This document shows positions 1-64,000 of a stretch of DNA of 64,000 nt, piece after piece. The DNA lies in the NCBI GenBank assembly GCA_903835685.1, contig CAILNX010000043.1, positions 124,001 to 188,000 on the forward strand, read 5' to 3'. The position numbers and the translations under genes are program-made. The notes below the pieces were generated by a model. The model did no database searches and was not told the origin of the DNA. It saw only the letters and a program-made list of their open reading frames with translations. The stretch's first letter is position 1. Each line of letters opens with the position of its first letter. This stretch comes from an uncultured delta proteobacterium. GTDB taxonomy: Bacteria; Desulfobacterota; Desulfovibrionia; Desulfovibrionales; Desulfovibrionaceae.

Positions 1-1182
1 GTAGGTGTTGCCGATTAAGAGATCCACGGGCTCGTTCTTGATCCACTGGTGCAGCAGGAACATGTCGCCGGGGCCACGCACGTTGACCGGACGGCCCATG
101 TCCTTGGTCAGTTCGCGGATGCGCCCCTCGAACTTCTTGCCCGGGGTGCCGGTGACGATGTGGATGGGCAGCATGTCCATGCTCACCAGGAACTCGGTCA
201 GGGCGATGAGCTGGTCCGGATCGCCGGCCAGGGCCACCTTCTTGCCGTAGAAGTACTGGTGCTGGTCGGAGATCATGTCCACCAACTGGCCGCGCTCGAA
301 CTCGATCTTCTCCGGAACCGCGACCCCGGCGATCTTGCGCAGGGCGTCGATGAACCGGTCCGTGGCCGCCAGCCCGATGGGCAGGTCCAGGACCCGGCAG
401 GGCACCTTGAATTCCGAGTCCAGGTAGCGGGCCGCGTCAGCCGAGGCCCATTCGCCCATGGCCAGAGTGCCGATGGCCTCGCCCACGCCCTTCAAGGCCT
501 CCACCGGGGTCCCGGCCTTGGGGAACATCCGGAACTTGCCCGTGAGCGGCCCGTTCAGGACCCCGGAGGTGTCCGGGAACAGGGTGATGGGCACCCCGAT
601 CTCGGCGGCCAGGCGCTTGATCTCTTCCATGTCCGAGGGTTCGACGAACCCGGGGATGATGTTCACCTTGCCGTTCTTCTTGCCGGTCTTGACCGCGAGG
701 CCCTTGACCATGCCCAGGCACATGTTGGAGAACCCGGTCACATGCGACCCAACGTAGCTCGGGGTGCTGGCGTTGATGACGTACTTGCCGGCCGGGACCT
801 TGCCTTCCTGGCGGGCCTTTTCCGCGATCTGGGGCACGTCGTCGCCGATGGTCTCGGACAGACAGGTGGTGTGCACCGCGATCACGTCCGGGTTGTACAC
901 GGTGAAGATGTTGTTGATGGCCTGGAGCAGGTTGGCCTGCCCGCCGAACACCGAGGAGCCCTCGGTGAACGAGCTGGTGGCGGCCATGACCGGCTCCTTG
1001 TAGTGCCGGGTGAGCGCGCTTCTGTGGTAGGAGCAGCAGCCCTGGGAGCCGTGGCTGTGCGGCAGGCAGCCTTCGATGCCGAGGGCCGCGTACATGGCCC
1101 CGACGGGCTGGCAGGTCTTGGCCGGGTTGATCACCAGGGCCGAGCGCTCGGTGATTTCCGTGGGCGTGTGTCTGAGTAGCAT
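1..1182 (-). CDS. nifK: Nitrogenase MoFe protein beta subunit (3' end outside window)
   Basis: Cytoplasmic beta subunit of dinitrogenase. It pairs with NifD and supplies half of the P-cluster ligands. The first 394 codons are present and the stop lies beyond the left edge. P-cluster cysteines are visible at about C24 (NPAKTCQPVGAMY), C49 (HSHGSQGCCSYH) and C107 (VHTTCLSETIGDD). The first ligand sits about 46 residues earlier than in Azotobacter NifK (C70), so this is the short form without the N-terminal extension. The ATG at 1182 has a GGAG ribosome-binding site 8 bases upstream. It follows nifD by 18 bp and is read as the last visible gene of the nifH-I1-I2-D-K transcript. Confidence 0.96.
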   Translation of the reverse strand, partial: MLLRHTPTEITERSALVINPAKTCQPVGAMYAALGIEGCLPHSHGSQGCCSYHRSALTRHYKEPVMAATSSFTEGSSVFGGQANLLQAINNIFTVYNPDVIAVHTTCLSETIGDDVPQIAEKARQEGKVPAGKYVINASTPSYVGSHVTGFSNMCLGMVKGLAVKTGKKNGKVNIIPGFVEPSDMEEIKRLAAEIGVPITLFPDTSGVLNGPLTGKFRMFPKAGTPVEALKGVGEAIGTLAMGEWASADAARYLDSEFKVPCRVLDLPIGLAATDRFIDALRKIAGVAVPEKIEFERGQLVDMISDQHQYFYGKKVALAGDPDQLIALTEFLVSMDMLPIHIVTGTPGKKFEGRIRELTKDMGRPVNVRGPGDMFLLHQWIKNEPVDLLIGNTY

Positions 1183-1200
1183 TTCCGGACTCCTTCTCGG

Positions 1201-2838
1201 TTATTCCCAGGCGTAGCGCGCGGAGAGTTCGGGGTTTTCCTGCCAGGGGGCCTTGACGTAGCCCCAGATCTTGCTGTTCACCATGCGCTCGATTTCCACG
1301 TAGAAATTCACAGCACCCTTGAACCCGGCATACGGCCCGCCGTAGTCGTAGCTGTGCAACTGCTTGAGCGGCACGCCGCGCTTCTGGATTCCGTACTTCT
1401 CCTTGATGCCCGCGCAGAAGATGTCCGGCTTGTAGAGCTCGATGAGCCGTTCGGCCTCGTGCTCGTTCAAGTCGTCGATGATCAGCGTGTTCTTGTCCAT
1501 TTCCGGGATCATGCCTTCGTAGTCCTTGAAGGTCAGGCCCTGGGCCGCCAGGCGCTTGATGTCCTCCTCGCTCTTGCGGGCGCGGTAGCGTTCGGGGTCC
1601 TTTTCCACGTGCAGCTCTTCGATGTTGCGGCTGTCTGCGTCCACCTTGATGGAGGGCAGGACCTTGCGGCCTTCGTAGTCGTCGCGGTGGGCGAACTCAT
1701 AGCCAGCGGCCACGGTGGTCATGCCCAATTCCTTGAACAGCTCCTGGTAGTGGTGGGCCCGGGACCCGCCCACGAAGAGCATGGCCGTCTTGCCCGTGGT
1801 CCGGGGCAGGACCTCGGCCAGGGCCTTCTCCACCTCGGGCATTTCGCGGGCAATGACCTCTTCCACCTTGTCCATGAGGGCCTTGTCCTCAAAGTAGGCG
1901 GCGATCTTGCGCAGGGACTTGGCCGAGGCGTCGGCGCCGATGAAGTTCACCTTGATCCAGGGGATGCCGAACTTGGTCTCCATCATCTCGGCCACGTAGT
2001 TGATGGAGCGGTGGCACATGACCACGTTCAAATCCGCGGTGTGGGAAGTGGCGAACTGGTCGTAGGTGGAGTTGCCGCTAAAAGAGGACACCAGGGTGAT
2101 GCCGCAGTCCGTAAACAGGCGCTCGATCTCAAAGGCGTCGCCGCCGATGTTGTACTCGCCGAGCATGTTGATGCGGTACTTGCCACCGGTGTTCGTGTCG
2201 TCGTTCCCGATGATGTGCTTGAACAGGCCGTTGTTGGCGATGTGGTGGCCAGCGGACTGGGACACGCCCTTGTAGCCTTCGCAGGAGAAGCCGAAGACGT
2301 TGATGCCCAGCTCTTCCTTCATCTCCCGGGCCACGGAGTGCACGTCGTCGCCGATGAGTCCCACGGGACAGGTGGCGAACACGCCGATGGCCTTGGGCTT
2401 GAAGATGGCGTAGGCCTCGCGGATGGCTGCCTTCAGCTTCTTTTCCCCGCCGAACACGATGTCGTTGTCCTGCATGTCCGTGGAAAAGGCGTAGTTCATG
2501 AAGTTCTCGGCCGTGGGGGCCGAGGCGTCGGTCTGGTTGCGCCGGGTCAGCCAGGCGTAAAAGCTACAGCCGATGGGGCCGTGCACCAGGTTCACGATGT
2601 CCCGGGTGGGGCCGAGCACCACGCCCTTGCATCCGGCGTAGGTGCAGCCGCGCATGCTTAAGATGCCCGGGATGGTGCGCACGTTGGAGGTGACTTCCGG
2701 GATATCGCCGTCGGCCCCGGGGGCCGCGACCATCTGCTGAGCCCGCCTGCGTCCGACCTTGGCCGGATACTTGGCCACCAGGGCCTTCTTCGCATCTTCG
2801 GGATCGACCAGGGGCTTGGTCTTGCTCTTGGTTGCCAT
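1201..2838 (-). CDS. nifD: Nitrogenase MoFe protein alpha subunit
   Basis: Alpha subunit of dinitrogenase, which binds the FeMo-cofactor where N2 is reduced. It is 545 residues long. P-cluster cysteines are at C65 (SMRGCTYAGC), C91 (GPIGCSFYAW) and the later VFATCPVGLIGDD. The cofactor cysteine lies in LNVVMCHRSINY and the cofactor histidine in KQLHSYDYGGPY. All expected ligands are present, so the gene looks functional. The ATG at 2838 is preceded by GAGG. The gene starts 29 bp after nifI2 and is followed 18 bp later by nifK. The nifI genes upstream imply post-translational switch-off by PII-like proteins binding the MoFe protein, as known in methanogens. No DraT/DraG pair is in the window. 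Confidence 0.98.
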   Translation of the reverse strand: MATKSKTKPLVDPEDAKKALVAKYPAKVGRRRAQQMVAAPGADGDIPEVTSNVRTIPGILSMRGCTYAGCKGVVLGPTRDIVNLVHGPIGCSFYAWLTRRNQTDASAPTAENFMNYAFSTDMQDNDIVFGGEKKLKAAIREAYAIFKPKAIGVFATCPVGLIGDDVHSVAREMKEELGINVFGFSCEGYKGVSQSAGHHIANNGLFKHIIGNDDTNTGGKYRINMLGEYNIGGDAFEIERLFTDCGITLVSSFSGNSTYDQFATSHTADLNVVMCHRSINYVAEMMETKFGIPWIKVNFIGADASAKSLRKIAAYFEDKALMDKVEEVIAREMPEVEKALAEVLPRTTGKTAMLFVGGSRAHHYQELFKELGMTTVAAGYEFAHRDDYEGRKVLPSIKVDADSRNIEELHVEKDPERYRARKSEEDIKRLAAQGLTFKDYEGMIPEMDKNTLIIDDLNEHEAERLIELYKPDIFCAGIKEKYGIQKRGVPLKQLHSYDYGGPYAGFKGAVNFYVEIERMVNSKIWGYVKAPWQENPELSARYAWE

Positions 2839-2867
2839 GGTTTTCCTCTTTTTTTGGTTATGCCGGG

Positions 2868-3242
2868 CTAGCCGATGGCCGATTCGCCCGTTTCCCCGGT
2901 GCGCACCCGGGCCGAATCCAGCACGGGCAGGATGAATATCTTGCCATCCCCGGGCCTGCCGGTCCGGTTGGTGGCGATGAGGGTTTTCACCACACTGTCC
3001 ACTTCCTCATCCGGGACCACGATGGACACCAGGCGCTTGGGGTACAGGCGGCCTTTTTCGCCGAGCTGGGCGATGGCTTCCTCGGACCCGTCCGTGGCCC
3101 CTTCCAGGAGCTCGCGGTTGATGAGCCCCTTGCCCCGGCCCTGGGCCTCCTGGGCGAAGAAGGCGGCCACGCCCGCAGCGGTCAGGGCGTCCTTGGTCTT
3201 GTTCATCATGGGCATGCGGATGACGGCCATGACTTCCTTCAT
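2868..3242 (-). CDS. nifI2: Nitrogenase-regulating PII-like protein NifI2
   Basis: PII-family (GlnB-like) regulator of 124 residues. With NifI1 it forms a complex that inhibits dinitrogenase under nitrogen sufficiency, with 2-oxoglutarate relieving inhibition (family knowledge from methanogens). The N-terminal MKEVMAVIRM strand, a long T-loop region around residues 30-65 (FFAQEAQGRGKGLINREL) and the C-terminal GRPGDGKIFILPV segment are typical of NifI2. Its ATG overlaps the stop of nifI1 by 4 bases (ATGA), so the two are translationally coupled. That fits a fixed stoichiometry. Confidence 0.95.
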   Translation of the reverse strand: MKEVMAVIRMPMMNKTKDALTAAGVAAFFAQEAQGRGKGLINRELLEGATDGSEEAIAQLGEKGRLYPKRLVSIVVPDEEVDSVVKTLIATNRTGRPGDGKIFILPVLDSARVRTGETGESAIG

Positions 3243-3598
3243 ATCTTCACCTCTTCGACCTTGCCGTCGCTGGTTTCCTTCATGCCCGAGCTGATGGTGT
3301 ACATTTCCTCGACCGGGCTGATGAAGATCTTGCCGTCGCCGAAATGGCCCTTGTCACCGGTGCGGGCAGCCGCGATAATGGTCTTCAGGGCAAAGTCCTT
3401 GTCCTTGTCGTCAATGACGTTCATCAAAAGGACCTTGGGAATCTCGTCGTAGGTGATCTCGCCGATCTTGATGCCACGCTGTTTGCCGCGTCCGGCCACG
3501 GAGAACTTGGTCACGGCCGGGATGTCGGCGTCGAGCAGGGCGGCCAGGACGTCGTTGACCTTCTCGGGACGGACAATGGAACGGATCATGATAAGCAT
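3239..3598 (-). CDS. nifI1: Nitrogenase-regulating PII-like protein NifI1
   Basis: PII-family protein of 119 residues, partner of NifI2 in post-translational control of nitrogenase. It begins MLIMIRSIVRPEKVNDVLAA and carries the PII C-terminal signature GHFGDGKIFISPVEEMYTI. The T-loop (about residues 35-55, VAGRGKQRGIKIGE) lacks the canonical uridylylated tyrosine context of GlnB, as expected for NifI1. It lies between nifH and nifI2 on the minus strand, 30 bp downstream of nifH. This nifH-I1-I2-D-K order is the one known from methanogens, clostridia and sulfate reducers. Confidence 0.95.
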   Translation of the reverse strand: MLIMIRSIVRPEKVNDVLAALLDADIPAVTKFSVAGRGKQRGIKIGEITYDEIPKVLLMNVIDDKDKDFALKTIIAAARTGDKGHFGDGKIFISPVEEMYTISSGMKETSDGKVEEVKI

Positions 3599-3628
3599 GG
3601 GTTTCTCCCTCGTTGGCTATGGGTTGAC

Positions 3629-4531
<903 letters not shown>

Positions 4532-4562
4532 CTAACACACCGATATAGTGTAGTTTTCACTT

Positions 4563-4597
4563 TACGGTCACGCCCCGGACCCAGTCCAGTGACCGTA
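4563..4597. promoter_or_regulatory. Inverted repeat TACGGTCAC...GTGACCGTA between nifH and nifV
   Basis: Perfect 9-bp arms, 4563-4571 and 4589-4597, are separated by 17 bp. Two further GTGAC half-sites follow at 4610 and about 4664. The repeat is 50-80 bp upstream of the nifH -24 element and 120-150 bp upstream of the nifV one, within the usual reach of an enhancer-binding activator. It is not the classic NifA site TGT-N10-ACA, so the bound protein is unknown. The rest of the 315-bp intergenic region holds only the two sigma-54 promoters. Confidence 0.5.
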
Positions 4598-4714
4598 CAA
4601 CTACCAAAAGTGACCTACGAAATTGTATCTTCATACATTTACGTATGGAGGCTTGACCCGGTCAGTGACGGGTAACACAATGAATTCGTTTGATTTATTC
4701 CTGCGAACACTGGG

Positions 4715-4730
4715 CGGCATGGCCGATGCA
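4715..4730 (+). promoter_or_regulatory. Sigma-54 (-24/-12) promoter of nifV
   Basis: CGGCATGGCCGATGCA has GG at 4716-4717 and GC at 4728-4729 with the obligatory 10-base spacing. It differs from TGGCAC-N5-TTGCA at a few non-invariant positions. The predicted transcript start near 4741 leaves a leader of about 28 nt to the nifV GTG. It faces away from the nifH promoter, so both nif transcripts would share one upstream control region. Confidence 0.7.
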
Positions 4731-4768
4731 CTGCCTGTCTCGGGACCGAGAGGTTCGAGGAGGAATCC

Positions 4769-5890
4769 GTGCTGATCGACACCACCTTGCGCGAAGGGGA
4801 ACAGGCCTACGGGGTCTATTTCGATCCGCCCACCAAGGCGCACATCGCCAGGGAGCTGGCCAGGGCCGGGGTGGAGGAGATCGAACTGGGCTGGGTCGGA
4901 CAGGAGGAACTGCCCGGGCTTCTGGACCAGGCCCGGGGTCACTGTGGCAAGGCGCATTTAAGCCTGTGGTCGCCCATGCGCGAGGCCGACGTGCGCCGGG
5001 CCGCCGGGCTTTCGCCCGACCGCCTGAATCTGGGCGTGCCCGTGTCCGACCGGCACATCCGCCTGCGCCTGGGCCTGGACCGGCCCCGGCTGCTGGCGCT
5101 CATCACCCGGGAGGTGGGCCGGGCCGTGTCCCTGGGCCTGCCGATGGTGTCCGTGGGGCTGGAGGACGTGACCCGGGCCGACCTGGACTTCGCCCTGGAA
5201 GCGGCCAGGACCGCTCTTTCGGCCGGAGCCCGGCGCATCCGCATCGCGGACACCGTGGGCCTGGCCTCGCCCCTGGAGATGGCCGATCTGGTCCGCGCCT
5301 TCATCGAGGGAGGCGTGCCCTGCCTGGCCGTGCACTGCCACAATGATTTCGGCATGGCCACGGCCAATGCCGTGACCGCCCTGGCTGCCGGGGCCGAGGC
5401 CGTGGACGTGTCCGTGCTCGGCCTGGGCGAACGGGCGGGCATCGCGGCCCTGGAGGAGGTCTGCGCCTCCCTGGAGCTGCGGGAAAAGGGCCGCCGGGCC
5501 TACGACCTGCACCGCATCGGGGCCTTGTGCCGCTTCGTGGCCCAGGCCGCTGGCCGGGCCATCGGGCCGGACAAGTCCGTGACCGGCGGCCGCATCTTTT
5601 CCTGCGAGACCGGCCTGCACGTGCAGGGGATCAAGGAGTCGCCCGCCCTGTTCGAGCCCTTTCCGGCCGAGGCCGTGGGCGGACGGCGGGTGCTCTCCGT
5701 GGGCAAAAAAAGCGGGCGAGGGGCCGTGCGCTTCGCCCTGGAGGGCCTGGGTCTGAAATGCCCGCCCGAGGCCCTGCCGGACATGGTGCAACGCGTGCGC
5801 AGCACCTCGGCCCGTTTGGGGCGCCCCTTGAACCGTGAGGAACTCAAACGGCTGGCCCGCTCAGCGCGTTCTGAAATCGGCAGCGCCTGA
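4769..5890 (+). CDS. nifV: Homocitrate synthase NifV
   Basis: Condenses acetyl-CoA with 2-oxoglutarate to homocitrate, the organic ligand of FeMo-cofactor. It is 373 residues with the alpha-isopropylmalate/homocitrate synthase TIM barrel. The metal/catalytic motif is at the N-terminus (LIDTTLREGEQAYGVYF), HCHNDFGMATANA carries the metal histidines, and the signature GLGERAGIAALEEV follows. The start is GTG at 4769 with a strong GAGGAGGAATCC ribosome-binding site. Isopropylmalate synthase of leucine synthesis is the main alternative. The short length, lack of the LeuA regulatory domain, and divergence from nifH with its own sigma-54 promoter favour NifV. Confidence 0.9.
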   Translation: MLIDTTLREGEQAYGVYFDPPTKAHIARELARAGVEEIELGWVGQEELPGLLDQARGHCGKAHLSLWSPMREADVRRAAGLSPDRLNLGVPVSDRHIRLRLGLDRPRLLALITREVGRAVSLGLPMVSVGLEDVTRADLDFALEAARTALSAGARRIRIADTVGLASPLEMADLVRAFIEGGVPCLAVHCHNDFGMATANAVTALAAGAEAVDVSVLGLGERAGIAALEEVCASLELREKGRRAYDLHRIGALCRFVAQAAGRAIGPDKSVTGGRIFSCETGLHVQGIKESPALFEPFPAEAVGGRRVLSVGKKSGRGAVRFALEGLGLKCPPEALPDMVQRVRSTSARLGRPLNREELKRLARSARSEIGSA

Positions 5891-5901
5891 AATGACCCGT
5901 A

Positions 5902-5936
5902 AGGATAAGAAATATTTATTTTTATTTTCTATTCTT
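5902..5936 (+). repeat. AT-rich 3' element, copy 1
   Basis: Runs from AGGATAAGAAATATTT to TTTCTATTCTT, 11 bp after the nifV stop. The two ends are imperfect inverted copies and the core is almost pure A/T in a GC-rich chromosome. It shares the motif RAAGAATAA...TTCTTAYTCTT with copies at 9337, 26761 and 62607 and with a partial copy at 7957. Role unknown; an AT-rich transcription end signal or a miniature element remnant are both possible. Confidence 0.55.
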
Positions 5937-5978
5937 GGCTCAACATGTATCTGGGACGGAACCAAAGTTCCAGGAACC

Positions 5979-5997
5979 CGGGGAAGGCCCTTCCCCG
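5979..5997 (+). other. GC-rich hairpin upstream of the 6018 small ORF
   Basis: Arms CGGGGAAG (5979-5986) and CTTCCCCG (5990-5997) form a perfect 8-bp stem with a 3-nt loop. No T-run follows, so it is not a standard Rho-independent terminator. It lies 9 nt upstream of the AAGGAG of the next small ORF, where it could act as a leader structure. Confidence 0.35.
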
Positions 5998-6017
5998 AAA
6001 CCTTCAAGGAGTACTTT

Positions 6018-6116
6018 ATGGAATGGTTGTTCGGTTCGATGGCCCCGTCCCTGCTGGCTTTTTTCAGGACCTGCTGGACCCGGGTGGCGGATTACGATTC
6101 CGAGATCGGATTTTAG
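6018..6116 (+). CDS. Small hydrophobic ORF, 32 residues, unknown function
   Basis: ATG at 6018 is preceded by AAGGAG at 6006-6011. The product begins MEWLFGSMAPSLLAFF and ends SEIGF. Residues 3-16 are hydrophobic, too short for a confident membrane helix. Its TAG stop lies inside the AGGAG ribosome-binding site of the next gene (6125), so the two are likely translationally coupled. It could be a genuine microprotein or a leader peptide controlling the downstream gene. No family is recognised. Confidence 0.4.
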   Translation: MEWLFGSMAPSLLAFFRTCWTRVADYDSEIGF

Positions 6117-6124
6117 GAGCCCCC

Positions 6125-7117
6125 ATGCCTGCGCCCAAACTGCCCACCTGGTCCGACCTGTCCGCCCTCACCGGCGTGAGCGGCCAATCCGGCCAATCCG
6201 GCCCATTCTTCGGGACCGCCGCTGGCCGCCAGCCCGACTGCCCCTGGCTGCTTGCGGATCGTCGCCTGGAGCTGGACACGCCCTACGGGACGCTCACGCC
6301 CCAGCATGCGCCCGACGAGCCCCGGCGCTGCCAGGTCAAGGCCCTGCTCTTTCACCCCGGGGGCGAGCTGCGCACCCTGCCCCTGCAGGAGCGCACCTGG
6401 ATCAGCACGCCCGTTGGCCGCATCCAGGCAGAACTGCTCACCTTCTATCCTTCGGGGGCCTTGTGCCGCATCTTTCCCTCGGACGGCGAACTGTCCGGGT
6501 TCTGGACCTGGGAGAACGAGTTCGCCCGGTCCGCTCCCCAGAGCGTGGCCACGCCCCTGGGCCGCCTGGAGCGCCACTTCCTGGCCCTGCATTTCTATGA
6601 ATCCGGAAAATTGAAGAGCCTGACCCTGTGGCCCGAGGACCGCATCCAGGTCCCGGCCGCCGGAATGATGATCGAAGGGCGCATCGGCGTGGCCTTCTAC
6701 GAGCACGGGGCCGTGCGTCGCCTCGAACCGGCCCGGCCCACCCGGGTGCCCACGCCCATCGGGCCGCTCACGGCCTATGACCCGGACGCCCTGGGCATCC
6801 ACGGGGACAACGGCTCCCTGGGGCTGTTCCCGGACGGAAGCGTGGAGGAGCTTTTGACCGTGCATGACCGTATAGAGGCCAGCGGGCCGGGATTCCGGGA
6901 GGTCTGGGAGCCCCTCATGCGGCCCGGGACCTGCCATCCCGACCAGCTTGAGCCTGGGCCCATGCCCGTGGTCTTCGAGCCCGGCGGGGTGCGCCTGGGC
7001 GCGGCCCCTTCCCGGTTCTTCGACTCGGCGGGCACGGTGTTCAAGGCCCGGCCCAGAATGCTCTTCGGCGATATGCCCGGCCTGGGCGGTCCCCCGGCCT
7101 GCGGGCTCAGGGTCTGA
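6125..7117 (+). CDS. Unknown protein with MORN/YwqK-like beta-hairpin repeats
   Basis: A 330-residue protein with no signal peptide. At least five units share the pattern hydrophobic-hydrophobic-F-Y/H-x-S/G-G-x-L/V: LLFHPGGELRTL, LTFYPSGALCRIF, LHFYESGKLKSL, VAFYEHGAVRRL and LGLFPDGSVEELL. This resembles the MORN_2/YwqK repeat of two-strand hairpins that stack into an open sheet. Three linkers read TPxG (TPYGTL, TPVGRI, TPLGRL), so the true unit is about 45 residues. The start at ATG 6125 has AGGAG at 6115-6119; an in-frame extension upstream lacks this support. The last 11 bases overlap the convergent pgeF. A scaffold role is a guess. Confidence 0.75.
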   Translation: MPAPKLPTWSDLSALTGVSGQSGQSGPFFGTAAGRQPDCPWLLADRRLELDTPYGTLTPQHAPDEPRRCQVKALLFHPGGELRTLPLQERTWISTPVGRIQAELLTFYPSGALCRIFPSDGELSGFWTWENEFARSAPQSVATPLGRLERHFLALHFYESGKLKSLTLWPEDRIQVPAAGMMIEGRIGVAFYEHGAVRRLEPARPTRVPTPIGPLTAYDPDALGIHGDNGSLGLFPDGSVEELLTVHDRIEASGPGFREVWEPLMRPGTCHPDQLEPGPMPVVFEPGGVRLGAAPSRFFDSAGTVFKARPRMLFGDMPGLGGPPACGLRV

Positions 7118-7847
7118 TCCAGATGAGACCGGCCTGGCGGCCCGTGACCCGCTCCCCCCGATAGGAGAAGAACAACTCGGGCATGCTCCTGGTGCACAGG
7201 TCCAGGCCGAAGATGTTGCGGGGCAGGAGCCCGGCGGCCAGGAGTTGGGACCGGGTCAAGGCCCAGAGGTCCACGGTGCGCGTTTCCGGATCGAAATATT
7301 CCTGGAATCCTGGACCGAACTCGTCGGAAAAATTCACGAACTCGCTCATGCCCGGGCTTAAGCTCGGGCCGCGCACGGCCAGGACATGGTCCGGCCGCAG
7401 ACCGTAGGCGCTGCAAAACGAGGCCACCCCCCGGCCGGGCATATTCAGTTTGTTCCCCCGCCAGCCCACATGCAGGGCCATGATGTGCCTGCCCCCCACA
7501 TGGGCCAGGAGCAGGGGCTGGCAGTCCGCGGTCTTGACCACCAGGGCCGCGCCGGGCCGGGTGGTGAACAGGCCGTCGCCTTCCAATACCCCGCCCTGGG
7601 CCGGGTCCGCTGGCTCGGGCTCGGCCCGGAGCACGTCCCCGTGCATCTGACGCAGTTCGCAAAAGCCCGCCACCCCGATGTGCCGGGCCACCCTCTGGCG
7701 ATTGTGGGCCACGCTGGCCGGAGAGTCGCCCACGTCGTGGGACAGGTTGGCCGAGTCAAAGGGTTCGCGGCTCATCCCACCCAGGCGGGTGGTGAACACG
7801 CAGCCGATCTGGGGCAGGCCGGGGAAGGAAAAGGGGATCATCTGCAT
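7107..7847 (-). CDS. pgeF: Peptidoglycan editing factor PgeF / laccase-domain protein
   Basis: A 246-residue YfiH/DUF152-family protein. Members act on purine nucleosides or remove mis-incorporated residues from UDP-MurNAc peptides. Zinc-site motifs are visible: the first histidine in LRQMHGDVL, the cysteine in VVKTADCQPLL, and the second histidine in MALHVGWRGN (usual form HAGWRG). The start at ATG 7847 has GAGGG 6 bases upstream. It converges on the repeat protein with an 11-bp 3' overlap and is followed upstream on the same strand by the cyclo-ligase gene. Confidence 0.9.
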   Translation of the reverse strand: MQMIPFSFPGLPQIGCVFTTRLGGMSREPFDSANLSHDVGDSPASVAHNRQRVARHIGVAGFCELRQMHGDVLRAEPEPADPAQGGVLEGDGLFTTRPGAALVVKTADCQPLLLAHVGGRHIMALHVGWRGNKLNMPGRGVASFCSAYGLRPDHVLAVRGPSLSPGMSEFVNFSDEFGPGFQEYFDPETRTVDLWALTRSQLLAAGLLPRNIFGLDLCTRSMPELFFSYRGERVTGRQAGLIWIRP

Positions 7848-7956
7848 ACGGTTCCCTCAGAGGAGCGGTTCAACGGTCTTGAAAGTCCAAACCACGGCCA
7901 CGTGACGCCTTCCGTGTTTGGCTCGCCAGGCGCGAATCCACGATGCGCTGAACTCT

Positions 7957-7986
7957 CTATTTTTATTCTTCTTTCTTTGTCATTCT
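7957..7986 (-). repeat. AT-rich 3' element, copy 2 (partial)
   Basis: Read on the minus strand, GACAAAGAAAGAAGAATAAAAA lies immediately after the cyclo-ligase stop. It matches the left half of copy 3 (AGAAAGAAGAATAAA) but lacks the complementary right half. Orientation relative to the upstream gene is the same as in the other copies. Confidence 0.4.
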
Positions 7987-8568
7987 TCATTTCAGCCGCA
8001 AGATATCCCGGTCGGTGAGCACAATATCCACGCCCTGGTCCCAGGGCGCGGCCGGAAGCTCGTCCACCAACTGAAAGGCGTGGCAGACCCCGACCTTGAC
8101 GGCCTTGGTGCACTCGGGCCGGGCCAGGAAGCGGTCGTAATAGCCCCCGCCGAATCCCAGGCGGCGGCCCGTGCGGTCATAGGCCAGGGCCGGGATCAGG
8201 ATCAGATCCGGGGACAGGGCCTCCGCCACCGGGCAGCGGGCCGGGTCCGGTTCCATGATCCCGTGGGACAGGAGGCAGAGGTCGTCCTCGCAGGTGACCG
8301 GGGCCGCGTCCATGTCCCCGGGCTGGCCCGGCTGGCAGCGGGGCAGGAGCACGCAGGCCCCCCGGCCGGTCAGTTCGGCCAAGAGCGGCCGGATATCCAC
8401 CTCGCCAGCCAGGGGCCAGTAGAGCATGACCTCCCGGGCTTTTGCCCATTCGGGCAGGTCCCGCACCCGGGCCAGAACCTCTGCGCTGGACCGGGCCGAG
8501 GCCTCTTCGCCCAGCTCCCGGCGGGCCTTGAGCAGGCCCCGGCGCAGGGCCGCCTTGTCCCGGGTCAT
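7987..8568 (-). CDS. 5-formyltetrahydrofolate cyclo-ligase
   Basis: ATP-dependent conversion of 5-formyl-THF to 5,10-methenyl-THF, a cytoplasmic one-carbon salvage step. About 193 residues from MTRDKAALRRGLLKARREL. The family signature GRRLGFGGGYYDRFLA is near the C-terminus and the substrate-binding DLILIPALAYD segment precedes it. ATGs at 8604, 8586 and 8568 are all in frame and none has a clear ribosome-binding site. 8568 is chosen because it matches family starts. Confidence 0.88.
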   Translation of the reverse strand: MTRDKAALRRGLLKARRELGEEASARSSAEVLARVRDLPEWAKAREVMLYWPLAGEVDIRPLLAELTGRGACVLLPRCQPGQPGDMDAAPVTCEDDLCLLSHGIMEPDPARCPVAEALSPDLILIPALAYDRTGRRLGFGGGYYDRFLARPECTKAVKVGVCHAFQLVDELPAAPWDQGVDIVLTDRDILRLK

Positions 8569-8639
8569 TTTTTCATTTGATATCATGACCGATTCTTTTA
8601 TCATCAGATGAAGCCGCAATCCAGCGCAAGGAGGGGGCC

Positions 8640-9308
8640 ATGGCCGGAAAACCGTACTGGATCGCCTTTGGCGACATCCACGAAAACACCCAGTTCATCC
8701 CCAAGATTCCCGGCATCCGGGAGGCCCAGGGGATCATCATCAGCGGGGACCTGACCAACCGGGGGAGCCTGGCCTCGGCCCGGGAGGTCTACGAGACCGC
8801 ACGGGCGGCCAACCCAAAAGTCCTGGCCCAGATCGGGAACATGGATAAGGCCGAGATCACCGAATACCTGAAGGGCCAGGGGGCCAACATCCACCTGGAG
8901 ACCCGGGAGATCGCGCCAGGCCTGGGGCTCATGGGCGTGGGCTTCTCCACCCCCACGCCGTTCGGCACGCCCAGCGAGGTTTCGGACCACCAGATCGGCC
9001 TGTGGCTGGACGAGACCTACGCCAAGGCCCAGGCCTTCACCCGCCTGATCCTGGTCTGCCACACCCCGCCCCACGATACCACGGTGGACAAGCTCGGCAC
9101 CGGACAGCACGTGGGCAGCCGGGCCGTGCGGGCCTTCATCGAGCGGGTCCAGCCGGACATCTGCATCACCGGACACATCCACGAGGCCCGGGGCATGGAC
9201 CAGATCGGGGCCACCCGGGTGTACAACCCGGGCATGCTCGGCGGCGGGGGCTATCTGCGCCTGGACCTGACCGATGCGGGCGTGGAGGTGCGGACCTTAA
9301 GCGTGTGA
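8640..9308 (+). CDS. Calcineurin-like metallophosphoesterase
   Basis: A 222-residue phosphoesterase domain protein. Metal-binding motifs appear in order: GDIHE (about residue 11, where the usual form is GDxHG), SGDLTNRG, GNMDK (usual GNCD), CHTPP and GHIHEA. The compact YfcE-like size suggests a small phosphodiesterase or phosphatase. The substrate cannot be told. The start at 8640 has AAGGAGG 7 bases upstream. It is divergent from the cyclo-ligase and followed by an AT-rich element. Confidence 0.85.
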   Translation: MAGKPYWIAFGDIHENTQFIPKIPGIREAQGIIISGDLTNRGSLASAREVYETARAANPKVLAQIGNMDKAEITEYLKGQGANIHLETREIAPGLGLMGVGFSTPTPFGTPSEVSDHQIGLWLDETYAKAQAFTRLILVCHTPPHDTTVDKLGTGQHVGSRAVRAFIERVQPDICITGHIHEARGMDQIGATRVYNPGMLGGGGYLRLDLTDAGVEVRTLSV

Positions 9309-9336
9309 CGCAGCGTTCCGCCACCGAACCCAAACC

Positions 9337-9372
9337 AGAAAGAAGAATAAATATTATTATTTCTTACTCTTA
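9337..9372 (+). repeat. AT-rich 3' element, copy 3
   Basis: From AGAAAGAAGAATAAATATT to ATTTCTTACTCTTA, 28 bp after the phosphoesterase stop. The ends are near-complementary (AAGAATAA... against ...TTCTTACTCTT), so the RNA could fold into a long A-U hairpin. Same family as the copies at 5902, 26761 and 62607. Confidence 0.55.
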
Positions 9373-9417
9373 CGCCGCCATGACCGGTCGGCCGATTCTG
9401 GAGCGCCAGGCCAAACC

Positions 9418-9888
9418 ATGCGCGCCCTCCGTTTGATCTGGGTCGGCCGCCTCAAGGAGCCCTTTTTCCGCGAGGCCTGCGACCACTACCTGCACAAGCT
9501 CGGGCGCTCCTGCCCCCTCAAGGAGGTGGTGGTCAAGGACGCGCCCGCCAAGCTACCCGAGCCTGACCGGGTGGCCCATGAGGGCCGGGAAATAGTACGC
9601 CGCCTGGAGCCCAAGGATATCGTCATCTGCCTGGACGAGCGCGGCATCCGGCCCACCTCCCGGGAACTGGCCAAGCTTCTGGGCAACTGGTGGGAAAGCC
9701 CGGGGCGCACGGCGGCCCTGTGCATCGGCGGCCCTTTCGGCCTGTCCGCCGAGGTCAAGGCCCGGGCCGAGATCACCCTGTCCCTCTCCCCCCTGACCCT
9801 GCCCCACGACCTGGCCCGGGTGGTGCTCCTGGAGCAGTTGTACCGGGCGGCCAGCATCCTGGCCGGGTCGCCCTACCACCACGATTGA
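9418..9888 (+). CDS. rlmH: 23S rRNA (pseudouridine1915-N3)-methyltransferase RlmH
   Basis: SPOUT-class methyltransferase that modifies helix 69 of 23S rRNA in the assembled ribosome, 156 residues. The family pattern is clear: ICLDERGIRPTSRELA, the knotted SAM site CIGGPFGLSAEV, then LSLSPLTLPHDLARVVLLEQ and the terminal SPYHHD. The final tyrosine-histidine segment is typical. The ATG at 9418 lacks a strong ribosome-binding site, but no better start is available. Confidence 0.95.
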   Translation: MRALRLIWVGRLKEPFFREACDHYLHKLGRSCPLKEVVVKDAPAKLPEPDRVAHEGREIVRRLEPKDIVICLDERGIRPTSRELAKLLGNWWESPGRTAALCIGGPFGLSAEVKARAEITLSLSPLTLPHDLARVVLLEQLYRAASILAGSPYHHD

Positions 9889-10198
9889 CTGAAATTCGTG
9901 CCACGCTCCGCACACGAATATACATAGCAAATTTCGGCCCGAACCGAATTTGTGTTGCCCCTTGCCCCCTGATTCTGCCCTTTTCCCCCTTCGCTTTGCC
10001 CCCTACCCAGGTCCTTTTCTCTCTCAGCCGCCCCAATTCCGCTGACCCGGACCTAGCCCTTGCCAGGCAACAGTCGAGTTTTTGTCATAATATTCCCCAG
10101 ACAGAGTCTAGAGAAAGGTTAAAAAACTTTACAAAACATTGTTTATTGGATACCGAGGTGTTGGCTCTGGTACGGACCAGGGGGGAGGCGACGCCGGA
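9889..10198. other. Intergenic region upstream of the export-type operon
   Basis: 310 bp. The left part (9950-10020) is a C/T-rich tract on the plus strand. The right part (10080-10145) is the most AT-rich stretch here and contains TTGTCATAATATTCC and AAACTTTACAAAACATTG, a likely promoter area. No -35/-10 pair with good spacing could be fixed, and no gene was seen. Confidence 0.3.
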
Positions 10199-12397
10199 AT
10201 GCGGAAGGGGCCTCGGCTGCATTTCCAACCATTCCAGTATAATGGCAAAAAATCGGGCCAGGATGGATTTTTTTCCGGCCCGAGGCTCTTTTTCGTCCTC
10301 TGTCTGACCCTGGTGTGCGTTCTGCCCCTGGCCGGCTGCGGCCCCTTGCGCGCCGATCCCCGCGTCCTGCGCGAAAAAAACGCCCCGGAAGAACTGGCCC
10401 AGATTCGGGCCTTTGACCCGGCCATCGAGTCCCCCCTGACCCTGGCCGCGGCCATTGACTACGCCCTGAAAAACAACCTCCAGGCCAAGCTTTCGGAGAT
10501 GGAAAAGACCATCCAGGAGGAGTCGGTCACGGGCCGCAAGGTGGCCATGCTCCCCAGCCTCCTGGCCGAGGCCGAAATCTCGGAAAAATCCCGGGACGTG
10601 GCCAGCAAATCCATCAACGCCAACACCAAGGCCATCTCCCTGGACCCGTCCATCTCCACGGATCGCGACCTGCAAAAAGGCACGGCCACCTTCACCTGGA
10701 ACCTCCTGGACTTCGGGGTGGGCTATTTCCGCGCCCGCCAGGCCGCCAACCAGGCGGTCATCGCCGCCCAGCGCCTGGAGCGGGCCAAGCAGAAGCTCAT
10801 CCTGGAAGTCACCCGGGCCTACGGCCAGGCCGTGGCCGCCCGGGAGTCCGCGCTCATGGCCAGAAAGCTCCTGGCCCGTTTCAGGGACCGCCAGAACCTG
10901 GCCCTGGAGCAGGTCCAGGACAGCCTGGTCTCGGCCGCCACGGGACTGCGCAGCGAAATCAAGTACATCGAAGGGCTCATTCAGCTCTCGGAATTCGAGT
11001 CCCGCTACTCAAACTCCCGGGCCTCCCTGGCCCAACTCCTGGGCCTGCCCCCCAGCGCGGACATCACCCTGGCGGACATGGACACCGCCACCCTGCCCAC
11101 GGACCTGGCCTTGAACGTGGACACCATGGAGTCCGAGGCCATCCACAAACGGCCCGAGCTCTCGGAAAAGGACCTGGAACAGGCGGTCACCGAGGACGAG
11201 GCCCGGGTGGCCCTGGCCCAGATGTTCCCCTCCCCGGCCTTTTTCCTGCGCCTGGAATACGACTCCAACAGCTTTTTGACCGTGCACGACTGGTACACCA
11301 CGGGGCTTCGGGCCACCTGGAACCTCTTCTCCATCCCCATGCAGATGAACAACCGGCGCATCGCCCTGCTCAAGGGCGACTACATCAAGCAGGAGCGCAC
11401 GGCCCTGGCCGTGGCTGTCCTGGCCCAGTTGCACATCGCCTGGTTCAACTACAGAAACGCCGTGGAACAGTGCCTGCTCAAGCGCAATTTGCACGACAAA
11501 CACGCCAAGCTGGTCCTGGAGATGGAAAAGCTGCGCCTGGTGGGGGACATCAACGAGGACGACTACGTCCAGGCCCTGACCCAGTACTTTTTCGCCCGGG
11601 TCCAGTTCATGGGCGCCTTTGCCGAGCTTCTGGCCGCACGCGAAATGGTCTTCAACTCCCTGGGCCGCACGGCTGGCGAGGACCGGGGCTATGCCGATCT
11701 GCACTACCTGCCCCCCGGGGACCCGGTCTTCCCCAGCCTGGACGAGGCCATGCGCCAGGCCCTGGCCCAGGCCCGGGACAAACCCGAGTCCCGGCCCGGG
11801 CAGACCCCCCGCCTGGAGCCCGTAAGCCCCAGGCCCGAAGCCCCGGCCCAGCCCCAGGTTGCGCCGCCCGTGTCCCAGGCTGAACCGCCCATGGCCTCCG
11901 TGCCTGAAACGGCCCTGGCGGAGCCTGTGGCCCAGCCCGAGCCCGCTCCGGCCGCCCCTGTCTCCCCTGTCGTCCAGGCCGCCCTCCCGCTGCCGCCGCC
12001 CCCTCCGGCCGAGCCCCCGGGACCGCCCATGCCCGATCTGGCGGCCATGCACGCCGTGTTCACCCCCATTTCGGACATCTATTCGGATCGCTACGAAAAG
12101 CTCCAGATCTCCTATTTCCAGGGACCGGACTTCCGGGGTATCAAGATGGCCTCCACCTCCAAGACCCCGGACTGCCGGGTCGTGAACGCGGGCGTCCCCG
12201 ACAAGCTGATCCTGGACATCGGCGGCCACTGGGAGAACCGGGGGGCCAAGGAAGTGGACCTGAACCACGGGAATACGGGCAAGGTGCGCATCGGCAGCCA
12301 CCCGGACAAGCTGCGCCTGGTGCTGGAGATGGCCGGGCTGGGCGGACGGGCCCCGGAAGTACTCCGGGGCGACGGCCAGGTCATCATGTTTTTCTGA
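10199..12397 (+). CDS. TolC-like outer-membrane lipoprotein with C-terminal AMIN-like domain
   Basis: A 732-residue protein. Residues 29-47 are a hydrophobic signal ending in the lipobox PLAGC, with C47 the acylation site. Residues about 70-480 form the OEP/TolC helical barrel, with duplicated segments rich in long helices and the LDFGVGYFRARQAANQAV and ATWNLFSIPMQMNNRR motifs. A Pro/Ala-rich linker (about 520-625) leads to a C-terminal domain ending VRIGSHPDKLRLVLEM and VIMFF, which looks like an AMIN peptidoglycan-binding domain. The start at ATG 10199 has GGGGGAGG upstream. The adaptor gene 26 bp downstream suggests a trans-envelope conduit. The TolC-AMIN fusion is unusual. Confidence 0.82.
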   Translation: MRKGPRLHFQPFQYNGKKSGQDGFFSGPRLFFVLCLTLVCVLPLAGCGPLRADPRVLREKNAPEELAQIRAFDPAIESPLTLAAAIDYALKNNLQAKLSEMEKTIQEESVTGRKVAMLPSLLAEAEISEKSRDVASKSINANTKAISLDPSISTDRDLQKGTATFTWNLLDFGVGYFRARQAANQAVIAAQRLERAKQKLILEVTRAYGQAVAARESALMARKLLARFRDRQNLALEQVQDSLVSAATGLRSEIKYIEGLIQLSEFESRYSNSRASLAQLLGLPPSADITLADMDTATLPTDLALNVDTMESEAIHKRPELSEKDLEQAVTEDEARVALAQMFPSPAFFLRLEYDSNSFLTVHDWYTTGLRATWNLFSIPMQMNNRRIALLKGDYIKQERTALAVAVLAQLHIAWFNYRNAVEQCLLKRNLHDKHAKLVLEMEKLRLVGDINEDDYVQALTQYFFARVQFMGAFAELLAAREMVFNSLGRTAGEDRGYADLHYLPPGDPVFPSLDEAMRQALAQARDKPESRPGQTPRLEPVSPRPEAPAQPQVAPPVSQAEPPMASVPETALAEPVAQPEPAPAAPVSPVVQAALPLPPPPPAEPPGPPMPDLAAMHAVFTPISDIYSDRYEKLQISYFQGPDFRGIKMASTSKTPDCRVVNAGVPDKLILDIGGHWENRGAKEVDLNHGNTGKVRIGSHPDKLRLVLEMAGLGGRAPEVLRGDGQVIMFF

Positions 12398-12423
12398 GCG
12401 CCACGAGCAAGGACAATGCAGAC

Positions 12424-13602
12424 ATGCGCATGACACGAATCCTCATCGGCGGGCTGGCCCTGACCGCCCTCCTGCTCGGCCAGGCGGCCCTGGCCCAGAA
12501 CCAGATTCAGCAGAGCGTGACCCCGCCGGGCCAGGCCACCCCCTCCCCGGCCCTGCCCCGCCAGGCGGTCCAGCCCCCGTCCGCCGCCGCTCAGGCCCAG
12601 CCCCAGACCTCACCGGCCCAGGCCAGTCCGGCCCCCAGTCCGGCCCAAAGTCCGGCCCCTGTCCGCCAGGCCATTCAGGCCCCGGCGTCACCCGCCCAGG
12701 CCGCGCCAACGCCTGCCGCATCCCCAAGCCCGGCCCAGGCCCAACCCGTGAGCCAGCCCGTGAGCCAATCAGGAGCCAGGACCACCCAGATTTCCGTGGT
12801 GTTCGCCCCACGCAACCAGGCCGTGCTCTCGGCCGAGGTCACGGGCGTGGTCAAGGAAGTGTCCCGGGAGTTCGGCCAGACCTTTGAACCCGGGACCCCG
12901 CTCATCCGCCTGGACCCCACGGTGTACAAGGCCAATTACGCCCAGGCCGCCGCCGCCCTGGAGGCCGCCCGCACGGCCTCGGCTGCGGCCGAGACCCTGT
13001 ACAAGGACAAGACCGTGCTGAAAAAAGCCCAGGCGGTCTTAAGCGCGGCCAAGGCCGACTACGAGGCCAAGGAAAAGCTCTACAGCGGGCACTCCACCTC
13101 CCTGCGCGAGTTGGAGGCCTCCCGCCGGGAATTGAACGTGGCCGAGGCCAACCGGGAGATTTCCCAGCTCACCAGCCTGCCCGAGTACGAGGAGGCCAGG
13201 AAGAACCTGGCCCAGGCCCAGGCCCGGTTCAAGATCGCGGAAAAAGAGATGGAGGGCTGCCAGATACTGGCCCCCTACAAGGGCCGGGTGGAAAAACTCC
13301 TGGTCAATGTGAACGAACTGGTGGAGCGGGGCCGCCCCCTGATCCAGGTCATTGACGACGAGGTCCTGCGGGCCAAGTTCCTGGCCCCGTCCGTGGCCGT
13401 GCAGACCGTACGGCCGGGCATGAACGTGGTCATCGAGGTCAACGAACTGGGCAAGCGGGTCACGGGCCGGGTGTCCCACGTGAGCGCCGTGCTGGACCCG
13501 GCCAGCGGCACCTTCGAGGTCTACGCCGAGGTGGACAACCCCACCGGGTCCTTACGCAGCGGCATGACCGGCCAGGTGGACCCGGCCTCCCTGAAGAACT
13601 GA
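12424..13602 (+). CDS. Periplasmic adaptor (HlyD/RND-MFP family)
   Basis: A 392-residue membrane-fusion protein. It has an N-terminal signal peptide (RILIGGLALTALLLGQAALA), then a low-complexity Ala/Pro/Gln linker to about residue 115. A split lipoyl domain follows (VLSAEVTGVVKEV... and ILAPYKGRVEKLLV...ELVERGRPLIQV), flanking a long alpha-hairpin (about 175-275). The C-terminus is a beta-barrel plus the GTFEVYAEVDNP segment seen in RND-type adaptors. It would bridge the TolC-like protein to an inner-membrane partner. It ends one base before the next gene, so it is in the same transcript. Confidence 0.87.
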   Translation: MRMTRILIGGLALTALLLGQAALAQNQIQQSVTPPGQATPSPALPRQAVQPPSAAAQAQPQTSPAQASPAPSPAQSPAPVRQAIQAPASPAQAAPTPAASPSPAQAQPVSQPVSQSGARTTQISVVFAPRNQAVLSAEVTGVVKEVSREFGQTFEPGTPLIRLDPTVYKANYAQAAAALEAARTASAAAETLYKDKTVLKKAQAVLSAAKADYEAKEKLYSGHSTSLRELEASRRELNVAEANREISQLTSLPEYEEARKNLAQAQARFKIAEKEMEGCQILAPYKGRVEKLLVNVNELVERGRPLIQVIDDEVLRAKFLAPSVAVQTVRPGMNVVIEVNELGKRVTGRVSHVSAVLDPASGTFEVYAEVDNPTGSLRSGMTGQVDPASLKN

Positions 13603-13603
13603 C

Positions 13604-14965
13604 ATGAGCGAGCCCGTCCGCCCCTCCCCGGCCCAAAGCCCCCTGGCGGTCCTCTACCGCCTGACCCTGGAGGCCCTGTCCTGCGCCAACCTGCGCGAGC
13701 TGACCTACCGGATTCTCAACCGCACCGTGGAGCTTTCCCCCTACCACCGGGCCACTCTTTGGAGCTTAAGCCGCAGTTCCCCCCGCTTCCTGGGCGTGTC
13801 CGGCCGGGTGGACGCCGAGACCTACTCGCCCTTGCGCGAGGCCTGGCAGCGCCTGGTGGGCGCGGTCCAGGACCCTGGTGCGGCGCGCATCCTCTCGGCC
13901 AAGGATTTTCTCGGCCTGGCCAGCCAGTGGGCGGTCCTGGACAAGGCCTCTTCGGGCTTGAGCGTGGCCTACGTCCCCCTGGCCGCCCAGGGCGAGGTTC
14001 TGGGCGTCTTGTGGCTGGAGCGCTGGTCCGGTGCGGTCTGGCAGGAGGAGGAGGTCCGACTTCTGGAGTCCCTGGGGGCCGGGTACGGCGCGGTATGGGA
14101 CAAGCTGGTGCGCCGCCGGACCCTGTACGAGCGCATCAGCCTGATGCTCCGCCGCCGCTCGGCCGTGTTCGGGGTCCTGGCCCTGGTCCTGGGCGCATCC
14201 CTCATCTGGCGCATGCCCCTGCGGGTGGTGGCCCCCTGCGAGATCGTGCCCAAGGACCCCACAGTGGTCACGGCCCCCCTGAACGGCGTGGTGGCCGAGG
14301 TCACGGTGCAGCCCGGCCAGGAGGTCAAGCCCGGGGACACCCTGTTCGTGTACGACAAGCGCGTGGCCCTGGAGGATTTGAAGGTGGCCCGCCAGCAGGT
14401 CCAGATCATCCAGTCCAGCCTGACCCGGTCCAAGATGCAGGCCTTTGGCAGCGAGGAGGCCCGGGCCGACGTGGCCCTGCTGGACCTGAAGCTGGACCAG
14501 GAGCGGGTCAAGCTCCAACTGGCCGAATCCAATTTTTCCAAGCTGGAGGTCCGGGCTGAGAGGCCGGGCACCGTGGTCATCAACGACCCCTTCGAGTGGC
14601 GGGGCAAGCCCGTGCGCATCGGGGAGCAGGTGCTCATGCTGGTGGACCCGGCCAGCACCAAGCTCAGGGTCTGGCTGGCCGAGGACGACCACATCTCCTT
14701 TGATCCCAAGGTGCCGGTCAAGGTCCTGCTCAACGCCCTGCCTGAAGAGACCCGGGCCGCCCGGCTCACCTACGTGGCCCAGGGCGTGAGCCAGAGCCCC
14801 AAGGGCGCGGCCTCGGTCATGGCCGAGGCGGACTGGACCACCCCGGACGCAGCGCTCAAGGCCGGACTCCAGGGCGTGGCCGTGACCTACGGGGAAGAGG
14901 TGTCCCTGGCCTACTGGCTGTTGCGCAAGCCCTGGGCCGCCCTGCGCAAGTTGGTGGGGATCTAG
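13604..14965 (+). CDS. GAF-like domain, membrane helix and HlyD-like periplasmic domain
   Basis: A 453-residue protein. Residues 10-170 look like a GAF domain (VAYVPLAAQGEVLGVLWLE is the typical central strand pair). A basic stretch RRRTLYERISLMLRRR precedes one membrane helix at about 187-203. The rest is an HlyD fold: lipoyl half APLNGVVAEVTVQPGQEVKPG, a short hairpin, second half RAERPGTVVINDPF, then a barrel. The topology would place the GAF domain in the cytoplasm and the adaptor in the periplasm, so a cytoplasmic signal could gate the export path. The ligand is unknown. The start follows the previous stop by 1 bp. Confidence 0.8.
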   Translation: MSEPVRPSPAQSPLAVLYRLTLEALSCANLRELTYRILNRTVELSPYHRATLWSLSRSSPRFLGVSGRVDAETYSPLREAWQRLVGAVQDPGAARILSAKDFLGLASQWAVLDKASSGLSVAYVPLAAQGEVLGVLWLERWSGAVWQEEEVRLLESLGAGYGAVWDKLVRRRTLYERISLMLRRRSAVFGVLALVLGASLIWRMPLRVVAPCEIVPKDPTVVTAPLNGVVAEVTVQPGQEVKPGDTLFVYDKRVALEDLKVARQQVQIIQSSLTRSKMQAFGSEEARADVALLDLKLDQERVKLQLAESNFSKLEVRAERPGTVVINDPFEWRGKPVRIGEQVLMLVDPASTKLRVWLAEDDHISFDPKVPVKVLLNALPEETRAARLTYVAQGVSQSPKGAASVMAEADWTTPDAALKAGLQGVAVTYGEEVSLAYWLLRKPWAALRKLVGI

Positions 14966-15007
14966 GGCCGGACGATTTGTTTCAGAAACGCCCAAAGGAG
15001 CACCAGG

Positions 15008-15355
15008 ATGGCAAGCATCAAACTTCCGCCCAATGCGCCGAAACCCACGGACGAGGGCCAGAAGAAACCAGAGGGAGGGGCCATGCCCGAGACCAAGGAC
15101 GCAGGGGAAACCCGCCTGCAGATCATGCTGGCCCAGGACCTGGACTATTTGTACCGGGACATGTTCAACGTGCACGTGGGCCTGGACGAGGTCATCCTGG
15201 AGTTCGGCAACCTGCACCGGGTCCCGGAACACTCGGCCACCATCTCCAACCGCATCGTCCTGTCCGTGCGCAACGCCGTGCGCCTCCAGCAGGTGCTGGG
15301 CAAGGTCATCCTGGAGGCCCAGGAAAAGGGCCAGGCCGCGGCCCAGAAGAAATAG
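15008..15355 (+). CDS. DUF3467-family small protein
   Basis: A 115-residue soluble protein. After a charged, flexible first 35 residues it carries the DUF3467 pattern: YRDMFNVHVGLDEVILEFG, then ISNRIVLSVRNAVRLQQVL, ending in a Lys/Ala-rich helix. The family has no known function. The start at 15008 has AAAGGAG upstream. It sits between the GAF-HlyD gene and the M50 gene in the same transcript, so a cytoplasmic accessory role for that membrane system is inferred. Confidence 0.7.
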   Translation: MASIKLPPNAPKPTDEGQKKPEGGAMPETKDAGETRLQIMLAQDLDYLYRDMFNVHVGLDEVILEFGNLHRVPEHSATISNRIVLSVRNAVRLQQVLGKVILEAQEKGQAAAQKK

Positions 15356-15407
15356 CCCTCGTCCCGGCCGTCATCAAAGGGCGGCGGGCCGGACCCGGTG
15401 AGCGCCC

Positions 15408-17570
15408 ATGAATCCGCCAAGCAGGCCAACGCCCGACATGCCCACGTCCGCCGTGCCCGCAGACACCCCCTTGCCGGTCCTCAGGCCCGACCTGGAGTTC
15501 CATCCTGGCCCGGCCGAGCACGACGGCTCGCCCACGGCGGTCATCCACGACCCCCTGGCCCGCACCTATTCCAAAATCGGCTGGGCCGAGGCGGAAATCC
15601 TCGCCCGCCTGCGCCGTCCCACCACCCTGGACCGGCTCCTGGCGGACCTCGCCCAGGGCACCACCCTGCGGCCCAGCGCCCAGGAGGTGCTCACCCTGTG
15701 CCGCCACGCCCAGCTTCTGGGGCTCACGGTGGACAGCCTCATCCACCCGGTGGCCGACCTCATGAAGCGCGACCAGGTGCGCAAAATCCATCCCCTGACC
15801 TGGCTGCTGCACCATTATCTTTATTTCCGGGTGCCTCTGCTGCGGCCCGACGCCTTTCTGCGGGCCACCCTGCCCTGGGTGCGCTTCCTGGGCGGCCGGG
15901 CGGCCCTGACCCTGTACGCCGTGCTCTTTAGCCTGGGCCTGGTGCTCCTTTTGGAAAACCCCGGGGCCTACCTGCACACCTTCACCTATTTCTTCGATTT
16001 GGCCGGGCTGGCCCACTACGGGCTGGCCATCGCGCTCATCAAGGCCGTGCACGAGTTCGCCCACGCCTACACGGCCACCCGCTTCGGGGCCAGGGTCCCG
16101 GTCATGGGCCTGGCCTTCATCGTCATGTGGCCCGTGGCCTATTGCGACGTGACCGACGCCTGGAAGATCCCCGAACGCGGCAAGCGCCTGGCCATCGCCC
16201 TGGCCGGGATCGCGGCCGAGCTGGTCATTGCCGGGACCGCGCTCCTGGGCTGGGGCCTGACCCTGCCCGGGACCCTGAACAGCGTGTTCTTCACCGTGTC
16301 CTCGGTGTCGCTCGCCTCCACCCTGCTGGTCAATTTGAACCCGGCCATGCGTTACGACGGGTACTACATCTTCATGGACCTGATGGGCGTGGACAACCTC
16401 CAGCCCCGGGCCTTTGCCCTGACCCTGTACCTCTGGCGCACCCGGTTCCTGGGCCTGACCCTGCCCCATCCCGAGCCCGGGGTGTCCCCGCGCCTGGCCC
16501 TGGGCATGGTCCTCTATTCCCTCTACGCCTGGGCCTACCGCCTGGTGCTCTATTTGGGCATCGCCGTGCTGGTTTACCACAAATTCACCAAGGTCCTGGG
16601 CGCGGCCCTCTTTGCCGTGGAAGTGGGCTGGTTCATCGTCGCCCCCGCCGTGCGGGAGGCCAAGGAGCTTTCGGCCATGAAGCATCTGTTCCGTCTCAAC
16701 CGGTCGCTTATGGGCACCCTGGCCGCCCTGGCCCTGGCCGCGCTCTGGGCCGCCCTGCCCCTGCCCCGGACCCTGACCGTTCCGGCCGCCGCGGTCCCGG
16801 CCAAGGCCCAGACCGTGTACGCCCCGCACTCGGGCCTGCTGGCCGAGATGTACGTGGCCCGGGGCATGCGCGTGGAAAAGGGCCAAGTCCTGGCCAAGGT
16901 GGTATCCGAGGAACTGGAGACCCAGACCCGGGGCCTGGAGTTGGAGCGCTCCATCCTGGTGCGTGAGCAGTCCGTGTACGCGGGCGACGAGAAGCACAAG
17001 GCCCTGCTGCCCCAGAAGAAGGAGGAGATCGCCGGGGTGGAGGCCCAACTGGCGGCCGTGAGCACCCAGGGACTCCAGAACACCCTGGCCGCCGAGGTGG
17101 CCGGGCTGGTTTACGATTGGGACGAGAGCCTGTACCCGGGCCGCTTCGTGAGCAAGGACGCGGTGCTCGGCCGCATCGCGGACCTGGCCTCCATCAAGGT
17201 GGCTGCCTATGTGCCCGAGGAAATGGTCGCGGACATCCGGCCCGGCCAGACCGCCATTTTCACCGTGCCCGGCCTGGATGCGCCCATGACCGCCACGGTG
17301 GAGTCCATCAGCCCGGCCCGGGCCACGCGCATCGAATACCCGGCCCTGACCTCCGAGGGCGGCGGGCCGCTGCCCGTGCGCAAGGACGCCCAGGGCCGTT
17401 TGCACCTGCTGGAAAGCTGCTATCAGGTGGATCTCGTCCTGGCCCCGGGACACCCGCCCCTGAAGGTGGGCCAAAGCGGCCAGGTCCGGCTGTCCACGGC
17501 CCCGCGCTCGCTTCTGGCCGAGGCAGGCCGGGCGGCCTACCGGGTGGTCATGCGGGAGAGCAATTTTTAG
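15408..17570 (+). CDS. M50 (site-2-protease-like) membrane metalloprotease fused to an HlyD-type domain
   Basis: A 720-residue protein. Residues 1-150 are soluble. Residues about 165-450 are a polytopic membrane core with the zinc motif HEFAH at 215-219 and the second M50 motif NPAMRYDGYY at 311-320. After a last helix (about 437-455) comes a periplasmic lipoyl/HlyD domain (VYAPHSGLLAEMYVARG and GLVYDWDESLYPG) plus a barrel. The architecture matches proteins annotated as putative peptide zinc metalloproteases with HlyD tails. Both catalytic motifs are intact. It may process or pass a substrate to the adaptors and TolC-like protein. It ends 2 bp from the stop of the convergent giant gene. Confidence 0.85.
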   Translation: MNPPSRPTPDMPTSAVPADTPLPVLRPDLEFHPGPAEHDGSPTAVIHDPLARTYSKIGWAEAEILARLRRPTTLDRLLADLAQGTTLRPSAQEVLTLCRHAQLLGLTVDSLIHPVADLMKRDQVRKIHPLTWLLHHYLYFRVPLLRPDAFLRATLPWVRFLGGRAALTLYAVLFSLGLVLLLENPGAYLHTFTYFFDLAGLAHYGLAIALIKAVHEFAHAYTATRFGARVPVMGLAFIVMWPVAYCDVTDAWKIPERGKRLAIALAGIAAELVIAGTALLGWGLTLPGTLNSVFFTVSSVSLASTLLVNLNPAMRYDGYYIFMDLMGVDNLQPRAFALTLYLWRTRFLGLTLPHPEPGVSPRLALGMVLYSLYAWAYRLVLYLGIAVLVYHKFTKVLGAALFAVEVGWFIVAPAVREAKELSAMKHLFRLNRSLMGTLAALALAALWAALPLPRTLTVPAAAVPAKAQTVYAPHSGLLAEMYVARGMRVEKGQVLAKVVSEELETQTRGLELERSILVREQSVYAGDEKHKALLPQKKEEIAGVEAQLAAVSTQGLQNTLAAEVAGLVYDWDESLYPGRFVSKDAVLGRIADLASIKVAAYVPEEMVADIRPGQTAIFTVPGLDAPMTATVESISPARATRIEYPALTSEGGGPLPVRKDAQGRLHLLESCYQVDLVLAPGHPPLKVGQSGQVRLSTAPRSLLAEAGRAAYRVVMRESNF

Positions 17571-17572
17571 CT

Positions 17573-20500
17573 TTACGCCACCTGCCGTCCCTGAGACTGG
17601 GCCAGGCGCAGGGTTCCCTCGACCTGGGCGCGCAGGGTCTGGACCACTTCCCGATACTCCTGGAGCCTGACCGCGTAGCGGGCCTCTTCCTCGGCGTTCA
17701 TCCGGGACTTCTCCGTGCCCATCTGGTCACTCAAGCGCTCCCCGTAGGCCTCGGCCGTGGACAGGGACCGCTGGATGTTGCGCAACTGATCCGGGCTGTA
17801 GTTCTCCAGGCCGGTGGACAGGCGCTGGAGGTAGTTTCCGAACCGACCCTCAAAAGCGCTCATGGCCCGTCCCAGGCCGCCGGAATCCGAAGACCCGGAC
17901 CGGGTCAGGTACGACCCGGAATCCGTCCCGGACGGGCTGCTGGAACCCAGGAGTGACGAGCGGCTGAAGGCCGATCCCGAATCCCCGCCCAAAAGGCTGC
18001 CGAAGCCCGAAAGGCCCGAGTTGGCCCGGGTGGCCTCGCGCAGCATCTCCCCGGTCTGGATCGGCCCGGCCAGGCTCATGGTCAGGCTCGGGGAAGCCAA
18101 GGAGCCCGGACCGAGGGTGGACGAGGCCAGGGAACCCGAGGAGAAGGAGACCTGGGCGGGCTCGGACTGGGCGCTCTTGGGGATCTCGGTGATGGTCATC
18201 CGGCCCGGGGTGTCGTTGTTGGCCTTGGGCGCATCGGTCACGGTCAGGGCCAGGGTGGTGGAGGCCTTGGCCCCGGCCAGGTCCGTGGCCGTGACCTCGA
18301 GATTCAGGAGCCCCACGGCCGTGTCCGGGGGCAGGCCGGAGAAGGTGCGCGAGGACGGGTCGAAATGCAGCCACTCGGGCAGGCCTCCGCCTCCGGTCAG
18401 AGAGGCCGAATAGGTCAGCACGTCGCCCTTGTCCACGTCATGGAACATCCCGGCGTCCAGGGCTAGGGTCAGGGTATTGCCAGACACGATGCTCTTGGCC
18501 GCCAGGGTCCCGGTCACCGTGGGCGCGTCGTTCACATTGATGACTTCCAGGCTGAAATCCGAGGAGGCCTTGGCCCCCACCGGGTCCGTGGCCGTGACCC
18601 GGACCGTGATCACGCCCACGTCGTCATTGGCCGGGCGGCCGGAGAAGGTCCCGGTGGCCGGGTCGAAATGCAGCCAGGCGGGCAAGGCCGAGCCGTCGGC
18701 CAGGGTGGCCTTCAAGGCCAGGGGGTCGCCATCGCGATCCGTGAAGGTCCCGGCCGGGATGGAGGCGCTGTACTCGCCCTTCTCCAGGGTGGCCTGGTCC
18801 GTGAGGGCCAGGGCCACCTGCGGGGCGTACTGCACGGTCAGGGCCACGTCCGCGTACAGCGGAGGATCGTTCAGGTTCGTGGCCGTGATCCGAACGGTGG
18901 TCGCGCCCACGTCCCCGTTCTTCGGGGTGCCGGAGAAGGTCCGGGTGGCCGGGTCGAAATGCAGCCAGGCGGGCAGGGCCGAGCCGTCGGCCAGGGTGGC
19001 CGTGAAGGTCAGGCCGCTGCCCGGGCCGAGATTCTGGAAAACCTGGTCCCGCACCGTGAAGGAGAAGGGGGTGTCCGTGCTGGCGATGGGCAGCACGCTC
19101 ACCGTGGAATGGGCCTTGGCGCTCTGGGCGGCCACGTGCGCGCCGTCCTGGGAGGACTCCACGTCAAAGCCGCCGGTGGTCGTGCTGTAGGCGTCGGACT
19201 GGAAGCGCAGCCCGGCCTGGCCCTGGGCGTAGGTGACGTAGTCCCCGTTATGCACCTTGGTCACGCCGTCATTCAAGTACAAGGAGCCGCCGATGATCCC
19301 GCTGATGCGGAAGGAGGTCACCTCGGCCCCGTCAGCCGCGTTGCGCGCGAGCACGATGGGGTCGGACAGGGCGTTCTCGGCCACGATCAGGTCCGGAGTC
19401 CGGGGGGTGTCACCCACGGCGGTGATGCCCACGGTCACCGTGGCCGCATTCAGGCTCTGGGCCGAGACGTGGGTCCCGTCCTCCGAGGCCTGGTAGCTGA
19501 AGGTGGACTGCCCGTTGCGGTCGGCCGAGGGCAGGAAGGTCATGCCCTGGCTCTCGGCGTAGGACACGTACGCCCCGTCAGCCACCACATGGCCGTCGTG
19601 GTCATAGAGCGTGCCGCCGGTGATGTTCGAAATCTTGAAAGCGGTCACCTCGGCCCCGTCGTTCACGTTGCGGGCCAGGTTGAAGGTCTGGCTTAAGGTG
19701 TCTTCCACTGTGACCACCTGCACGTCCTGCGGGGTATCGCCCACCGGGGTGATATTCACGTTCACCCGGGCGGCGGTCAGGCTCTGGGCGGCCACGCTCA
19801 CCCCGTCCTGGGAGGACTGGTAGTCGAAATGGGCCTGAGCGTTGCGGTCGGCGGCCGGGGTAAAGGTCATGCCCTGGCTCTCGGCGTAGGTGATGTAGTC
19901 CCCGTTGTTCACCAGGTTGCCGTCGTGGTCATGGAGGGTGCCGCCCACGATGTTGCTGATGTGGAAGGAGGTGACCTCGGCCCCGTCGCTTACGTTCCGG
20001 GCCAGGTTGAAGGTCTGGCTGACCGTGTCCTCCACAGTGGCCACAGTAACATTCTGGGGCGTGTCGCCCACCGGGGTGATGTTCACGGCCACCGTGGCCG
20101 GGGTCAGGCTCTTGGCCCCAACCGTGACGCCGTCCGTGGAAGCCTGGTAGCTGAAGGAGGCCTGGGCGTTGCGGTCGGCGGCGGGCATGAAGGTCATGCC
20201 CTGGCTCTCGGCGTAGGACACGTACGCACCGTCGGCCACCACGTGCCCGTCATGGTCGTAGAGGGTCCCGCCGGTGATGCCCGAAACCTTGAAATAGGTC
20301 ACTTCCGCGCCATCGTTCACGTTGCGCAGCAGGTTGAAGGTGGAGGTGCGGGTGTCCTCCAGGGTGGCCACGGTCACGTCCTGGGGCTTGTCCGCCACCG
20401 GGTTCACGGTCACGCTTATGGTCTTGGAGGCGGTCATGGCCCCGCCCGCTCCGGTGTTGCCCAGGTCGTTCACATCCACCTGGATGGTGGCCTGGCCTTT

Positions 20501-23500
20501 GGCGGAGTTGAAATACTGGTCACTGCTGAAGGACAGTGTGCTCAAGGCCGCGTTGATGTCCGCGAGCGTGCCCCGGAAGGTCATGGTGGTGCTGCCCGTG
20601 GCCTGTCCAGCCGTAAAGGTCAGGCCGGTGGTGCTGCCCAGGCTCATGAGGCCCTTGGCCGAGGTGAGGGTGACCACCTCCTGGCTCCCGCCCGAGTCCA
20701 CATCCACGATGCTGATTCGGTTCCCGCCGGACAGGGCCAGGGTCCCGTCCTCGTTCATGCTCAGGGTCTGGGCAGGCCGGATGACCGCTGGCGCGTCGTT
20801 CACCCCAGGGGTGTCCACGTTCACGCTCATGGCGTAGGACTGCACGCTGGACAGGGTCCCGTCGTTCACGGTGAAGTTGAAGGTGGAATAGCCCGAACCG
20901 CCCATGTCCGTCTCGGGCCGGAAAATGAGATGCCCGGCATTGATGTCCGCCCGGGTCACGCTCTGTCCTGCGCTCACGGCCAGGCCGTTTAAGAGCATAC
21001 TCCCGGCCGTGGGCAGTTGGGTGATGGTCACCGCAGTCAGGGTGTCGCCCGCGTCCACGTCGCTGAAATGGAAGTCTGCGGCCGCGAATGTGTAGTCGAG
21101 GTTCGGGCTGGTGGTCACCGAGCCGCTGGCGGCCGTGGGCGCGTCCTCCACAGCGGTCACGTTCAGGGTCAGGGTGTCGGCCAGCACGCTGTAGGCCGTG
21201 CCGTCGCTGACCTTGTAGGTGAAATTGGCGTACCCGCTCCCGTTCTCATCAGCCCCGGGGATGAACTTCAAATGCCCGGCCGCGATGTCCGCCCGGGTGA
21301 TCTCCTGAAGGCTGGCCACGTTCACATCCCCGCCCCCGGTGTTCAGGACCAGGCGGCCATGGCCGGGCGTGCTGCAGACCTGCACCTTCTGGAGCACGTC
21401 CCCGGTGTCCGGGTCGTTGAACACGAAATCCGAAAGGGTGAAGACATGGGCCGTGTCCTCCAGGGTGGTCACCGTGGAGGGGCCGGTGGTGGGCGTGTCC
21501 TCCACCGGGGTCACGTCCAGGGTGATGGTCCCGTCCGAAGGGCCATATCCGGCCCGGTCCGCCACGTGCACGGTGATGGTGGTGTCCCGGTCGTAGTTGG
21601 CCCCGGGAATGAACCGGGCCGCGGCCAGGGCCGTGTTGACCTGGGCTGCGGTGCCGGTCACGGTCCACACGCCGTTTGCAAAGGTCTCGCCATTGCCGCT
21701 GCCCGTGGACAGGAGCCCGGCCGTGCGGTCGGCCAGGGTCAGGCTGACCGTGATCACGTCCCCGGCGTCCGGGTCGCTGACCACGATGGGAGAGAGGCCC
21801 ACCGAGGCCGCGTCCTCGATGTAGGCCTGGGTCTGGGTCATGCCCGTGGCCGTGGCCGGACGGTTGGAGGTGGTGGACACCACCGTGGTGGCGCTGTTCG
21901 AAACCGAGGCCCCGACGTCGTCCGTGACCCGCACGGTGAACTGGGTGGTCTCGGTGCTGCCGTAGACCCCCCGGTTGTCCGTGGGGTCGTAGACCAACTG
22001 CCGGATGGCCACCTGGGCCTGTTCGGCCGTGCCGGAGAAGAAATAGGTCCCTGGGCTGGTCAGGAAGAAATGGCTGGCGGTCAGGCTGGCGGCCGTGAAC
22101 ACGCCCTTGGCCGCATCGTCCAGGGTCACGGTCACGGTCTGAAGCTGGCCGGCGTCCTTGTCCACGATGACAAAGGCGTCAAAGGGCGTGACCGTGGACA
22201 CGTCGTTGACCGCCCGGTTGGCGATGGCCCCGCTGATCTCCGGGGCGTCGTTGACGTTGGCCACCACCAGGTCGAAGGTGGTGGAGGTGGAGTGTCCCTG
22301 CTGGTCCGTGGCCGTGATGCGGATGATGTAGGTGCCGGGATCATAGTCCCCGGGCGTGCCGGAAAGGGTGCGGGTGGCGGGGTTGAAGGTGAGCCAGGAA
22401 GGCAGGGAGGAGCTCAAGGCCGAGGAGGCCGAGTAGGTCAGATGGGCCACCCCGCCGTCGTCGGTGAAGGTGGTGGTCGGCATCGTGTAGGAAAAGGCCA
22501 TGTTCTCGGTGGCGGACTGGGCGTCAATGGCATTGACCACGGTCGGATACCCCACGCCGAAGCCTCCGCCCCCAGGAAGCCCGCCACCTCCACCGCTGCC
22601 GGGGAGATCGCCGCCGGCCCCGGGCAGGCCGGAGGAGGTCAGGTCGTAGACATAGCCCCGGCCCGTGGCGCTGGAATCGCGGATGGCCCCCACCAGCACG
22701 TTGGTGCCATCAATGGCCACCCCGGTGCCGAAATGCCCGGCCTGGGAATAGTCGCTGGCCGTGAGCAGATGGAGCTGGACCCAACTCGAGGTCACGCCGG
22801 TGGTGTATTCGAACTCATAGGCCGCGCCCGCATCGCTGCGGCCGGAAAGATTGTACATGTCCGCGCCCACCACGATGCGGGTCCCGGAAACGCCCACGCT
22901 CTCGCCGAACTGGTCGTAGGACCCGGGAGCGGCGGCCGTGAGCTTGGCCGACTGGCTCCAGGTGCTGCCGCTGCGGGAGAATACATAGGCCGCGCCCGCG
23001 TCCGTGGACGCGCCCAGGTTGGCCAGGTAGGCCCCGACCACCACCGTGTCTCCGGATATGGCCACGCTGGCCCCGAAGGAGTCCCCGACCGCGCCGTCCG
23101 AGGCCGTGACCTCGTTCTGGAGGCTCAAGGACGATCCGCTCAGGGAGTAGATGTAGGCCGCCCCGGAATCCACCCCGCGAGCGTCGCTGCCCTTGGCCCC
23201 GACCACGGCGTACCCCCCGGAAACAGCCACGCTCCATCCGAAATAGTCCCCGGCCGCGCCATCCGAGGCCGTGGTCTTGCTTCCGAAGGTGAGCGCGGCC
23301 CCCACCCCGGAATAGGAGTACACCGCGCCCTGGTCAGCCCGCCCGCCTATGTCCGCGCCCGGGGTGCCCACCAGAAGGGCCGAGCTGGACAGGGCCACGC
23401 TGGTCCCGAAATAGTCCCCGGCCGCGCCGTCAGCGGCCGTGATCTCCTTGACCTGGCTCCAGAACGTGCCGCCGCGCTGGTAGACGTACACCGCGCCCTG

Positions 23501-24613
23501 GTCAGCCTTGCCGGCCACATCGTGGTTGCCCGCGCCCACGGCCACGTAATCCCCGGAAATGGACACGGTGTAGCCGAACCAGTCCCCGGCCGCGCCGTCC
23601 GAGGCCGTGATCTTGGTCTGCTGGGTCCAGGCCGAGCCGTTCCAAAAGAACAGGTAGGCCGCGCCCGCGTCCGTGCCCTTGACGTCGTCCAGATAGGCCC
23701 CGACCACGGCGTAGTTGCCGCTGATGGACACGCTTTTGCCGAAGCCGTCCCCGGCCGTGCCCCCGCTGCCGGTGACGATGGTCTCGGCCGCCAGGGTCCC
23801 GTGATACTCCGTGATGCGGTCGGCGGAAAAATAGGTTCCCACCAGATTGACGTCGCCGTTCTCCAGAATCCAGTTGCCCCCGTGGTCCGCGCTGCCCGTG
23901 GCGTCGCTGGAGGAGGCCACGGCGTGTCCGGTCAGGCTCTCCAGGTCGGCCGCCACCACCGCTCCCTCGATGGTCGAGGCCAGGCCACAGTTGAGCAGGT
24001 CCACCCGACCCGAATCGCTCAAAAGCCCGCCCACGTCCTTCCAGAACTGCTGGACCACCTTGTCCGTGGTCAGGGTGTCGTTGTCCACGTCCGTGGACCC
24101 GGCCAGGTGGAACCGGCCCGCGCCCAGTTCGTGGGCGGCAAAGGCGATGCTCTCGGCCTTTTTCCCGCCGAGAGCGGCCTTGATCTCCGCGAGTATCTGG
24201 TCCGGGGTGGCGTTGTGTCCGTCGTAGCAGACCGTCAGAACGTTGTTCAGGGCCGCGCTGGCCAGGGTCTCGCTGGGGTCGGCCGAGGAGTCGATGACCA
24301 GGACCCGCACCGGTCCCGAGGCAGCGGCCTGGGAGGTGGAGGAAGCCGAGGAATTGGCCGCAGGGGCAGAGGCGGCCGCCTTGGCAGAGACGTCCGTGCT
24401 GCTCCCCGAGGGGTCGGTCGCTTTCGCGGCCGCGTCCGAGGAGGAAGATGTGGCGGCCTGGTCCTTGGTCGGATCGGTCTTTCCCGCAGTGGCGGCTCCC
24501 GCGGCGTCAAGCACGATCCGCTCTTCCAGGCGCATGATGGAAAGTCGCATGGGGGCGCTTCTTTTTCCCTTGGCTCCGGACCTGACGGTAAATTTTTCTT
24601 TTTTGACGGCCAC
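17573..24613 (-). CDS. Giant repetitive surface protein with LEPR-box variant, DUF4347 and FG-GAP propeller
   Basis: 2346 residues, no Sec signal. Residues 27-39 (MRLEERIVLDAAG) are a variant of the LEPRxLL box at the N-terminus of giant exported proteins. Residues about 102-275 are DUF4347, with H161 and C209 in the conserved positions. About 277-660 hold seven FG-GAP repeats (each DxFGxSVxISG...GAAYxY), enough for a seven-bladed propeller. A glycine linker (658-684) leads to cadherin/Ig-like modules. Four 109-residue repeats occupy about 1407-1842, followed by more dystroglycan-type modules (LPAWLHFDPATRTFSGTP). A Ser/Gly-rich tail ends in a helix likely to coil. No RTX repeats. The GTG start at 24613 lacks a good ribosome-binding site; ATGs at 24550 and 24535 are alternatives. 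Likely adhesin cargo of the convergent operon. Confidence 0.85.
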   Translation of the reverse strand: MAVKKEKFTVRSGAKGKRSAPMRLSIMRLEERIVLDAAGAATAGKTDPTKDQAATSSSSDAAAKATDPSGSSTDVSAKAAASAPAANSSASSTSQAAASGPVRVLVIDSSADPSETLASAALNNVLTVCYDGHNATPDQILAEIKAALGGKKAESIAFAAHELGAGRFHLAGSTDVDNDTLTTDKVVQQFWKDVGGLLSDSGRVDLLNCGLASTIEGAVVAADLESLTGHAVASSSDATGSADHGGNWILENGDVNLVGTYFSADRITEYHGTLAAETIVTGSGGTAGDGFGKSVSISGNYAVVGAYLDDVKGTDAGAAYLFFWNGSAWTQQTKITASDGAAGDWFGYTVSISGDYVAVGAGNHDVAGKADQGAVYVYQRGGTFWSQVKEITAADGAAGDYFGTSVALSSSALLVGTPGADIGGRADQGAVYSYSGVGAALTFGSKTTASDGAAGDYFGWSVAVSGGYAVVGAKGSDARGVDSGAAYIYSLSGSSLSLQNEVTASDGAVGDSFGASVAISGDTVVVGAYLANLGASTDAGAAYVFSRSGSTWSQSAKLTAAAPGSYDQFGESVGVSGTRIVVGADMYNLSGRSDAGAAYEFEYTTGVTSSWVQLHLLTASDYSQAGHFGTGVAIDGTNVLVGAIRDSSATGRGYVYDLTSSGLPGAGGDLPGSGGGGGLPGGGGFGVGYPTVVNAIDAQSATENMAFSYTMPTTTFTDDGGVAHLTYSASSALSSSLPSWLTFNPATRTLSGTPGDYDPGTYIIRITATDQQGHSTSTTFDLVVANVNDAPEISGAIANRAVNDVSTVTPFDAFVIVDKDAGQLQTVTVTLDDAAKGVFTAASLTASHFFLTSPGTYFFSGTAEQAQVAIRQLVYDPTDNRGVYGSTETTQFTVRVTDDVGASVSNSATTVVSTTSNRPATATGMTQTQAYIEDAASVGLSPIVVSDPDAGDVITVSLTLADRTAGLLSTGSGNGETFANGVWTVTGTAAQVNTALAAARFIPGANYDRDTTITVHVADRAGYGPSDGTITLDVTPVEDTPTTGPSTVTTLEDTAHVFTLSDFVFNDPDTGDVLQKVQVCSTPGHGRLVLNTGGGDVNVASLQEITRADIAAGHLKFIPGADENGSGYANFTYKVSDGTAYSVLADTLTLNVTAVEDAPTAASGSVTTSPNLDYTFAAADFHFSDVDAGDTLTAVTITQLPTAGSMLLNGLAVSAGQSVTRADINAGHLIFRPETDMGGSGYSTFNFTVNDGTLSSVQSYAMSVNVDTPGVNDAPAVIRPAQTLSMNEDGTLALSGGNRISIVDVDSGGSQEVVTLTSAKGLMSLGSTTGLTFTAGQATGSTTMTFRGTLADINAALSTLSFSSDQYFNSAKGQATIQVDVNDLGNTGAGGAMTASKTISVTVNPVADKPQDVTVATLEDTRTSTFNLLRNVNDGAEVTYFKVSGITGGTLYDHDGHVVADGAYVSYAESQGMTFMPAADRNAQASFSYQASTDGVTVGAKSLTPATVAVNITPVGDTPQNVTVATVEDTVSQTFNLARNVSDGAEVTSFHISNIVGGTLHDHDGNLVNNGDYITYAESQGMTFTPAADRNAQAHFDYQSSQDGVSVAAQSLTAARVNVNITPVGDTPQDVQVVTVEDTLSQTFNLARNVNDGAEVTAFKISNITGGTLYDHDGHVVADGAYVSYAESQGMTFLPSADRNGQSTFSYQASEDGTHVSAQSLNAATVTVGITAVGDTPRTPDLIVAENALSDPIVLARNAADGAEVTSFRISGIIGGSLYLNDGVTKVHNGDYVTYAQGQAGLRFQSDAYSTTTGGFDVESSQDGAHVAAQSAKAHSTVSVLPIASTDTPFSFTVRDQVFQNLGPGSGLTFTATLADGSALPAWLHFDPATRTFSGTPKNGDVGATTVRITATNLNDPPLYADVALTVQYAPQVALALTDQATLEKGEYSASIPAGTFTDRDGDPLALKATLADGSALPAWLHFDPATGTFSGRPANDDVGVITVRVTATDPVGAKASSDFSLEVINVNDAPTVTGTLAAKSIVSGNTLTLALDAGMFHDVDKGDVLTYSASLTGGGGLPEWLHFDPSSRTFSGLPPDTAVGLLNLEVTATDLAGAKASTTLALTVTDAPKANNDTPGRMTITEIPKSAQSEPAQVSFSSGSLASSTLGPGSLASPSLTMSLAGPIQTGEMLREATRANSGLSGFGSLLGGDSGSAFSRSSLLGSSSPSGTDSGSYLTRSGSSDSGGLGRAMSAFEGRFGNYLQRLSTGLENYSPDQLRNIQRSLSTAEAYGERLSDQMGTEKSRMNAEEEARYAVRLQEYREVVQTLRAQVEGTLRLAQSQGRQVA
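19087..20394 (-). repeat. Four in-frame tandem repeats of 327 bp
   Basis: Corresponding segments recur near 19413, 19740, 20067 and 20394, giving a period of exactly 327 bp (109 codons). Each unit encodes a domain opening with a VEDT-type motif, followed by FNLxRNVxDGAEVT and YAESQGMTF. The middle units are the most alike; the one nearest 19087 is the most diverged. Such arrays expand and contract by recombination, so copy number may differ between strains. Confidence 0.85.
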
Positions 24614-24677
24614 CGTTCAGCAAGCAAAACACGGGCCAGGACTCACGGTTCCGGGGGACCCGCCCCGGGGAAAGCGG

Positions 24678-24694
24678 TTGGCAAGGCCTGCCAA
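24678..24694. promoter_or_regulatory. Palindrome TTGGCA-N5-TGCCAA upstream of the giant gene
   Basis: TTGGCAAGGCCTGCCAA is a perfect inverted repeat 65 bp upstream of the giant gene start and about 190 bp upstream of ubiD. It could be an operator for either divergent gene. It is not a sigma-54 promoter because the GG and GC are 8, not 10, bases apart. The remaining 271 bp between the two genes show no ORF. Confidence 0.35.
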
Positions 24695-24884
24695 ACCGGG
24701 TATCCAGGTTTCAGGCACGAAACGCGGCCAGGGCTGGGGCTTTTCAGGCCTCTTCCAGGGCAACGATGTTTCCCGGGCTGGACTGGACTCCTGAGCATTC
24801 TTATCGGACGGAAATGGGCAAACTTTACCTTCATCCCCACATCCCCCGGCCTTTGTTCCCGGGACTTCCTCCAATCCCACTTAT

Positions 24885-26726
24885 ATGAACTACCGAAACC
24901 TCCGTCAATGCCTGGATGACCTCGAAGCCAGCGGGCAACTCAGACGCATCGACCAGGAAGTGGATCCGGACCAGGAAGTGGCCGCCATCCAGCGCCGGGC
25001 CTTTGCGGCCAAGGGTCCGGCCCTGCTCTTCACCCGGGTCAAGGGCACGCCCTTTCCCATGGTCGCCAACATCTTCGGGACCATGGCCCGCATCCGGTAC
25101 ATTTTTCGTGGAACGCTCTCCAGCGTCGAGCGATTGCTGAAACTGAAAGCCGACCCGGCCCGCATCCTGAAAAAGCCCCTGGAATATCTGGGCCTGCCCG
25201 CCTCCCTGATTCACCTGCTGCCCAAAAAAGTGGCCTCCGGGCCGATCATGGGCGCCACCACCACCATCTCGGCCCTGCCCCGGCTGCGCTCCTGGCCCCT
25301 GGACGGGGGCGGGTACGTCACCCTGCCCCAGGTCTACACCGAAAGCCTGGCCCGGCCCGGGATCATGGCCTCCAACCTGGGCATGTACCGGGTCCAGCTC
25401 ACGGGCGGGTCCTTTGCCCAGGACCGGGAAGTGGGCCTGCACTACCAGATCCACCGGGGCATCGGGTACCACCACGCCGAGGCCTTGCGCCTGGGCCAGC
25501 CGCTCAAGGTGAACATCTTCGTGGGCGGCCCCCCGGCCCTGACCCTGGCCGCCATCATGCCCCTGCCCGAGGGCGTGCCCGAGCTGCTCTTTGCCGGGGT
25601 GCTCGGCGGCCGCCGCCTGGAACTGGTCACCCGGCCCGGGGAGCTGCCCATCCCGGCCGAGGCGGATTTCTGCATCCAGGGGACCATCGACCCCAGCCGC
25701 CAGCTCCCCGAAGGCCCCTTTGGCGACCATTTGGGCTACTACAGCCTGGCCCACGACTTTCCGGTGCTCAACGTCGAGCGGGTCCTGCACCGCCGGGACG
25801 CTGTCTGGCCCTTCACCACCGTGGGCCGCCCGCCCCAGGAGGACACGGTGTTCGGGGCCTTCATCCACGAACTCACCGCGCCGCTCGTGCCCACGGTGTT
25901 TAATGGCGTGCGCGAGGTCCATGCCGTGGACGCGGCCGGGGTCCATCCCCTGCTCCTGGCCGTGGGCAGCGAGCGCTACGTGCCCTACGCGGCCGAAAGA
26001 AAGCCCCAGGAGCTCATCACCTGCGGCCTGTCGCTTTTGGGCAACACCCAGACCTCGCTGGCCAAATACCTGTTCATCGCCGCCGGAGAGGACGACCCGA
26101 ACCTCTCGGCCCACCATATCCCCCGCTTCCTGCGCCATGTGCTGGAGCGGGCCGACTTCACCCGGGACCTGCATTTCATCACCCGCACCACCATGGACAC
26201 CCTGGACTATTCGGGCATCAGCTTGAACCAGGGCTCCAAGCTCATCCTGGCCTGCTGCGGCGAAAAGCGCCGGGACCTGGGCCCGGAAATGCCCCGGGAG
26301 CTGTCCCTGCCCGACGGGTTTACCGCGCCGCGCCTGTTCGCCCCGGGCATCCTGGTCATGAGCGGCCCCAAACACGGCCAGGCCCGGGACCAGGCCGACC
26401 CGGCCATGGAGGGTCTTGGCCTGCATTTGGCCAGGCAGAAGCGCCTGGAGCGCTTCCCGCTCATCGTGGTGGCTGACGATGCCGAGTTCACGGCCGCCAC
26501 TGACGACAATTTCCTCTGGGTCACCTTCACCCGCTCGGACCCGGCCACGGACCTGTACGGCGTGGAGGCCTTCACCCACTGCAAGCACTGGGGCTGCCAC
26601 GGCTCCCTCATCGTGGACGCGCGATTGAAGAGCTTCCACGCCCCGGCCCTGGAATCCGATCCAGAGGTGGAGAAGCGGGTGGACGCGATGGGTGCGCCGG
26701 GTGGGCCTTTGCACGGGATCATCTAG
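24885..26726 (+). CDS. UbiD-family decarboxylase (possible menaquinone biosynthesis decarboxylase MqnL)
   Basis: A 613-residue prenylated-FMN-dependent decarboxylase. It begins MNYRNLRQCLDDLEASGQL, and the family core EGPFGDHLGYYS carries the acidic catalytic region; further conserved blocks are GVREVHAVDAAGVHPLL and TLDYSGISLNQGSK. About 600 residues is the size of the decarboxylase linked to the futalosine menaquinone route, longer than E. coli UbiD, which suits an anaerobic respirer. Sequence alone does not fix the substrate. The ATG at 24885 has no clear ribosome-binding site. It is followed by an AT-rich element, then the AOR gene. Confidence 0.85.
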   Translation: MNYRNLRQCLDDLEASGQLRRIDQEVDPDQEVAAIQRRAFAAKGPALLFTRVKGTPFPMVANIFGTMARIRYIFRGTLSSVERLLKLKADPARILKKPLEYLGLPASLIHLLPKKVASGPIMGATTTISALPRLRSWPLDGGGYVTLPQVYTESLARPGIMASNLGMYRVQLTGGSFAQDREVGLHYQIHRGIGYHHAEALRLGQPLKVNIFVGGPPALTLAAIMPLPEGVPELLFAGVLGGRRLELVTRPGELPIPAEADFCIQGTIDPSRQLPEGPFGDHLGYYSLAHDFPVLNVERVLHRRDAVWPFTTVGRPPQEDTVFGAFIHELTAPLVPTVFNGVREVHAVDAAGVHPLLLAVGSERYVPYAAERKPQELITCGLSLLGNTQTSLAKYLFIAAGEDDPNLSAHHIPRFLRHVLERADFTRDLHFITRTTMDTLDYSGISLNQGSKLILACCGEKRRDLGPEMPRELSLPDGFTAPRLFAPGILVMSGPKHGQARDQADPAMEGLGLHLARQKRLERFPLIVVADDAEFTAATDDNFLWVTFTRSDPATDLYGVEAFTHCKHWGCHGSLIVDARLKSFHAPALESDPEVEKRVDAMGAPGGPLHGII

Positions 26727-26760
26727 CATGGCGTTCCCGCGCTGCGCCCGACCAAGAGCG

Positions 26761-26789
26761 AAGAATAAGAATAATTATTTCTTATTCTT
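26761..26789 (+). repeat. AT-rich 3' element, copy 4 (best palindrome)
   Basis: AAGAATAAGAATAATT followed by ATTTCTTATTCTT, 34 bp after the ubiD stop. The left arm AAGAATAAGAA and the right arm TTCTTATTCTT are perfect complements, 11 bp each. This is the cleanest copy of the family and sits between ubiD and the AOR gene. It would fold as an A-U hairpin in RNA. Confidence 0.6.
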
Positions 26790-26833
26790 GCGTTCCGTTG
26801 AAAGACAAGCCATTTTCGGAGTGTGACACGAGT

Positions 26834-28594
26834 ATGGAGCATGTGCTGTTCGGCTGGACCGGAAAAATCCTGCGCCTGGACCTGACCAGCGGCGCGGCGA
26901 CCACCCTCACCCCGGCCCCGGCCGTGTACCGGACCTTCATGGGCGGCCGGGGGCTGGCCGGGCATTTCCTGCGGCCATACGCCACCTTGGCCTGGGACGA
27001 CCCGGACCTGCCGCTCATCTTCATGGCCGGGCCGCTCACCGGCACCATCGCCCCCACCTCGGGCCGCATGACGGCCATGTCCATTTCCCCGCTGACCGGC
27101 ACGGCCTTTGACAGCTCCGTGGGCGGCAAGCTGGGCACCATGCTCAAGCGGGCCGGGTGGGACGGGCTCATGCTCACGGGCCGGGCCACCGAACTTTCAG
27201 GCCTGCGCATCACGGATCAGGCCGCCACCCTGGAATCGGCCACGGCCATGGCCAGGGCCAGCGCGCTGGCGGTCATGGACTTTCTCGCCCTGGACAAGGA
27301 GGCCTCGGTGGCGGCCGTGGGTCCGGCGGCCGAGACCGGCAGCCCCCTGGCCTCCATCCTGGTGGACCGCCACCACGCCGTGGGCCGGGGGGGCCTGGGC
27401 CTGGTCATGGCCGCCAAGAACCTGAAATATCTGACCGTGCGCGGCTCGGGCCATGTGCCGGTCAAGGACAAGAAGGCCCTCATGTCCGCCCGGGAGGACA
27501 TCTTCCGGCTCACGGCCGCGTCCCCGGCCCTGCTCGGCGAGCACGGCTTCTCCTGCTACGGCACGGGGGCGCTCTACGACCTCATCTCCTCGCGCCGGAT
27601 GATGCCCACGGCCAATTTCCGGCACACCCACTTCTCCGAAGCCGCGCACCTGAACGCGGCCAAGTTCAAGGAGCGCTACCAGCCCCACAAGGCCGGGTGC
27701 AAGGGCTGCCACGTGCTGTGCAAGAAGGTCTCGGACCAAGGCGTGCCCATGCCGGAATTCGAGACCATGTCCCATTTCAGCGCCCTGGTGGAGAACCACG
27801 ACCTGGACACCGTGGTGGCCGCCAACATGCTCTGCAACGAGATGGGCCTGGACACCATCTCGGCCGCCTCCACCCTGGCCTGCCACGCCGAGATCACCGG
27901 CCGGGTCCTGGCCCCAACGGAAATCCTCTCCCTGCTCACGGACATGGGCCTGGGCCACGGCCCCGGGGCCGAGCTGGCCCAGGGCAGCCGCCGCTACGCC
28001 ACGGCCCACGGGCGGCCCGAACTGTCCATGTCGGTCAAGGGCCTGGAGCTTCCGGCCTACGACCCGCGCGGGGTGTACGGCATGGCCCTGGCCTACGCCG
28101 TGTCCACCCGGGGGGGATGTCATCTGCGAGCCTATCCGGTGAGCCACGAGATCCTGCGCAAGCCCGTGTCCACGGACCGCTTCAGCTTCAGCGGCAAGGC
28201 CCGGATCATCAAGATCGCCGAGGATGCGGCAGCCACGGTGGACAGCCTCACGGCCTGCAAGTTCCTGTTCTTTGCCGCCAGCCTGGAGGAATACGCCAAG
28301 GCCTACACGGCCGTGACCGGCGAGCAGTCCTCGGCCCAGGACCTCCTGGCCACGGGCGAGCGCATCTGCCTGGCCGAGCGGCTCCTGAACGCCGAGCGGG
28401 GCTTCACCGCGGCGGACGACGACCTGCCCCCCCGGTTTTTCGCCGAGGCCGGGTCCAGTGGGAACAACATCACGGTCCAGGCCCTGGACCGGGCGGAGTT
28501 CCTCAAGGCCCGGGCGGCCTACTACCGGGTGCGGGGGCTGGACGAAGAGGGACGGCCCACGGCGGCGGCCTTGAAAAAGGCCGGGCTGGAATAA
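26834..28594 (+). CDS. Aldehyde:ferredoxin oxidoreductase (AOR) family, tungsten/molybdenum enzyme
   Basis: A 586-residue AOR-family protein. These enzymes oxidise aldehydes (or other substrates) to acids with ferredoxin, using a bis-pterin tungsten cofactor. The N-terminal domain opens with GWTGKILRLDLTSG and FMGGRGLAGHFL. The 4Fe-4S motif is CKGCHVLC (C-x2-C-x3-C) near residue 295, with the fourth cysteine in LTACKFLFF near 475. The start at ATG 26834 (MEHVLFGWTGK) is preferred over a TTG at 26798 because it fits family starts. The exact substrate is unknown. Confidence 0.9.
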   Translation: MEHVLFGWTGKILRLDLTSGAATTLTPAPAVYRTFMGGRGLAGHFLRPYATLAWDDPDLPLIFMAGPLTGTIAPTSGRMTAMSISPLTGTAFDSSVGGKLGTMLKRAGWDGLMLTGRATELSGLRITDQAATLESATAMARASALAVMDFLALDKEASVAAVGPAAETGSPLASILVDRHHAVGRGGLGLVMAAKNLKYLTVRGSGHVPVKDKKALMSAREDIFRLTAASPALLGEHGFSCYGTGALYDLISSRRMMPTANFRHTHFSEAAHLNAAKFKERYQPHKAGCKGCHVLCKKVSDQGVPMPEFETMSHFSALVENHDLDTVVAANMLCNEMGLDTISAASTLACHAEITGRVLAPTEILSLLTDMGLGHGPGAELAQGSRRYATAHGRPELSMSVKGLELPAYDPRGVYGMALAYAVSTRGGCHLRAYPVSHEILRKPVSTDRFSFSGKARIIKIAEDAAATVDSLTACKFLFFAASLEEYAKAYTAVTGEQSSAQDLLATGERICLAERLLNAERGFTAADDDLPPRFFAEAGSSGNNITVQALDRAEFLKARAAYYRVRGLDEEGRPTAAALKKAGLE

Positions 28595-28618
28595 AAAAAG
28601 GGAGCCGCTCGGGCTCCC
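28593..28618 (-). terminator. Rho-independent terminator of the 28661 gene
   Basis: On the minus strand GGGAGCC, loop CGAG.., GGCTCCC is followed by seven T. It lies 42 bp after the stop of the Cys-rich gene and overlaps the 3' end of the convergent AOR gene, where it may also end that transcript, though less strongly (only TT follows on the plus strand). Confidence 0.85.
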
Positions 28619-28660
28619 TTGGATTCTCCCAAAAGAATACAGAAGGCGACAGGACGGACT

Positions 28661-29173
28661 TTATCCGGCCGAGACCTGCTCTTCCTCGATCTCGGCGGCC
28701 GGCGCGGGGCGCGCGGCCTGGGGCGCGGGAATGGCCCCGACCTTCTCCTTGTAGTACTCCACGATGGCCCGCTCCAGACCGTACTTGGTCAGAAAGGCCT
28801 TCATGGGCACGGCGGTCTTGATCTCGGCCCTCAGAAAGAGGCGGGCGTCCACGATGTCGCGCATGAGGGCGGCCACCACTTCCCGGACCTGATGGTCGCG
28901 GGAAAAGGCGTTGTCCTTCTGCATCAGGTTGCGCAGGGCGTCCGCGATACGGGGCAGGACGCTTCCGGCGTCGGCAAAATCAACGGCCTCGGCGTTGCAC
29001 AAATAACAGCGCACCAAGCAGCAGGGTTCCGGCTTGTCAAAACAACTCTCGTCCAGGACCTTCTTCTCCCGGTCCAGGATGAAAAGCTTGCTGGCCGGCT
29101 GCTCGTGGTAGAATTTCCCGTGCAGGGGGTCCGAGACGCAGTAGAGATGCTCAGGGCGAAGGGGCGTGATCAT
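28661..29173 (-). CDS. Cys-rich protein of unknown function, 170 residues
   Basis: No family recognised. No signal peptide or membrane helix. A cysteine cluster at residues 44-59 (CFDKPEPCCLVRCYLC) gives C-x6-CC-x3-C-x2-C, which could bind a metal ion or cluster. The middle is helical and charged, residues 137-151 contain LERAIVEYYKEKVG, and the tail is Ala/Pro/Glu-rich. It opens MITPLRPEHLYCVSDPLHGKF. It converges on the AOR gene and has its own terminator. A role near that metalloenzyme is possible but unproven. Confidence 0.75.
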   Translation of the reverse strand: MITPLRPEHLYCVSDPLHGKFYHEQPASKLFILDREKKVLDESCFDKPEPCCLVRCYLCNAEAVDFADAGSVLPRIADALRNLMQKDNAFSRDHQVREVVAALMRDIVDARLFLRAEIKTAVPMKAFLTKYGLERAIVEYYKEKVGAIPAPQAARPAPAAEIEEEQVSAG

Positions 29174-29220
29174 GGGTCCTCACAGGGCCGAGGTGGCTGA
29201 CGAACGATTCTGGATGTACA

Positions 29221-29239
29221 GTCTAGCGATTTTCTAGAC
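29221..29239. other. Short inverted repeat between selD and the Cys-rich gene
   Basis: GTCTAG and CTAGAC arms, 6 bp each, enclose a 7-bp AT-rich loop, about 50 bp upstream of the ATG of the Cys-rich gene. A second small palindrome, AATTCTC-CGA-GAGAATT (29263-29279), covers the selD stop codon. Either could be an operator or transcript-end structure; neither has a T-run. Confidence 0.3.
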
Positions 29240-29277
29240 AAGAGTCCAGCCCTACGCCAAGGAATTCTCCGAGAGAA

Positions 29278-30387
29278 TTACTCCACCAGAAGAAGCCCGG
29301 TCCCGGCCTTGTCCGCAGGCAGGACCCGGCCCACCTCGGCGGCCAGATCGCCTGCGGCCAGAAGCAGATCCCGGGCCGCAGCCACCTTGCCCTCGGGCAC
29401 GGCCAGGAGCAGCCCGCCCGAGGTCTGGGCGTCAAAGACCAGGTCGACCTTGAGGGGGTCCAGAGTCCCCGCGCGCCGGGTGCGGCAGGCGTAGTACGCG
29501 GTGTTGGCGTGGCTGCCGCCCGGGACCAGGCCCGTGGCCGCCAGCTCCATGGCCCAGTCCAGAATGGGGATGCGCGCCAGGGACAGCTCCACCACCACCC
29601 CGGAGGCCTGGGCCATTTCCAGGGCGTGCCCGCCCAGGCCGAAGCCGGTCACGTCGGTGGCGGCTGAAAGCGCCAGCTCCCGGATGACCTGGGCTCCGCC
29701 CGCGTTCAAGCGCGAGGCCCAGCGAAACAGCTCTTCCTCCAGGGCCTCGGCCCCGGCCCAGTCGGCCTTGATTGCCGTGGCCAGGATTCCAGTGCCCAGG
29801 GGCTTGGTCAAAAACAGGCGGTCACCGGCTCGCAGCCCGTCGTTGCGGGCAATGCACCCGGGATCGATGAACCCGGACACGGCCAGGCCGTATTTCAGTT
29901 CCGGGTCCTCCACGGAATGCCCGCCAGCCAGGGCCGCCCCGGCCTCGTTCATGGCGTCGAGGCCCCCGCGCAGGATGTCGCGCAGGACCGAGATGGGCAG
30001 GGTGGCCCGGGGAAAGCAGACGATGTTCATGGCCGAAAGCGGCTCGCCGCCCATGGCGTAGACATCGGACAGGGCGTTGGCCGCCGCGATGCGACCAAAG
30101 CGGTAGGGGTCGTTCACGATGGGGGTGAAGAAGTCCACGGTCTGGACCAGGGCCTTTCCGGCCGGAAAGCGCACCACTGCGGCGTCCTCGTTCACACCGC
30201 TGCCGGTGAGAAGACGGGGATCGGAGTAGCCCGCGAACGGGGCCAGTGCTTCCTCCAGGACCCCTGGAGGGAGTTTGGCGGCTCAACCCGCGGCTTTCAC
30301 CCCGCGGGTCAGGGCGTGTCCGGCGACCGGGTCAAGGCCCGGTTTCGGACTCCCCAAAGGCGCCATGCCCAACATCTGTCCTTTCAT
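29278..30387 (-). CDS. selD: Selenide, water dikinase (selenophosphate synthetase) with in-frame UGA selenocysteine
   Basis: Makes selenophosphate from selenide and ATP, the selenium donor for Sec-tRNA. Read through one in-frame TGA (30283-30285) the gene gives 369 residues, with selenocysteine at position 35 in VKAAGUAAKLPPG, exactly where E. coli SelD has its catalytic GAGCGCKISP. The rest is a complete AIRS-fold SelD: TVDFFTPIVNDPYRFGRIAA, ALAGGHSVEDPE, ATDVTGFGLGGH and DAQTSGGLLLAVPEG. The start is ATG 30387 with GAGAGGG upstream, 12 bp after hisF. Annotation that stops at the TGA would wrongly begin at GTG 30195 and lose the active site. A hairpin follows the UGA. Confidence 0.94.
30249..30273 (-). 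promoter_or_regulatory. Bacterial SECIS hairpin in selD
   Basis: Beginning 9 nt after the UGA, arms CTCCCTCCAGG and CCTGGAGGAAG form an 11-bp stem with one A-C mismatch. The apical loop is GGU, resembling the GGU loop that SelB binds in E. coli fdhF. Position inside the coding region just downstream of the UGA is the standard bacterial arrangement. Confidence 0.8.
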
Positions 30388-30399
30388 GTTCCCTCTCTT

Positions 30400-31179
30400 C
30401 TACCAGATCATCCTCATGGGCACGCCGCGCGCGGCGATGTGCTCCTTGATCTGGGGAATGGTGTACTCCCCGTAATGCACGATGGAGGCGATGAGCGCGG
30501 CCGAGGCCTGGCCCTTGGTCAGGGCGTCGGCCATATGGTCCGGGTGCCCGGCTCCGCCCGAGGCGATGACCGGAATGTGCACGCTTTTGGCCACCAGCCG
30601 GGTCAGCTCCAGGTCGTAGCCGTCCTTGGTCCCGTCGGCGTCGATGGAGTTCAGGCAGATCTCTCCCGCGCCCAAGGCCTCGCCGGTCTTGGCCCATTCG
30701 AGGGCGTCCAGTCCGGTGAATTTGCGGCCGCCGTGGATGACCACCTCGAATCCCGAGGGAATGGCCTCGGATTTGGCCACTCTTTTGACGTCCATGCCCA
30801 GGACCACGCACTGAGAGCCGAAGGCCACGGCCCCTTCGCTGATGATGTCCGGGTTCTTCACCGCGCCGGAATTCACCGAGACCTTCTCGGCCCCGGCCAG
30901 GAGCACGGCCCGCATGTCGGCCACGGAGCCTATGCCCCCGCCCACGGAAAAGGGGATGAAAATCTGGGAGGCCACCTTCTCCACCACGTCCAGGAAGATG
31001 CCCCGGCCTTCCGCCGAAGCGGTGATGTCGTAGAACACGATCTCGTCCGCGCCCTGCTCGTAGTAGATGCGGGCCGTTTCCACCGGATCGCCGATGTCCA
31101 CGTTGCCCTTGAACTTGACGCCCTTGGTCAGCTTGCCGTCGCGCACGTCCAGGCAGGGGATGATGCGTTTACTCAGCAC
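30400..31179 (-). CDS. hisF: Imidazole glycerol phosphate synthase cyclase subunit
   Basis: TIM-barrel subunit that joins ammonia to PRFAR, giving IGP and AICAR in histidine synthesis, 259 residues. Both phosphate-binding half-barrel motifs are present ([12 protein letters not shown] and [12 protein letters not shown]). The catalytic aspartates are in [13 protein letters not shown] (residue 11) and [12 protein letters not shown]. The start is GTG at 31179 with AGGAGG 5 bases upstream. It overlaps hisH by 11 bp, and selD starts 12 bp downstream. The other his genes are not in the window. Confidence 0.97.
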
Positions 31180-31816
31180 GGCGGCCTCCTGTCTGCTGGC
31201 AGTACTTGGCGAAATTGGAGAGCACGGCCAGGCCAGGACGGCCGCTTTTTTCCGGGTGGAACTGCACGGCCCACAGGCCTGGACGGCCGTGCACCGCGCA
31301 GAACGGGCGGCCGTATTCCGTGACCCCGATGACGAATTCGTCCTTGGGGGCCGGGTAGTAGCTGTGCACGAAATAGAACCAGGAGGCCGGGTCGATGCCC
31401 TCGAACAGGGGGCACTCCTGGGTCAGGCGCACGGTGTTCCAGCCCATGTGCGGGACCCGGATGGGCGTGCCGTCCTCGTCGATCCAGGAGGGGTTGAACA
31501 GGCGGCACTCGCCCGGGATGACCCCCAGGGCGTTGGTGTCGTTCTCCTCGCTGTAGTCCAGCAGCACCTGGCAGCCCACGCAGATGCCCAGCAGCGGCTT
31601 CTCTTCCCATATCTGGGCCTTGAGCACCGCGTCCAGCCCGCCCTGGATCAGGTCGAACATGGCCTGCCCGGCCGCGCCCACGCCCGGGAAGATGATGCCC
31701 GAGGAGGCCGCGATCTCGTCCGGATCGTCGGTGATGACGCAGGGAATGCCCAGGTGGTCCAGGGCGCGGCGCACGCTGGTCTGGTTCCCGGCCTTGTATT
31801 TCAGTATGGCGAGCAT
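31169..31816 (-). CDS. hisH: Imidazole glycerol phosphate synthase glutaminase subunit
   Basis: Class I glutamine amidotransferase that feeds ammonia to HisF, 215 residues. The nucleophile cysteine is in [13 protein letters not shown] and the histidine-glutamate pair in VQFHPEKSG; the oxyanion segment is [11 protein letters not shown]. The start at ATG 31816 ([15 protein letters not shown]) has AAGGAGG upstream; a longer frame upstream has no family support. It overlaps hisF, so translation is coupled. Confidence 0.96.
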
Positions 31817-31853
31817 GCGCCCTCCTTGGTCTTCAAACGGTGTCGAGGCTCCC

Positions 31854-31882
31854 TCGATAGAGGATAATCCCGGTGAACTCAA
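31854..31882 (-). promoter_or_regulatory. Candidate sigma-70 promoter for hisH-hisF-selD
   Basis: TTGAGT (31882-31877) and TATCGA (31859-31854) on the minus strand are separated by 17 bp, with 4 of 6 matches each. It lies in the 103-bp gap between recQ and hisH, about 38 bp before the hisH ATG. Read-through from recQ is also possible. Confidence 0.4.
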
Positions 31883-31919
31883 GGGGGCGGCGTAAGGCCT
31901 GCGACCGTCGTTTCCGGGA

Positions 31920-34133
31920 CTACCCCTCGCGGCCCATCTCGGCCCGCAAACAGCGCAGCAGCTCGTACCCGTAGCGGCCGCCCAGAAGGTCAAAGGCCGG
32001 TTTCAGCTCGAACACTCCCTGCTCCATGAGGGAAAAAAGCACCCGGCGCACCTTGCGCAAATCCTCCTCGGGCAGGGGGAAGACCTGGGCCGCGTCCAGG
32101 AGACCTTGGCGCACGGCAGGCAGGAGGTGGTTGTAGACCGAGGTGGCGGTCAGGCCCCGAGCCTTGGCCACGGCGGCCACGTCGCCCAGTTCCTTGAACA
32201 GGCGCAGGCTCTCCAGGGCCGTGGGCCGCTCCCCGGCCTCGGGCTGTTCCCGGTCGGGAACAATGGCCGCGACCGGAGGCGGAACGCTGCTCTCTCCCCG
32301 CCCTTCCCGTCCATAAAAATCCTGGAGCAGGGCCAGAAGGCCCTCCCCGTAGCGCTCCATCTTGGCCTGGCCCATGCCCGGCACGGCCAGGAGCTCCCGA
32401 TCCGTGGCCGGTTTGCGGGCGGCCACCTCCAGCAGGGCGCGGTCGTGAAAGATGACGTAGGGCGGCACGCCCTGGCGCACGGCCTGCTCCTTGCGCCAGG
32501 CCCGCAGCTCGTCCCAGAGTTTTTGCTCCCGCTCTCCGGCCAGGAACTCCTCGGCGAACCGGGAGCGGGCCTTGTCCCGGCCCGAGCCTTTGCGCTTGCG
32601 GGCCTTGGGCTCGGGGTCCGGGTCCAGGCGCAGGCGCACGGGCAGTTGGTCCTTCATGATCTCCCAGGACCGGGCGTTGAGCGCGAGCCCGCCGAACTGG
32701 GGGTCCACGTCCAGGGCGCCCAGGCCCAGGAGCTGGCGATAGACCCCGGTCCACTGCCGCTTGGAGAATTCCGGGCCGATGCCAAAGGTGCTCACCTGGT
32801 CGTGGCCCAGAGACTCGACCCGTTCCGTGCGATGCCCCAGGAGCACGTCGATCAAATGCCCCACGCCAAAGCGCTGGCCAGTGCGAAACACGCAGGACAG
32901 GGCCTTCTTGGCCGGGATGGTCCCGTCCACGGCCTCGACCGGGGACAGGCAGGTGTCGCAGTTGCCGCAGGGCTCGGCCAGGCTCTCCCCGAAATAGCCC
33001 AGGAGGGCCTGGCGGCGGCAGCCCGGGGTTTCGCAGAAGCCCACCAGGGCTTCGAGCTTGCGGAATTTCAACCGGCGCTGGGGGCTGTCCGGCTCCTGCT
33101 CCAGCATCTTGCGCATGACGATCACGTCGGACAGGCCGAAGGCCATCCAGGCCTGGGCGGGCAGGCCGTCGCGCCCGGCCCGGCCGGTCTCCTGGTGGTA
33201 GGCCTCCAGGCTTTTGGGCGGGTCCAGATGAGCCACGAAGCGCACCCCGGGCTTGTCCACGCCCATGCCAAAGGCCACGGTGGCCACCATGACCATATCG
33301 TCGGCGCGCATGAAGGCGTCCTGGTTGCGCTCCCGCTCCTGGGAGGAAAGCCCGGCATGGTAGGGCAGGGCGCTGACCCCCTGCTCGGCCAGCCACTTGG
33401 CCGTGTCCTCCACCTTGGCCCGGGAGGAGCGGTACACGATGCCCGACTCCCCGGCATGGCCCTCGGTGATGAAGGAGAGCAGCGAGCGGCGGGCCTGGCC
33501 CTCCTTGGGGGCCACGGTGTAGCGGATGTTGGGCCGGTCGAACCCGCAGGCGAATACCCGGGCCGTGGTCATGTGCAGTTGGTCCAGGATGTCCGCGCGA
33601 GTGGGCGTGTCCGCCGTGGCGGTCAGGGCTAGCCGGGGCACGCCCGGATAGCGCTCCCCGAGCATGGCCAACTCCCGGTACTCGGGCCGGAAATCATGCC
33701 CCCACTGGGAGATGCAATGGGCCTCGTCAATGGCGAAGAGCCCGGGCCGGGAGCGGTCCAGGAGGCTTAAGAACGAGGGCATAACCAGGCGTTCCGGGGC
33801 CACGTAGATGAGGTCCAGCTCCCCCTGGGAGAGCCTGCGGACCACATCGGCGGCCTCGGCCGGGGCCAGGGAGGAATTGAGCGCCGCAGCCCGCACCCCG
33901 AGCTGGATGAGGGCGCTGACCTGGTCACGCATGAGCGCGATGAGGGGCGAGACCACCACGGCCACGCCAGGCAGGATCAGGGCCGGAATCTGGTAGCACA
34001 GGGACTTGCCCCCGCCCGTGGGCATGAGCGCCAGGGCGTCGCCCCCGGACAGGACCTGGGCGATGATCTCTTCCTGGCGGCCGATGAAGCGGTCGTAGCC
34101 GAAGACGGATTTAAGCAGGGCCTGGGCATCCAT
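31920..34133 (-). CDS. recQ: ATP-dependent DNA helicase RecQ
   Basis: A 3'-5' superfamily 2 helicase for recombination and repair, 737 residues. Motifs: Q-motif region GYDRFIGRQ, Walker [19 protein letters not shown] box [23 protein letters not shown]-like [10 protein letters not shown] and motif [16 protein letters not shown]. The RecQ zinc-binding region is [17 protein letters not shown] plus CGNCDTC. Then come a winged helix, an HRDC domain (about 530-610) and a C-terminal HTH extension ([16 protein letters not shown]) beyond the E. coli length. The ATG at 34133 has only a weak ribosome-binding site. Confidence 0.96.
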
Positions 34134-34212
34134 GGCCGAGTGGTAGGCGGGCCAGGCCCGGGAGTCAAGAAAAGGACGACAGGCGTTCAGCCCGGTTCGC
34201 GTCCTATCCCGG

Positions 34213-34434
34213 TCAGCCCACGATATGCACGATCGTACCGGTCATGCGCTCGGGCACCACGCCCTGGGTGGCCGGGGAGGTGATCACATGCCCGCCTGGG
34301 GACACGTCCACATGCCCGGCCGGGGCGGCGTTGAAATGTCCGGTGGGGGTGGCCTCCACGTGCCCGGGCGGGGCGGCCTGGGTGTAGCCGGGCGGCCCGG
34401 CCACGATATTATCGGTCAGTCCGGTGACGTTCAT
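34213..34434 (-). CDS. Small protein of histidine octapeptide repeats, unknown function
   Basis: 73 residues from ATG 34434 with GGAG upstream. The middle is a clean array of 8-residue units: [40 protein letters not shown] and a degenerate TQGVVPER. The pattern is G-H-V-x-x-x-P-x, four units keeping the histidine. The ends ([11 protein letters not shown] and [10 protein letters not shown]) are non-repetitive. No signal peptide. Regular histidines suggest metal binding, by analogy with other octarepeats, but this is inference. It sits alone between recQ and glyA. Confidence 0.65.
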
Positions 34435-34520
34435 GGCCCACTCCTTTTCCTCAAATATAGTTCCGAGGGAGGGTCTTGGCAAGGGAGGGGCGTGCCCCCA
34501 CGAATTCATTGCGAATGAAG

Positions 34521-34547
34521 GAAAAACAAGGGAGGCCGAAGCCTCCC
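34521..34547 (-). terminator. Rho-independent terminator of glyA
   Basis: On the minus strand the stem GGGAGGC / GCCTCCC with a TTCG tetraloop is followed by TTGTTTTTC. It begins 26 bp after the glyA stop, the right place to end the fab-glyA transcript before the octarepeat gene. Confidence 0.88.
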
Positions 34548-34572
34548 TTCAATATTCGCAAATCCGGGCCGT

Positions 34573-35811
34573 CTACCAGGCGAACAGCGGGAACTGCCGG
34601 GCGAAGACCTCCACGCGCTGGCGGATGTCCTCCAGCCGGGTGTCGTTGGTGATGTTTTTCAAGGCCTCGTCGATCCAGGCCACGATGGTGGTCATGTCCC
34701 CTTCCTTCATGCCCCGGGTGGTCAGGGCCGGGGTGCCCAGGCGGATGCCCGAGGTGACAAAGGGGGAGCGGGTCTCAAAGGGGATGGTGTTCTTGTTGGC
34801 CGTGATCCCGGCCTTGTCCAGGGCGATCTGGGCGTCCTTGCCGGTGATGTCTTGGGGCGTTAAGTCCATCATCATGAGGTGGTTGTCCGTGCCGCCGGAG
34901 ACCAGGCTGTAGCCCGCGTCCATGAGCCCCTTGGCCAGGGCCTGGGCGTTTTTGACCACCTGGGTCTGGTAGATATTGAACTGAGGCCGCAGGGCCTCGC
35001 CAAAGGCCACGGCCTTGGCCGCGATGATATGCATGAGCGGGCCGCCCTGGATGCCCGGGAATATCTGGGAGTTCAGGTTCTTTTCCTGGTCCTCGCTGGA
35101 CAGGATCATGCCCCCGCGCGGGCCGCGCAGGGTCTTGTGCGTGGTGGTGGTGGTGTACTGGGCCTGCCCGATGGAGGTGGGGTGCAGTCCGGCCACGATG
35201 AGCCCGGCGATGTGGGCGATGTCGGCCATGAGCACGGCCCCGACCTCGTCGGCCACCTTGCGGAAGCGGGCGAAGTCCAGGATGCGCGGGTAGGCGCTGG
35301 CCCCCACGATGATCATCTTGGGGCGGTTCTCCTTGGCGATCTTCTCCATCTCGTCGTAGTCGATGGTCTGGGTCTCGCGGTTCACCCCGTAGGACACGAT
35401 CTTGAACAGCTTGCCGGAGAAATTCACCGGGCTGCCGTGGGTCAGGTGCCCGCCGTGGGACAGGTCCATGCCCATGACCGTGTCCCCGGGCGAAAGCGCG
35501 GCGAAATACACGGCCATGTTGGCCTGGGATCCGGAATGGGGCTGCACGTTGGCGTAGCCGCAGCCAAACAGGGCCTTGGCCCGGTCCCGGGCCAGATCCT
35601 CGGCCTGGTCCACGAATTCGCAGCCGCCGTAGTAGCGCTTGTGCGGGTACCCTTCCGCGTACTTGTGGGTCATGAGGCTGCCCGCGGCCTGGCGCACGGC
35701 CGTGGACACGAAATTTTCCGAGGCGATCATCTCCAGGCCGCCGGTCTGGCGGTCCACTTCGCGAACCAGGGCGTGGCCCACGGCCGGGTCCTGAATGAGC
35801 AGTTCTTCCAT
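34573..35811 (-). CDS. glyA: Serine hydroxymethyltransferase
   Basis: PLP enzyme that interconverts serine and glycine with tetrahydrofolate, 412 residues, the main source of one-carbon units. The PLP lysine is in [15 protein letters not shown], and the N-terminal [11 protein letters not shown] and the [18 protein letters not shown] substrate region are intact. The start at ATG 35811 ([12 protein letters not shown]) has GGTGAGGG upstream. It follows fabF by 28 bp and ends in a strong terminator, so it is likely the last gene of the fab transcript. Confidence 0.97.
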
Positions 35812-35839
35812 GCTTCCCTCACCTGTCAGAAGTTGCCGG

Positions 35840-37087
35840 CTAGCCCTCGAAACGCTTGTACAAAACGCAGGCGTTAGTCCCGCCGAATCCAAACGAGTTG
35901 CACAGGGCGTACTGGATGTCCCGCTTGCGCGGGGCATTGGGGGTGTAGTCCAGGTCGCACTCGGGGTCCGGGGTCTCGTAGTTGATGGTCGGGGGAACGA
36001 TCCCGTGGTACAGGGACAGGACCGAGAAGACCGACTCCATGCCCCCGGCCGCGCCGAGCAGATGCCCGGTCTGGGACTTGTTGGCGCTGATGGAGATGTT
36101 TTTGGCCTGGTCGCCGAACAGGTTCTTGATGGCCCGGGTCTCGCACAGGTCGTTTAGGTAGGTGGAGGTGCCGTGGGCGTTGATGTGGTCGATCTCGCTG
36201 GGGTCCACCTCGGCCTCGCGCAGGGCGTTGCGCATGGCCAGGAACATGCCCGAGGCGTCCTCGGGCGGCGAGGTCATGTGATAGGCGTCGGACGAGGCCC
36301 CCAGCCCCACCACCTCGGCGTAGATGGTGGCCCCGCGCTCGCGGGCCTGCTCCAGGGATTCCAGAAGGAGCAGGCCGCTGCCCTCGCCCATGACGAATCC
36401 GTCACGGTCCTTGTCAAAGGGCCGGGAGGCGCGCTCGGGCTCGTCGTTGCGGCAGGACAGGGCCCTGGCCGCCGTGAACCCGGACACGCCCAAGGGGGAG
36501 ATGGTGCCCTCGGCCCCGCCGCAGATCATGGCGTCAGCCCGGCCGAGCTGGATGTCCGTGTAGGCGTAGCCGATGGCGTGGGTTCCCGAGGCGCAGGCCG
36601 TGGTGGTGCACAGGTTGGGACCCTTGGCCCCGGCCATGATGGACACCTGCCCGGCGGCCATGTTGGCGATGAGCAGGGGAATGAAAAAGGGCGACACGCG
36701 CCCTGGTCCGGACTCCACAAGCTTGGTGTGGTGGGTCTCGATGGTGTGGATGCCGCCCAGTCCCACGCCCACGTTGACCCCGGTGCGGTCGGCCTTGGCC
36801 GGGTCCACGGCGTAGTTGGCGTGCTTAAGCAGCATGTTGGCCGCAGCCACGGCAAAGAGGCAGAACCGGTCCATGCGCTTGACCTGTTTGGCGGGCATGT
36901 ACAGGCCCGGATCGAAATCACGGACCTGCCCGGCGATGCGGGCGTCAAACTGCGAGCAGTCAAAAGCAGTGATGGGACCGATGCCTGATTTGCAGGCCAA
37001 CAGGTTGTCCCAGCTGGTCTGATAGTCGTTGCCGATGGGCGTAACTGCGGCCAGGCCGGTGACCACTACCCTGCGAAATTGCTTCAT
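35840..37087 (-). CDS. fabF: 3-oxoacyl-[acyl-carrier-protein] synthase II
   Basis: Condensing enzyme of fatty-acid elongation, 415 residues. The catalytic triad is in [11 protein letters not shown] (Cys), INAHGTST (His) and [10 protein letters not shown] (His); the C-terminal [12 protein letters not shown] is typical. The start at ATG 37087 ([14 protein letters not shown]) has GGGAG upstream. It follows acpP by 123 bp and precedes glyA. Confidence 0.97.
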
Positions 37088-37210
37088 AACACTCCCGTGG
37101 GTGGGCTTGCCAAGGTCCCGGCCCGGGGAAAACACCAGCCCCTTGCGCCCGAAACGGGCGAAGGGACGGGCCGGGGTGGGGAAAGGGCCGCGACTTGAGC
37201 GGCCACGGCA

Positions 37211-37444
37211 CTACTTGGCGTTCTTCGAAATGTAATCGATGGCGTCCTTGACCTTGAGAATCTTCTGGGCGTCCTCATCTTCGATCTCCACCCCGAATTC
37301 CTCTTCCATGGCCATGATCAGCTCGGTCAGGTCCAGGGAGTCCGCGCCCAGATCCTCGACAAAAGAGGCCTCTTCCTTCACTTCGTCCATCGAGACGCCC
37401 AACTGATCCACAATGATGTTTTTCACTTTTTCAGCAGCGGACAT
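37211..37444 (-). CDS. acpP: Acyl carrier protein
   Basis: 77-residue four-helix carrier for acyl chains. The phosphopantetheine serine is in [13 protein letters not shown], and the protein is strongly acidic as expected. The start at ATG 37444 ([15 protein letters not shown]) has GGAGG 5 bases upstream; four extra codons further upstream are in frame but lack a ribosome-binding site. It lies between fabG and fabF, the usual order. Confidence 0.98.
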
Positions 37445-37566
37445 GGTATCCTCCAAGTAGTATCGTTTCGTTGTGTTACAGGAGAGCGGCCTTTTGGCGA
37501 CATCGCGTCAAAAAGCGTTCCCCCGGTTTCAAGTCCGCCGCAAGGCGCGGCGAAAAAAGTCGCAGT

Positions 37567-38310
37567 CTACATGTACATGCCGCCGTTCACGGCCAGCACC
37601 TGCCCGGTGATGTACCCAGCCCCGGGCGAGGCCAGAAAGGCCACGGCCGCGGCAATGTCCTCGGCCGCACCAAGACGTCCCAGCGGGATCTTCTCGGTGT
37701 ATGCGACCATGACGGCCTCGGGCAGACCGGCGGTCATGTCCGTGGCGATGAACCCAGGGGCCACCGCGTTCACGGTCACGCCGCGCCCGGCCAGCTCCAG
37801 GGCCGCGGTCTTGGTCAGGCCGATGAGCCCGGCCTTGGCCGCCACGTAGTTGGCCTGGCCCGCGTTGCCCGCCTGGCCCACCACCGAGGAGATGTTCACG
37901 ATGCGCCCGCCGCGCTGCTTGGCCATGATCTTCGCGGCCTCGCGCAGCACAGTGAAGGCCCCGGTCAGGTTCACGGAGATCACCCGGTCCCAGTCCTCGT
38001 CCTTCATGCGGATCATGAGGCCGTCCTTGGTGATGCCCGCGTTGTTGACCAGCACGGACAGGGTGGCCTTGTCCTTGACGGTCTCCTTGAAAAAGGCGGC
38101 CACGGCTTCCCGATCCGAGGAGTCCAGGCGAAAGGCCTGAGCCTTGCCCCCGGCCGATTCAATCTCGGCGCAGACCTTGGCCGCTTCTTCGGGTTTGGAC
38201 ACATAGGTCAGCCAGACCTCGTATCCATCCCTGGCCAGGCGCAGGGCCACGGCCTTGCCGATGCCCCGGGAACCGCCGGTGACCAGGGCCACGCTTGGCA
38301 TTTCACTCAT
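37567..38310 (-). CDS. fabG: 3-oxoacyl-[acyl-carrier-protein] reductase
   Basis: NADPH-dependent short-chain dehydrogenase, 247 residues, second step of each elongation cycle. The cofactor motif is VTGGSRGIGKAVAL, then VNNAGITKD, and the Ser-Tyr-Lys triad is in NISSVVGQAGNAGQANYVAAKAG-type spacing (S about 139, Y about 152, K about 156). The start at ATG 38310 (MSEMPSVALVTGG) has GGTGAG upstream. First gene of the fabG-acpP-fabF-glyA run. Confidence 0.96.
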   Translation of the reverse strand: MSEMPSVALVTGGSRGIGKAVALRLARDGYEVWLTYVSKPEEAAKVCAEIESAGGKAQAFRLDSSDREAVAAFFKETVKDKATLSVLVNNAGITKDGLMIRMKDEDWDRVISVNLTGAFTVLREAAKIMAKQRGGRIVNISSVVGQAGNAGQANYVAAKAGLIGLTKTAALELAGRGVTVNAVAPGFIATDMTAGLPEAVMVAYTEKIPLGRLGAAEDIAAAVAFLASPGAGYITGQVLAVNGGMYM

Positions 38311-38624
38311 GAACTCACCCCTGCACAAGGCTCTTGGGTTCAAAAAAAATCGTCGTACCCGAATCCCGGAGGATGCGCAACAACCCGCCGGGAACGCGGG
38401 GTGGCCTGCCCCCTCGCCCAGGTCGGAGAAAATGTCAAGCCCTGTCGAAAAGCATTGCCCCCTGGCCGGAAACAGCGCTCGGCCAGGACCCGGCGCACCG
38501 GGCAAAAGGCGTCCCCACCAGAGAAGGCGGCAGGCCGCACTCCGGTGAGGGATGATGAAGAAAACAAGGTGAAAAATGACTCAACAGCGCGGATTTCAAG
38601 ATATTTTCAAGACAGAGACGGGTT
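38311..38624. other. Intergenic region upstream of fabG
   Basis: 314 bp between the stop of the acidic protein gene and fabG. It should hold the fabG promoter on the minus strand and the end of the acidic-protein transcript. No convincing -35/-10 pair, terminator hairpin or ORF was found. Short open frames here have GC-rich, unstructured translations. Confidence 0.3.
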
Positions 38625-40391
38625 CTACTCCAGTTCCTCGGCCAGGACCGCGATCTCCTCCCGGATGATCCGGGCGGCTGCGGCCGGGACCAGGCTCTCC
38701 AGCCGGGCCGCGACCTCTTCCAGGACGCCCCGCCTGAGCTCCTGGGCAAAGGGGGAGTCGGGCCGCAGGGCCTCGCGCAAGGCGTTTTCCAGGGGTCCCG
38801 GGGCCCCGGTCAGGGGCGCGCTTTCCAGGGCGGCCAGGCGCAGTTCCAGGGCCTGGATGGCGCTGTCCTTGGCCCGGAGGGTCTCCTCCAGATGGGCCGC
38901 CCGATCCGCCTGGTTGGTGGACAAGGGGGTCTGGTCCAGGCTGGCCCCGCCAGGGCCGTCCCCCTGGGCCAGCAAGGCGTCCATGTCCATATCGTGGGCT
39001 GCGGGCAGGAGTTCCGGCAGGTCCAGGACCGAGGCCGAGATGTTGTCGGGGTCCAAGCCCTGTTCGGCCAAAAGCTGGGCGAATTCGTCATCCTCGGTCG
39101 GCGGGGCCACGAAGAGTCCGGCTTCCTCAGGGGTCAGCGCCTCGGCGCTGCTCTCACCCGGGGATGCGGCAGGGTCTTCCATGGCCGCCAGGAGCGCGTC
39201 CAGTTCGTTGTCCGGCGAGGACAGGTCGGGCAACTCGGGCTCGGCCGCAACGGCCGCAGCGCCGTCCATCTCGGCCAAAAGGGTGTCCACGTCCGGCTCG
39301 GCCGCGCTGTCCGCGGGCTGATCCAGACCCATGTCCAGACCCACATCCAGGCCTGGGTCGTCCAGGCCCGCGATCAGGGCGTCCAGGTTGTCCTCACCCG
39401 ACTGGGGCGTCTCGGCCTGGAACGGATCGTCCAGGGTCAGTTCGCCAGCCCCGGGTCCGGGCTGGCCGAGATTGTCCAGGCCGGAGAGCAGGCTGGACAT
39501 ATCCTCGTCAGAGCCCTGGTCGGGATCAGCGAAAATTTCAGGCTCGGCCGGGGCCGGGGCCAGGGGCTCGTCCAGACCGGCCAGGAGGTCGGCCATGTCG
39601 TCCGCAACGGCCGGGGTCTCAGGGACAAAGGCTCCAGAACTGACGGCAGGGGACGGCTCGTCCTCCACCGAGGACAAAAGGTCCTCCAGGTCCGGGACCG
39701 GCTCGGATTCAGGCCCGGAGGCCGGGGCCGCGCTCTCCCCCAGGTCGCCGAACAGGGCGTCCAGGTCGTCGTGGTCCGTGGCGGCCTGGGCAGGCTCGGG
39801 AGCTCCCTGGTCCATGCCCGAAAGCAGGGCGTCCAGTTCATCGTCGGCAGGGACGGCCGTGGGGGTCGGCTCCGGAGAACTCTCGCCCAGGAGCGCGTCC
39901 AGATCGTCGTCCAGGTCGGTGGCAGAGGAAGCGGCAGGGGGAGGGGCCGCCTTGGTCCGGGAAGGCTCACCCAGGTCGTCGATCAGATCGTCCAGACCGG
40001 CCCGGTCGATGTCCCCGCCCTTGGCCCCGCCCTCGTCTCCAGGCAGGTCGAACTCGATCTCCTCGGCCGCGCCAAGCACCAGATCCACGTCATCGTCGCC
40101 GGATTCTTCCACGACGTCCTCCAGCAGGAGGGCGTCTTCATCAACGGCCGAATCTGGACCGGAAAGGAGGTCGTCCAAGGGATCGGAGGCTTGCTGGCCA
40201 GCCGAAGCCTGGGCAGGCTTGGGCGCGGGATCGTCGGCGAAAAGGTCTTCGAGCTCCTTTTCAAAATCCATGTCCACGCTGGCGGCCCCAGGATCACCGG
40301 GATGGGCGGAGGCGGAATCGATGTCGGCCAGAAGGTCGTCGAGGCCCATATCGTCATTGGGCTTCGGATCGTCAGGGGGGGCCGCTGTCAT
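38625..40391 (-). CDS. Highly acidic repetitive protein, unknown function
   Basis: 588 residues with no recognised family. Residues 1-450 are rich in Asp/Glu/Ala/Pro and repeat a short motif, D-D/N-L-D-x-L-L/I-x-x-L/M-D (for example DDLDALFGDLGE, DNLDALIAGLDD, NELDALLAAMED), about a dozen times, likely amphipathic helices in a disordered chain. Residues about 480-588 lose the acidity bias and look helical: a coiled-coil-like stretch with HLEETLRAKDSAIQ and then RGVLEEVAARLESLVPAAAARIIREE. No signal peptide. It may be a scaffold with repeated docking helices. It is followed upstream by a terminator and cytochrome c3. Confidence 0.7.
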   Translation of the reverse strand: MTAAPPDDPKPNDDMGLDDLLADIDSASAHPGDPGAASVDMDFEKELEDLFADDPAPKPAQASAGQQASDPLDDLLSGPDSAVDEDALLLEDVVEESGDDDVDLVLGAAEEIEFDLPGDEGGAKGGDIDRAGLDDLIDDLGEPSRTKAAPPPAASSATDLDDDLDALLGESSPEPTPTAVPADDELDALLSGMDQGAPEPAQAATDHDDLDALFGDLGESAAPASGPESEPVPDLEDLLSSVEDEPSPAVSSGAFVPETPAVADDMADLLAGLDEPLAPAPAEPEIFADPDQGSDEDMSSLLSGLDNLGQPGPGAGELTLDDPFQAETPQSGEDNLDALIAGLDDPGLDVGLDMGLDQPADSAAEPDVDTLLAEMDGAAAVAAEPELPDLSSPDNELDALLAAMEDPAASPGESSAEALTPEEAGLFVAPPTEDDEFAQLLAEQGLDPDNISASVLDLPELLPAAHDMDMDALLAQGDGPGGASLDQTPLSTNQADRAAHLEETLRAKDSAIQALELRLAALESAPLTGAPGPLENALREALRPDSPFAQELRRGVLEEVAARLESLVPAAAARIIREEIAVLAEELE

Positions 40392-40419
40392 TGTTCCACC
40401 TCGGAAAAGTGAGGGGCTG

Positions 40420-40448
40420 AAAAAAGGGGGCGCAGGCGGGCCGCCCCC
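40420..40448 (-). terminator. Rho-independent terminator of the cytochrome c3 gene
   Basis: On the minus strand GGGGGCG and CGCCCCC arms enclose a 9-nt loop and are followed by six T. It lies 16 bp after the cytochrome stop and before the start of the acidic protein gene, separating the two transcripts. Confidence 0.88.
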
Positions 40449-40464
40449 TTTTGGTCAGGCTTGT

Positions 40465-40875
40465 TTACTGAGCAGCTCCGGGAGCCTTGGGATGGCAATC
40501 CGTACACTTGGCCGGGCCCTTGGCCTTGGCCTTGTGGCAGCCCAGGCAGGACTTGGCGTCAGCAGGCTTGTGATAGGCGATGTAGAAGGACTTTTCGCCC
40601 TGCTTCACAGCGCCGTCGTCATGGCAACCGGCAGAAGAGCACTTGTAGTCCTTGGGGCTCTTGTCCAGCTTGTGGTGGCACTCTTTGCACTCGATCTTGG
40701 CGACAGTCCCGTGCTTGGCGTGGGAGAACTTCACCGGGGCCTGGGTGGCCTTCATGGCGGGCAGGGCCTTAATCTCCAGGTCCTTGGGGGCCTCGGGACC
40801 GGCGGCCAGGCTCGGCATGGCGAAAGCGACCACCAGGGCCGTGGCCATCAGGCCGATCAACAACGTACGTTTCAT
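40465..40875 (-). CDS. Periplasmic tetraheme cytochrome c3
   Basis: 136 residues including a signal peptide (MKRTLLIGLMATALVVAF...LAA, cleaved near residue 25). Four heme sites are visible: CKECHH, CSSAGCHD (C-x4-C-H), CLGCHK and CTDCHP. The distal histidines begin with FSHAKHG, as in class III cytochromes. The many lysines in the C-terminal half suit docking to hydrogenases and membrane redox complexes. Cytochrome c3 shuttles electrons from periplasmic hydrogen or formate oxidation. A strong GGAGGAG ribosome-binding site precedes the ATG. Single-gene transcript with its own terminator. Confidence 0.95.
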   Translation of the reverse strand: MKRTLLIGLMATALVVAFAMPSLAAGPEAPKDLEIKALPAMKATQAPVKFSHAKHGTVAKIECKECHHKLDKSPKDYKCSSAGCHDDGAVKQGEKSFYIAYHKPADAKSCLGCHKAKAKGPAKCTDCHPKAPGAAQ

Positions 40876-40993
40876 CCTCTACTCCTCCTTCTGCTTTTGC
40901 GAAAATAAATGCACCCTTCACACAAAAACACGAACTCTCTCTTCAGGCCCGAAGCAGGCTTTTGACCCGAAGGCGCGAAGGCACATTACCCCT

Positions 40994-41791
40994 TCACCTT
41001 TTTTTTGGCAACTGCCAATGGGGGGTCGAGAGACCATATTTTCGCCGGTATCCCCGGGGAGTGTACATTATTTTCCGGTCCGTGGCCAGGGTCAGACGGG
41101 TCTCGCTGTTGCCCACCACCAGGATGGAGAGCATGTCCACCTCCTCGGGCCTGGCCTGAGCCAGGGTGGTCACCACCACCTCCTGCCCGGGCCGAAAGGC
41201 CTGGCGCACCACGCCCAGAGGGGTGTCCGGCCCCCGGTGTCCGGATATGATGGAAAGGGCCTTGGCCAGGTTGTCCTTGCGGCGGCTGGAGCGCGGGTTG
41301 TACAAGACAATCACGAAATCCCCCCGGGCCGCGCATTCGAGGCGGGTCTCGATGCGCTCCATGGGCGTGAGCAGGTCGCTCAAACTGATGCAGGCGAAAT
41401 CATGGGTCAGGGGCGCGCCCAGGAGCGCGGCCGCGGCCACAAAGGCCGGAACCCCGGGGATGACCGTGAGCGGCAGGCGCTCGGCCAGACCGCCCGCGTC
41501 GAGCATCTCCCAGAGCAGCCCGGCCATGGCGTAGATTCCGGAGTCGCCGCTGGAGAGCACCACGGTGTCCCGGCCGGACAGGGCCAGTTCGATGGCCCGT
41601 TCGCAGCGCTCGACCTCGGCGGTCATGCCCGTGGCCACCACCTCCTTGCCTTCCAGCAAGGCCGGGTCCACCAGGCCCACGTAGCGGGTATAGCCCACCA
41701 CAGCCTGGGCCTTGGCGATGGCGGCCAAGGCGGCCGGAGCCAGGAGGCAGGGGTCGCCCGGTCCCAGGCCTACGGCCAGGAGCGAACCCAA
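40994..41791 (-). CDS. cobJ: Precorrin-3B C17-methyltransferase
   Basis: SAM-dependent methyltransferase (CobJ/CbiH) that methylates C17 during ring contraction in cobalamin synthesis, about 265 residues. Family motifs: AVGLGPGDPCLLAPAAL at the N-terminus, VLSSGDSGIYAMAGL, PGVPAFVAAAALLGAPL and VLYNPRSSRRKDNL. The start is uncertain: a TTG at 41791 inside the end of cbiG gives the normal N-terminus and a 22-bp overlap, but no clear ribosome-binding site was seen. The overlap fits co-translation with cbiG. The anaerobic name cbiH is equally suitable. Confidence 0.9.
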   Translation of the reverse strand: MGSLLAVGLGPGDPCLLAPAALAAIAKAQAVVGYTRYVGLVDPALLEGKEVVATGMTAEVERCERAIELALSGRDTVVLSSGDSGIYAMAGLLWEMLDAGGLAERLPLTVIPGVPAFVAAAALLGAPLTHDFACISLSDLLTPMERIETRLECAARGDFVIVLYNPRSSRRKDNLAKALSIISGHRGPDTPLGVVRQAFRPGQEVVVTTLAQARPEEVDMLSILVVGNSETRLTLATDRKIMYTPRGYRRKYGLSTPHWQLPKKR

Positions 41792-42828
41792 TCCGGGATG
41801 GCGGCCAGGGTCACGGCCAAGGTGATGGTCCTGGTCTTGGTCTTGGGCAGGATGAGCCTCCCGCCCGGGCAAAGCAGTTGGGCCACGGCCTCGCATACGC
41901 CGTCCACTCCTATGTGTTTGGCCACCAGGGCCGAGGGGTTGGGTCCCGGCCTCCGGCGGATGTCGTCCAGGGAAAAGAACCGGGGGGCAAGCCCCAGTTC
42001 GGCCAGGGCCTCGTGCAACCCGGGCTCCTCGGCCTTGATCTCGGCGCTCCCGGCTTGAGCCAGGCTCAAAGGCGAAAGTCCGTTTGCGAACAGGGCCTGG
42101 CGGATGGCCGCCAGGATCTCCCGGGCCGGGACCCCCCGGCGGCAGCCCAGGCCCAGGTGCAGGCAGGCCGGACGCAGAATGAGCGCCCCGGCAGGCTCCC
42201 CGCCTTCCCGGAAATCCACATACACGCCAGGGGCGTCAATATGATAGTCCACCAGCCGAGGCAGGAGCCGGTAGCCCGGGGTGGCGGGCTCAAGCCCCAG
42301 CCAGTCCTCGGGGTCGAAGACCTGCACGGCCTGCCCGGCCAGCATGGCCGCGCTCACGGCCTTGATGGCCTCGGGATTCTCCACTTTCAGCCCGCGTTTC
42401 CGGGCCAGTTCGTCCACGGCCACAAGCCCGGCCGTGTCCGTGGCCGTGGTGATGACCGCGGTTCCGCCGGTCAGGGCCGCCACCTGCCGGGCCAAATCGT
42501 TGGCCCCGCCCAGATGGCCGGAAAGCAGGCTGACCACGTGCGTCCCGGCCTGGTCCAGGACCACCACGGCCGGGTCCCGGGTCTTGTCCATGAGCAGCGG
42601 GGCCAGGCAGCGTACCACCAGGCCTGCTGCGGCCACGAACACATGCCCCTGGTAGCAGGCAAAGGTCCGGGTGGCCAGTTCGGGCAGGGAGGAGAAAGAT
42701 TGTTCCCCTTCATCAGCCACCGCAGCGGCCAGGAACAGGTCCGCATCCAGGGAGCAGGCCAGGGAGCGGCCCAGCACCGCCCCGGCCGGGGTCAGGGCGT
42801 AGACGGCCAGGAAAGGCTTTGGGGACAC
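41770..42828 (-). CDS. cbiG: Cobalt-precorrin 5A hydrolase
   Basis: Opens the delta-lactone of cobalt-precorrin 5A with loss of the C20 fragment, a step of the anaerobic cobalamin route; 352 residues. The N-terminal half has HVFVAAAGLVVRCLAPLL and VVSLLSGHLGGANDLAR, both CbiG signatures; the C-terminal domain contains LGLGCRRGVPAREI. The start is GTG 42828, which directly follows the ribE stop (TAG-GTG), so it probably relies on coupling. Its presence marks the early-cobalt pathway. Confidence 0.93.
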   Translation of the reverse strand: MSPKPFLAVYALTPAGAVLGRSLACSLDADLFLAAAVADEGEQSFSSLPELATRTFACYQGHVFVAAAGLVVRCLAPLLMDKTRDPAVVVLDQAGTHVVSLLSGHLGGANDLARQVAALTGGTAVITTATDTAGLVAVDELARKRGLKVENPEAIKAVSAAMLAGQAVQVFDPEDWLGLEPATPGYRLLPRLVDYHIDAPGVYVDFREGGEPAGALILRPACLHLGLGCRRGVPAREILAAIRQALFANGLSPLSLAQAGSAEIKAEEPGLHEALAELGLAPRFFSLDDIRRRPGPNPSALVAKHIGVDGVCEAVAQLLCPGGRLILPKTKTRTITLAVTLAAIPDWVRSWP

Positions 42829-43485
42829 CTAGAACCCGTGCTTGGCCAAGAAATCCGGGGTGATGCCTGACCCGGCCCGGCCCTGCGCGGCCTGGGCATG
42901 GGGGGCCAGCATGCGCTGCACGTACTTGCCGATCACATCGCATTCCATGTTGGCCTCGTACCCGGGCGACCACTGGCCGATGGTGGTCTCTTTCTGGGTG
43001 ACCGGAATGATGTTCACGCTTAAATAATCCGGGCCACACTCGTTCACCGTGAGGCTGATCCCGTCCAAGGCCACGGAGCCTTTGGGCACCACCAGCGCGC
43101 CCAGGTCCGGGTCGAAGCGCAGGGTGTAGCGGGTGGACTGGCCCGCCGGGCGGACCTCGGTCACGGCCGCCAGACAGTCCACGTGCCCGCTGACCATATG
43201 CCCGCCCAAACGGTCGCCCAGGGCCAAGGCGCGCTCCAGGTTGACCAGAGAGCCCGCGCGCAAGCGGCCCAGATTGGTGCGGGACAGGGTCTCGGCGCTG
43301 GCGTAGGCCGTGAACGCCCCGCCGCTCCAGGTCTCCACCGTGAGGCAGGCCCCGTTCACCGCGATGGATTCCCCGAGCACCACCTGGTCCAGGCCGAACA
43401 GCGGCCGGATGGCCAAGCGGCTCTCGCCTCCTCGGGCGTCCAAAGCCTCCACCCGGCCCTTGCCGAGAACCAGTCCGGTGAACAC
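42829..43485 (-). CDS. ribE: Riboflavin synthase
   Basis: Dismutates two 6,7-dimethyl-8-ribityllumazines to riboflavin, 218 residues. The two homologous barrels are visible: FTGLVLGKGRVEAL...GESIAVNGACLTVETW and MVSGHVDCLAAVTEV...GSVALDGISLTVNE. The start is GTG 43485, 2 bp after the ribD stop; nearly every family member begins MFTGLV. A longer open frame upstream overlaps ribD and is not supported. Confidence 0.95.
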   Translation of the reverse strand: MFTGLVLGKGRVEALDARGGESRLAIRPLFGLDQVVLGESIAVNGACLTVETWSGGAFTAYASAETLSRTNLGRLRAGSLVNLERALALGDRLGGHMVSGHVDCLAAVTEVRPAGQSTRYTLRFDPDLGALVVPKGSVALDGISLTVNECGPDYLSVNIIPVTQKETTIGQWSPGYEANMECDVIGKYVQRMLAPHAQAAQGRAGSGITPDFLAKHGF

Positions 43486-43487
43486 GT

Positions 43488-44615
43488 CTAAACCCGCCGG
43501 GGTTTCAGGGTGATGAGCACGTCCGGTCCGCAGCGGCCCAGGTCCACCACGCGGTAGTCGATGGCCTCGGTCAGGCTGCGGATGTTGCGGCCGGAAAACA
43601 GGCTCTTGGCCTGGCCGTCGCCCAGGATGCGCGGGGCCAGAAAGAGCTGGAACTCGTCCACCAGGCCCTCTTCCACCAGGGTCATGGCCAGGGTCCCGCC
43701 GCCCTCGCACATGGTCAGGTGGCAGCCGCAGTCCTGACGCAGGCGGGTGAAGCCAGGCTCAAGCTCGAAGCGGCCGTCCTTGTCCGGCAGGCTCCAGACC
43801 TGACAACCCCGGTCGCGCAAAAACCAGGCGTCCGGGGTTTCGGCCGAGGCGGCCGTGGTCCAGAAGATGACCCGCTCGGGATCGTCGCGGAGCAGGTTGT
43901 AGTTGGCCACGGGCTTGGGCAGACGGGAGGTGACCACCACGGCCTTGGGCTGGCGGAGGTCCTCGAAGGCGCCCTGGGCCAGGGACTCGGGGGCCAGTTC
44001 CGGTCGGCAGTTCAGCCGGGGATTGTCCCCGTAAAAGGTGTTGGAGCCCACCAGGATGGCGTCCACCTGGGAGCGCAGGACATGGACGCAGGCCAGGGAC
44101 TCGGGCGAGCTGACCGCCTCGGGCCGACCGCCCCGGGCCGCGATCTTGCCGTCCAGGGTGGAGGCCATCTTGAGCAGGTTGTAGGTGCGGGTCTGGTTTT
44201 TCCAGAGCACGAAATCATCGATCAGGTCCCGGCAGCGCTCCTCGAGCACCCCCACCTCCACGGCAATGCCCCGGGAGCGCAGGAACTCGACCCCGCCTCC
44301 GGTCACGTCCGGGTTGGGGTCCAGCGTCCCCACCACTACCCGGGCCAGCCTGGCCTCGATCAGGGCCTCGGTGCAGGGCGGGGTCTGGCCCTGATGGTTG
44401 CAGGGCTCGAGCGTCACGAACAGGGTGGTCCCGGCCGGGTCCACGCCCCGGCGCTTGGCGTCGGCCAGGCATTCCCGCTCGGCATGGGGCGCGCCAAAAG
44501 CCGTGTGCCAGCCCCGGGCCACGACCCGGTCGTCCTTGACCAGCACCGCCCCCACGCAGGGGTTGGGCGCGGTTCGGCCCCGTCCATTCAAGGCCAGGCC
44601 CACGGCCTGGGCCAT
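43488..44615 (-). CDS. ribD: Bifunctional riboflavin deaminase/reductase RibD
   Basis: Deaminates and then reduces the pyrimidine intermediate of riboflavin synthesis, about 375 residues. The N-terminal deaminase zinc site is PHAERECLA with TLEPCNHQGQTPPC. The C-terminal reductase has KMASTLDGKIAARGG, VDAILVGSNTFYGDNPRL and MCEGGGTLAMTL. The start is uncertain: ATG 44615 has AAGGA upstream but is slightly short for the family; TTG 44657 and GTG 44678 would overlap the dCMP deaminase gene. It is followed at once by ribE. Confidence 0.94.
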   Translation of the reverse strand: MAQAVGLALNGRGRTAPNPCVGAVLVKDDRVVARGWHTAFGAPHAERECLADAKRRGVDPAGTTLFVTLEPCNHQGQTPPCTEALIEARLARVVVGTLDPNPDVTGGGVEFLRSRGIAVEVGVLEERCRDLIDDFVLWKNQTRTYNLLKMASTLDGKIAARGGRPEAVSSPESLACVHVLRSQVDAILVGSNTFYGDNPRLNCRPELAPESLAQGAFEDLRQPKAVVVTSRLPKPVANYNLLRDDPERVIFWTTAASAETPDAWFLRDRGCQVWSLPDKDGRFELEPGFTRLRQDCGCHLTMCEGGGTLAMTLVEEGLVDEFQLFLAPRILGDGQAKSLFSGRNIRSLTEAIDYRVVDLGRCGPDVLITLKPRRV

Positions 44616-44625
44616 GCGCTCTTCC

Positions 44626-45087
44626 TTAACTATGGTAGTCTCCGGGAAGGTATTCAAGGCGCACCCCCGCTTCCGCACACATGGTTTCGGACAGGTCGTC
44701 GGGATAGCTCTGGGAGAAATAAATGGCCTGCACCCGGCAGTTGATGAGCATCTTGGAGCAGATCAGGCAGGGCTGGGTGGTGCAGTAGATGTCCGAGCCC
44801 GCCAGGCACAGGGCGTGCAGAGCCCCCTGGATGATGACGTTCTGCTCGGCGTGCAGCCCCCGGCACAACTCGTGCCGCTGGCCCGAGGGAATGCCCATCT
44901 GCTCCCGCAGGCAGCCCACGTCCAGGCAGTGGGCCACGCCCGAGGGCGTGCCGTTGTAGCCCGTGGCCAGGATGCGTTTGTCCTTGACCGCCACGGCCCC
45001 CACCTTGCGGCGGAGGCAGGTGGAGCGTTCGGCTACCAGGTGGGCGATGCGCATGAAATAGTCGGGCCAGGGCAATCGGGTGTGCAT
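44626..45087 (-). CDS. dCMP/deoxycytidylate deaminase-family protein
   Basis: Zinc-dependent deaminase of about 153 residues; the family supplies dUMP for thymidylate synthesis. The zinc site is [11 protein letters not shown] with [13 protein letters not shown], and the N-terminal [21 protein letters not shown] and [11 protein letters not shown] segments match dCMP deaminases of the ComEB type. The start at ATG 45087 ([15 protein letters not shown]) fits the family, although no good ribosome-binding site is seen. It heads the ribD-ribE-cbiG-cobJ run. Confidence 0.9.
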
Positions 45088-45212
45088 GGAAAGGGTGTAC
45101 ACCCGCGCGCCCCAGGACGCAACCGAGGGCTGTACCGAAAAGCGAACGCCCACGTCTCCTGCCCCGTCCCGCAGCCCCTTTCCGGCCATAGCCCCAACCC
45201 CAACAATATGCG

Positions 45213-45240
45213 TTGACACACGACAGCCCTTGCGTAAAAT
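45213..45240 (+). promoter_or_regulatory. Strong sigma-70-like promoter facing the accessory patch
   Basis: TTGACA (45213-45218) and TAAAAT (45235-45240) with 16-bp spacing match the consensus at 11 of 12 positions, the best hexamer pair noticed in the window. Transcription would start near 45247, inside the broken gene that follows. Because the ATG at 45239 lies in the -10 box, that ATG could not be used from this promoter. Confidence 0.6.
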
Positions 45241-45468
45241 GCGTACATATTTCCACAAGGTGATATTCATCTGTCTTGCGGCCCTGGCAGGGCAGGCCGC
45301 TTCCGACCCGACCAGTCAGCGGGCGTCTACCGGAACAGCAGAGAGTACCTGAACGGCTTCACGCAGACATTCGACGAGCTGCACATGAAAATCTACTGGG
45401 CTGATACGAGACGGCATCAGGAAAAAATACATGAATTTACGCGGACAACAGATAAATCATCCCGTTGA
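45239..45468 (+). pseudogene. Frameshifted remnant of a small secreted protein gene
   Basis: From ATG 45239 one frame encodes a signal-peptide-like [20 protein letters not shown] and stops at 45352. The -1 frame then continues with a protein-like sequence (YRNSREYLNGFTQTFDELHM, later KIYWADTRRHQEKIHEFT) to a stop at 45468. A single-base indel around 45300-45330 would join them into a product of about 75 residues. No family recognised. Base composition is lower in GC than the neighbours, suggesting acquired DNA. From here to 45625 no other gene is convincing. Confidence 0.4.
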
Positions 45469-45625
45469 CAGGCCAGGGGGGATATGAAACAGAACCCGTG
45501 CCGTGCGGGAAAATCCAGCCATTCCCTGGCCGGGACTCGGTCAACAAATCGGCAAATCGACCTTCCCACTGAAAAGCACATGATTCTTTTCTGTTCCTCT
45601 ATTTACAAGAACGCGGGAATGTGTA

Positions 45626-45877
45626 TCATGACAGTTGCGAAGATTTCCGAGGGCGACCAGGCGGGTTGCTCGGCACCGGGAGGAACTCCCTGGGGATGCC
45701 CAGGGCGGCCAACTGCTCGATGCGCTTGGCCGGAGCCCGCTCGGAATTGAGGATGCGGGTGATCATTGAAGGGTGGACCGCAAGGGCCAGGGCCAGTTTG
45801 TTCCGGGGCATCCGGTGCACGGCGAGCCAGGCCGCCAGGGCTTCCCGGCGATTGGCGAAAGTGAGGGTATACACCAT
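45626..45877 (-). CDS. Small Cro-like helix-turn-helix protein
   Basis: 83 residues. A helix-turn-helix is visible in NKLALALAVHPSMITRILNS, followed by ERAPAKRIEQLAALGIP, a layout like phage Cro-type regulators that lack a sensor domain. The start at ATG 45877 (MVYTLTFANRREAL) has GAAGG 8 bases upstream; five further codons are in frame. It is divergent from a CI-like repressor gene across 150 bp, the arrangement of a phage or conjugative-element switch. No other phage genes are adjacent. Confidence 0.7.
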   Translation of the reverse strand: MVYTLTFANRREALAAWLAVHRMPRNKLALALAVHPSMITRILNSERAPAKRIEQLAALGIPREFLPVPSNPPGRPRKSSQLS

Positions 45878-45936
45878 TGGTTCTGCCTTCAAGAGTGTGG
45901 TGACTCCCTTATATCATATCAGCTATGGCGTCAATG

Positions 45937-45952
45937 GATTTTCGCGACAATC
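45937..45952. promoter_or_regulatory. Candidate operator between the divergent regulators
   Basis: GATTTTCGCGACAATC is a 16-bp imperfect palindrome (14 of 16 positions symmetrical) around TCGCGA. It lies beside a TTGACG/TATAAG-like promoter reading leftward to the Cro-like gene (short 15-bp spacing) and about 75 bp before the CI-like start. It is a plausible shared operator. Confidence 0.4.
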
Positions 45953-46027
45953 ACGCATATGTTTCGGGAATAAATAATACAACCGATAATCATGTCCTTA
46001 CCAAGAGACAACGAAGGAGGAGACACC

Positions 46028-46708
46028 GTGTCCACCCATTTCGATCAAGCCCTGGACCGGATCAAAAAGGCCACTGGAGCCAGGACCCAGGTGCAGCTCG
46101 CCGAGATTCTGGGCATCCGTCAGTCCAGCATCTCAGACGCCAAACGCCGCAATTCCGTTCCGGCCGACTGGTATCTGAAACTCTACCGCATATACGGGCT
46201 CAATCCCGACTGGCTGGCCGACAGCATCGAACCGGTCTACTTGAAGCCCGGCATGGGCAAATTCCCGGCTGACCAACTGGTCAGCGAAAATCCGGCCCCC
46301 TACGGCCTGGCCCAGTCCCGGGGCCGGGTGGTGCTGGTTTCCTCCATGGCCGGAGCAGCCACGGAGAAATGGGAAAACCTGCCCATCGGCGAGCTGAACA
46401 TCCCGGAGACCTTCTTCCGCCCCAACCTGGTGGTGGTCAAGATGGACGGGGCCAGCATGGAGCCGGTCATCCGCCGGGGCGCCTTCGTGGGCATCGACGA
46501 GCACCAGCGCCGACTGCTGGCCGGAGAGATCTACGCCATCCAGATGCCCCACCAGGGCATGGTGCTCAAGCGCGTGTATTTCGATCCGGAGACCAACCGC
46601 TTCATCCTCCGGTCCGAGGACAAGAACCACCCGGAACTGTCCTTCCCGGCCGAAGAGCGGGAAGCCCGGACCATCGGCCGGGTCATCTGGGTCCTTCAGG
46701 AGCTTTAG
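46028..46708 (+). CDS. CI/C2-type phage repressor with S24 peptidase domain
   Basis: 226 residues. The N-terminal CI helix-turn-helix domain is FDQALDRIKKATGARTQ... with IRQSSISDAKRR as the recognition segment. The C-terminal LexA-like S24 domain has the serine in MDGASMEPVIRRGAFV (S in GASM) and the lysine in GMVLKRVYF, so self-cleavage under RecA is possible. The start is GTG 46028 with GGAGGAG upstream; an earlier ATG at 45992 lacks a ribosome-binding site. A strong terminator follows. Such genes occur singly in sulfate-reducer genomes as well as in prophages. Confidence 0.87.
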   Translation: MSTHFDQALDRIKKATGARTQVQLAEILGIRQSSISDAKRRNSVPADWYLKLYRIYGLNPDWLADSIEPVYLKPGMGKFPADQLVSENPAPYGLAQSRGRVVLVSSMAGAATEKWENLPIGELNIPETFFRPNLVVVKMDGASMEPVIRRGAFVGIDEHQRRLLAGEIYAIQMPHQGMVLKRVYFDPETNRFILRSEDKNHPELSFPAEEREARTIGRVIWVLQEL

Positions 46709-46727
46709 ACGGCACGAACTTACGTAA

Positions 46728-46757
46728 GGGGGCGGGACATACCGCCCCCTTTTTTTT
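46728..46757 (+). terminator. Rho-independent terminator of the CI-like gene
   Basis: GGGGGCGG / CCGCCCCC stem with a 6-nt loop (GACATA) followed by eight T, 20 bp after the stop codon. Confidence 0.93.
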
Positions 46758-46895
46758 GGCTCAATCCTCTTGACTTGTGGCCGCCTCCCGGACACCTTCC
46801 TTTTTCGCCCCGGGCCGTGAGCGGCCGAATCCGGCCCCCAAAGTCAAAACGCCCTGCCCCGCGTCCCAAGGCGCGGGCCCAAAGGTTCTCACGCC

Positions 46896-47732
46896 ATGAC
46901 CAAGCGCGTCACCGCCCCTGATATCGCCGCGGCCAAGGGTCTGCGCCGCCTGTCCTGCCTCACTGCCTGCGACTATCCCACGGGCCGCCTGGCCGACGAA
47001 TCCGGGGTGGACATGGTCCTGGTGGGCGACTCCCTGGCCATGGTGGCCCTGGGCCATGAGGACACCCTGTCCGTGACCATGGACGAGATGGTCCACCACA
47101 CCAAGGCCGTGACCCGGGGCGTGTCCCGGGCCTTGGTCATCGCGGACATGCCCTTTCTCTCCTACCAGCCCGGGGTGGACAAGGCCGTGGCCAACGCCGG
47201 GCGCTTTCTGTCCGAAGCACGGGCCCAGGCGGTCAAGGTCGAAGGCGGACGGGCCGTGATCGAGCCCATCCGGGCCATGGTCCGGGCCGGAATCCCGGTC
47301 ATGGGCCACATCGGGCTCACCCCCCAGCACCTGGCCGCCCTGGGCGGATTCAAGGTCCAGGGCAAGACCGCCGAGGCCGCCATGATCCTCATGGAGGACG
47401 CCCTGGCCCTGGCCGAGGCCGGGTGCTTCAGCCTGGTCCTGGAATGCGTGCCCGGGGAACTGGCCCGGCGCATCACCCAGGCCGCAAACGTACCCACCAT
47501 CGGCATCGGCTCCGGCCCGGACACCGACGGCCAGGTCCTGGTCATCCACGACGTGCTCGGGCTCTACGACCGCTTCCGCCCCAAATTCGTCAAGGCCTAC
47601 GCCGACCTCTGGAACCAGGGATTGGACGCCCTGCGCGCCTATCGAACGGACGTGGAGTCCGGGGCCTTTCCGGCGGCCGAGCACACCTTCGCCATGCCCG
47701 ACGAGGAACTGGCCAAACTGGACCGGAAATAG
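46896..47732 (+). CDS. panB: 3-methyl-2-oxobutanoate hydroxymethyltransferase
   Basis: First committed step of pantothenate synthesis, 278 residues. Metal and substrate motifs: SCLTACDYPTGRLADESG, MVLVGDSLAMVALGHEDT, VIADMPFLSYQ, and MGHIGLTPQHLAALGGFKVQG. The catalytic glutamate region is LVLECVPGELA. The start at ATG 46896 has only AAAGG upstream. The 138 bp before it contain TTGACT (about 46773) but no clear -10. It leads a panB-M20-mnmG run. Confidence 0.96.
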   Translation: MTKRVTAPDIAAAKGLRRLSCLTACDYPTGRLADESGVDMVLVGDSLAMVALGHEDTLSVTMDEMVHHTKAVTRGVSRALVIADMPFLSYQPGVDKAVANAGRFLSEARAQAVKVEGGRAVIEPIRAMVRAGIPVMGHIGLTPQHLAALGGFKVQGKTAEAAMILMEDALALAEAGCFSLVLECVPGELARRITQAANVPTIGIGSGPDTDGQVLVIHDVLGLYDRFRPKFVKAYADLWNQGLDALRAYRTDVESGAFPAAEHTFAMPDEELAKLDRK

Positions 47733-47778
47733 GGTCGTGCTCCCCAATTGGCCGCGAACCTGAACCTGGAGCCTCTGC

Positions 47779-49002
47779 ATGATCGATTCCCTGCTTTCGC
47801 TCATCGACCAACGCCGCGATCTGGTCATTGACCTGCACGAAAAGCTGGCCGCTATCCCGGCCCTGGGTCCGGCCAACGGGGGCGAGGGAGAGAAGGCCAA
47901 GGCCGATTTCCTCACCGAATACCTGAAGGCCATGGGCTTTTCGGACATCCGCCAAATGAACGCCCCGGACCCCCGGGTGCCCTGCGGATACCGGCCCAAC
48001 CTGGCCGCCCGCATCCCGGGCCGCACGAACCGCACCCTGTGGGTCATCGGGCACACGGACATCGTGCCCCCGGGCGATCTGGCCCTGTGGGAGAGCGACC
48101 CGTATCTTCTCAAGGTGGACGGGGACAACCTGGTGGCCCGGGGGGTGGAGGATAACCACCAGGCCATCGTGTCCGGCCTGATCCTGGCCCAGTCCCTGCT
48201 GGACCTGGGCGCCACCCCGGACCTCGGCCTGGGTCTGGTCCTGGTGGCCGACGAGGAGACCGGCAGCGATTTCGGTCTGGAATACGTGCTCACGGCCCAC
48301 CCGGATATGTTCGGAGAGAACGACCTGTTTCTCATCCCGGATTTCGGCACGGCTGATTCCGAGATGGTGGAAGTGGCTGAAAAAAGCCTGCTCTGGCTGA
48401 AAGTCACCATCAGCGGCAAGCAGTGCCACGGGTCCACCCCGGCCCAGGGCCGGAACACCCTGGTGGCCTGCGCGGATTTCATCATGCGCCTGCGCGGCCT
48501 GTACCATGATTTCCCCCAGGCCCTGCCCCTGTTCGACCCGCCCACCTCCACCTTCGAGCCCACCAAGAAAGAGGCCAATGTGGAGAACGTGAACACCATC
48601 CCGGGCCGGGACGTGTTCCATATGGACTGCCGCATCCTGCCCGGCGTGGGCCTGGACGAGGTCCTGGACAGGATCAAGGAGTACGGAAACGCCGTGGCCC
48701 AGGACCACGGGGTGAGCCTGGACTACGCCGTGGAGCAGCGCCAGGACTGCGCCCCGCCCACCTCCCCGGAGTCCGAGGTAGTGCGCCGCCTGTTGGCCGC
48801 CATCCGCACCGTGTACGGGACCGAGCCACGACCCATGGGCATCGGCGGCGGGACCGTGGCCGCCCAGCTCCGGCGGCGCGGGCATTCGGCCGTGGTCTGG
48901 GCCACCTGGCTGGGCACCGCCCACCAGCCCAACGAGCGGGCCTTGATCTCGGCCAACATGGGCGACGCCAAGGTCATGGCCCACATGTTGTTCGGGGAGT
49001 AA
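47779..49002 (+). CDS. M20-family metallohydrolase (DapE/ArgE-like)
   Basis: A 407-residue two-zinc amidohydrolase. Zinc ligands are visible in [38 protein letters not shown] (catalytic and metal glutamates), LIPDFGT, and the late histidine [10 protein letters not shown]. The dimerisation lid is in [18 protein letters not shown]. Desulfovibrios carry this type as an M20 metallohydrolase; succinyl-diaminopimelate desuccinylase or a dipeptidase are the likely activities. It lies 46 bp after panB and 2 bp before mnmG. Confidence 0.9.
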
Positions 49003-49004
49003 CC

Positions 49005-50894
49005 GTGCGGGCTGGATTTCCCGATTGCTTCGACCTCATCGTGGTCGGGGCCGGGCATGCCGGGTGCGAGGCGGCCATGGCCGCTTCCGGCTGCGGCCTG
49101 TCCACCCTGCTTCTGACCGGAAACGTGGACCGCATCGGGCATCTGTCCTGCAACCCGGCCATCGGCGGCCTGGCCAAGGGCCATCTGGTCAAGGAGATCG
49201 ACGCACTCGGCGGGCGCATGGGCCTGTGGGCCGACGCGGCCGGCATCCAGTTCCGACTCCTGAACACCCGCAAAGGCCCGGCCGTGCGCTCCAGCCGCGC
49301 CCAGATCGACCGCGCGGCCTATCTGCGGGTGGTGCAGCGGGACATCTTCGCCCAGCCCGGCCTCTTCGTGCGCCAGGACACGGCCCTGGCCGTGCTGGCC
49401 GAAAACGGCCGGGCGGCCGGGGTGCGCACCGGGTTCGGGGAGAACTTCGCGACCAAAAACGTGCTCCTGACCACCGGGACCTTTCTCATGGGCCTCATCC
49501 ACGTGGGCCTGACCCAGCAGAGCGGCGGCCGCCTGGGCGATCCGGCCTCCTTCGGGCTGTCCGACAACCTGCGCGCACTCGGCCTGACCCTGGGCCGCCT
49601 GAAAACCGGGACCACCCCGCGTCTGCGCAAGGACAGCGTGGATTTCTCGGTCATGGAAGAACAGCCCGGGGACGACCCGCCCCGGCCCTTCAGCTTCCTG
49701 AACCGCACCGTACCCCTGGCCCAGGTCCCCTGCCACGTGACCTACACCAACGAGGCGGCCCACGCGGCCATCCGGGAGGGCTTTGACCGCTCCCCGCTGT
49801 TCACCGGGGTGATAAAGGGCACGGGCGCGCGCTACTGCCCGTCCATCGAGGACAAGGTGGCCCGCTTCCCGGACAAGGACCGGCACCAGATTTTCGTGGA
49901 GCCCGAGGGTCTGCACAGCCCGGAGGTGTATCCCAACGGCATCCCCACCAGCCTGCCCCTGGACATTCAGAAAAAGATGCTGGCCGCCATCCCCGGCCTG
50001 GAGCAGGCCCAGATCGTGCGGCCGGGTTACGCAATCGAATACGATTTCTCCCCGCCCACCCAGCTTTTGCCCACCCTGGAGACCAAGGTCCTGCCCGGGC
50101 TGTTTTTGGCCGGGCAGATCAACGGGACCTCGGGCTACGAGGAGGCCGCGGCCCAGGGCCTGTGGGCGGCCCTGAACGTGGTGGCCGCGTCCCGGGGGAT
50201 GCCGCCCTTCCTGCTCTCCCGGGACCAGGCCTACATGGCCGTGCTGGTGGACGACCTGGTGACCAAGGGAACAAACGAGCCCTACCGCATGTTCACCTCC
50301 CGGGCCGAGCACCGCCTGCTCCTGCGCGAAGGCAACGCCGACTCCCGGCTCACGCCCGCTGGCCGGGACCTGGGCCTGGTGGACGCGGACCGCTGGGCGC
50401 TGTTTACGCGCAAGGAGGCGCTCCTGGCCGAGGCCTTCGAGGGCCTGGATTCCGTGACCATCCGGCCCGACGCCCCCACCCGGGAAATCCTGACCTCGCT
50501 CGGCGCGGCCATCCCGGGCAAGGCCGTGCCCCTGTCCCAGATCCTGCGCCAGCCCGAGGTGAGGATCGAGAGCCTGGCCCCGTTCTGGCCGCGCCTGTCC
50601 GAGCTGCCCGCCGAGGTGCTGGAGGAGGCCGAAATCCGGACCAAGTACGAGGGCTACCTGAAACGGCAGCAGGAAATGGTGGTCCGCCTGGGCCGCAACG
50701 AGGCCGTGGCCCTGCCCCCGGACCTGGACTTTCGCCAGGTGGCCGGGCTCACCCGGGAGGCGGTGGAGAAGCTCACCAGCATCCGGCCCCTGACCCTGGG
50801 CCAGGCCGGCCGCATCCAGGGCTTGACCCCGGCCGTGGTCTGCTGCCTGGAGATTCATTTGAAAAAAATTGGGGCTTCCACTCCCGGCATCTAA
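49005..50894 (+). CDS. mnmG: tRNA uridine-5-carboxymethylaminomethyl modification enzyme MnmG (GidA)
   Basis: FAD protein that with MnmE modifies U34 of several tRNAs, 629 residues, the normal length. The FAD motif is [16 protein letters not shown], the catalytic region [20 protein letters not shown], and the tRNA-binding C-terminus contains [17 protein letters not shown]. The start is GTG 49005 with GGGGAG upstream, 2 bp after the M20 stop, so the two are co-translated. mnmE is not in the window. Confidence 0.97.
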
Positions 50895-50963
50895 TCATTC
50901 GCCTTTTTCCCGAAAATAGCCGCGAAAGGCCCTCCTGAAGAGCGGGGAGGGGTATTTTTAGGG

Positions 50964-50992
50964 TTGACGGGGCCGCTTATTTCTTGTCTAAG
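50964..50992 (+). promoter_or_regulatory. Candidate sigma-70 promoter of the hybrid kinase
   Basis: TTGACG (50964-50969) and TCTAAG (50987-50992) with 17-bp spacing. The leader to the kinase ATG would be about 210 nt. The 314-bp region otherwise holds short in-frame upstream codons but no separate gene. Confidence 0.5.
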
Positions 50993-51208
50993 CTGCGCCG
51001 ACCCTTCACTCCGCGCCTCCTCTTCCCGCGATACTGCCCTCCTGGCGAGGGCCAGCGTTGCTGCCCAAGCCACCGGAGTGGACACTTACATACAACACTC
51101 TTTTATGCCTGGCCTTTTCTAAAAAAGGACTTATATTCCTTGCGAGGTCCTGCGTTCATGCCCGGCCAGAAGGCTGCACCCTCCACCTGGAGTTCAGGGA
51201 GGTTCGCG

Positions 51209-54055
<2,847 letters not shown>

Positions 54056-54060
54056 GGACC

Positions 54061-54783
54061 CTAGAACAGCCAGATATGGTCCAGGGACTCCCCGTGGCGT
54101 CCGTCGGTCTGGCGCTGCCGGACCACCACGGCCGGACTTCCGGCAGCCACGGCGTTCATGGGCACGTTCTGGCCCACCACGGCCCCGGACGAGACAATGG
54201 CCTCACGGCCGATGCTCACCCCGGGCAGGATGATGGCCCCGGTGGAGATCTTGGCGAAATCCTCAATGACCACGGGTTTGTAGAAGCGCTCGATGTGCGA
54301 GGCCTCGGAATGGGCGTGGGTGAAGATGCGCACGTCCTCGCCGATGCTCACGGAATGGCCGATGGTCAGCCCCCCCTGGGTGTCCAGGATCGCCCCGCGC
54401 CGCAAATAGACGTTGTCCCCCACTTCCAGGTCCTGGCCAAAATTGAAACGGACGCCTTCCTCGGCCAAAAAGGCCTTGCCGCATTTCTTGAAGATCCGGG
54501 CGGCCAGGAGCCGACGCAGGGGCAGGGACAGGGGGACCATGAGGCTGGCCGGGAGCCGGTCCAGGGCCTCCCAGAGAAAGTGCAGCAGGCGCTCTTCCTG
54601 GGTGAAAGGCCTCTCCAGGGCCTTGGGCAGGGTCTCGGCCGCGAGTTTCATGCCCCCAAGCCAGGCCTCGGGCAAAGGCTGGCCCCCGAGGAGCCCCCAG
54701 ATGACCTGGGTCCCCCGGATGTCCAGCCCGGCCGCGAGAATATCCTGGATCTCGGCCAGCAGAGGATCAAAGACCGGGGTCAT
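54061..54783 (-). CDS. Hexapeptide-repeat (left-handed beta-helix) acyltransferase
   Basis: 240 residues. A helical N-terminal region (1-105) precedes hexapeptide repeats (LEVGDNVYLRRGAILDTQGG through LPGVSIGREAIVSSGAVVGQ), with the catalytic-loop histidines in IFTHAHSEASH. Resembles maltose/galactoside O-acetyltransferases; the acceptor is unknown. It overlaps the upstream PilZ gene by 17 bp, so they are co-translated, which hints at c-di-GMP-linked surface sugar modification. It converges on the kinase gene with 5 bp between stops. Confidence 0.82.
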   Translation of the reverse strand: MTPVFDPLLAEIQDILAAGLDIRGTQVIWGLLGGQPLPEAWLGGMKLAAETLPKALERPFTQEERLLHFLWEALDRLPASLMVPLSLPLRRLLAARIFKKCGKAFLAEEGVRFNFGQDLEVGDNVYLRRGAILDTQGGLTIGHSVSIGEDVRIFTHAHSEASHIERFYKPVVIEDFAKISTGAIILPGVSIGREAIVSSGAVVGQNVPMNAVAAGSPAVVVRQRQTDGRHGESLDHIWLF

Positions 54784-55237
54784 GCACGTCCCCCATGGGG
54801 TCGTTTAATCCGCCGAATTCCTCAAAGGGCAGGGGCTCCCTCTCGGGCAGGATCTCTTCCATGATCTGGCGCAGGTCTTCGGTGGAAAGGTCCAGGGGCG
54901 GGTTGAAACGCACCCCGCAAAAGAGGTCCTCGCGCCAGACCACCGTGCCCTGGCGGTCGGCCAGGGCGCGGCGCAGGGAGGTGGGCAGGTCGGAGATGAT
55001 GACCTCCCGGATTTCCCGGAAGGCCCGGCGCAGTTCCTCCGGGCAGTCGGCAAAGACCGCCTGGGTCCCGGGCGCGGGCAGGACCGTGACCTCCGGGTCC
55101 AGGATGCGGATGAGCAGCCCGGTGCTGCTGATGTTCTCCACTCCGAACAGGAGTTTGTCGCCCGAGTCCAGGATCAGGGGAAAGAAATTGAGGGTCCCCC
55201 GGAGCACCCGGGTCGCTGCGCGTTTTTCATCCGACAT
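54767..55237 (-). CDS. PilZ-domain protein (probable c-di-GMP receptor)
   Basis: 156 residues. The c-di-GMP binding pattern is present: RAATRVLRG near residue 5 (R-x3-R) and VENISSTGLLIRI near residue 30 (N-x-S-x-x-G), then the barrel strand TVVWREDLFCGVRFNPPL. An insertion with AFREIREVII separates the strands. The start at ATG 55237 (MSDEKRAATRVL) has GGAGG upstream. Overlaps the acyltransferase gene, its likely functional partner. Confidence 0.78.
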   Translation of the reverse strand: MSDEKRAATRVLRGTLNFFPLILDSGDKLLFGVENISSTGLLIRILDPEVTVLPAPGTQAVFADCPEELRRAFREIREVIISDLPTSLRRALADRQGTVVWREDLFCGVRFNPPLDLSTEDLRQIMEEILPEREPLPFEEFGGLNDPMGDVHDPGL

Positions 55238-55304
55238 GGCCACCTCCCTCTTCATCGGACCATACGCCAAGCCGGGACCGGGAACAAGGGGGCCTGGCCC
55301 GGGT

Positions 55305-55333
55305 TTGACAGGCACATGTATACCGTATACAAA
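55305..55333 (+). promoter_or_regulatory. Sigma-70 promoter of the liv operon
   Basis: TTGACA (55305-55310, full consensus), 17-bp spacer, TACAAA (55328-55333). A transcript starting near 55340 would leave a leader of about 11 nt before the livH ATG. The -10 box is covered by the palindrome at 55317-55331. Confidence 0.75.
55317..55331. promoter_or_regulatory. GntR-type operator TGTATACCGTATACA
   Basis: A perfect 15-bp palindrome (TGTATAC-C-GTATACA) in the spacer and -10 of the liv promoter. GTATAC half-sites are typical of FadR/FCD-class GntR repressors, and the operon encodes exactly such a protein (58781). Binding would block RNA polymerase; autoregulated repression relieved by the transported substrate is inferred. 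Confidence 0.7.
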
Positions 55334-55350
55334 ATCGCCCAAGAGGACCC

Positions 55351-56232
55351 ATGGCGGCTCACGCGGCGCTCAGCCAATATCTCATCAGCGGGCTCACCAC
55401 AGGCTCGGTCTATGCCCTGACCGCCCTGGGCTACTGCCTGATCTACAATGCCACCAAGGTGGTCAATTTCGCCCAGGGGGACTTCCTCAGCCTGGGCGGG
55501 CTGCTTTTCTATTCCCTGCTCTCGGGCCTGGGCCTGCCGCTTGTTCCGGCCTTTGTCCTGGCCGTGGCCGGGGTGGCCCTGGCCGGGGCGCTCATGGAGC
55601 GGCTCTGCCTTCGCCCGGCGCGCAGCCGGGACCTGATGGTCCTCATCTTCATCACCGTGGCCGCCAGCATCCTGGCCCGGGGCCTGATGAAGACCGTCTG
55701 GGGCAAGCAGACCCTGCCCCTGCCCTCCATCAGCCCGGAGATTCCCCTGCGCTTCATGGGCGCGGCCTTCACCCCCCAGAACCTCTGGGTCCTGGGCATC
55801 ACCCTGGCGGCCATCCTGGGCCTGAAACATTTCTTCGACCGCACCCTGACCGGCAAGGCCATGCGGGCCATGGCCGCCAACCCCCGGGCGGCCTCGCTCA
55901 TGGGCATCGACACGGCCGGACTGACCACCCTGTCCTTTGCCCTGGCCGGGGCCTTGGGCGCCCTGGCCGGAATCCTGATCACCCCCATCACTTCCCTGTC
56001 CTACGACGTGGGCGTGCTCCTGGGGCTCAAGGGCTTTGCCGCCGCCGTGCTGGGCGGGTACGGGAGCTTTGCCGGGGCCGTGGCCGGGGGCCTCATCCTG
56101 GGCCTGCTGGAAAGTCTGTGCGCGGGTCTTTTATCCAGCGCCTACAAGGACGTGCTGGCCTTCCTGGTCCTGCTCCTGGTCCTTTTCCTGCGCCCCAGCG
56201 GCATCCTGGGCGTCAAGGAAGGCCGGTCATGA
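55351..56232 (+). CDS. livH: Branched-chain amino acid ABC transporter permease LivH-type
   Basis: 293-residue polytopic inner-membrane permease. Family motifs: GSVYALTALGYCLIYNATKVVNFAQGD-type N-terminus (residues 18-44), the helix-rich core, and the ATP-binding-subunit contact loop FKGxxAAVLGGYGSFAGAV as LKGFAAAVLGGYGS. First gene after the liv promoter. It overlaps livM by 4 bases (ATGA). Substrate could be branched-chain amino acids or another HAAT-family substrate such as urea or amides. Confidence 0.93.
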   Translation: MAAHAALSQYLISGLTTGSVYALTALGYCLIYNATKVVNFAQGDFLSLGGLLFYSLLSGLGLPLVPAFVLAVAGVALAGALMERLCLRPARSRDLMVLIFITVAASILARGLMKTVWGKQTLPLPSISPEIPLRFMGAAFTPQNLWVLGITLAAILGLKHFFDRTLTGKAMRAMAANPRAASLMGIDTAGLTTLSFALAGALGALAGILITPITSLSYDVGVLLGLKGFAAAVLGGYGSFAGAVAGGLILGLLESLCAGLLSSAYKDVLAFLVLLLVLFLRPSGILGVKEGRS

Positions 56233-57224
56233 ACCTGACCGTCCAGGCCCGGCGCTTCATGGCCGGACTCCTGCCCCTCATCCTGCTGGTGGGCCTGACC
56301 CCCTTGGTGGTCACCAACGCCTATTACCTGAACGTGCTGAACGTCACGGCCCTGAACGTGCTGGTGGTCACGGGCCTGAACCTGCTCATCGGGTGCGCGG
56401 GCCAGATCAGCCTGGGGCATGCGGCCTTTTTCGGAATCGGGGCGTACGTGAGCGCCATCCTGACCGCCACCTACGGGGTGAATCCCTGGCTGGCCCTCGT
56501 GGCCGCCGCCCTGGCCACGGCCCTGTGCGCCCTGGCCGTGGGCGCGCCCACCTTAAGGCTCAAGGGCAACTACCTGGTCATGGCCACCCTGGGCTTCAAC
56601 ATCATCGTCAATGTGCTGCTCATCCAGTGGGACGATTTGACCGGCGGGTCCGGGGGCCTGACCGGGGTCCCGCCCCTGGTCCTCTTCGGCCTGCCCCTGG
56701 ACACGGACTACCGCTTCTTCTGGCTGGCCTGGGGCGCGGCCCTCATCGGCCTGCTCCCGGCCCGCAACCTGCTCCATTCTCATGTAGGCCGGGCCTTGCG
56801 CGCCCTGCACGACTCCCCGGCCGCAGCCGCCTCCTGCGGGGTGCCCATCGAGGGCTACAAGATCAAGGTCTTTGTCGTGAGCGCGGTCTACGCCTCGGTG
56901 GCCGGGTCCCTGTACGCCCATTATTTCGGCATCGTCACCCCGCGCACCTTTGACATCTTCAAGTCCGTGGAGCTGGTGACCATGTGCCTGGTGGGCGGCA
57001 TCGGCTCCCTGTGGGGCGGACTGTTCGGGGCCTCCTTCCTCACCCCCCTGCCCCAGCTCCTGCACGTGTTCGAGGAGCATCAGGACATCATCTTCGGGGC
57101 CGTGCTCCTGCTCCTGCTCATCTTCCTGCCCCAGGGTCTGGTCGGGCGGCTGGAAGAGGCCCTGGCCCGGCGCGGCATTGGCGGCGCGGTCATGCCTGGG
57201 GACAGCCTGGAGGAGCGGCCGTGA
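56229..57224 (+). CDS. livM: Branched-chain amino acid ABC transporter permease LivM-type
   Basis: 331-residue second permease. Motifs: GLNLLIGCAGQISLGHAAFFG near residue 50, LKGNYLVMATLGFN, and the coupling loop CLVGGIGSLWGGLFGA. The start at ATG 56229 overlaps the livH stop. The frame stays open far upstream through livH and beyond in another reading, which is GC-driven and not part of the gene. It is followed by livG with a 4-base overlap (GTGA). Confidence 0.94.
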   Translation: MNLTVQARRFMAGLLPLILLVGLTPLVVTNAYYLNVLNVTALNVLVVTGLNLLIGCAGQISLGHAAFFGIGAYVSAILTATYGVNPWLALVAAALATALCALAVGAPTLRLKGNYLVMATLGFNIIVNVLLIQWDDLTGGSGGLTGVPPLVLFGLPLDTDYRFFWLAWGAALIGLLPARNLLHSHVGRALRALHDSPAAAASCGVPIEGYKIKVFVVSAVYASVAGSLYAHYFGIVTPRTFDIFKSVELVTMCLVGGIGSLWGGLFGASFLTPLPQLLHVFEEHQDIIFGAVLLLLLIFLPQGLVGRLEEALARRGIGGAVMPGDSLEERP

Positions 57225-58003
57225 GCGAACTTTTGCAGGTCAGCGGCCTGACCATTGCCTACGGCGGGGTCAAGGCCCTGGACGGCCTGACCTTCTCGGC
57301 CCGGGCCGGGGAGATCACCGCCCTCATCGGCCCCAATGGCGCGGGCAAGACCACGGCCATCAACTGCGTCAGCGGCCACACCCGGCCTGACGCGGGCCAG
57401 GTCCTGTTCAACGGCCGGGACATCCTGGGCCTCCCGGCCCGGGCCATGACCGGCCTGGGCCTCACCCGCACCTTCCAGCACCTGCGCATGTTCGGGCGCA
57501 TGAACGTGCTGGAGAACGTCATGGTCGGGCTGCACGGCACGGCCCGGGCCGGATTCACCGCAGCCATGCTCCGCTTCCCGTCGCTTCGCCGGGAGGAGCG
57601 CCGCATGGCCGAGAAGGCCATGGACACCCTGTCGTTTTTGGGTCTGGCCGACCTGGCCGGAAGGACAGCCGGGGCCTTGCCCTACGGGGACCAGAAGCGC
57701 CTGGCCCTGGCCCGGGCCCTGGTCAGCGAGCCCAGGCTCATGCTTCTGGACGAGCCCGTGGCTGGGCTGAACACGGCCGAAACCGGGACCATGGGCCGCC
57801 TCATCCTGGCCCTGCGCGAGAAGGGCCTGGCCCTGGTCCTGGTGGAGCACGACATGTCCCTGGTCATGCGCGTGAGCGACCGGGTGGTGGTCATGTGCTC
57901 GGGCGCGAAAATCGCCGACGGTCCTCCCCAGGAGGTCCAGCGCCACCCGGAAGTGGTGGCCGCCTACCTGGGCGGGGGCAAGGAGTTCGGACTCTGTGCT
58001 TGA
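57221..58003 (+). CDS. livG: Branched-chain amino acid ABC transporter ATP-binding protein LivG-type
   Basis: 260-residue ATPase. Walker A GPNGAGKTTAIN near residue 36, Q-loop FQHLRMF, signature LPYGDQKRL (usual LSYGQQRRL), Walker B LMLLDEPVAGLN, H-loop LVEHDMSLVM. The start is GTG 57221 with GGAGG upstream, overlapping livM. It ends 8 bases inside livF. Pairs with LivF in a heterodimer. Confidence 0.95.
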   Translation: MSELLQVSGLTIAYGGVKALDGLTFSARAGEITALIGPNGAGKTTAINCVSGHTRPDAGQVLFNGRDILGLPARAMTGLGLTRTFQHLRMFGRMNVLENVMVGLHGTARAGFTAAMLRFPSLRREERRMAEKAMDTLSFLGLADLAGRTAGALPYGDQKRLALARALVSEPRLMLLDEPVAGLNTAETGTMGRLILALREKGLALVLVEHDMSLVMRVSDRVVVMCSGAKIADGPPQEVQRHPEVVAAYLGGGKEFGLCA

Positions 58004-58763
58004 GGTCAGCGGCGTTCATTATTTCTACGGCCAGGCCCGGGCTCTCTCGGACGTGAGCCTGAACTTGGACCGGGGCGAGGTGGTCAGCCTCCTGGGCATG
58101 AACGGGGCGGGCAAGACCACCCTCCTGAACATCCTGAGCGGGGTTTTGAAACCCACGCGCGGCCAGGTGCTCCTGGACGGCAACCCGGCCCCCAAAGGCC
58201 CGGTCGCCCTGGTGCGCGCGGGCGTGGTCCAGGTGCCCGAAGGCCGTCAGGTCTTTGCCCCGCTCACGGTGCGCGAGAATCTGGAAATGGGCGCGTACAT
58301 CCGCCTGAAAGCGGGCGAAAAGGCTGCCGTGGCCCGGGACCTGGAACGCATGCTGGCCCTGTTCCCCATCCTGGGTACTCGCATAGGCGGCCGGGCCGGG
58401 GACCTCTCGGGCGGGGAGCAGCAGATGCTGGCCATGGCTCGGGGGCTCATGGCCGCGCCCCGCTACCTGCTCCTGGACGAGCCCAGCCTGGGGCTTTCGC
58501 CCAAGGTGGCCGCCGAGATCTTTCGGGTCATCCGGGACCTGCCCGCCACCGGGTGCGGGGTGCTCCTGGTGGAGCAGAACGCCCTGGGCGCTCTCTCGGT
58601 GTCCAAACGGGGCTTCATCCTGACCACGGGCAGCATCCGATTTTCCGGCGACCCGGCGGACATCCTGCGGGACGCCCAACTGCGGGAAGCCTTCCTGGGC
58701 CAGGCCTGCCAGCCCGATCTCTCAAGAGACGGCCAGACGGACGCCCAGGCGGGCCAGGCCTGA
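57996..58763 (+). CDS. livF: Branched-chain amino acid ABC transporter ATP-binding protein LivF-type
   Basis: 255-residue ATPase. Walker A GMNGAGKTTLLN near residue 35, signature LSGGEQQMLAMA, Walker B YLLLDEPSLGLSP, H-loop switch region LLVEQNALGAL. The start is GTG 57996, overlapping the end of livG. The C-terminal 20 residues are hydrophilic and beyond the core. Followed 17 bp later by the GntR gene in the same transcript. Confidence 0.94.
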   Translation: MLEVSGVHYFYGQARALSDVSLNLDRGEVVSLLGMNGAGKTTLLNILSGVLKPTRGQVLLDGNPAPKGPVALVRAGVVQVPEGRQVFAPLTVRENLEMGAYIRLKAGEKAAVARDLERMLALFPILGTRIGGRAGDLSGGEQQMLAMARGLMAAPRYLLLDEPSLGLSPKVAAEIFRVIRDLPATGCGVLLVEQNALGALSVSKRGFILTTGSIRFSGDPADILRDAQLREAFLGQACQPDLSRDGQTDAQAGQA

Positions 58764-58780
58764 ACCAGGACGGAGGCTAC

Positions 58781-59452
58781 ATGGAACGATTGAACCGACA
58801 GTCCCTGGGCCGGGAAGTCACCCGGATGCTCAGGCGCATGATCATCGAGGGCGAGATTCGGCCCGGCGAACGCCTGGTGGAGGACCGTCTGGCCCAAAGC
58901 ATCGGGGCCAGCCGCACCCCCTTGCGCGAGGCCCTGCACCGCCTGGAGCAGGAAGGCGTGCTCACCCGGCGCGAACACGGGGGCTACGAACTGCCCCGGC
59001 TCTCGGCCGCCGAGGTGGAGGAGGCCGTGGAGACCCGAGCCCTGCTCGAATCCTACGCCGCCTCCCTGGCCGCCCGCCGGGCCAAGCCGGAGACCCTCAC
59101 GGCCATGGAGCAGTGCATGGCCTCCTTCAGCCAGGCCCTGGCCCAGGCCGACCACAAGCAGATGGTCCTGTCCAACGCCCAGTTCCACCTCCTGCTCGGA
59201 CAGGCCGCCGGGTCCAAACTTCTCTCCCGGCTCCTGGAGGAACTGGAAGCCCTGGTGGAGCGCATCTCGGTCACCTCTATCGACGGCCAGGAGGCCGGGA
59301 CCTGGTCCGCGCCCGAGCACGACCGCATCCTGGCCGCCCTGCGCGCCCGGGACCCCGAGGCCGCGGCCCAGGCCGCCGGAGACCACGTGCGCCGGGGCGG
59401 GACCTGGCTTCTGGCCCGTTTGGCCCGGGAGCAGCATTCTTCCGATTTATAA
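58781..59452 (+). CDS. GntR-family (FCD) transcriptional regulator of the liv operon
   Basis: 223 residues. N-terminal winged helix: LRRMIIEGEIRPGERLVEDR, then the recognition helix region IGASRTPLREALHRLEQEG. The C-terminal FCD ligand-binding domain has metal-type histidines in AQFHLLLGQ, PEHDRILAAL and DHVRRGG. The start at ATG 58781 has GGAGG upstream. It lies between livF and the binding-protein gene. A palindrome of the GntR type sits over the operon promoter, so local autoregulation is likely. Confidence 0.92.
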   Translation: MERLNRQSLGREVTRMLRRMIIEGEIRPGERLVEDRLAQSIGASRTPLREALHRLEQEGVLTRREHGGYELPRLSAAEVEEAVETRALLESYAASLAARRAKPETLTAMEQCMASFSQALAQADHKQMVLSNAQFHLLLGQAAGSKLLSRLLEELEALVERISVTSIDGQEAGTWSAPEHDRILAALRARDPEAAAQAAGDHVRRGGTWLLARLAREQHSSDL

Positions 59453-59466
59453 ACAAGGAGGATTCC

Positions 59467-60651
59467 ATGAAAAAGCTTTTCACAGCGCTTCTGTTCGTGG
59501 CGGTTCTGACCCTGGCCCTGGCCCTGTCTGCCCAGGCGGCCGAGCCGGTGAAGATCGGGGCCTTTTTCGCCCTGTCCGGGCCAGCGGCGGCCATTGGCAC
59601 GCCCACCAAGCTGGTGGCCCAGATGGCGGCGGACAAGATCAACAAGGAAGGCGGCATTGACGGCCGTCCCATCGAGCTGGTCCTGGGGGACACCGAGAGC
59701 GAGCCCACCAAGGCGGTCATGGTGTTCAAGAAATTCCTCTCCGTGGACAAGGTGGTGGCCATCATCGGCCCCACGCGCACGGACTCGGGCATGGCCGTGA
59801 AGAAGCAGGCCGAGACGGCCATGATGCCCACGATGATGACCGTGGGGGGCGATCCGGTGATCATGGAGGGCATGGTCGGGGACAAGGATTTCGGCACGGC
59901 CCGGTACGTGTTCAAAGCCCCCCAACGCTCGTCCACGGCCGTGGCCAAGGTGTACGGCTATCTCAAGAAAAAGGGCCTGACCAGGATTGGGCTGCTCACG
60001 GCCGGGGACGGATTCGGCCAGGACGGCGAGCGCTGGCTCAAGAAGATGGCCCCGGAGTACGGAATCGAGATCGTGGGCGAGGAGCAGTTCAAGCCCAGCG
60101 ACCAGGACATGAAGCCCCAGTTGGCCAACCTGGCGGCCAAGAAACCCCAGGCCATCGTGTGCTGGACCATCGGACCGGCCGGGGCCTTGGTGTCCAAGAA
60201 CCACCACGCCCTGGGCCTGGACCTGCCCCTGGTGCAGTGCCATGGCCAGCCTGACCCGACCTACATCAAGCTGGCGGGCCTGGCCGCCGAGGGCGACCTC
60301 ATGCCCTCCACCAAGCTCCTGGCCGTGAAGCAGCTGCCGGACTCGGACCCCCAGAAGAAGGTCATCACCGAGTTCGTGCGCCTGTATACCGAGGTCTACC
60401 ACTACGACAAGGACTTCCCCATCAACACCCACTCGGGCTACGCCTGGGACGCCATCTCCCTTCTGGCCGAGGCCATCCGTTCGGCCAAGAGCACCGAGCC
60501 GGGCAAAATCCGGGATGCCCTGGAGAATATCAAGGGCCACGTGGGCGTGAGCGGGGTGTTCACCTTAAGCCCCACGGACCACAACGGGCTGGATGAAAGC
60601 TCCATGGTCATGCTCCAGGTCAAGAACGGGCAGTTCGTGCTGGCCGACTAG
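59467..60651 (+). CDS. Periplasmic branched-chain amino acid-type binding protein
   Basis: 394 residues with a signal peptide (MKKLFTALLFVAVLTLALAL...QAA). Type I periplasmic-binding fold: VKIGAFFALSGPAAAIGTP, ELVLGDTESEPTKAV, AIIGPTRTDSGMAV, then YVFKAPQRSSTAVAKV. It delivers substrate to LivHM. The AIGT/TPTK ligand segment differs from classic leucine-binding proteins, so an organic acid or aromatic substrate is possible. Strong ribosome-binding site AAGGAGG at 59453-59460. Last gene of the operon, ended by the 60700 hairpin. Confidence 0.93.
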   Translation: MKKLFTALLFVAVLTLALALSAQAAEPVKIGAFFALSGPAAAIGTPTKLVAQMAADKINKEGGIDGRPIELVLGDTESEPTKAVMVFKKFLSVDKVVAIIGPTRTDSGMAVKKQAETAMMPTMMTVGGDPVIMEGMVGDKDFGTARYVFKAPQRSSTAVAKVYGYLKKKGLTRIGLLTAGDGFGQDGERWLKKMAPEYGIEIVGEEQFKPSDQDMKPQLANLAAKKPQAIVCWTIGPAGALVSKNHHALGLDLPLVQCHGQPDPTYIKLAGLAAEGDLMPSTKLLAVKQLPDSDPQKKVITEFVRLYTEVYHYDKDFPINTHSGYAWDAISLLAEAIRSAKSTEPGKIRDALENIKGHVGVSGVFTLSPTDHNGLDESSMVMLQVKNGQFVLAD

Positions 60652-60699
60652 GAGGGCATGGGGAAATTGGCCTTGGCCTTCAAAAACGCGCGCCGCCAG

Positions 60700-60735
60700 G
60701 GCCGGACTCCGGGCAATGCCGGGGTCCGGCCTTTT
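60700..60735 (+). terminator. Rho-independent terminator of the liv operon
   Basis: GGCCGGAC (60700-60707) pairs with GTCCGGCC (60724-60731), followed by TTTT, 48 bp after the binding-protein stop. Confidence 0.75.
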
Positions 60736-60813
60736 GGCTTTCCAGACCCGGGGCCAGGCCAGGCTCTGCTTCGGCCAGGGCACGCGTCTGCCCATGCCCA
60801 ATTAATCATTCTC

Positions 60814-60842
60814 TTGGCAACGGGTCGGAGTTCTGGTATTTT
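60814..60842 (+). promoter_or_regulatory. Candidate sigma-70 promoter of the chemoreceptor gene
   Basis: TTGGCA (60814-60819) and TATTTT (60837-60842) with 17-bp spacing, 57 bp before the receptor ATG. No flagellar sigma-28 motif was seen. Confidence 0.5.
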
Positions 60843-60898
60843 CCTAGATGGGGCAAACGACCTACCCCAAGCCTCCAGTCACCTCAAGGGAGCCGCGC

Positions 60899-62581
60899 AT
60901 GAAACCCCTGTTCCTCGCTCTGCAGAGCCTAGCCCTGATCCTGGCCCTGACCCTGGCCGCCCTGGCCTATTCCGGGGCCTCGGCCCAGGCGCTCACGGCC
61001 CTGGCCCTGGCCCTGGCCGCGCCCCTGGCCGCTCTCCTGGCGGCCATGCCGGCCAATGTGTTCAAGCCCCTGGACCGGATTCTGGAAGCGGCCAGGACCT
61101 GCGGCCTTCCGGACCAGAAAGCCCCGGTCGAGGCCGCCGGACAGATGGGCCTGCTGGCCCAGGCCGTGGCCGACCTGCGCGGCCAAGTGTGCGAGGCCCA
61201 GGCCCAGGCCAAGGATCGGGACCAGGAGCTCCAGGAAAACCGGGCCAAGGCCGAGCAGGCCGTGGCCCAGGCCCAGGTGGCCACCAGCATGGCCGAGCGG
61301 GCGCGCCTGGAGGTTCTGCAGCATGCGGCGGGCAAGTTGGAAGGGGTCGTCCAGGGCATTTCCGGCTCTTCGGAGCAACTCTCCGCCCAGATGGGCAAGA
61401 TTTCCACCGGGGCCGAGACCCAGAAGGACCGCATGCGCGAGACCGCCCTGGCCATGGAGCAGATGAACGCGGCCGTGGTGGACGTGTCCCGCAACGCCGG
61501 AGAAGCGGCCGTGAGCGTTGAGAACGCCTCCAGCAAGGCCAGGGAAAGCTCGGCGGTCATCAACCGGTCCATCGAGGCCATCGACCGCATGAACTCCCTG
61601 ACCGGGGAACTCAAATCCAATATGAGCGAACTGGGCGCACAGGCCCAGTCCATCGACCGCATCATCAATACCATCAACGACATCGCGGACCAGACCAACC
61701 TCCTGGCCCTGAACGCGGCCATTGAGGCGGCCCGGGCGGGCGAGGCTGGCCGAGGATTCGCCGTGGTGGCCGACGAGGTCAGAAAGCTGGCGGAAAAGAC
61801 CATGGTGGCCACCAAGGAAGTGGGCGACAGCATCCGGGCCATCCAGGAAGCCACCCGCAGCAACATCGCGGGCATGGACCAGGCCGCCTCCCAGGCCCGC
61901 GAGGCCACGGACATGGCCCGGCAGGCGGGCGAGGCCTTTTCCGAGATCGTGCAGTTCGCCGAGCACAACGCCGAGCAGGTGAGAAGCATCGCGGCCGCGG
62001 CCGAGGAGCAGTCGGCCAGCGCCACGGAGATCAACCGCTCGGTGGACCAGGTCACCCAGGTGGCCATCGAGATGGCCGAAGGCATGCACCACTCGGTCCA
62101 GGCCATCGAGGCCCTGGCCGGGCAGGCCCTGGACCTGGGCGGACTCATCCAGGACATGAAGAACGACACGGGCGACAAGCTCATCTCCTGGAACTCGGAC
62201 CTTTCCGTGGGTATCCGGGAGATCGACACCCAGCACCAGAAGCTCATCGACCTGATCAACGACCTCTACGCGGGCATGCGCTCGGGCCAGGCCACGGCCA
62301 CCATGGGCCAACTCCTGGACAAGCTGGCCGAATACACGGTCTTCCATTTCGGCCACGAGGAAAAGCTCTTCGACCAGCACAACTACCCGGAAACAGCGGC
62401 CCACAAGCAACTCCACAAGAAGCTGACCCAGAGCGTCCTGGACTACATCGCGGACTTCAAGGCCGGCAAGGCCACGGTGTCCAACGATCTCATGGACTTT
62501 TTGCGCGACTGGCTCATCAAGCACATCAAGGGCACGGACAAGCGCTACAGCCCCTTCTTCAACAAGCTCGGGATACGCTAG
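60899..62581 (+). CDS. Methyl-accepting chemotaxis protein with C-terminal hemerythrin domain
   Basis: 560 residues. Two hydrophobic helices (about 5-50) with almost no periplasmic loop between them, then a long coiled coil and the receptor hairpin tip [20 protein letters not shown] near residue 270. The C-terminal 130 residues are a bacteriohemerythrin: [37 protein letters not shown] and HIKGTDKRY supply the di-iron histidine and acid ligands. It would sense oxygen from inside the cell, like Desulfovibrio DcrH, and steer taxis. The start at ATG 60899 has AGGGAG upstream. Confidence 0.94.
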
Positions 62582-62606
62582 GGGCTCGCCCGTGTGGCAG
62601 GCAGCA

Positions 62607-62638
62607 GAAGAAGAGAAGAAAAAATAATTTCTTCTTGA
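62607..62638 (+). repeat. AT-rich 3' element, copy 5
   Basis: AGAAGAAGAGAAGAAAAAA then TAATTTCTTCTTGAT, 25 bp after the receptor stop. GAAGAAA and TTTCTTC arms are complementary. Diverged from the other copies but has the same placement and base bias. Confidence 0.45.
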
Positions 62639-62733
62639 TGTTGCGCGCCGCGCGCCGCCTGAAAGGATTTGAGGACCGACACCGGGGGGGATTTTCAGGA
62701 CGCGGCTCCGACAGGACGAAAGACCAAAAAATC

Positions 62734-62767
62734 AAAAGGGAAGGGGGATCAACCTCCTTCCCTTTTT
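62734..62767. terminator. Bidirectional Rho-independent terminator
   Basis: AAAAGGGAAGG (62734-62744) pairs with CCTTCCCTTTT (62756-62766), with a T-run on both strands. It sits between the convergent chemoreceptor and DUF4197 genes and can end both transcripts. Confidence 0.85.
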
Positions 62768-62830
62768 TCATGCTTCCAATGAGAATCCGAGGGCCATATC
62801 CGCCCCCGGTCCTGCCCGGAGCGGACAAGC

Positions 62831-63613
62831 CTACTTGCCGCCGAAAACCTTGCGCAGGAGGTCCGTGGACCGGGCGGCCGGGTTCACGCGGATGTCCTTC
62901 TCCTCCTTGCCCACCATGACAAAGAGCCCGTCCACGGCCTTCTGGGTCACGTAGCCGTCCAGGTCCAGGCCCGCGCCCTGGGACAGGGCCGAGGCCGCCG
63001 GGCTGGCGGTCAGGTCCTTGTAGGCCTTGGTGGCCCCCACGGACTGGGTGGCCTGGGCGATGAGCGGCTTCATGCGCTCGGCGATTTTTCCCGCGCTGGT
63101 CTTCTGGAAATAGCGGGTGGCCGAGTCCTCGGGGCCGGTCAGGATGGCCCGGGCATCGGTCAGGGTCATGGCCCGCACCGCGTCGGCCAGGATGGAGGCG
63201 GCCTCGGGCACGGCCTTTTCCGCAGCCCGGTTCATGGACAGGACAAAGGCGTCCAGGAGCCCGCCCTGCCCGGCCAGGCGCAAGGGGGTCTCCAGGCTGC
63301 GCAGGGATTCGGGCAGCAGGATGCGCACGGCCTGGTCCCCGAAATACCCGTCGGCGCGGCCGAGTGCGGTCACGGCCTTCTGGGTTCCCTGGGCCAGGGC
63401 CTCCTTGAGCCCCTGCCCGATCTCGTTATCGGTGAGACCCGAGCCGGAATGTGCGCCCGATTGGCCGCCCGGCTGACCACCAGTCACGGCCGGGACCTGG
63501 GATTTGACCGTGTCCAGCACCTCCCCCCAACCGGCGGCCCGGGCCGGGGTTGCGGAAAGACAGAAGCACAGGGCCAGGGCCAGTGGGGGGACCAGGGCGC
63601 GAAGAGGATTCAT
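62831..63613 (-). CDS. DUF4197-family exported protein
   Basis: 260 residues with a signal peptide (LRALVPPLALALCFCL...ATPARA). The DUF4197 pattern is clear: LTDNEIGQGLKEALAQGTQKAV, GYFGDQAVRILLP, DAFVLSMNRAAEKAVPEA, ILTGPEDSATRYFQKTS and the terminal LDGYVTQKAVDGLFVMVGKEE. Function is unknown; the family is periplasmic and widespread in proteobacteria. The start at ATG 63613 has GGAG upstream; an in-frame extension to 63682 would put charged residues before the signal. Confidence 0.87.
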   Translation of the reverse strand: MNPLRALVPPLALALCFCLSATPARAAGWGEVLDTVKSQVPAVTGGQPGGQSGAHSGSGLTDNEIGQGLKEALAQGTQKAVTALGRADGYFGDQAVRILLPESLRSLETPLRLAGQGGLLDAFVLSMNRAAEKAVPEAASILADAVRAMTLTDARAILTGPEDSATRYFQKTSAGKIAERMKPLIAQATQSVGATKAYKDLTASPAASALSQGAGLDLDGYVTQKAVDGLFVMVGKEEKDIRVNPAARSTDLLRKVFGGK

Positions 63614-63873
63614 GGCGGCTCCAGGGTTGACGGTCAGGTTCAGGAGGCGTCCCCGAGACAGGCCCGGCACGGATCGCGCCATGGGGATAGGCCTTATGCC
63701 TCTCTACACCGGACGCCCGCCTGATGGCAAGGAATCCCGGGGCCGTGTGCACGAAACAGGACCCGAAGGGAGGGAAGAAGCGGAAGACCCGACACGCGGC
63801 CGCCACCCCTTTTCGGTGGACGCCCCTTTCGCGCCCGGCTATCGTCGGCCCAGAAGCCGCAAGGAGGAAGGAC

Positions 63874-64000
63874 CATGGACATGAAACTGGATGACTGGAT
63901 CGTGGGCGAGGGGGCCGAGAGCGGCCGGGAATACTTGGTGCGCACCAAGAAACCCCGCTGCGTGGTGGCCATGGATGAGCCCGAGGAGACCGTGCTCGCG
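63874..64000 (+). CDS. Start of an unknown gene (cut by window end)
   Basis: ATG 63874 with AAGGAGG 8 bases upstream. 42 codons are visible, beginning MDMKLDDWIVGEGAESGREY and continuing hydrophilic with VRTKKPRCVVAMDE. No family can be assigned from this length. The 260 bp before it, shared with the divergent DUF4197 gene, hold no other clear gene. Confidence 0.6.

Follow-up and report, generated by a model that had tools for sequence, protein, structure and literature searches.

The window, i.e., the whole stretch of 64,000 nucleotides that was analysed, contains on its minus strand a gene of 73 codons plus stop (34213–34434), which encodes an octapeptide-repeat protein exactly where the earlier note had placed one, and which has homologues that are under purifying selection. 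An AGGAG ribosome-binding site, read from the sequence at 34441–34445 (minus strand), precedes the ATG at 34434, in agreement with the good site claimed in that note. The same frame is also open from an earlier ATG, yielding a protein of 98 amino acids, and the 73-residue start is preferred because the ATG at 34434 is the one that carries the ribosome-binding site. Further upstream on the minus strand there is a sigma-70-type promoter-like site, TTGCCA-17-TATATT (34454–34482), which is a consensus match only (one found versus 0.1 expected), and a terminator-like hairpin located 3' of the upstream gene (34528–34549; three such sites in the searched stretch versus 0.4 expected), so that the order on this strand is upstream gene, terminator-like hairpin, promoter-like site, AGGAG, and ATG. 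The same-strand neighbours, named from their translations, are presumably a glyA-like gene (serine hydroxymethyltransferase-like), located upstream, and a recQ-like gene. The opposite strand is also open at 34225–34518, and the RNA element search did not find any Rfam family at gathering score in the region of the gene.

The protein, whose parts are all encoded on the minus strand, begins with a conserved start (residues 1–12; 34399–34434) containing the motif (L/V)TD(N/F)IVAGP that is common to long and short homologues. It is followed by five octads (residues 13–52; 34279–34398), recognized in the translation and by a lag-8 test, by a degenerate sixth octad, SPATQGVV (residues 53–60; 34255–34278), whose PATQG recurs in short homologues, and by a C-terminal end (residues 61–73 plus stop; 34213–34254) of the PE(x)xxGxI/V type that is found in many short and some long homologues. 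The five to six tandem 8-residue units described in the earlier note correspond to the five octads and the degenerate one, and residues 1–12 and 61–73 are non-repetitive, as it had also stated. The octads follow the pattern xPxG[H/Y][V/T/F]xx, each unit having exactly 8 residues, with four in-register histidines placed 8 residues apart (residues 25, 33, 41, and 49) and a tyrosine in the first unit. The lag-8 identity amounts to 21 residues, a value that none of 20000 composition-preserving shuffles reached at lag 8, nor at any lag from 2 to 20. Tandem Repeats Finder (score 30) did not list any DNA tandem array at the gene, and thus, the repeat is kept at the protein level and not at the DNA level. 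Elsewhere in the window (19398–20402), a 327-base tandem repeat of 3.1 copies with 73% matches was observed, which likely corresponds to domains of about 109 residues of a large protein.

A search with the single sequence matched 74 of the 199 genomes of the window's taxonomic family. With a profile built from 21 short forms, the number rose to 79 at E ≤ 0.01, and 73 of these, in 13 genera, had E ≤ 1e-7; the six weak cases were G022, G031, G039, and G195 (E 0.003–0.009), and G015 and G026 (E 5e-5 to 8e-5). With 79 of 199 genomes matching, the lack of conservation in relatives that the earlier note had considered fatal to its claim does not apply. In the order sample, 42 of 150 genomes matched, and in the phylum sample 3 of 247 did, all of them belonging to the same taxonomic family (both samples reuse family genomes of the 199-genome search). 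An alignment scan of genome contigs yielded 19 loci, in records named Pseudodesulfovibrio, Humidesulfovibrio, Desulfocurvus, Salidesulfovibrio, and Desulfovibrio, and in other records labelled only as delta proteobacteria, Proteobacteria, or, once, Desulfobacterales; a single-sequence scan of genome contigs gave no relative among its 222 pattern matches.

The earlier note could not assign the protein to any family, and our searches of Pfam, NCBIfam, PHROG, and PDB did not provide a convincing one. The window protein had no convincing Pfam match (best E 0.26 in a search to E ≤ 10), and it did not match any PHROG at E ≤ 0.01 or any PDB chain at E ≤ 10. When the 21 members were compared with Pfam (E ≤ 0.1), NCBIfam, and PHROGs, isolated weak matches appeared, none of them convincing, such as that of one member to PF21930, "beta helical trimerization domain" (E 0.026), and the best E of a PDB profile search was 0.072, with no passing stretch. 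A query made of the 72 N-terminal residues of a long form did not match any of 50,697 phage records, and among 18 pattern matches in viral contigs there was a single relative, located in a contig that holds portal, scaffold, and long form (L115); therefore, we set aside the idea of an ordinary phage gene. A literature search, which had most subscription journals outside its reach, did not find anything in print on the repeat protein. Thus, the repeat protein is a real, undescribed, and lineage-restricted family, confined to one bacterial family in the samples searched.

The coding sequences of the homologues indicate purifying selection. In genus g8, pN/pS (uncorrected and computed as a ratio of means throughout) was 0.23 over 36 pairs of 90-residue homologues, with 36/36 pairs below 1; it was 0.32 over 6 pairs in genus g25, and 0.19, 0.12, and 0.19 in three single pairs elsewhere. 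These values, ranging from 0.12 to 0.32, and the shuffles agree with the earlier view that the array is selected and not accidental, and as judged from these comparisons, the window gene is real and selected at the protein level. To describe what is kept, 132 xPxG units were counted in 33 short sequences, among them three long forms truncated by the end of a contig (L097, L103, and L107); positions 2 and 4 are set by the unit pattern itself, so that only the remaining positions are informative. Position 3 is Ala or Pro in 123 units and position 6 is Val, Thr, Phe, or Ile in 129, while His occupies position 5 in 65, being replaced by Ser (21), Ala (12), Arg (8), Gln (7), Met (7), and others, and some homologues have 0 or 1 His at this position. 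The kept feature is P-x-G followed by a beta-branched or aromatic residue, a predicted turn–strand pattern. Concerning the likeness to metal-binding octarepeats raised in the earlier note, it holds for the four in-register histidines of the window protein, but it does not extend to the homologues, with His in 65 of 132 units. Three short forms of genus g41 (L077, L078, and L148) contain consecutive VDLGGHVD octads that are nearly identical and seem to have expanded recently; the units of the window protein are diverged.

The family comprises short and long forms, the start codons of the homologues having been chosen by rule. The short forms (66–119 amino acids) consist almost only of octads, and their unit number differs between genera, so the orthologues of variable repeat number sought after the earlier note do exist. 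The long forms (about 360–850 amino acids) have the same (L/V)TD(N/F)IVAGP start, octads, and a Gly-rich middle, to which those of Pseudodesulfovibrio add a long Asn/Thr/Ser-rich repetitive part. Many long forms keep the same last residues; those of Pseudodesulfovibrio and genus g14 show PER-x-x-G-type ends, as the window protein does, and those of genus g29 have a different end, of the G-G-x-I/V type. One genome of genus g5 (G184) encodes a 76-residue short form with both conserved ends that adjoins a large terminase gene (L056), at the place where its relative has a long form (L050). Thus, a short form can occupy the slot of a long form.

The surroundings of the long forms are phage-derived. 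PHROG profiles identified near them a portal protein (phrog_332), a tail protein (phrog_394), large and small terminases, and a scaffold- or protease-type protein (phrog_3742 and phrog_458). Five loci (L098, L110, L113, L126, and L134) share the order scaffold, small gene, portal, a gene of about 105 residues, and the repeat gene in the opposite direction, with the large terminase further on in L113, L126, and L134. Additional long forms lie beside the terminase (L050 and L109), L109 showing the terminase side without portal. A very large gene of 1230–1986 amino acids, which reads by eye as adhesin-like, separates the repeat gene from the terminase side in three loci (L110, 11963–16810; L113, 12366–18323; L126, 14165–17854). 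Gene calling in the loci relied on a simple script that misread several G+C-rich loci (e.g., L039, L044, L046, L055, L122, L124, and L127), and thus, statements that a given gene is absent from a locus are weak. The repeat gene is antiparallel to the phage-derived genes of these loci, reading away from the portal operon, and has its own promoter-like sites: the region between the divergent genes could be aligned in nine loci, and TTGAC...TATA-like sites directed towards the repeat gene appear in seven Pseudodesulfovibrio-like rows.

A portal gene lies within 4 kb of the long form in 12 of 32 genomes, versus 0.07 expected under random placement, a count based on the best portal matches per genome, so that second portal copies may be missed. 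It started from 34 genomes (33 with long forms plus G184), 32 of them with a listed portal match, in 18 cases on the same contig. The 12 close cases belong to genera g5 (seven), g14 (three), g21 (one), and g28 (one), and they reflect shared ancestry and do not count as independent. The long form of genus g29 is found away from such a locus, beside a gene that we take from its translation to be uvrA-like.

The phrog_332 portal locus itself is a near-universal, partly dispersed, phage-derived element of the taxonomic family. At E ≤ 1e-5, it was detected in 157 of the 199 genomes and in 36 of 44 genera, including weak matches (E 4e-7 to 1e-5) in g25 and g41, and in none of 14 control genomes; at E ≤ 1, four of the 14 controls also match, and thus, weak phrog_332 matches say little alone. 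Genus g40 has contiguous clusters of short-tailed-phage type, in which a single block comprises the genes for terminase, portal, head, and tail (L118 and L119). The same bacterial family harbours Dd1, the gene transfer agent (GTA) of Desulfovibrio desulfuricans (Rapp and Wall, 1987, as presented in PMC11841831, PMC11409702, and PMC6854486). According to these papers, Dd1 has a predicted small terminase gene just upstream of the large one (PMC6854486) and is counted in a 2024 review among the GTAs with only cursory characterization (PMC11841831). The long-form loci resemble it in having large terminase, portal, scaffold, and tail genes, although the contiguous g40 clusters do not show the repeat gene in the script gene calls. 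We tentatively call the portal loci Dd1-like, judging by gene content and bacterial family. From their spread (157/199), their partly dispersed gene order, and the Dd1 activity known in the family, we infer that they are probably GTA loci; they may also be defective or intact prophages.

The genome of the window carries such a cluster, of short-tailed-phage type, at about 28413–51494 of contig C16 (L059 and L060), separate from contig C43 where the repeat gene lies. Six of its eight scanned proteins match terminase, scaffold, head, or tail families, the portal matching phrog_332 at 3.5e-154, and on reading its genes by eye, we did not notice any integrase or replication gene. This cluster is possibly a GTA or a domesticated prophage.

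Across the 199 genomes there was no significant co-occurrence of the repeat family and the phrog_332 portal, since the portal was matched in 67 of the 79 genomes with the family and in 90 of the 120 without it (Fisher p 0.11); the other 12 family-bearing genomes have no phrog_332 match at E ≤ 1e-5. For seven short forms whose contig also contains a portal gene, the two lie 230–1454 kb apart, and with the exception of G184, no short form whose surroundings were read adjoins GTA genes. Most genomes of g25 and g41 keep a short form without a strong phrog_332 match. In each of the nine that were tested at E ≤ 1, a weak match was present (4e-7 to 2e-4), and its distance from the repeat gene is about 10 kb and 15 kb in two g41 genomes, and about 60 kb in a third one. 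As read by eye, these weak matches lie inside another phage-like cluster, which has different genes and recurs in g25 and g41 (L147, L149, L151, and L152).

Taking these observations together, we tentatively propose, with a confidence that stays clearly below even, that the octad protein serves as an accessory component (fibre, spike, or decoration) on the surface of a GTA particle, or on that of the particle-producing cell, the window form being ectopic. A narrower version, in which the Pro-Gly octads of this lineage-restricted family form a thin fibre that decorates or guides dispersed GTA particles, and the window gene is its minimal ectopic form, is distinctly less probable. Because x-P-x-G is a classical beta-turn sequence, and the four residues that remain are suitable for a short strand, turn–strand units are proposed, each octad consisting of a beta-turn (x-P-x-G) and a short strand (x-V/T/F-x-x). 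The octads would become ordered only once the chains assemble, giving a thin fibre or patch, and the conserved ends would act as anchor and tip, closing the array. In one branch, the long form would be a particle or cell-surface part encoded in the phage-derived locus, and the window would encode such a part ectopically, as a short form.

The C-terminal beta-helix of T4 gp5 and the ice-nucleation proteins also consist of octad repeats with a conserved Gly and a beta-branched position. The window family shares with them the eight-residue period and both of these features, but it has a Pro in every unit, and neither the window protein (E ≤ 10) nor the 21 members (E ≤ 0.1) matched T4 gp5 or ice-nucleation repeats in Pfam. 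AlphaFold, run with 16 and 11 sequences, gave a mean pLDDT of 40.9 and 43.8 and no usable model, a prediction that does not support a folded monomer and is silent on assembly. In PMC6854486, the genes for tail fibres and head spikes of the Rhodobacter capsulatus GTA are described as ectopic, a precedent for particle parts encoded off the main cluster, the particle role of the repeat protein being putative. The repeat protein does not appear to stand in for a T7-type tail fibre; this candidate was ruled out by the presence of a tail-fibre-type gene (phrog_1640 start domain) in 35 of the 36 genomes tested, with and without long forms.

The GTA-accessory role is favoured by the placement of the long form near the portal in 12 of 32 genomes, in four genera, by the gene order shared by five loci, by the G184 short form in the terminase slot, and by the terminase, portal, scaffold, head, and tail cluster in the window's own genome. 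Against it stand the short forms away from the portal and the absence of portal association, the short forms kept in most g25 and g41 genomes without a strong phrog_332 match, the g29 long form found elsewhere, the kinship of the 12 close cases, the tail-fibre-type gene that is present anyway, the missing AlphaFold fold, and the lack of a match in the phage records, as well as the antiparallel direction of the repeat gene and its own promoter-like sites, which are as a passenger gene would show. Almost as likely is a function in the cell apart from gene transfer, the protein being a turn-rich peptide of flexible, elastin-like or adhesive character, located within the cell or on its surface, and the GTA neighbourhood of one branch being an inherited passenger insertion. 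The varied housekeeping surroundings of the short forms agree with it, including, by a crude pattern, a flgF-like gene beside 14 of 16 loci of genus g8, and so do the promoter-like sites, the missing portal association, and the low pLDDT. However, this explanation does not account well for the repeated placement in GTA-like loci of four genera nor for the G184 short form in that slot, and no signal peptide is apparent by eye.

The remaining explanations are far less probable. Octarepeats of the prion protein bind copper, and the window family resembles them in having eight-residue units with His, but it differs in that only about half of its units carry this residue. We consider it quite improbable that the in-register histidines bind Cu, Ni, or Zn so that the cell can store, sense, or detoxify these metals, even though four of them lie exactly 8 residues apart in the window protein and g41 forms keep many GHV units; this interpretation is weak because His is not conserved (65/132 units, several members having 0 or 1), and it was set aside as the main one. 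In addition, no metal gene was noticed beside the repeat gene in the gene lists read. It is still more doubtful that the protein gives rise to a modified or secreted peptide, its start serving as the leader and each octad as one copy of the core. Its small size, conserved start, and variable core number are in line with this, and one of the 21 members weakly matches the modified-peptide precursor model TIGR04186 (E 0.042), but that match does not exceed chance, in the gene lists we did not notice any adjoining gene for modification or export, and the long forms of about 360–850 amino acids do not fit. Finally, a chance open frame in G+C-rich intergenic DNA, suggested by the small size and by the open opposite strand, is refuted by the conservation in 79 of 199 genomes, with pN/pS well below 1 and both a ribosome-binding site and a promoter-like site present, and its probability is practically negligible.

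Short repeat proteins that do not belong to any family are easily dismissed as spurious, and the family of the window protein, conserved in 13 genera and under purifying selection, is a case to the contrary. Its long forms are markers of phage-derived loci, and loci of this kind occur in most sampled genomes of the taxonomic family. If the octad protein is a particle part, it would provide a handle on Dd1-type gene transfer; if it is unrelated to particles, it would still be a new repeat protein to characterise.
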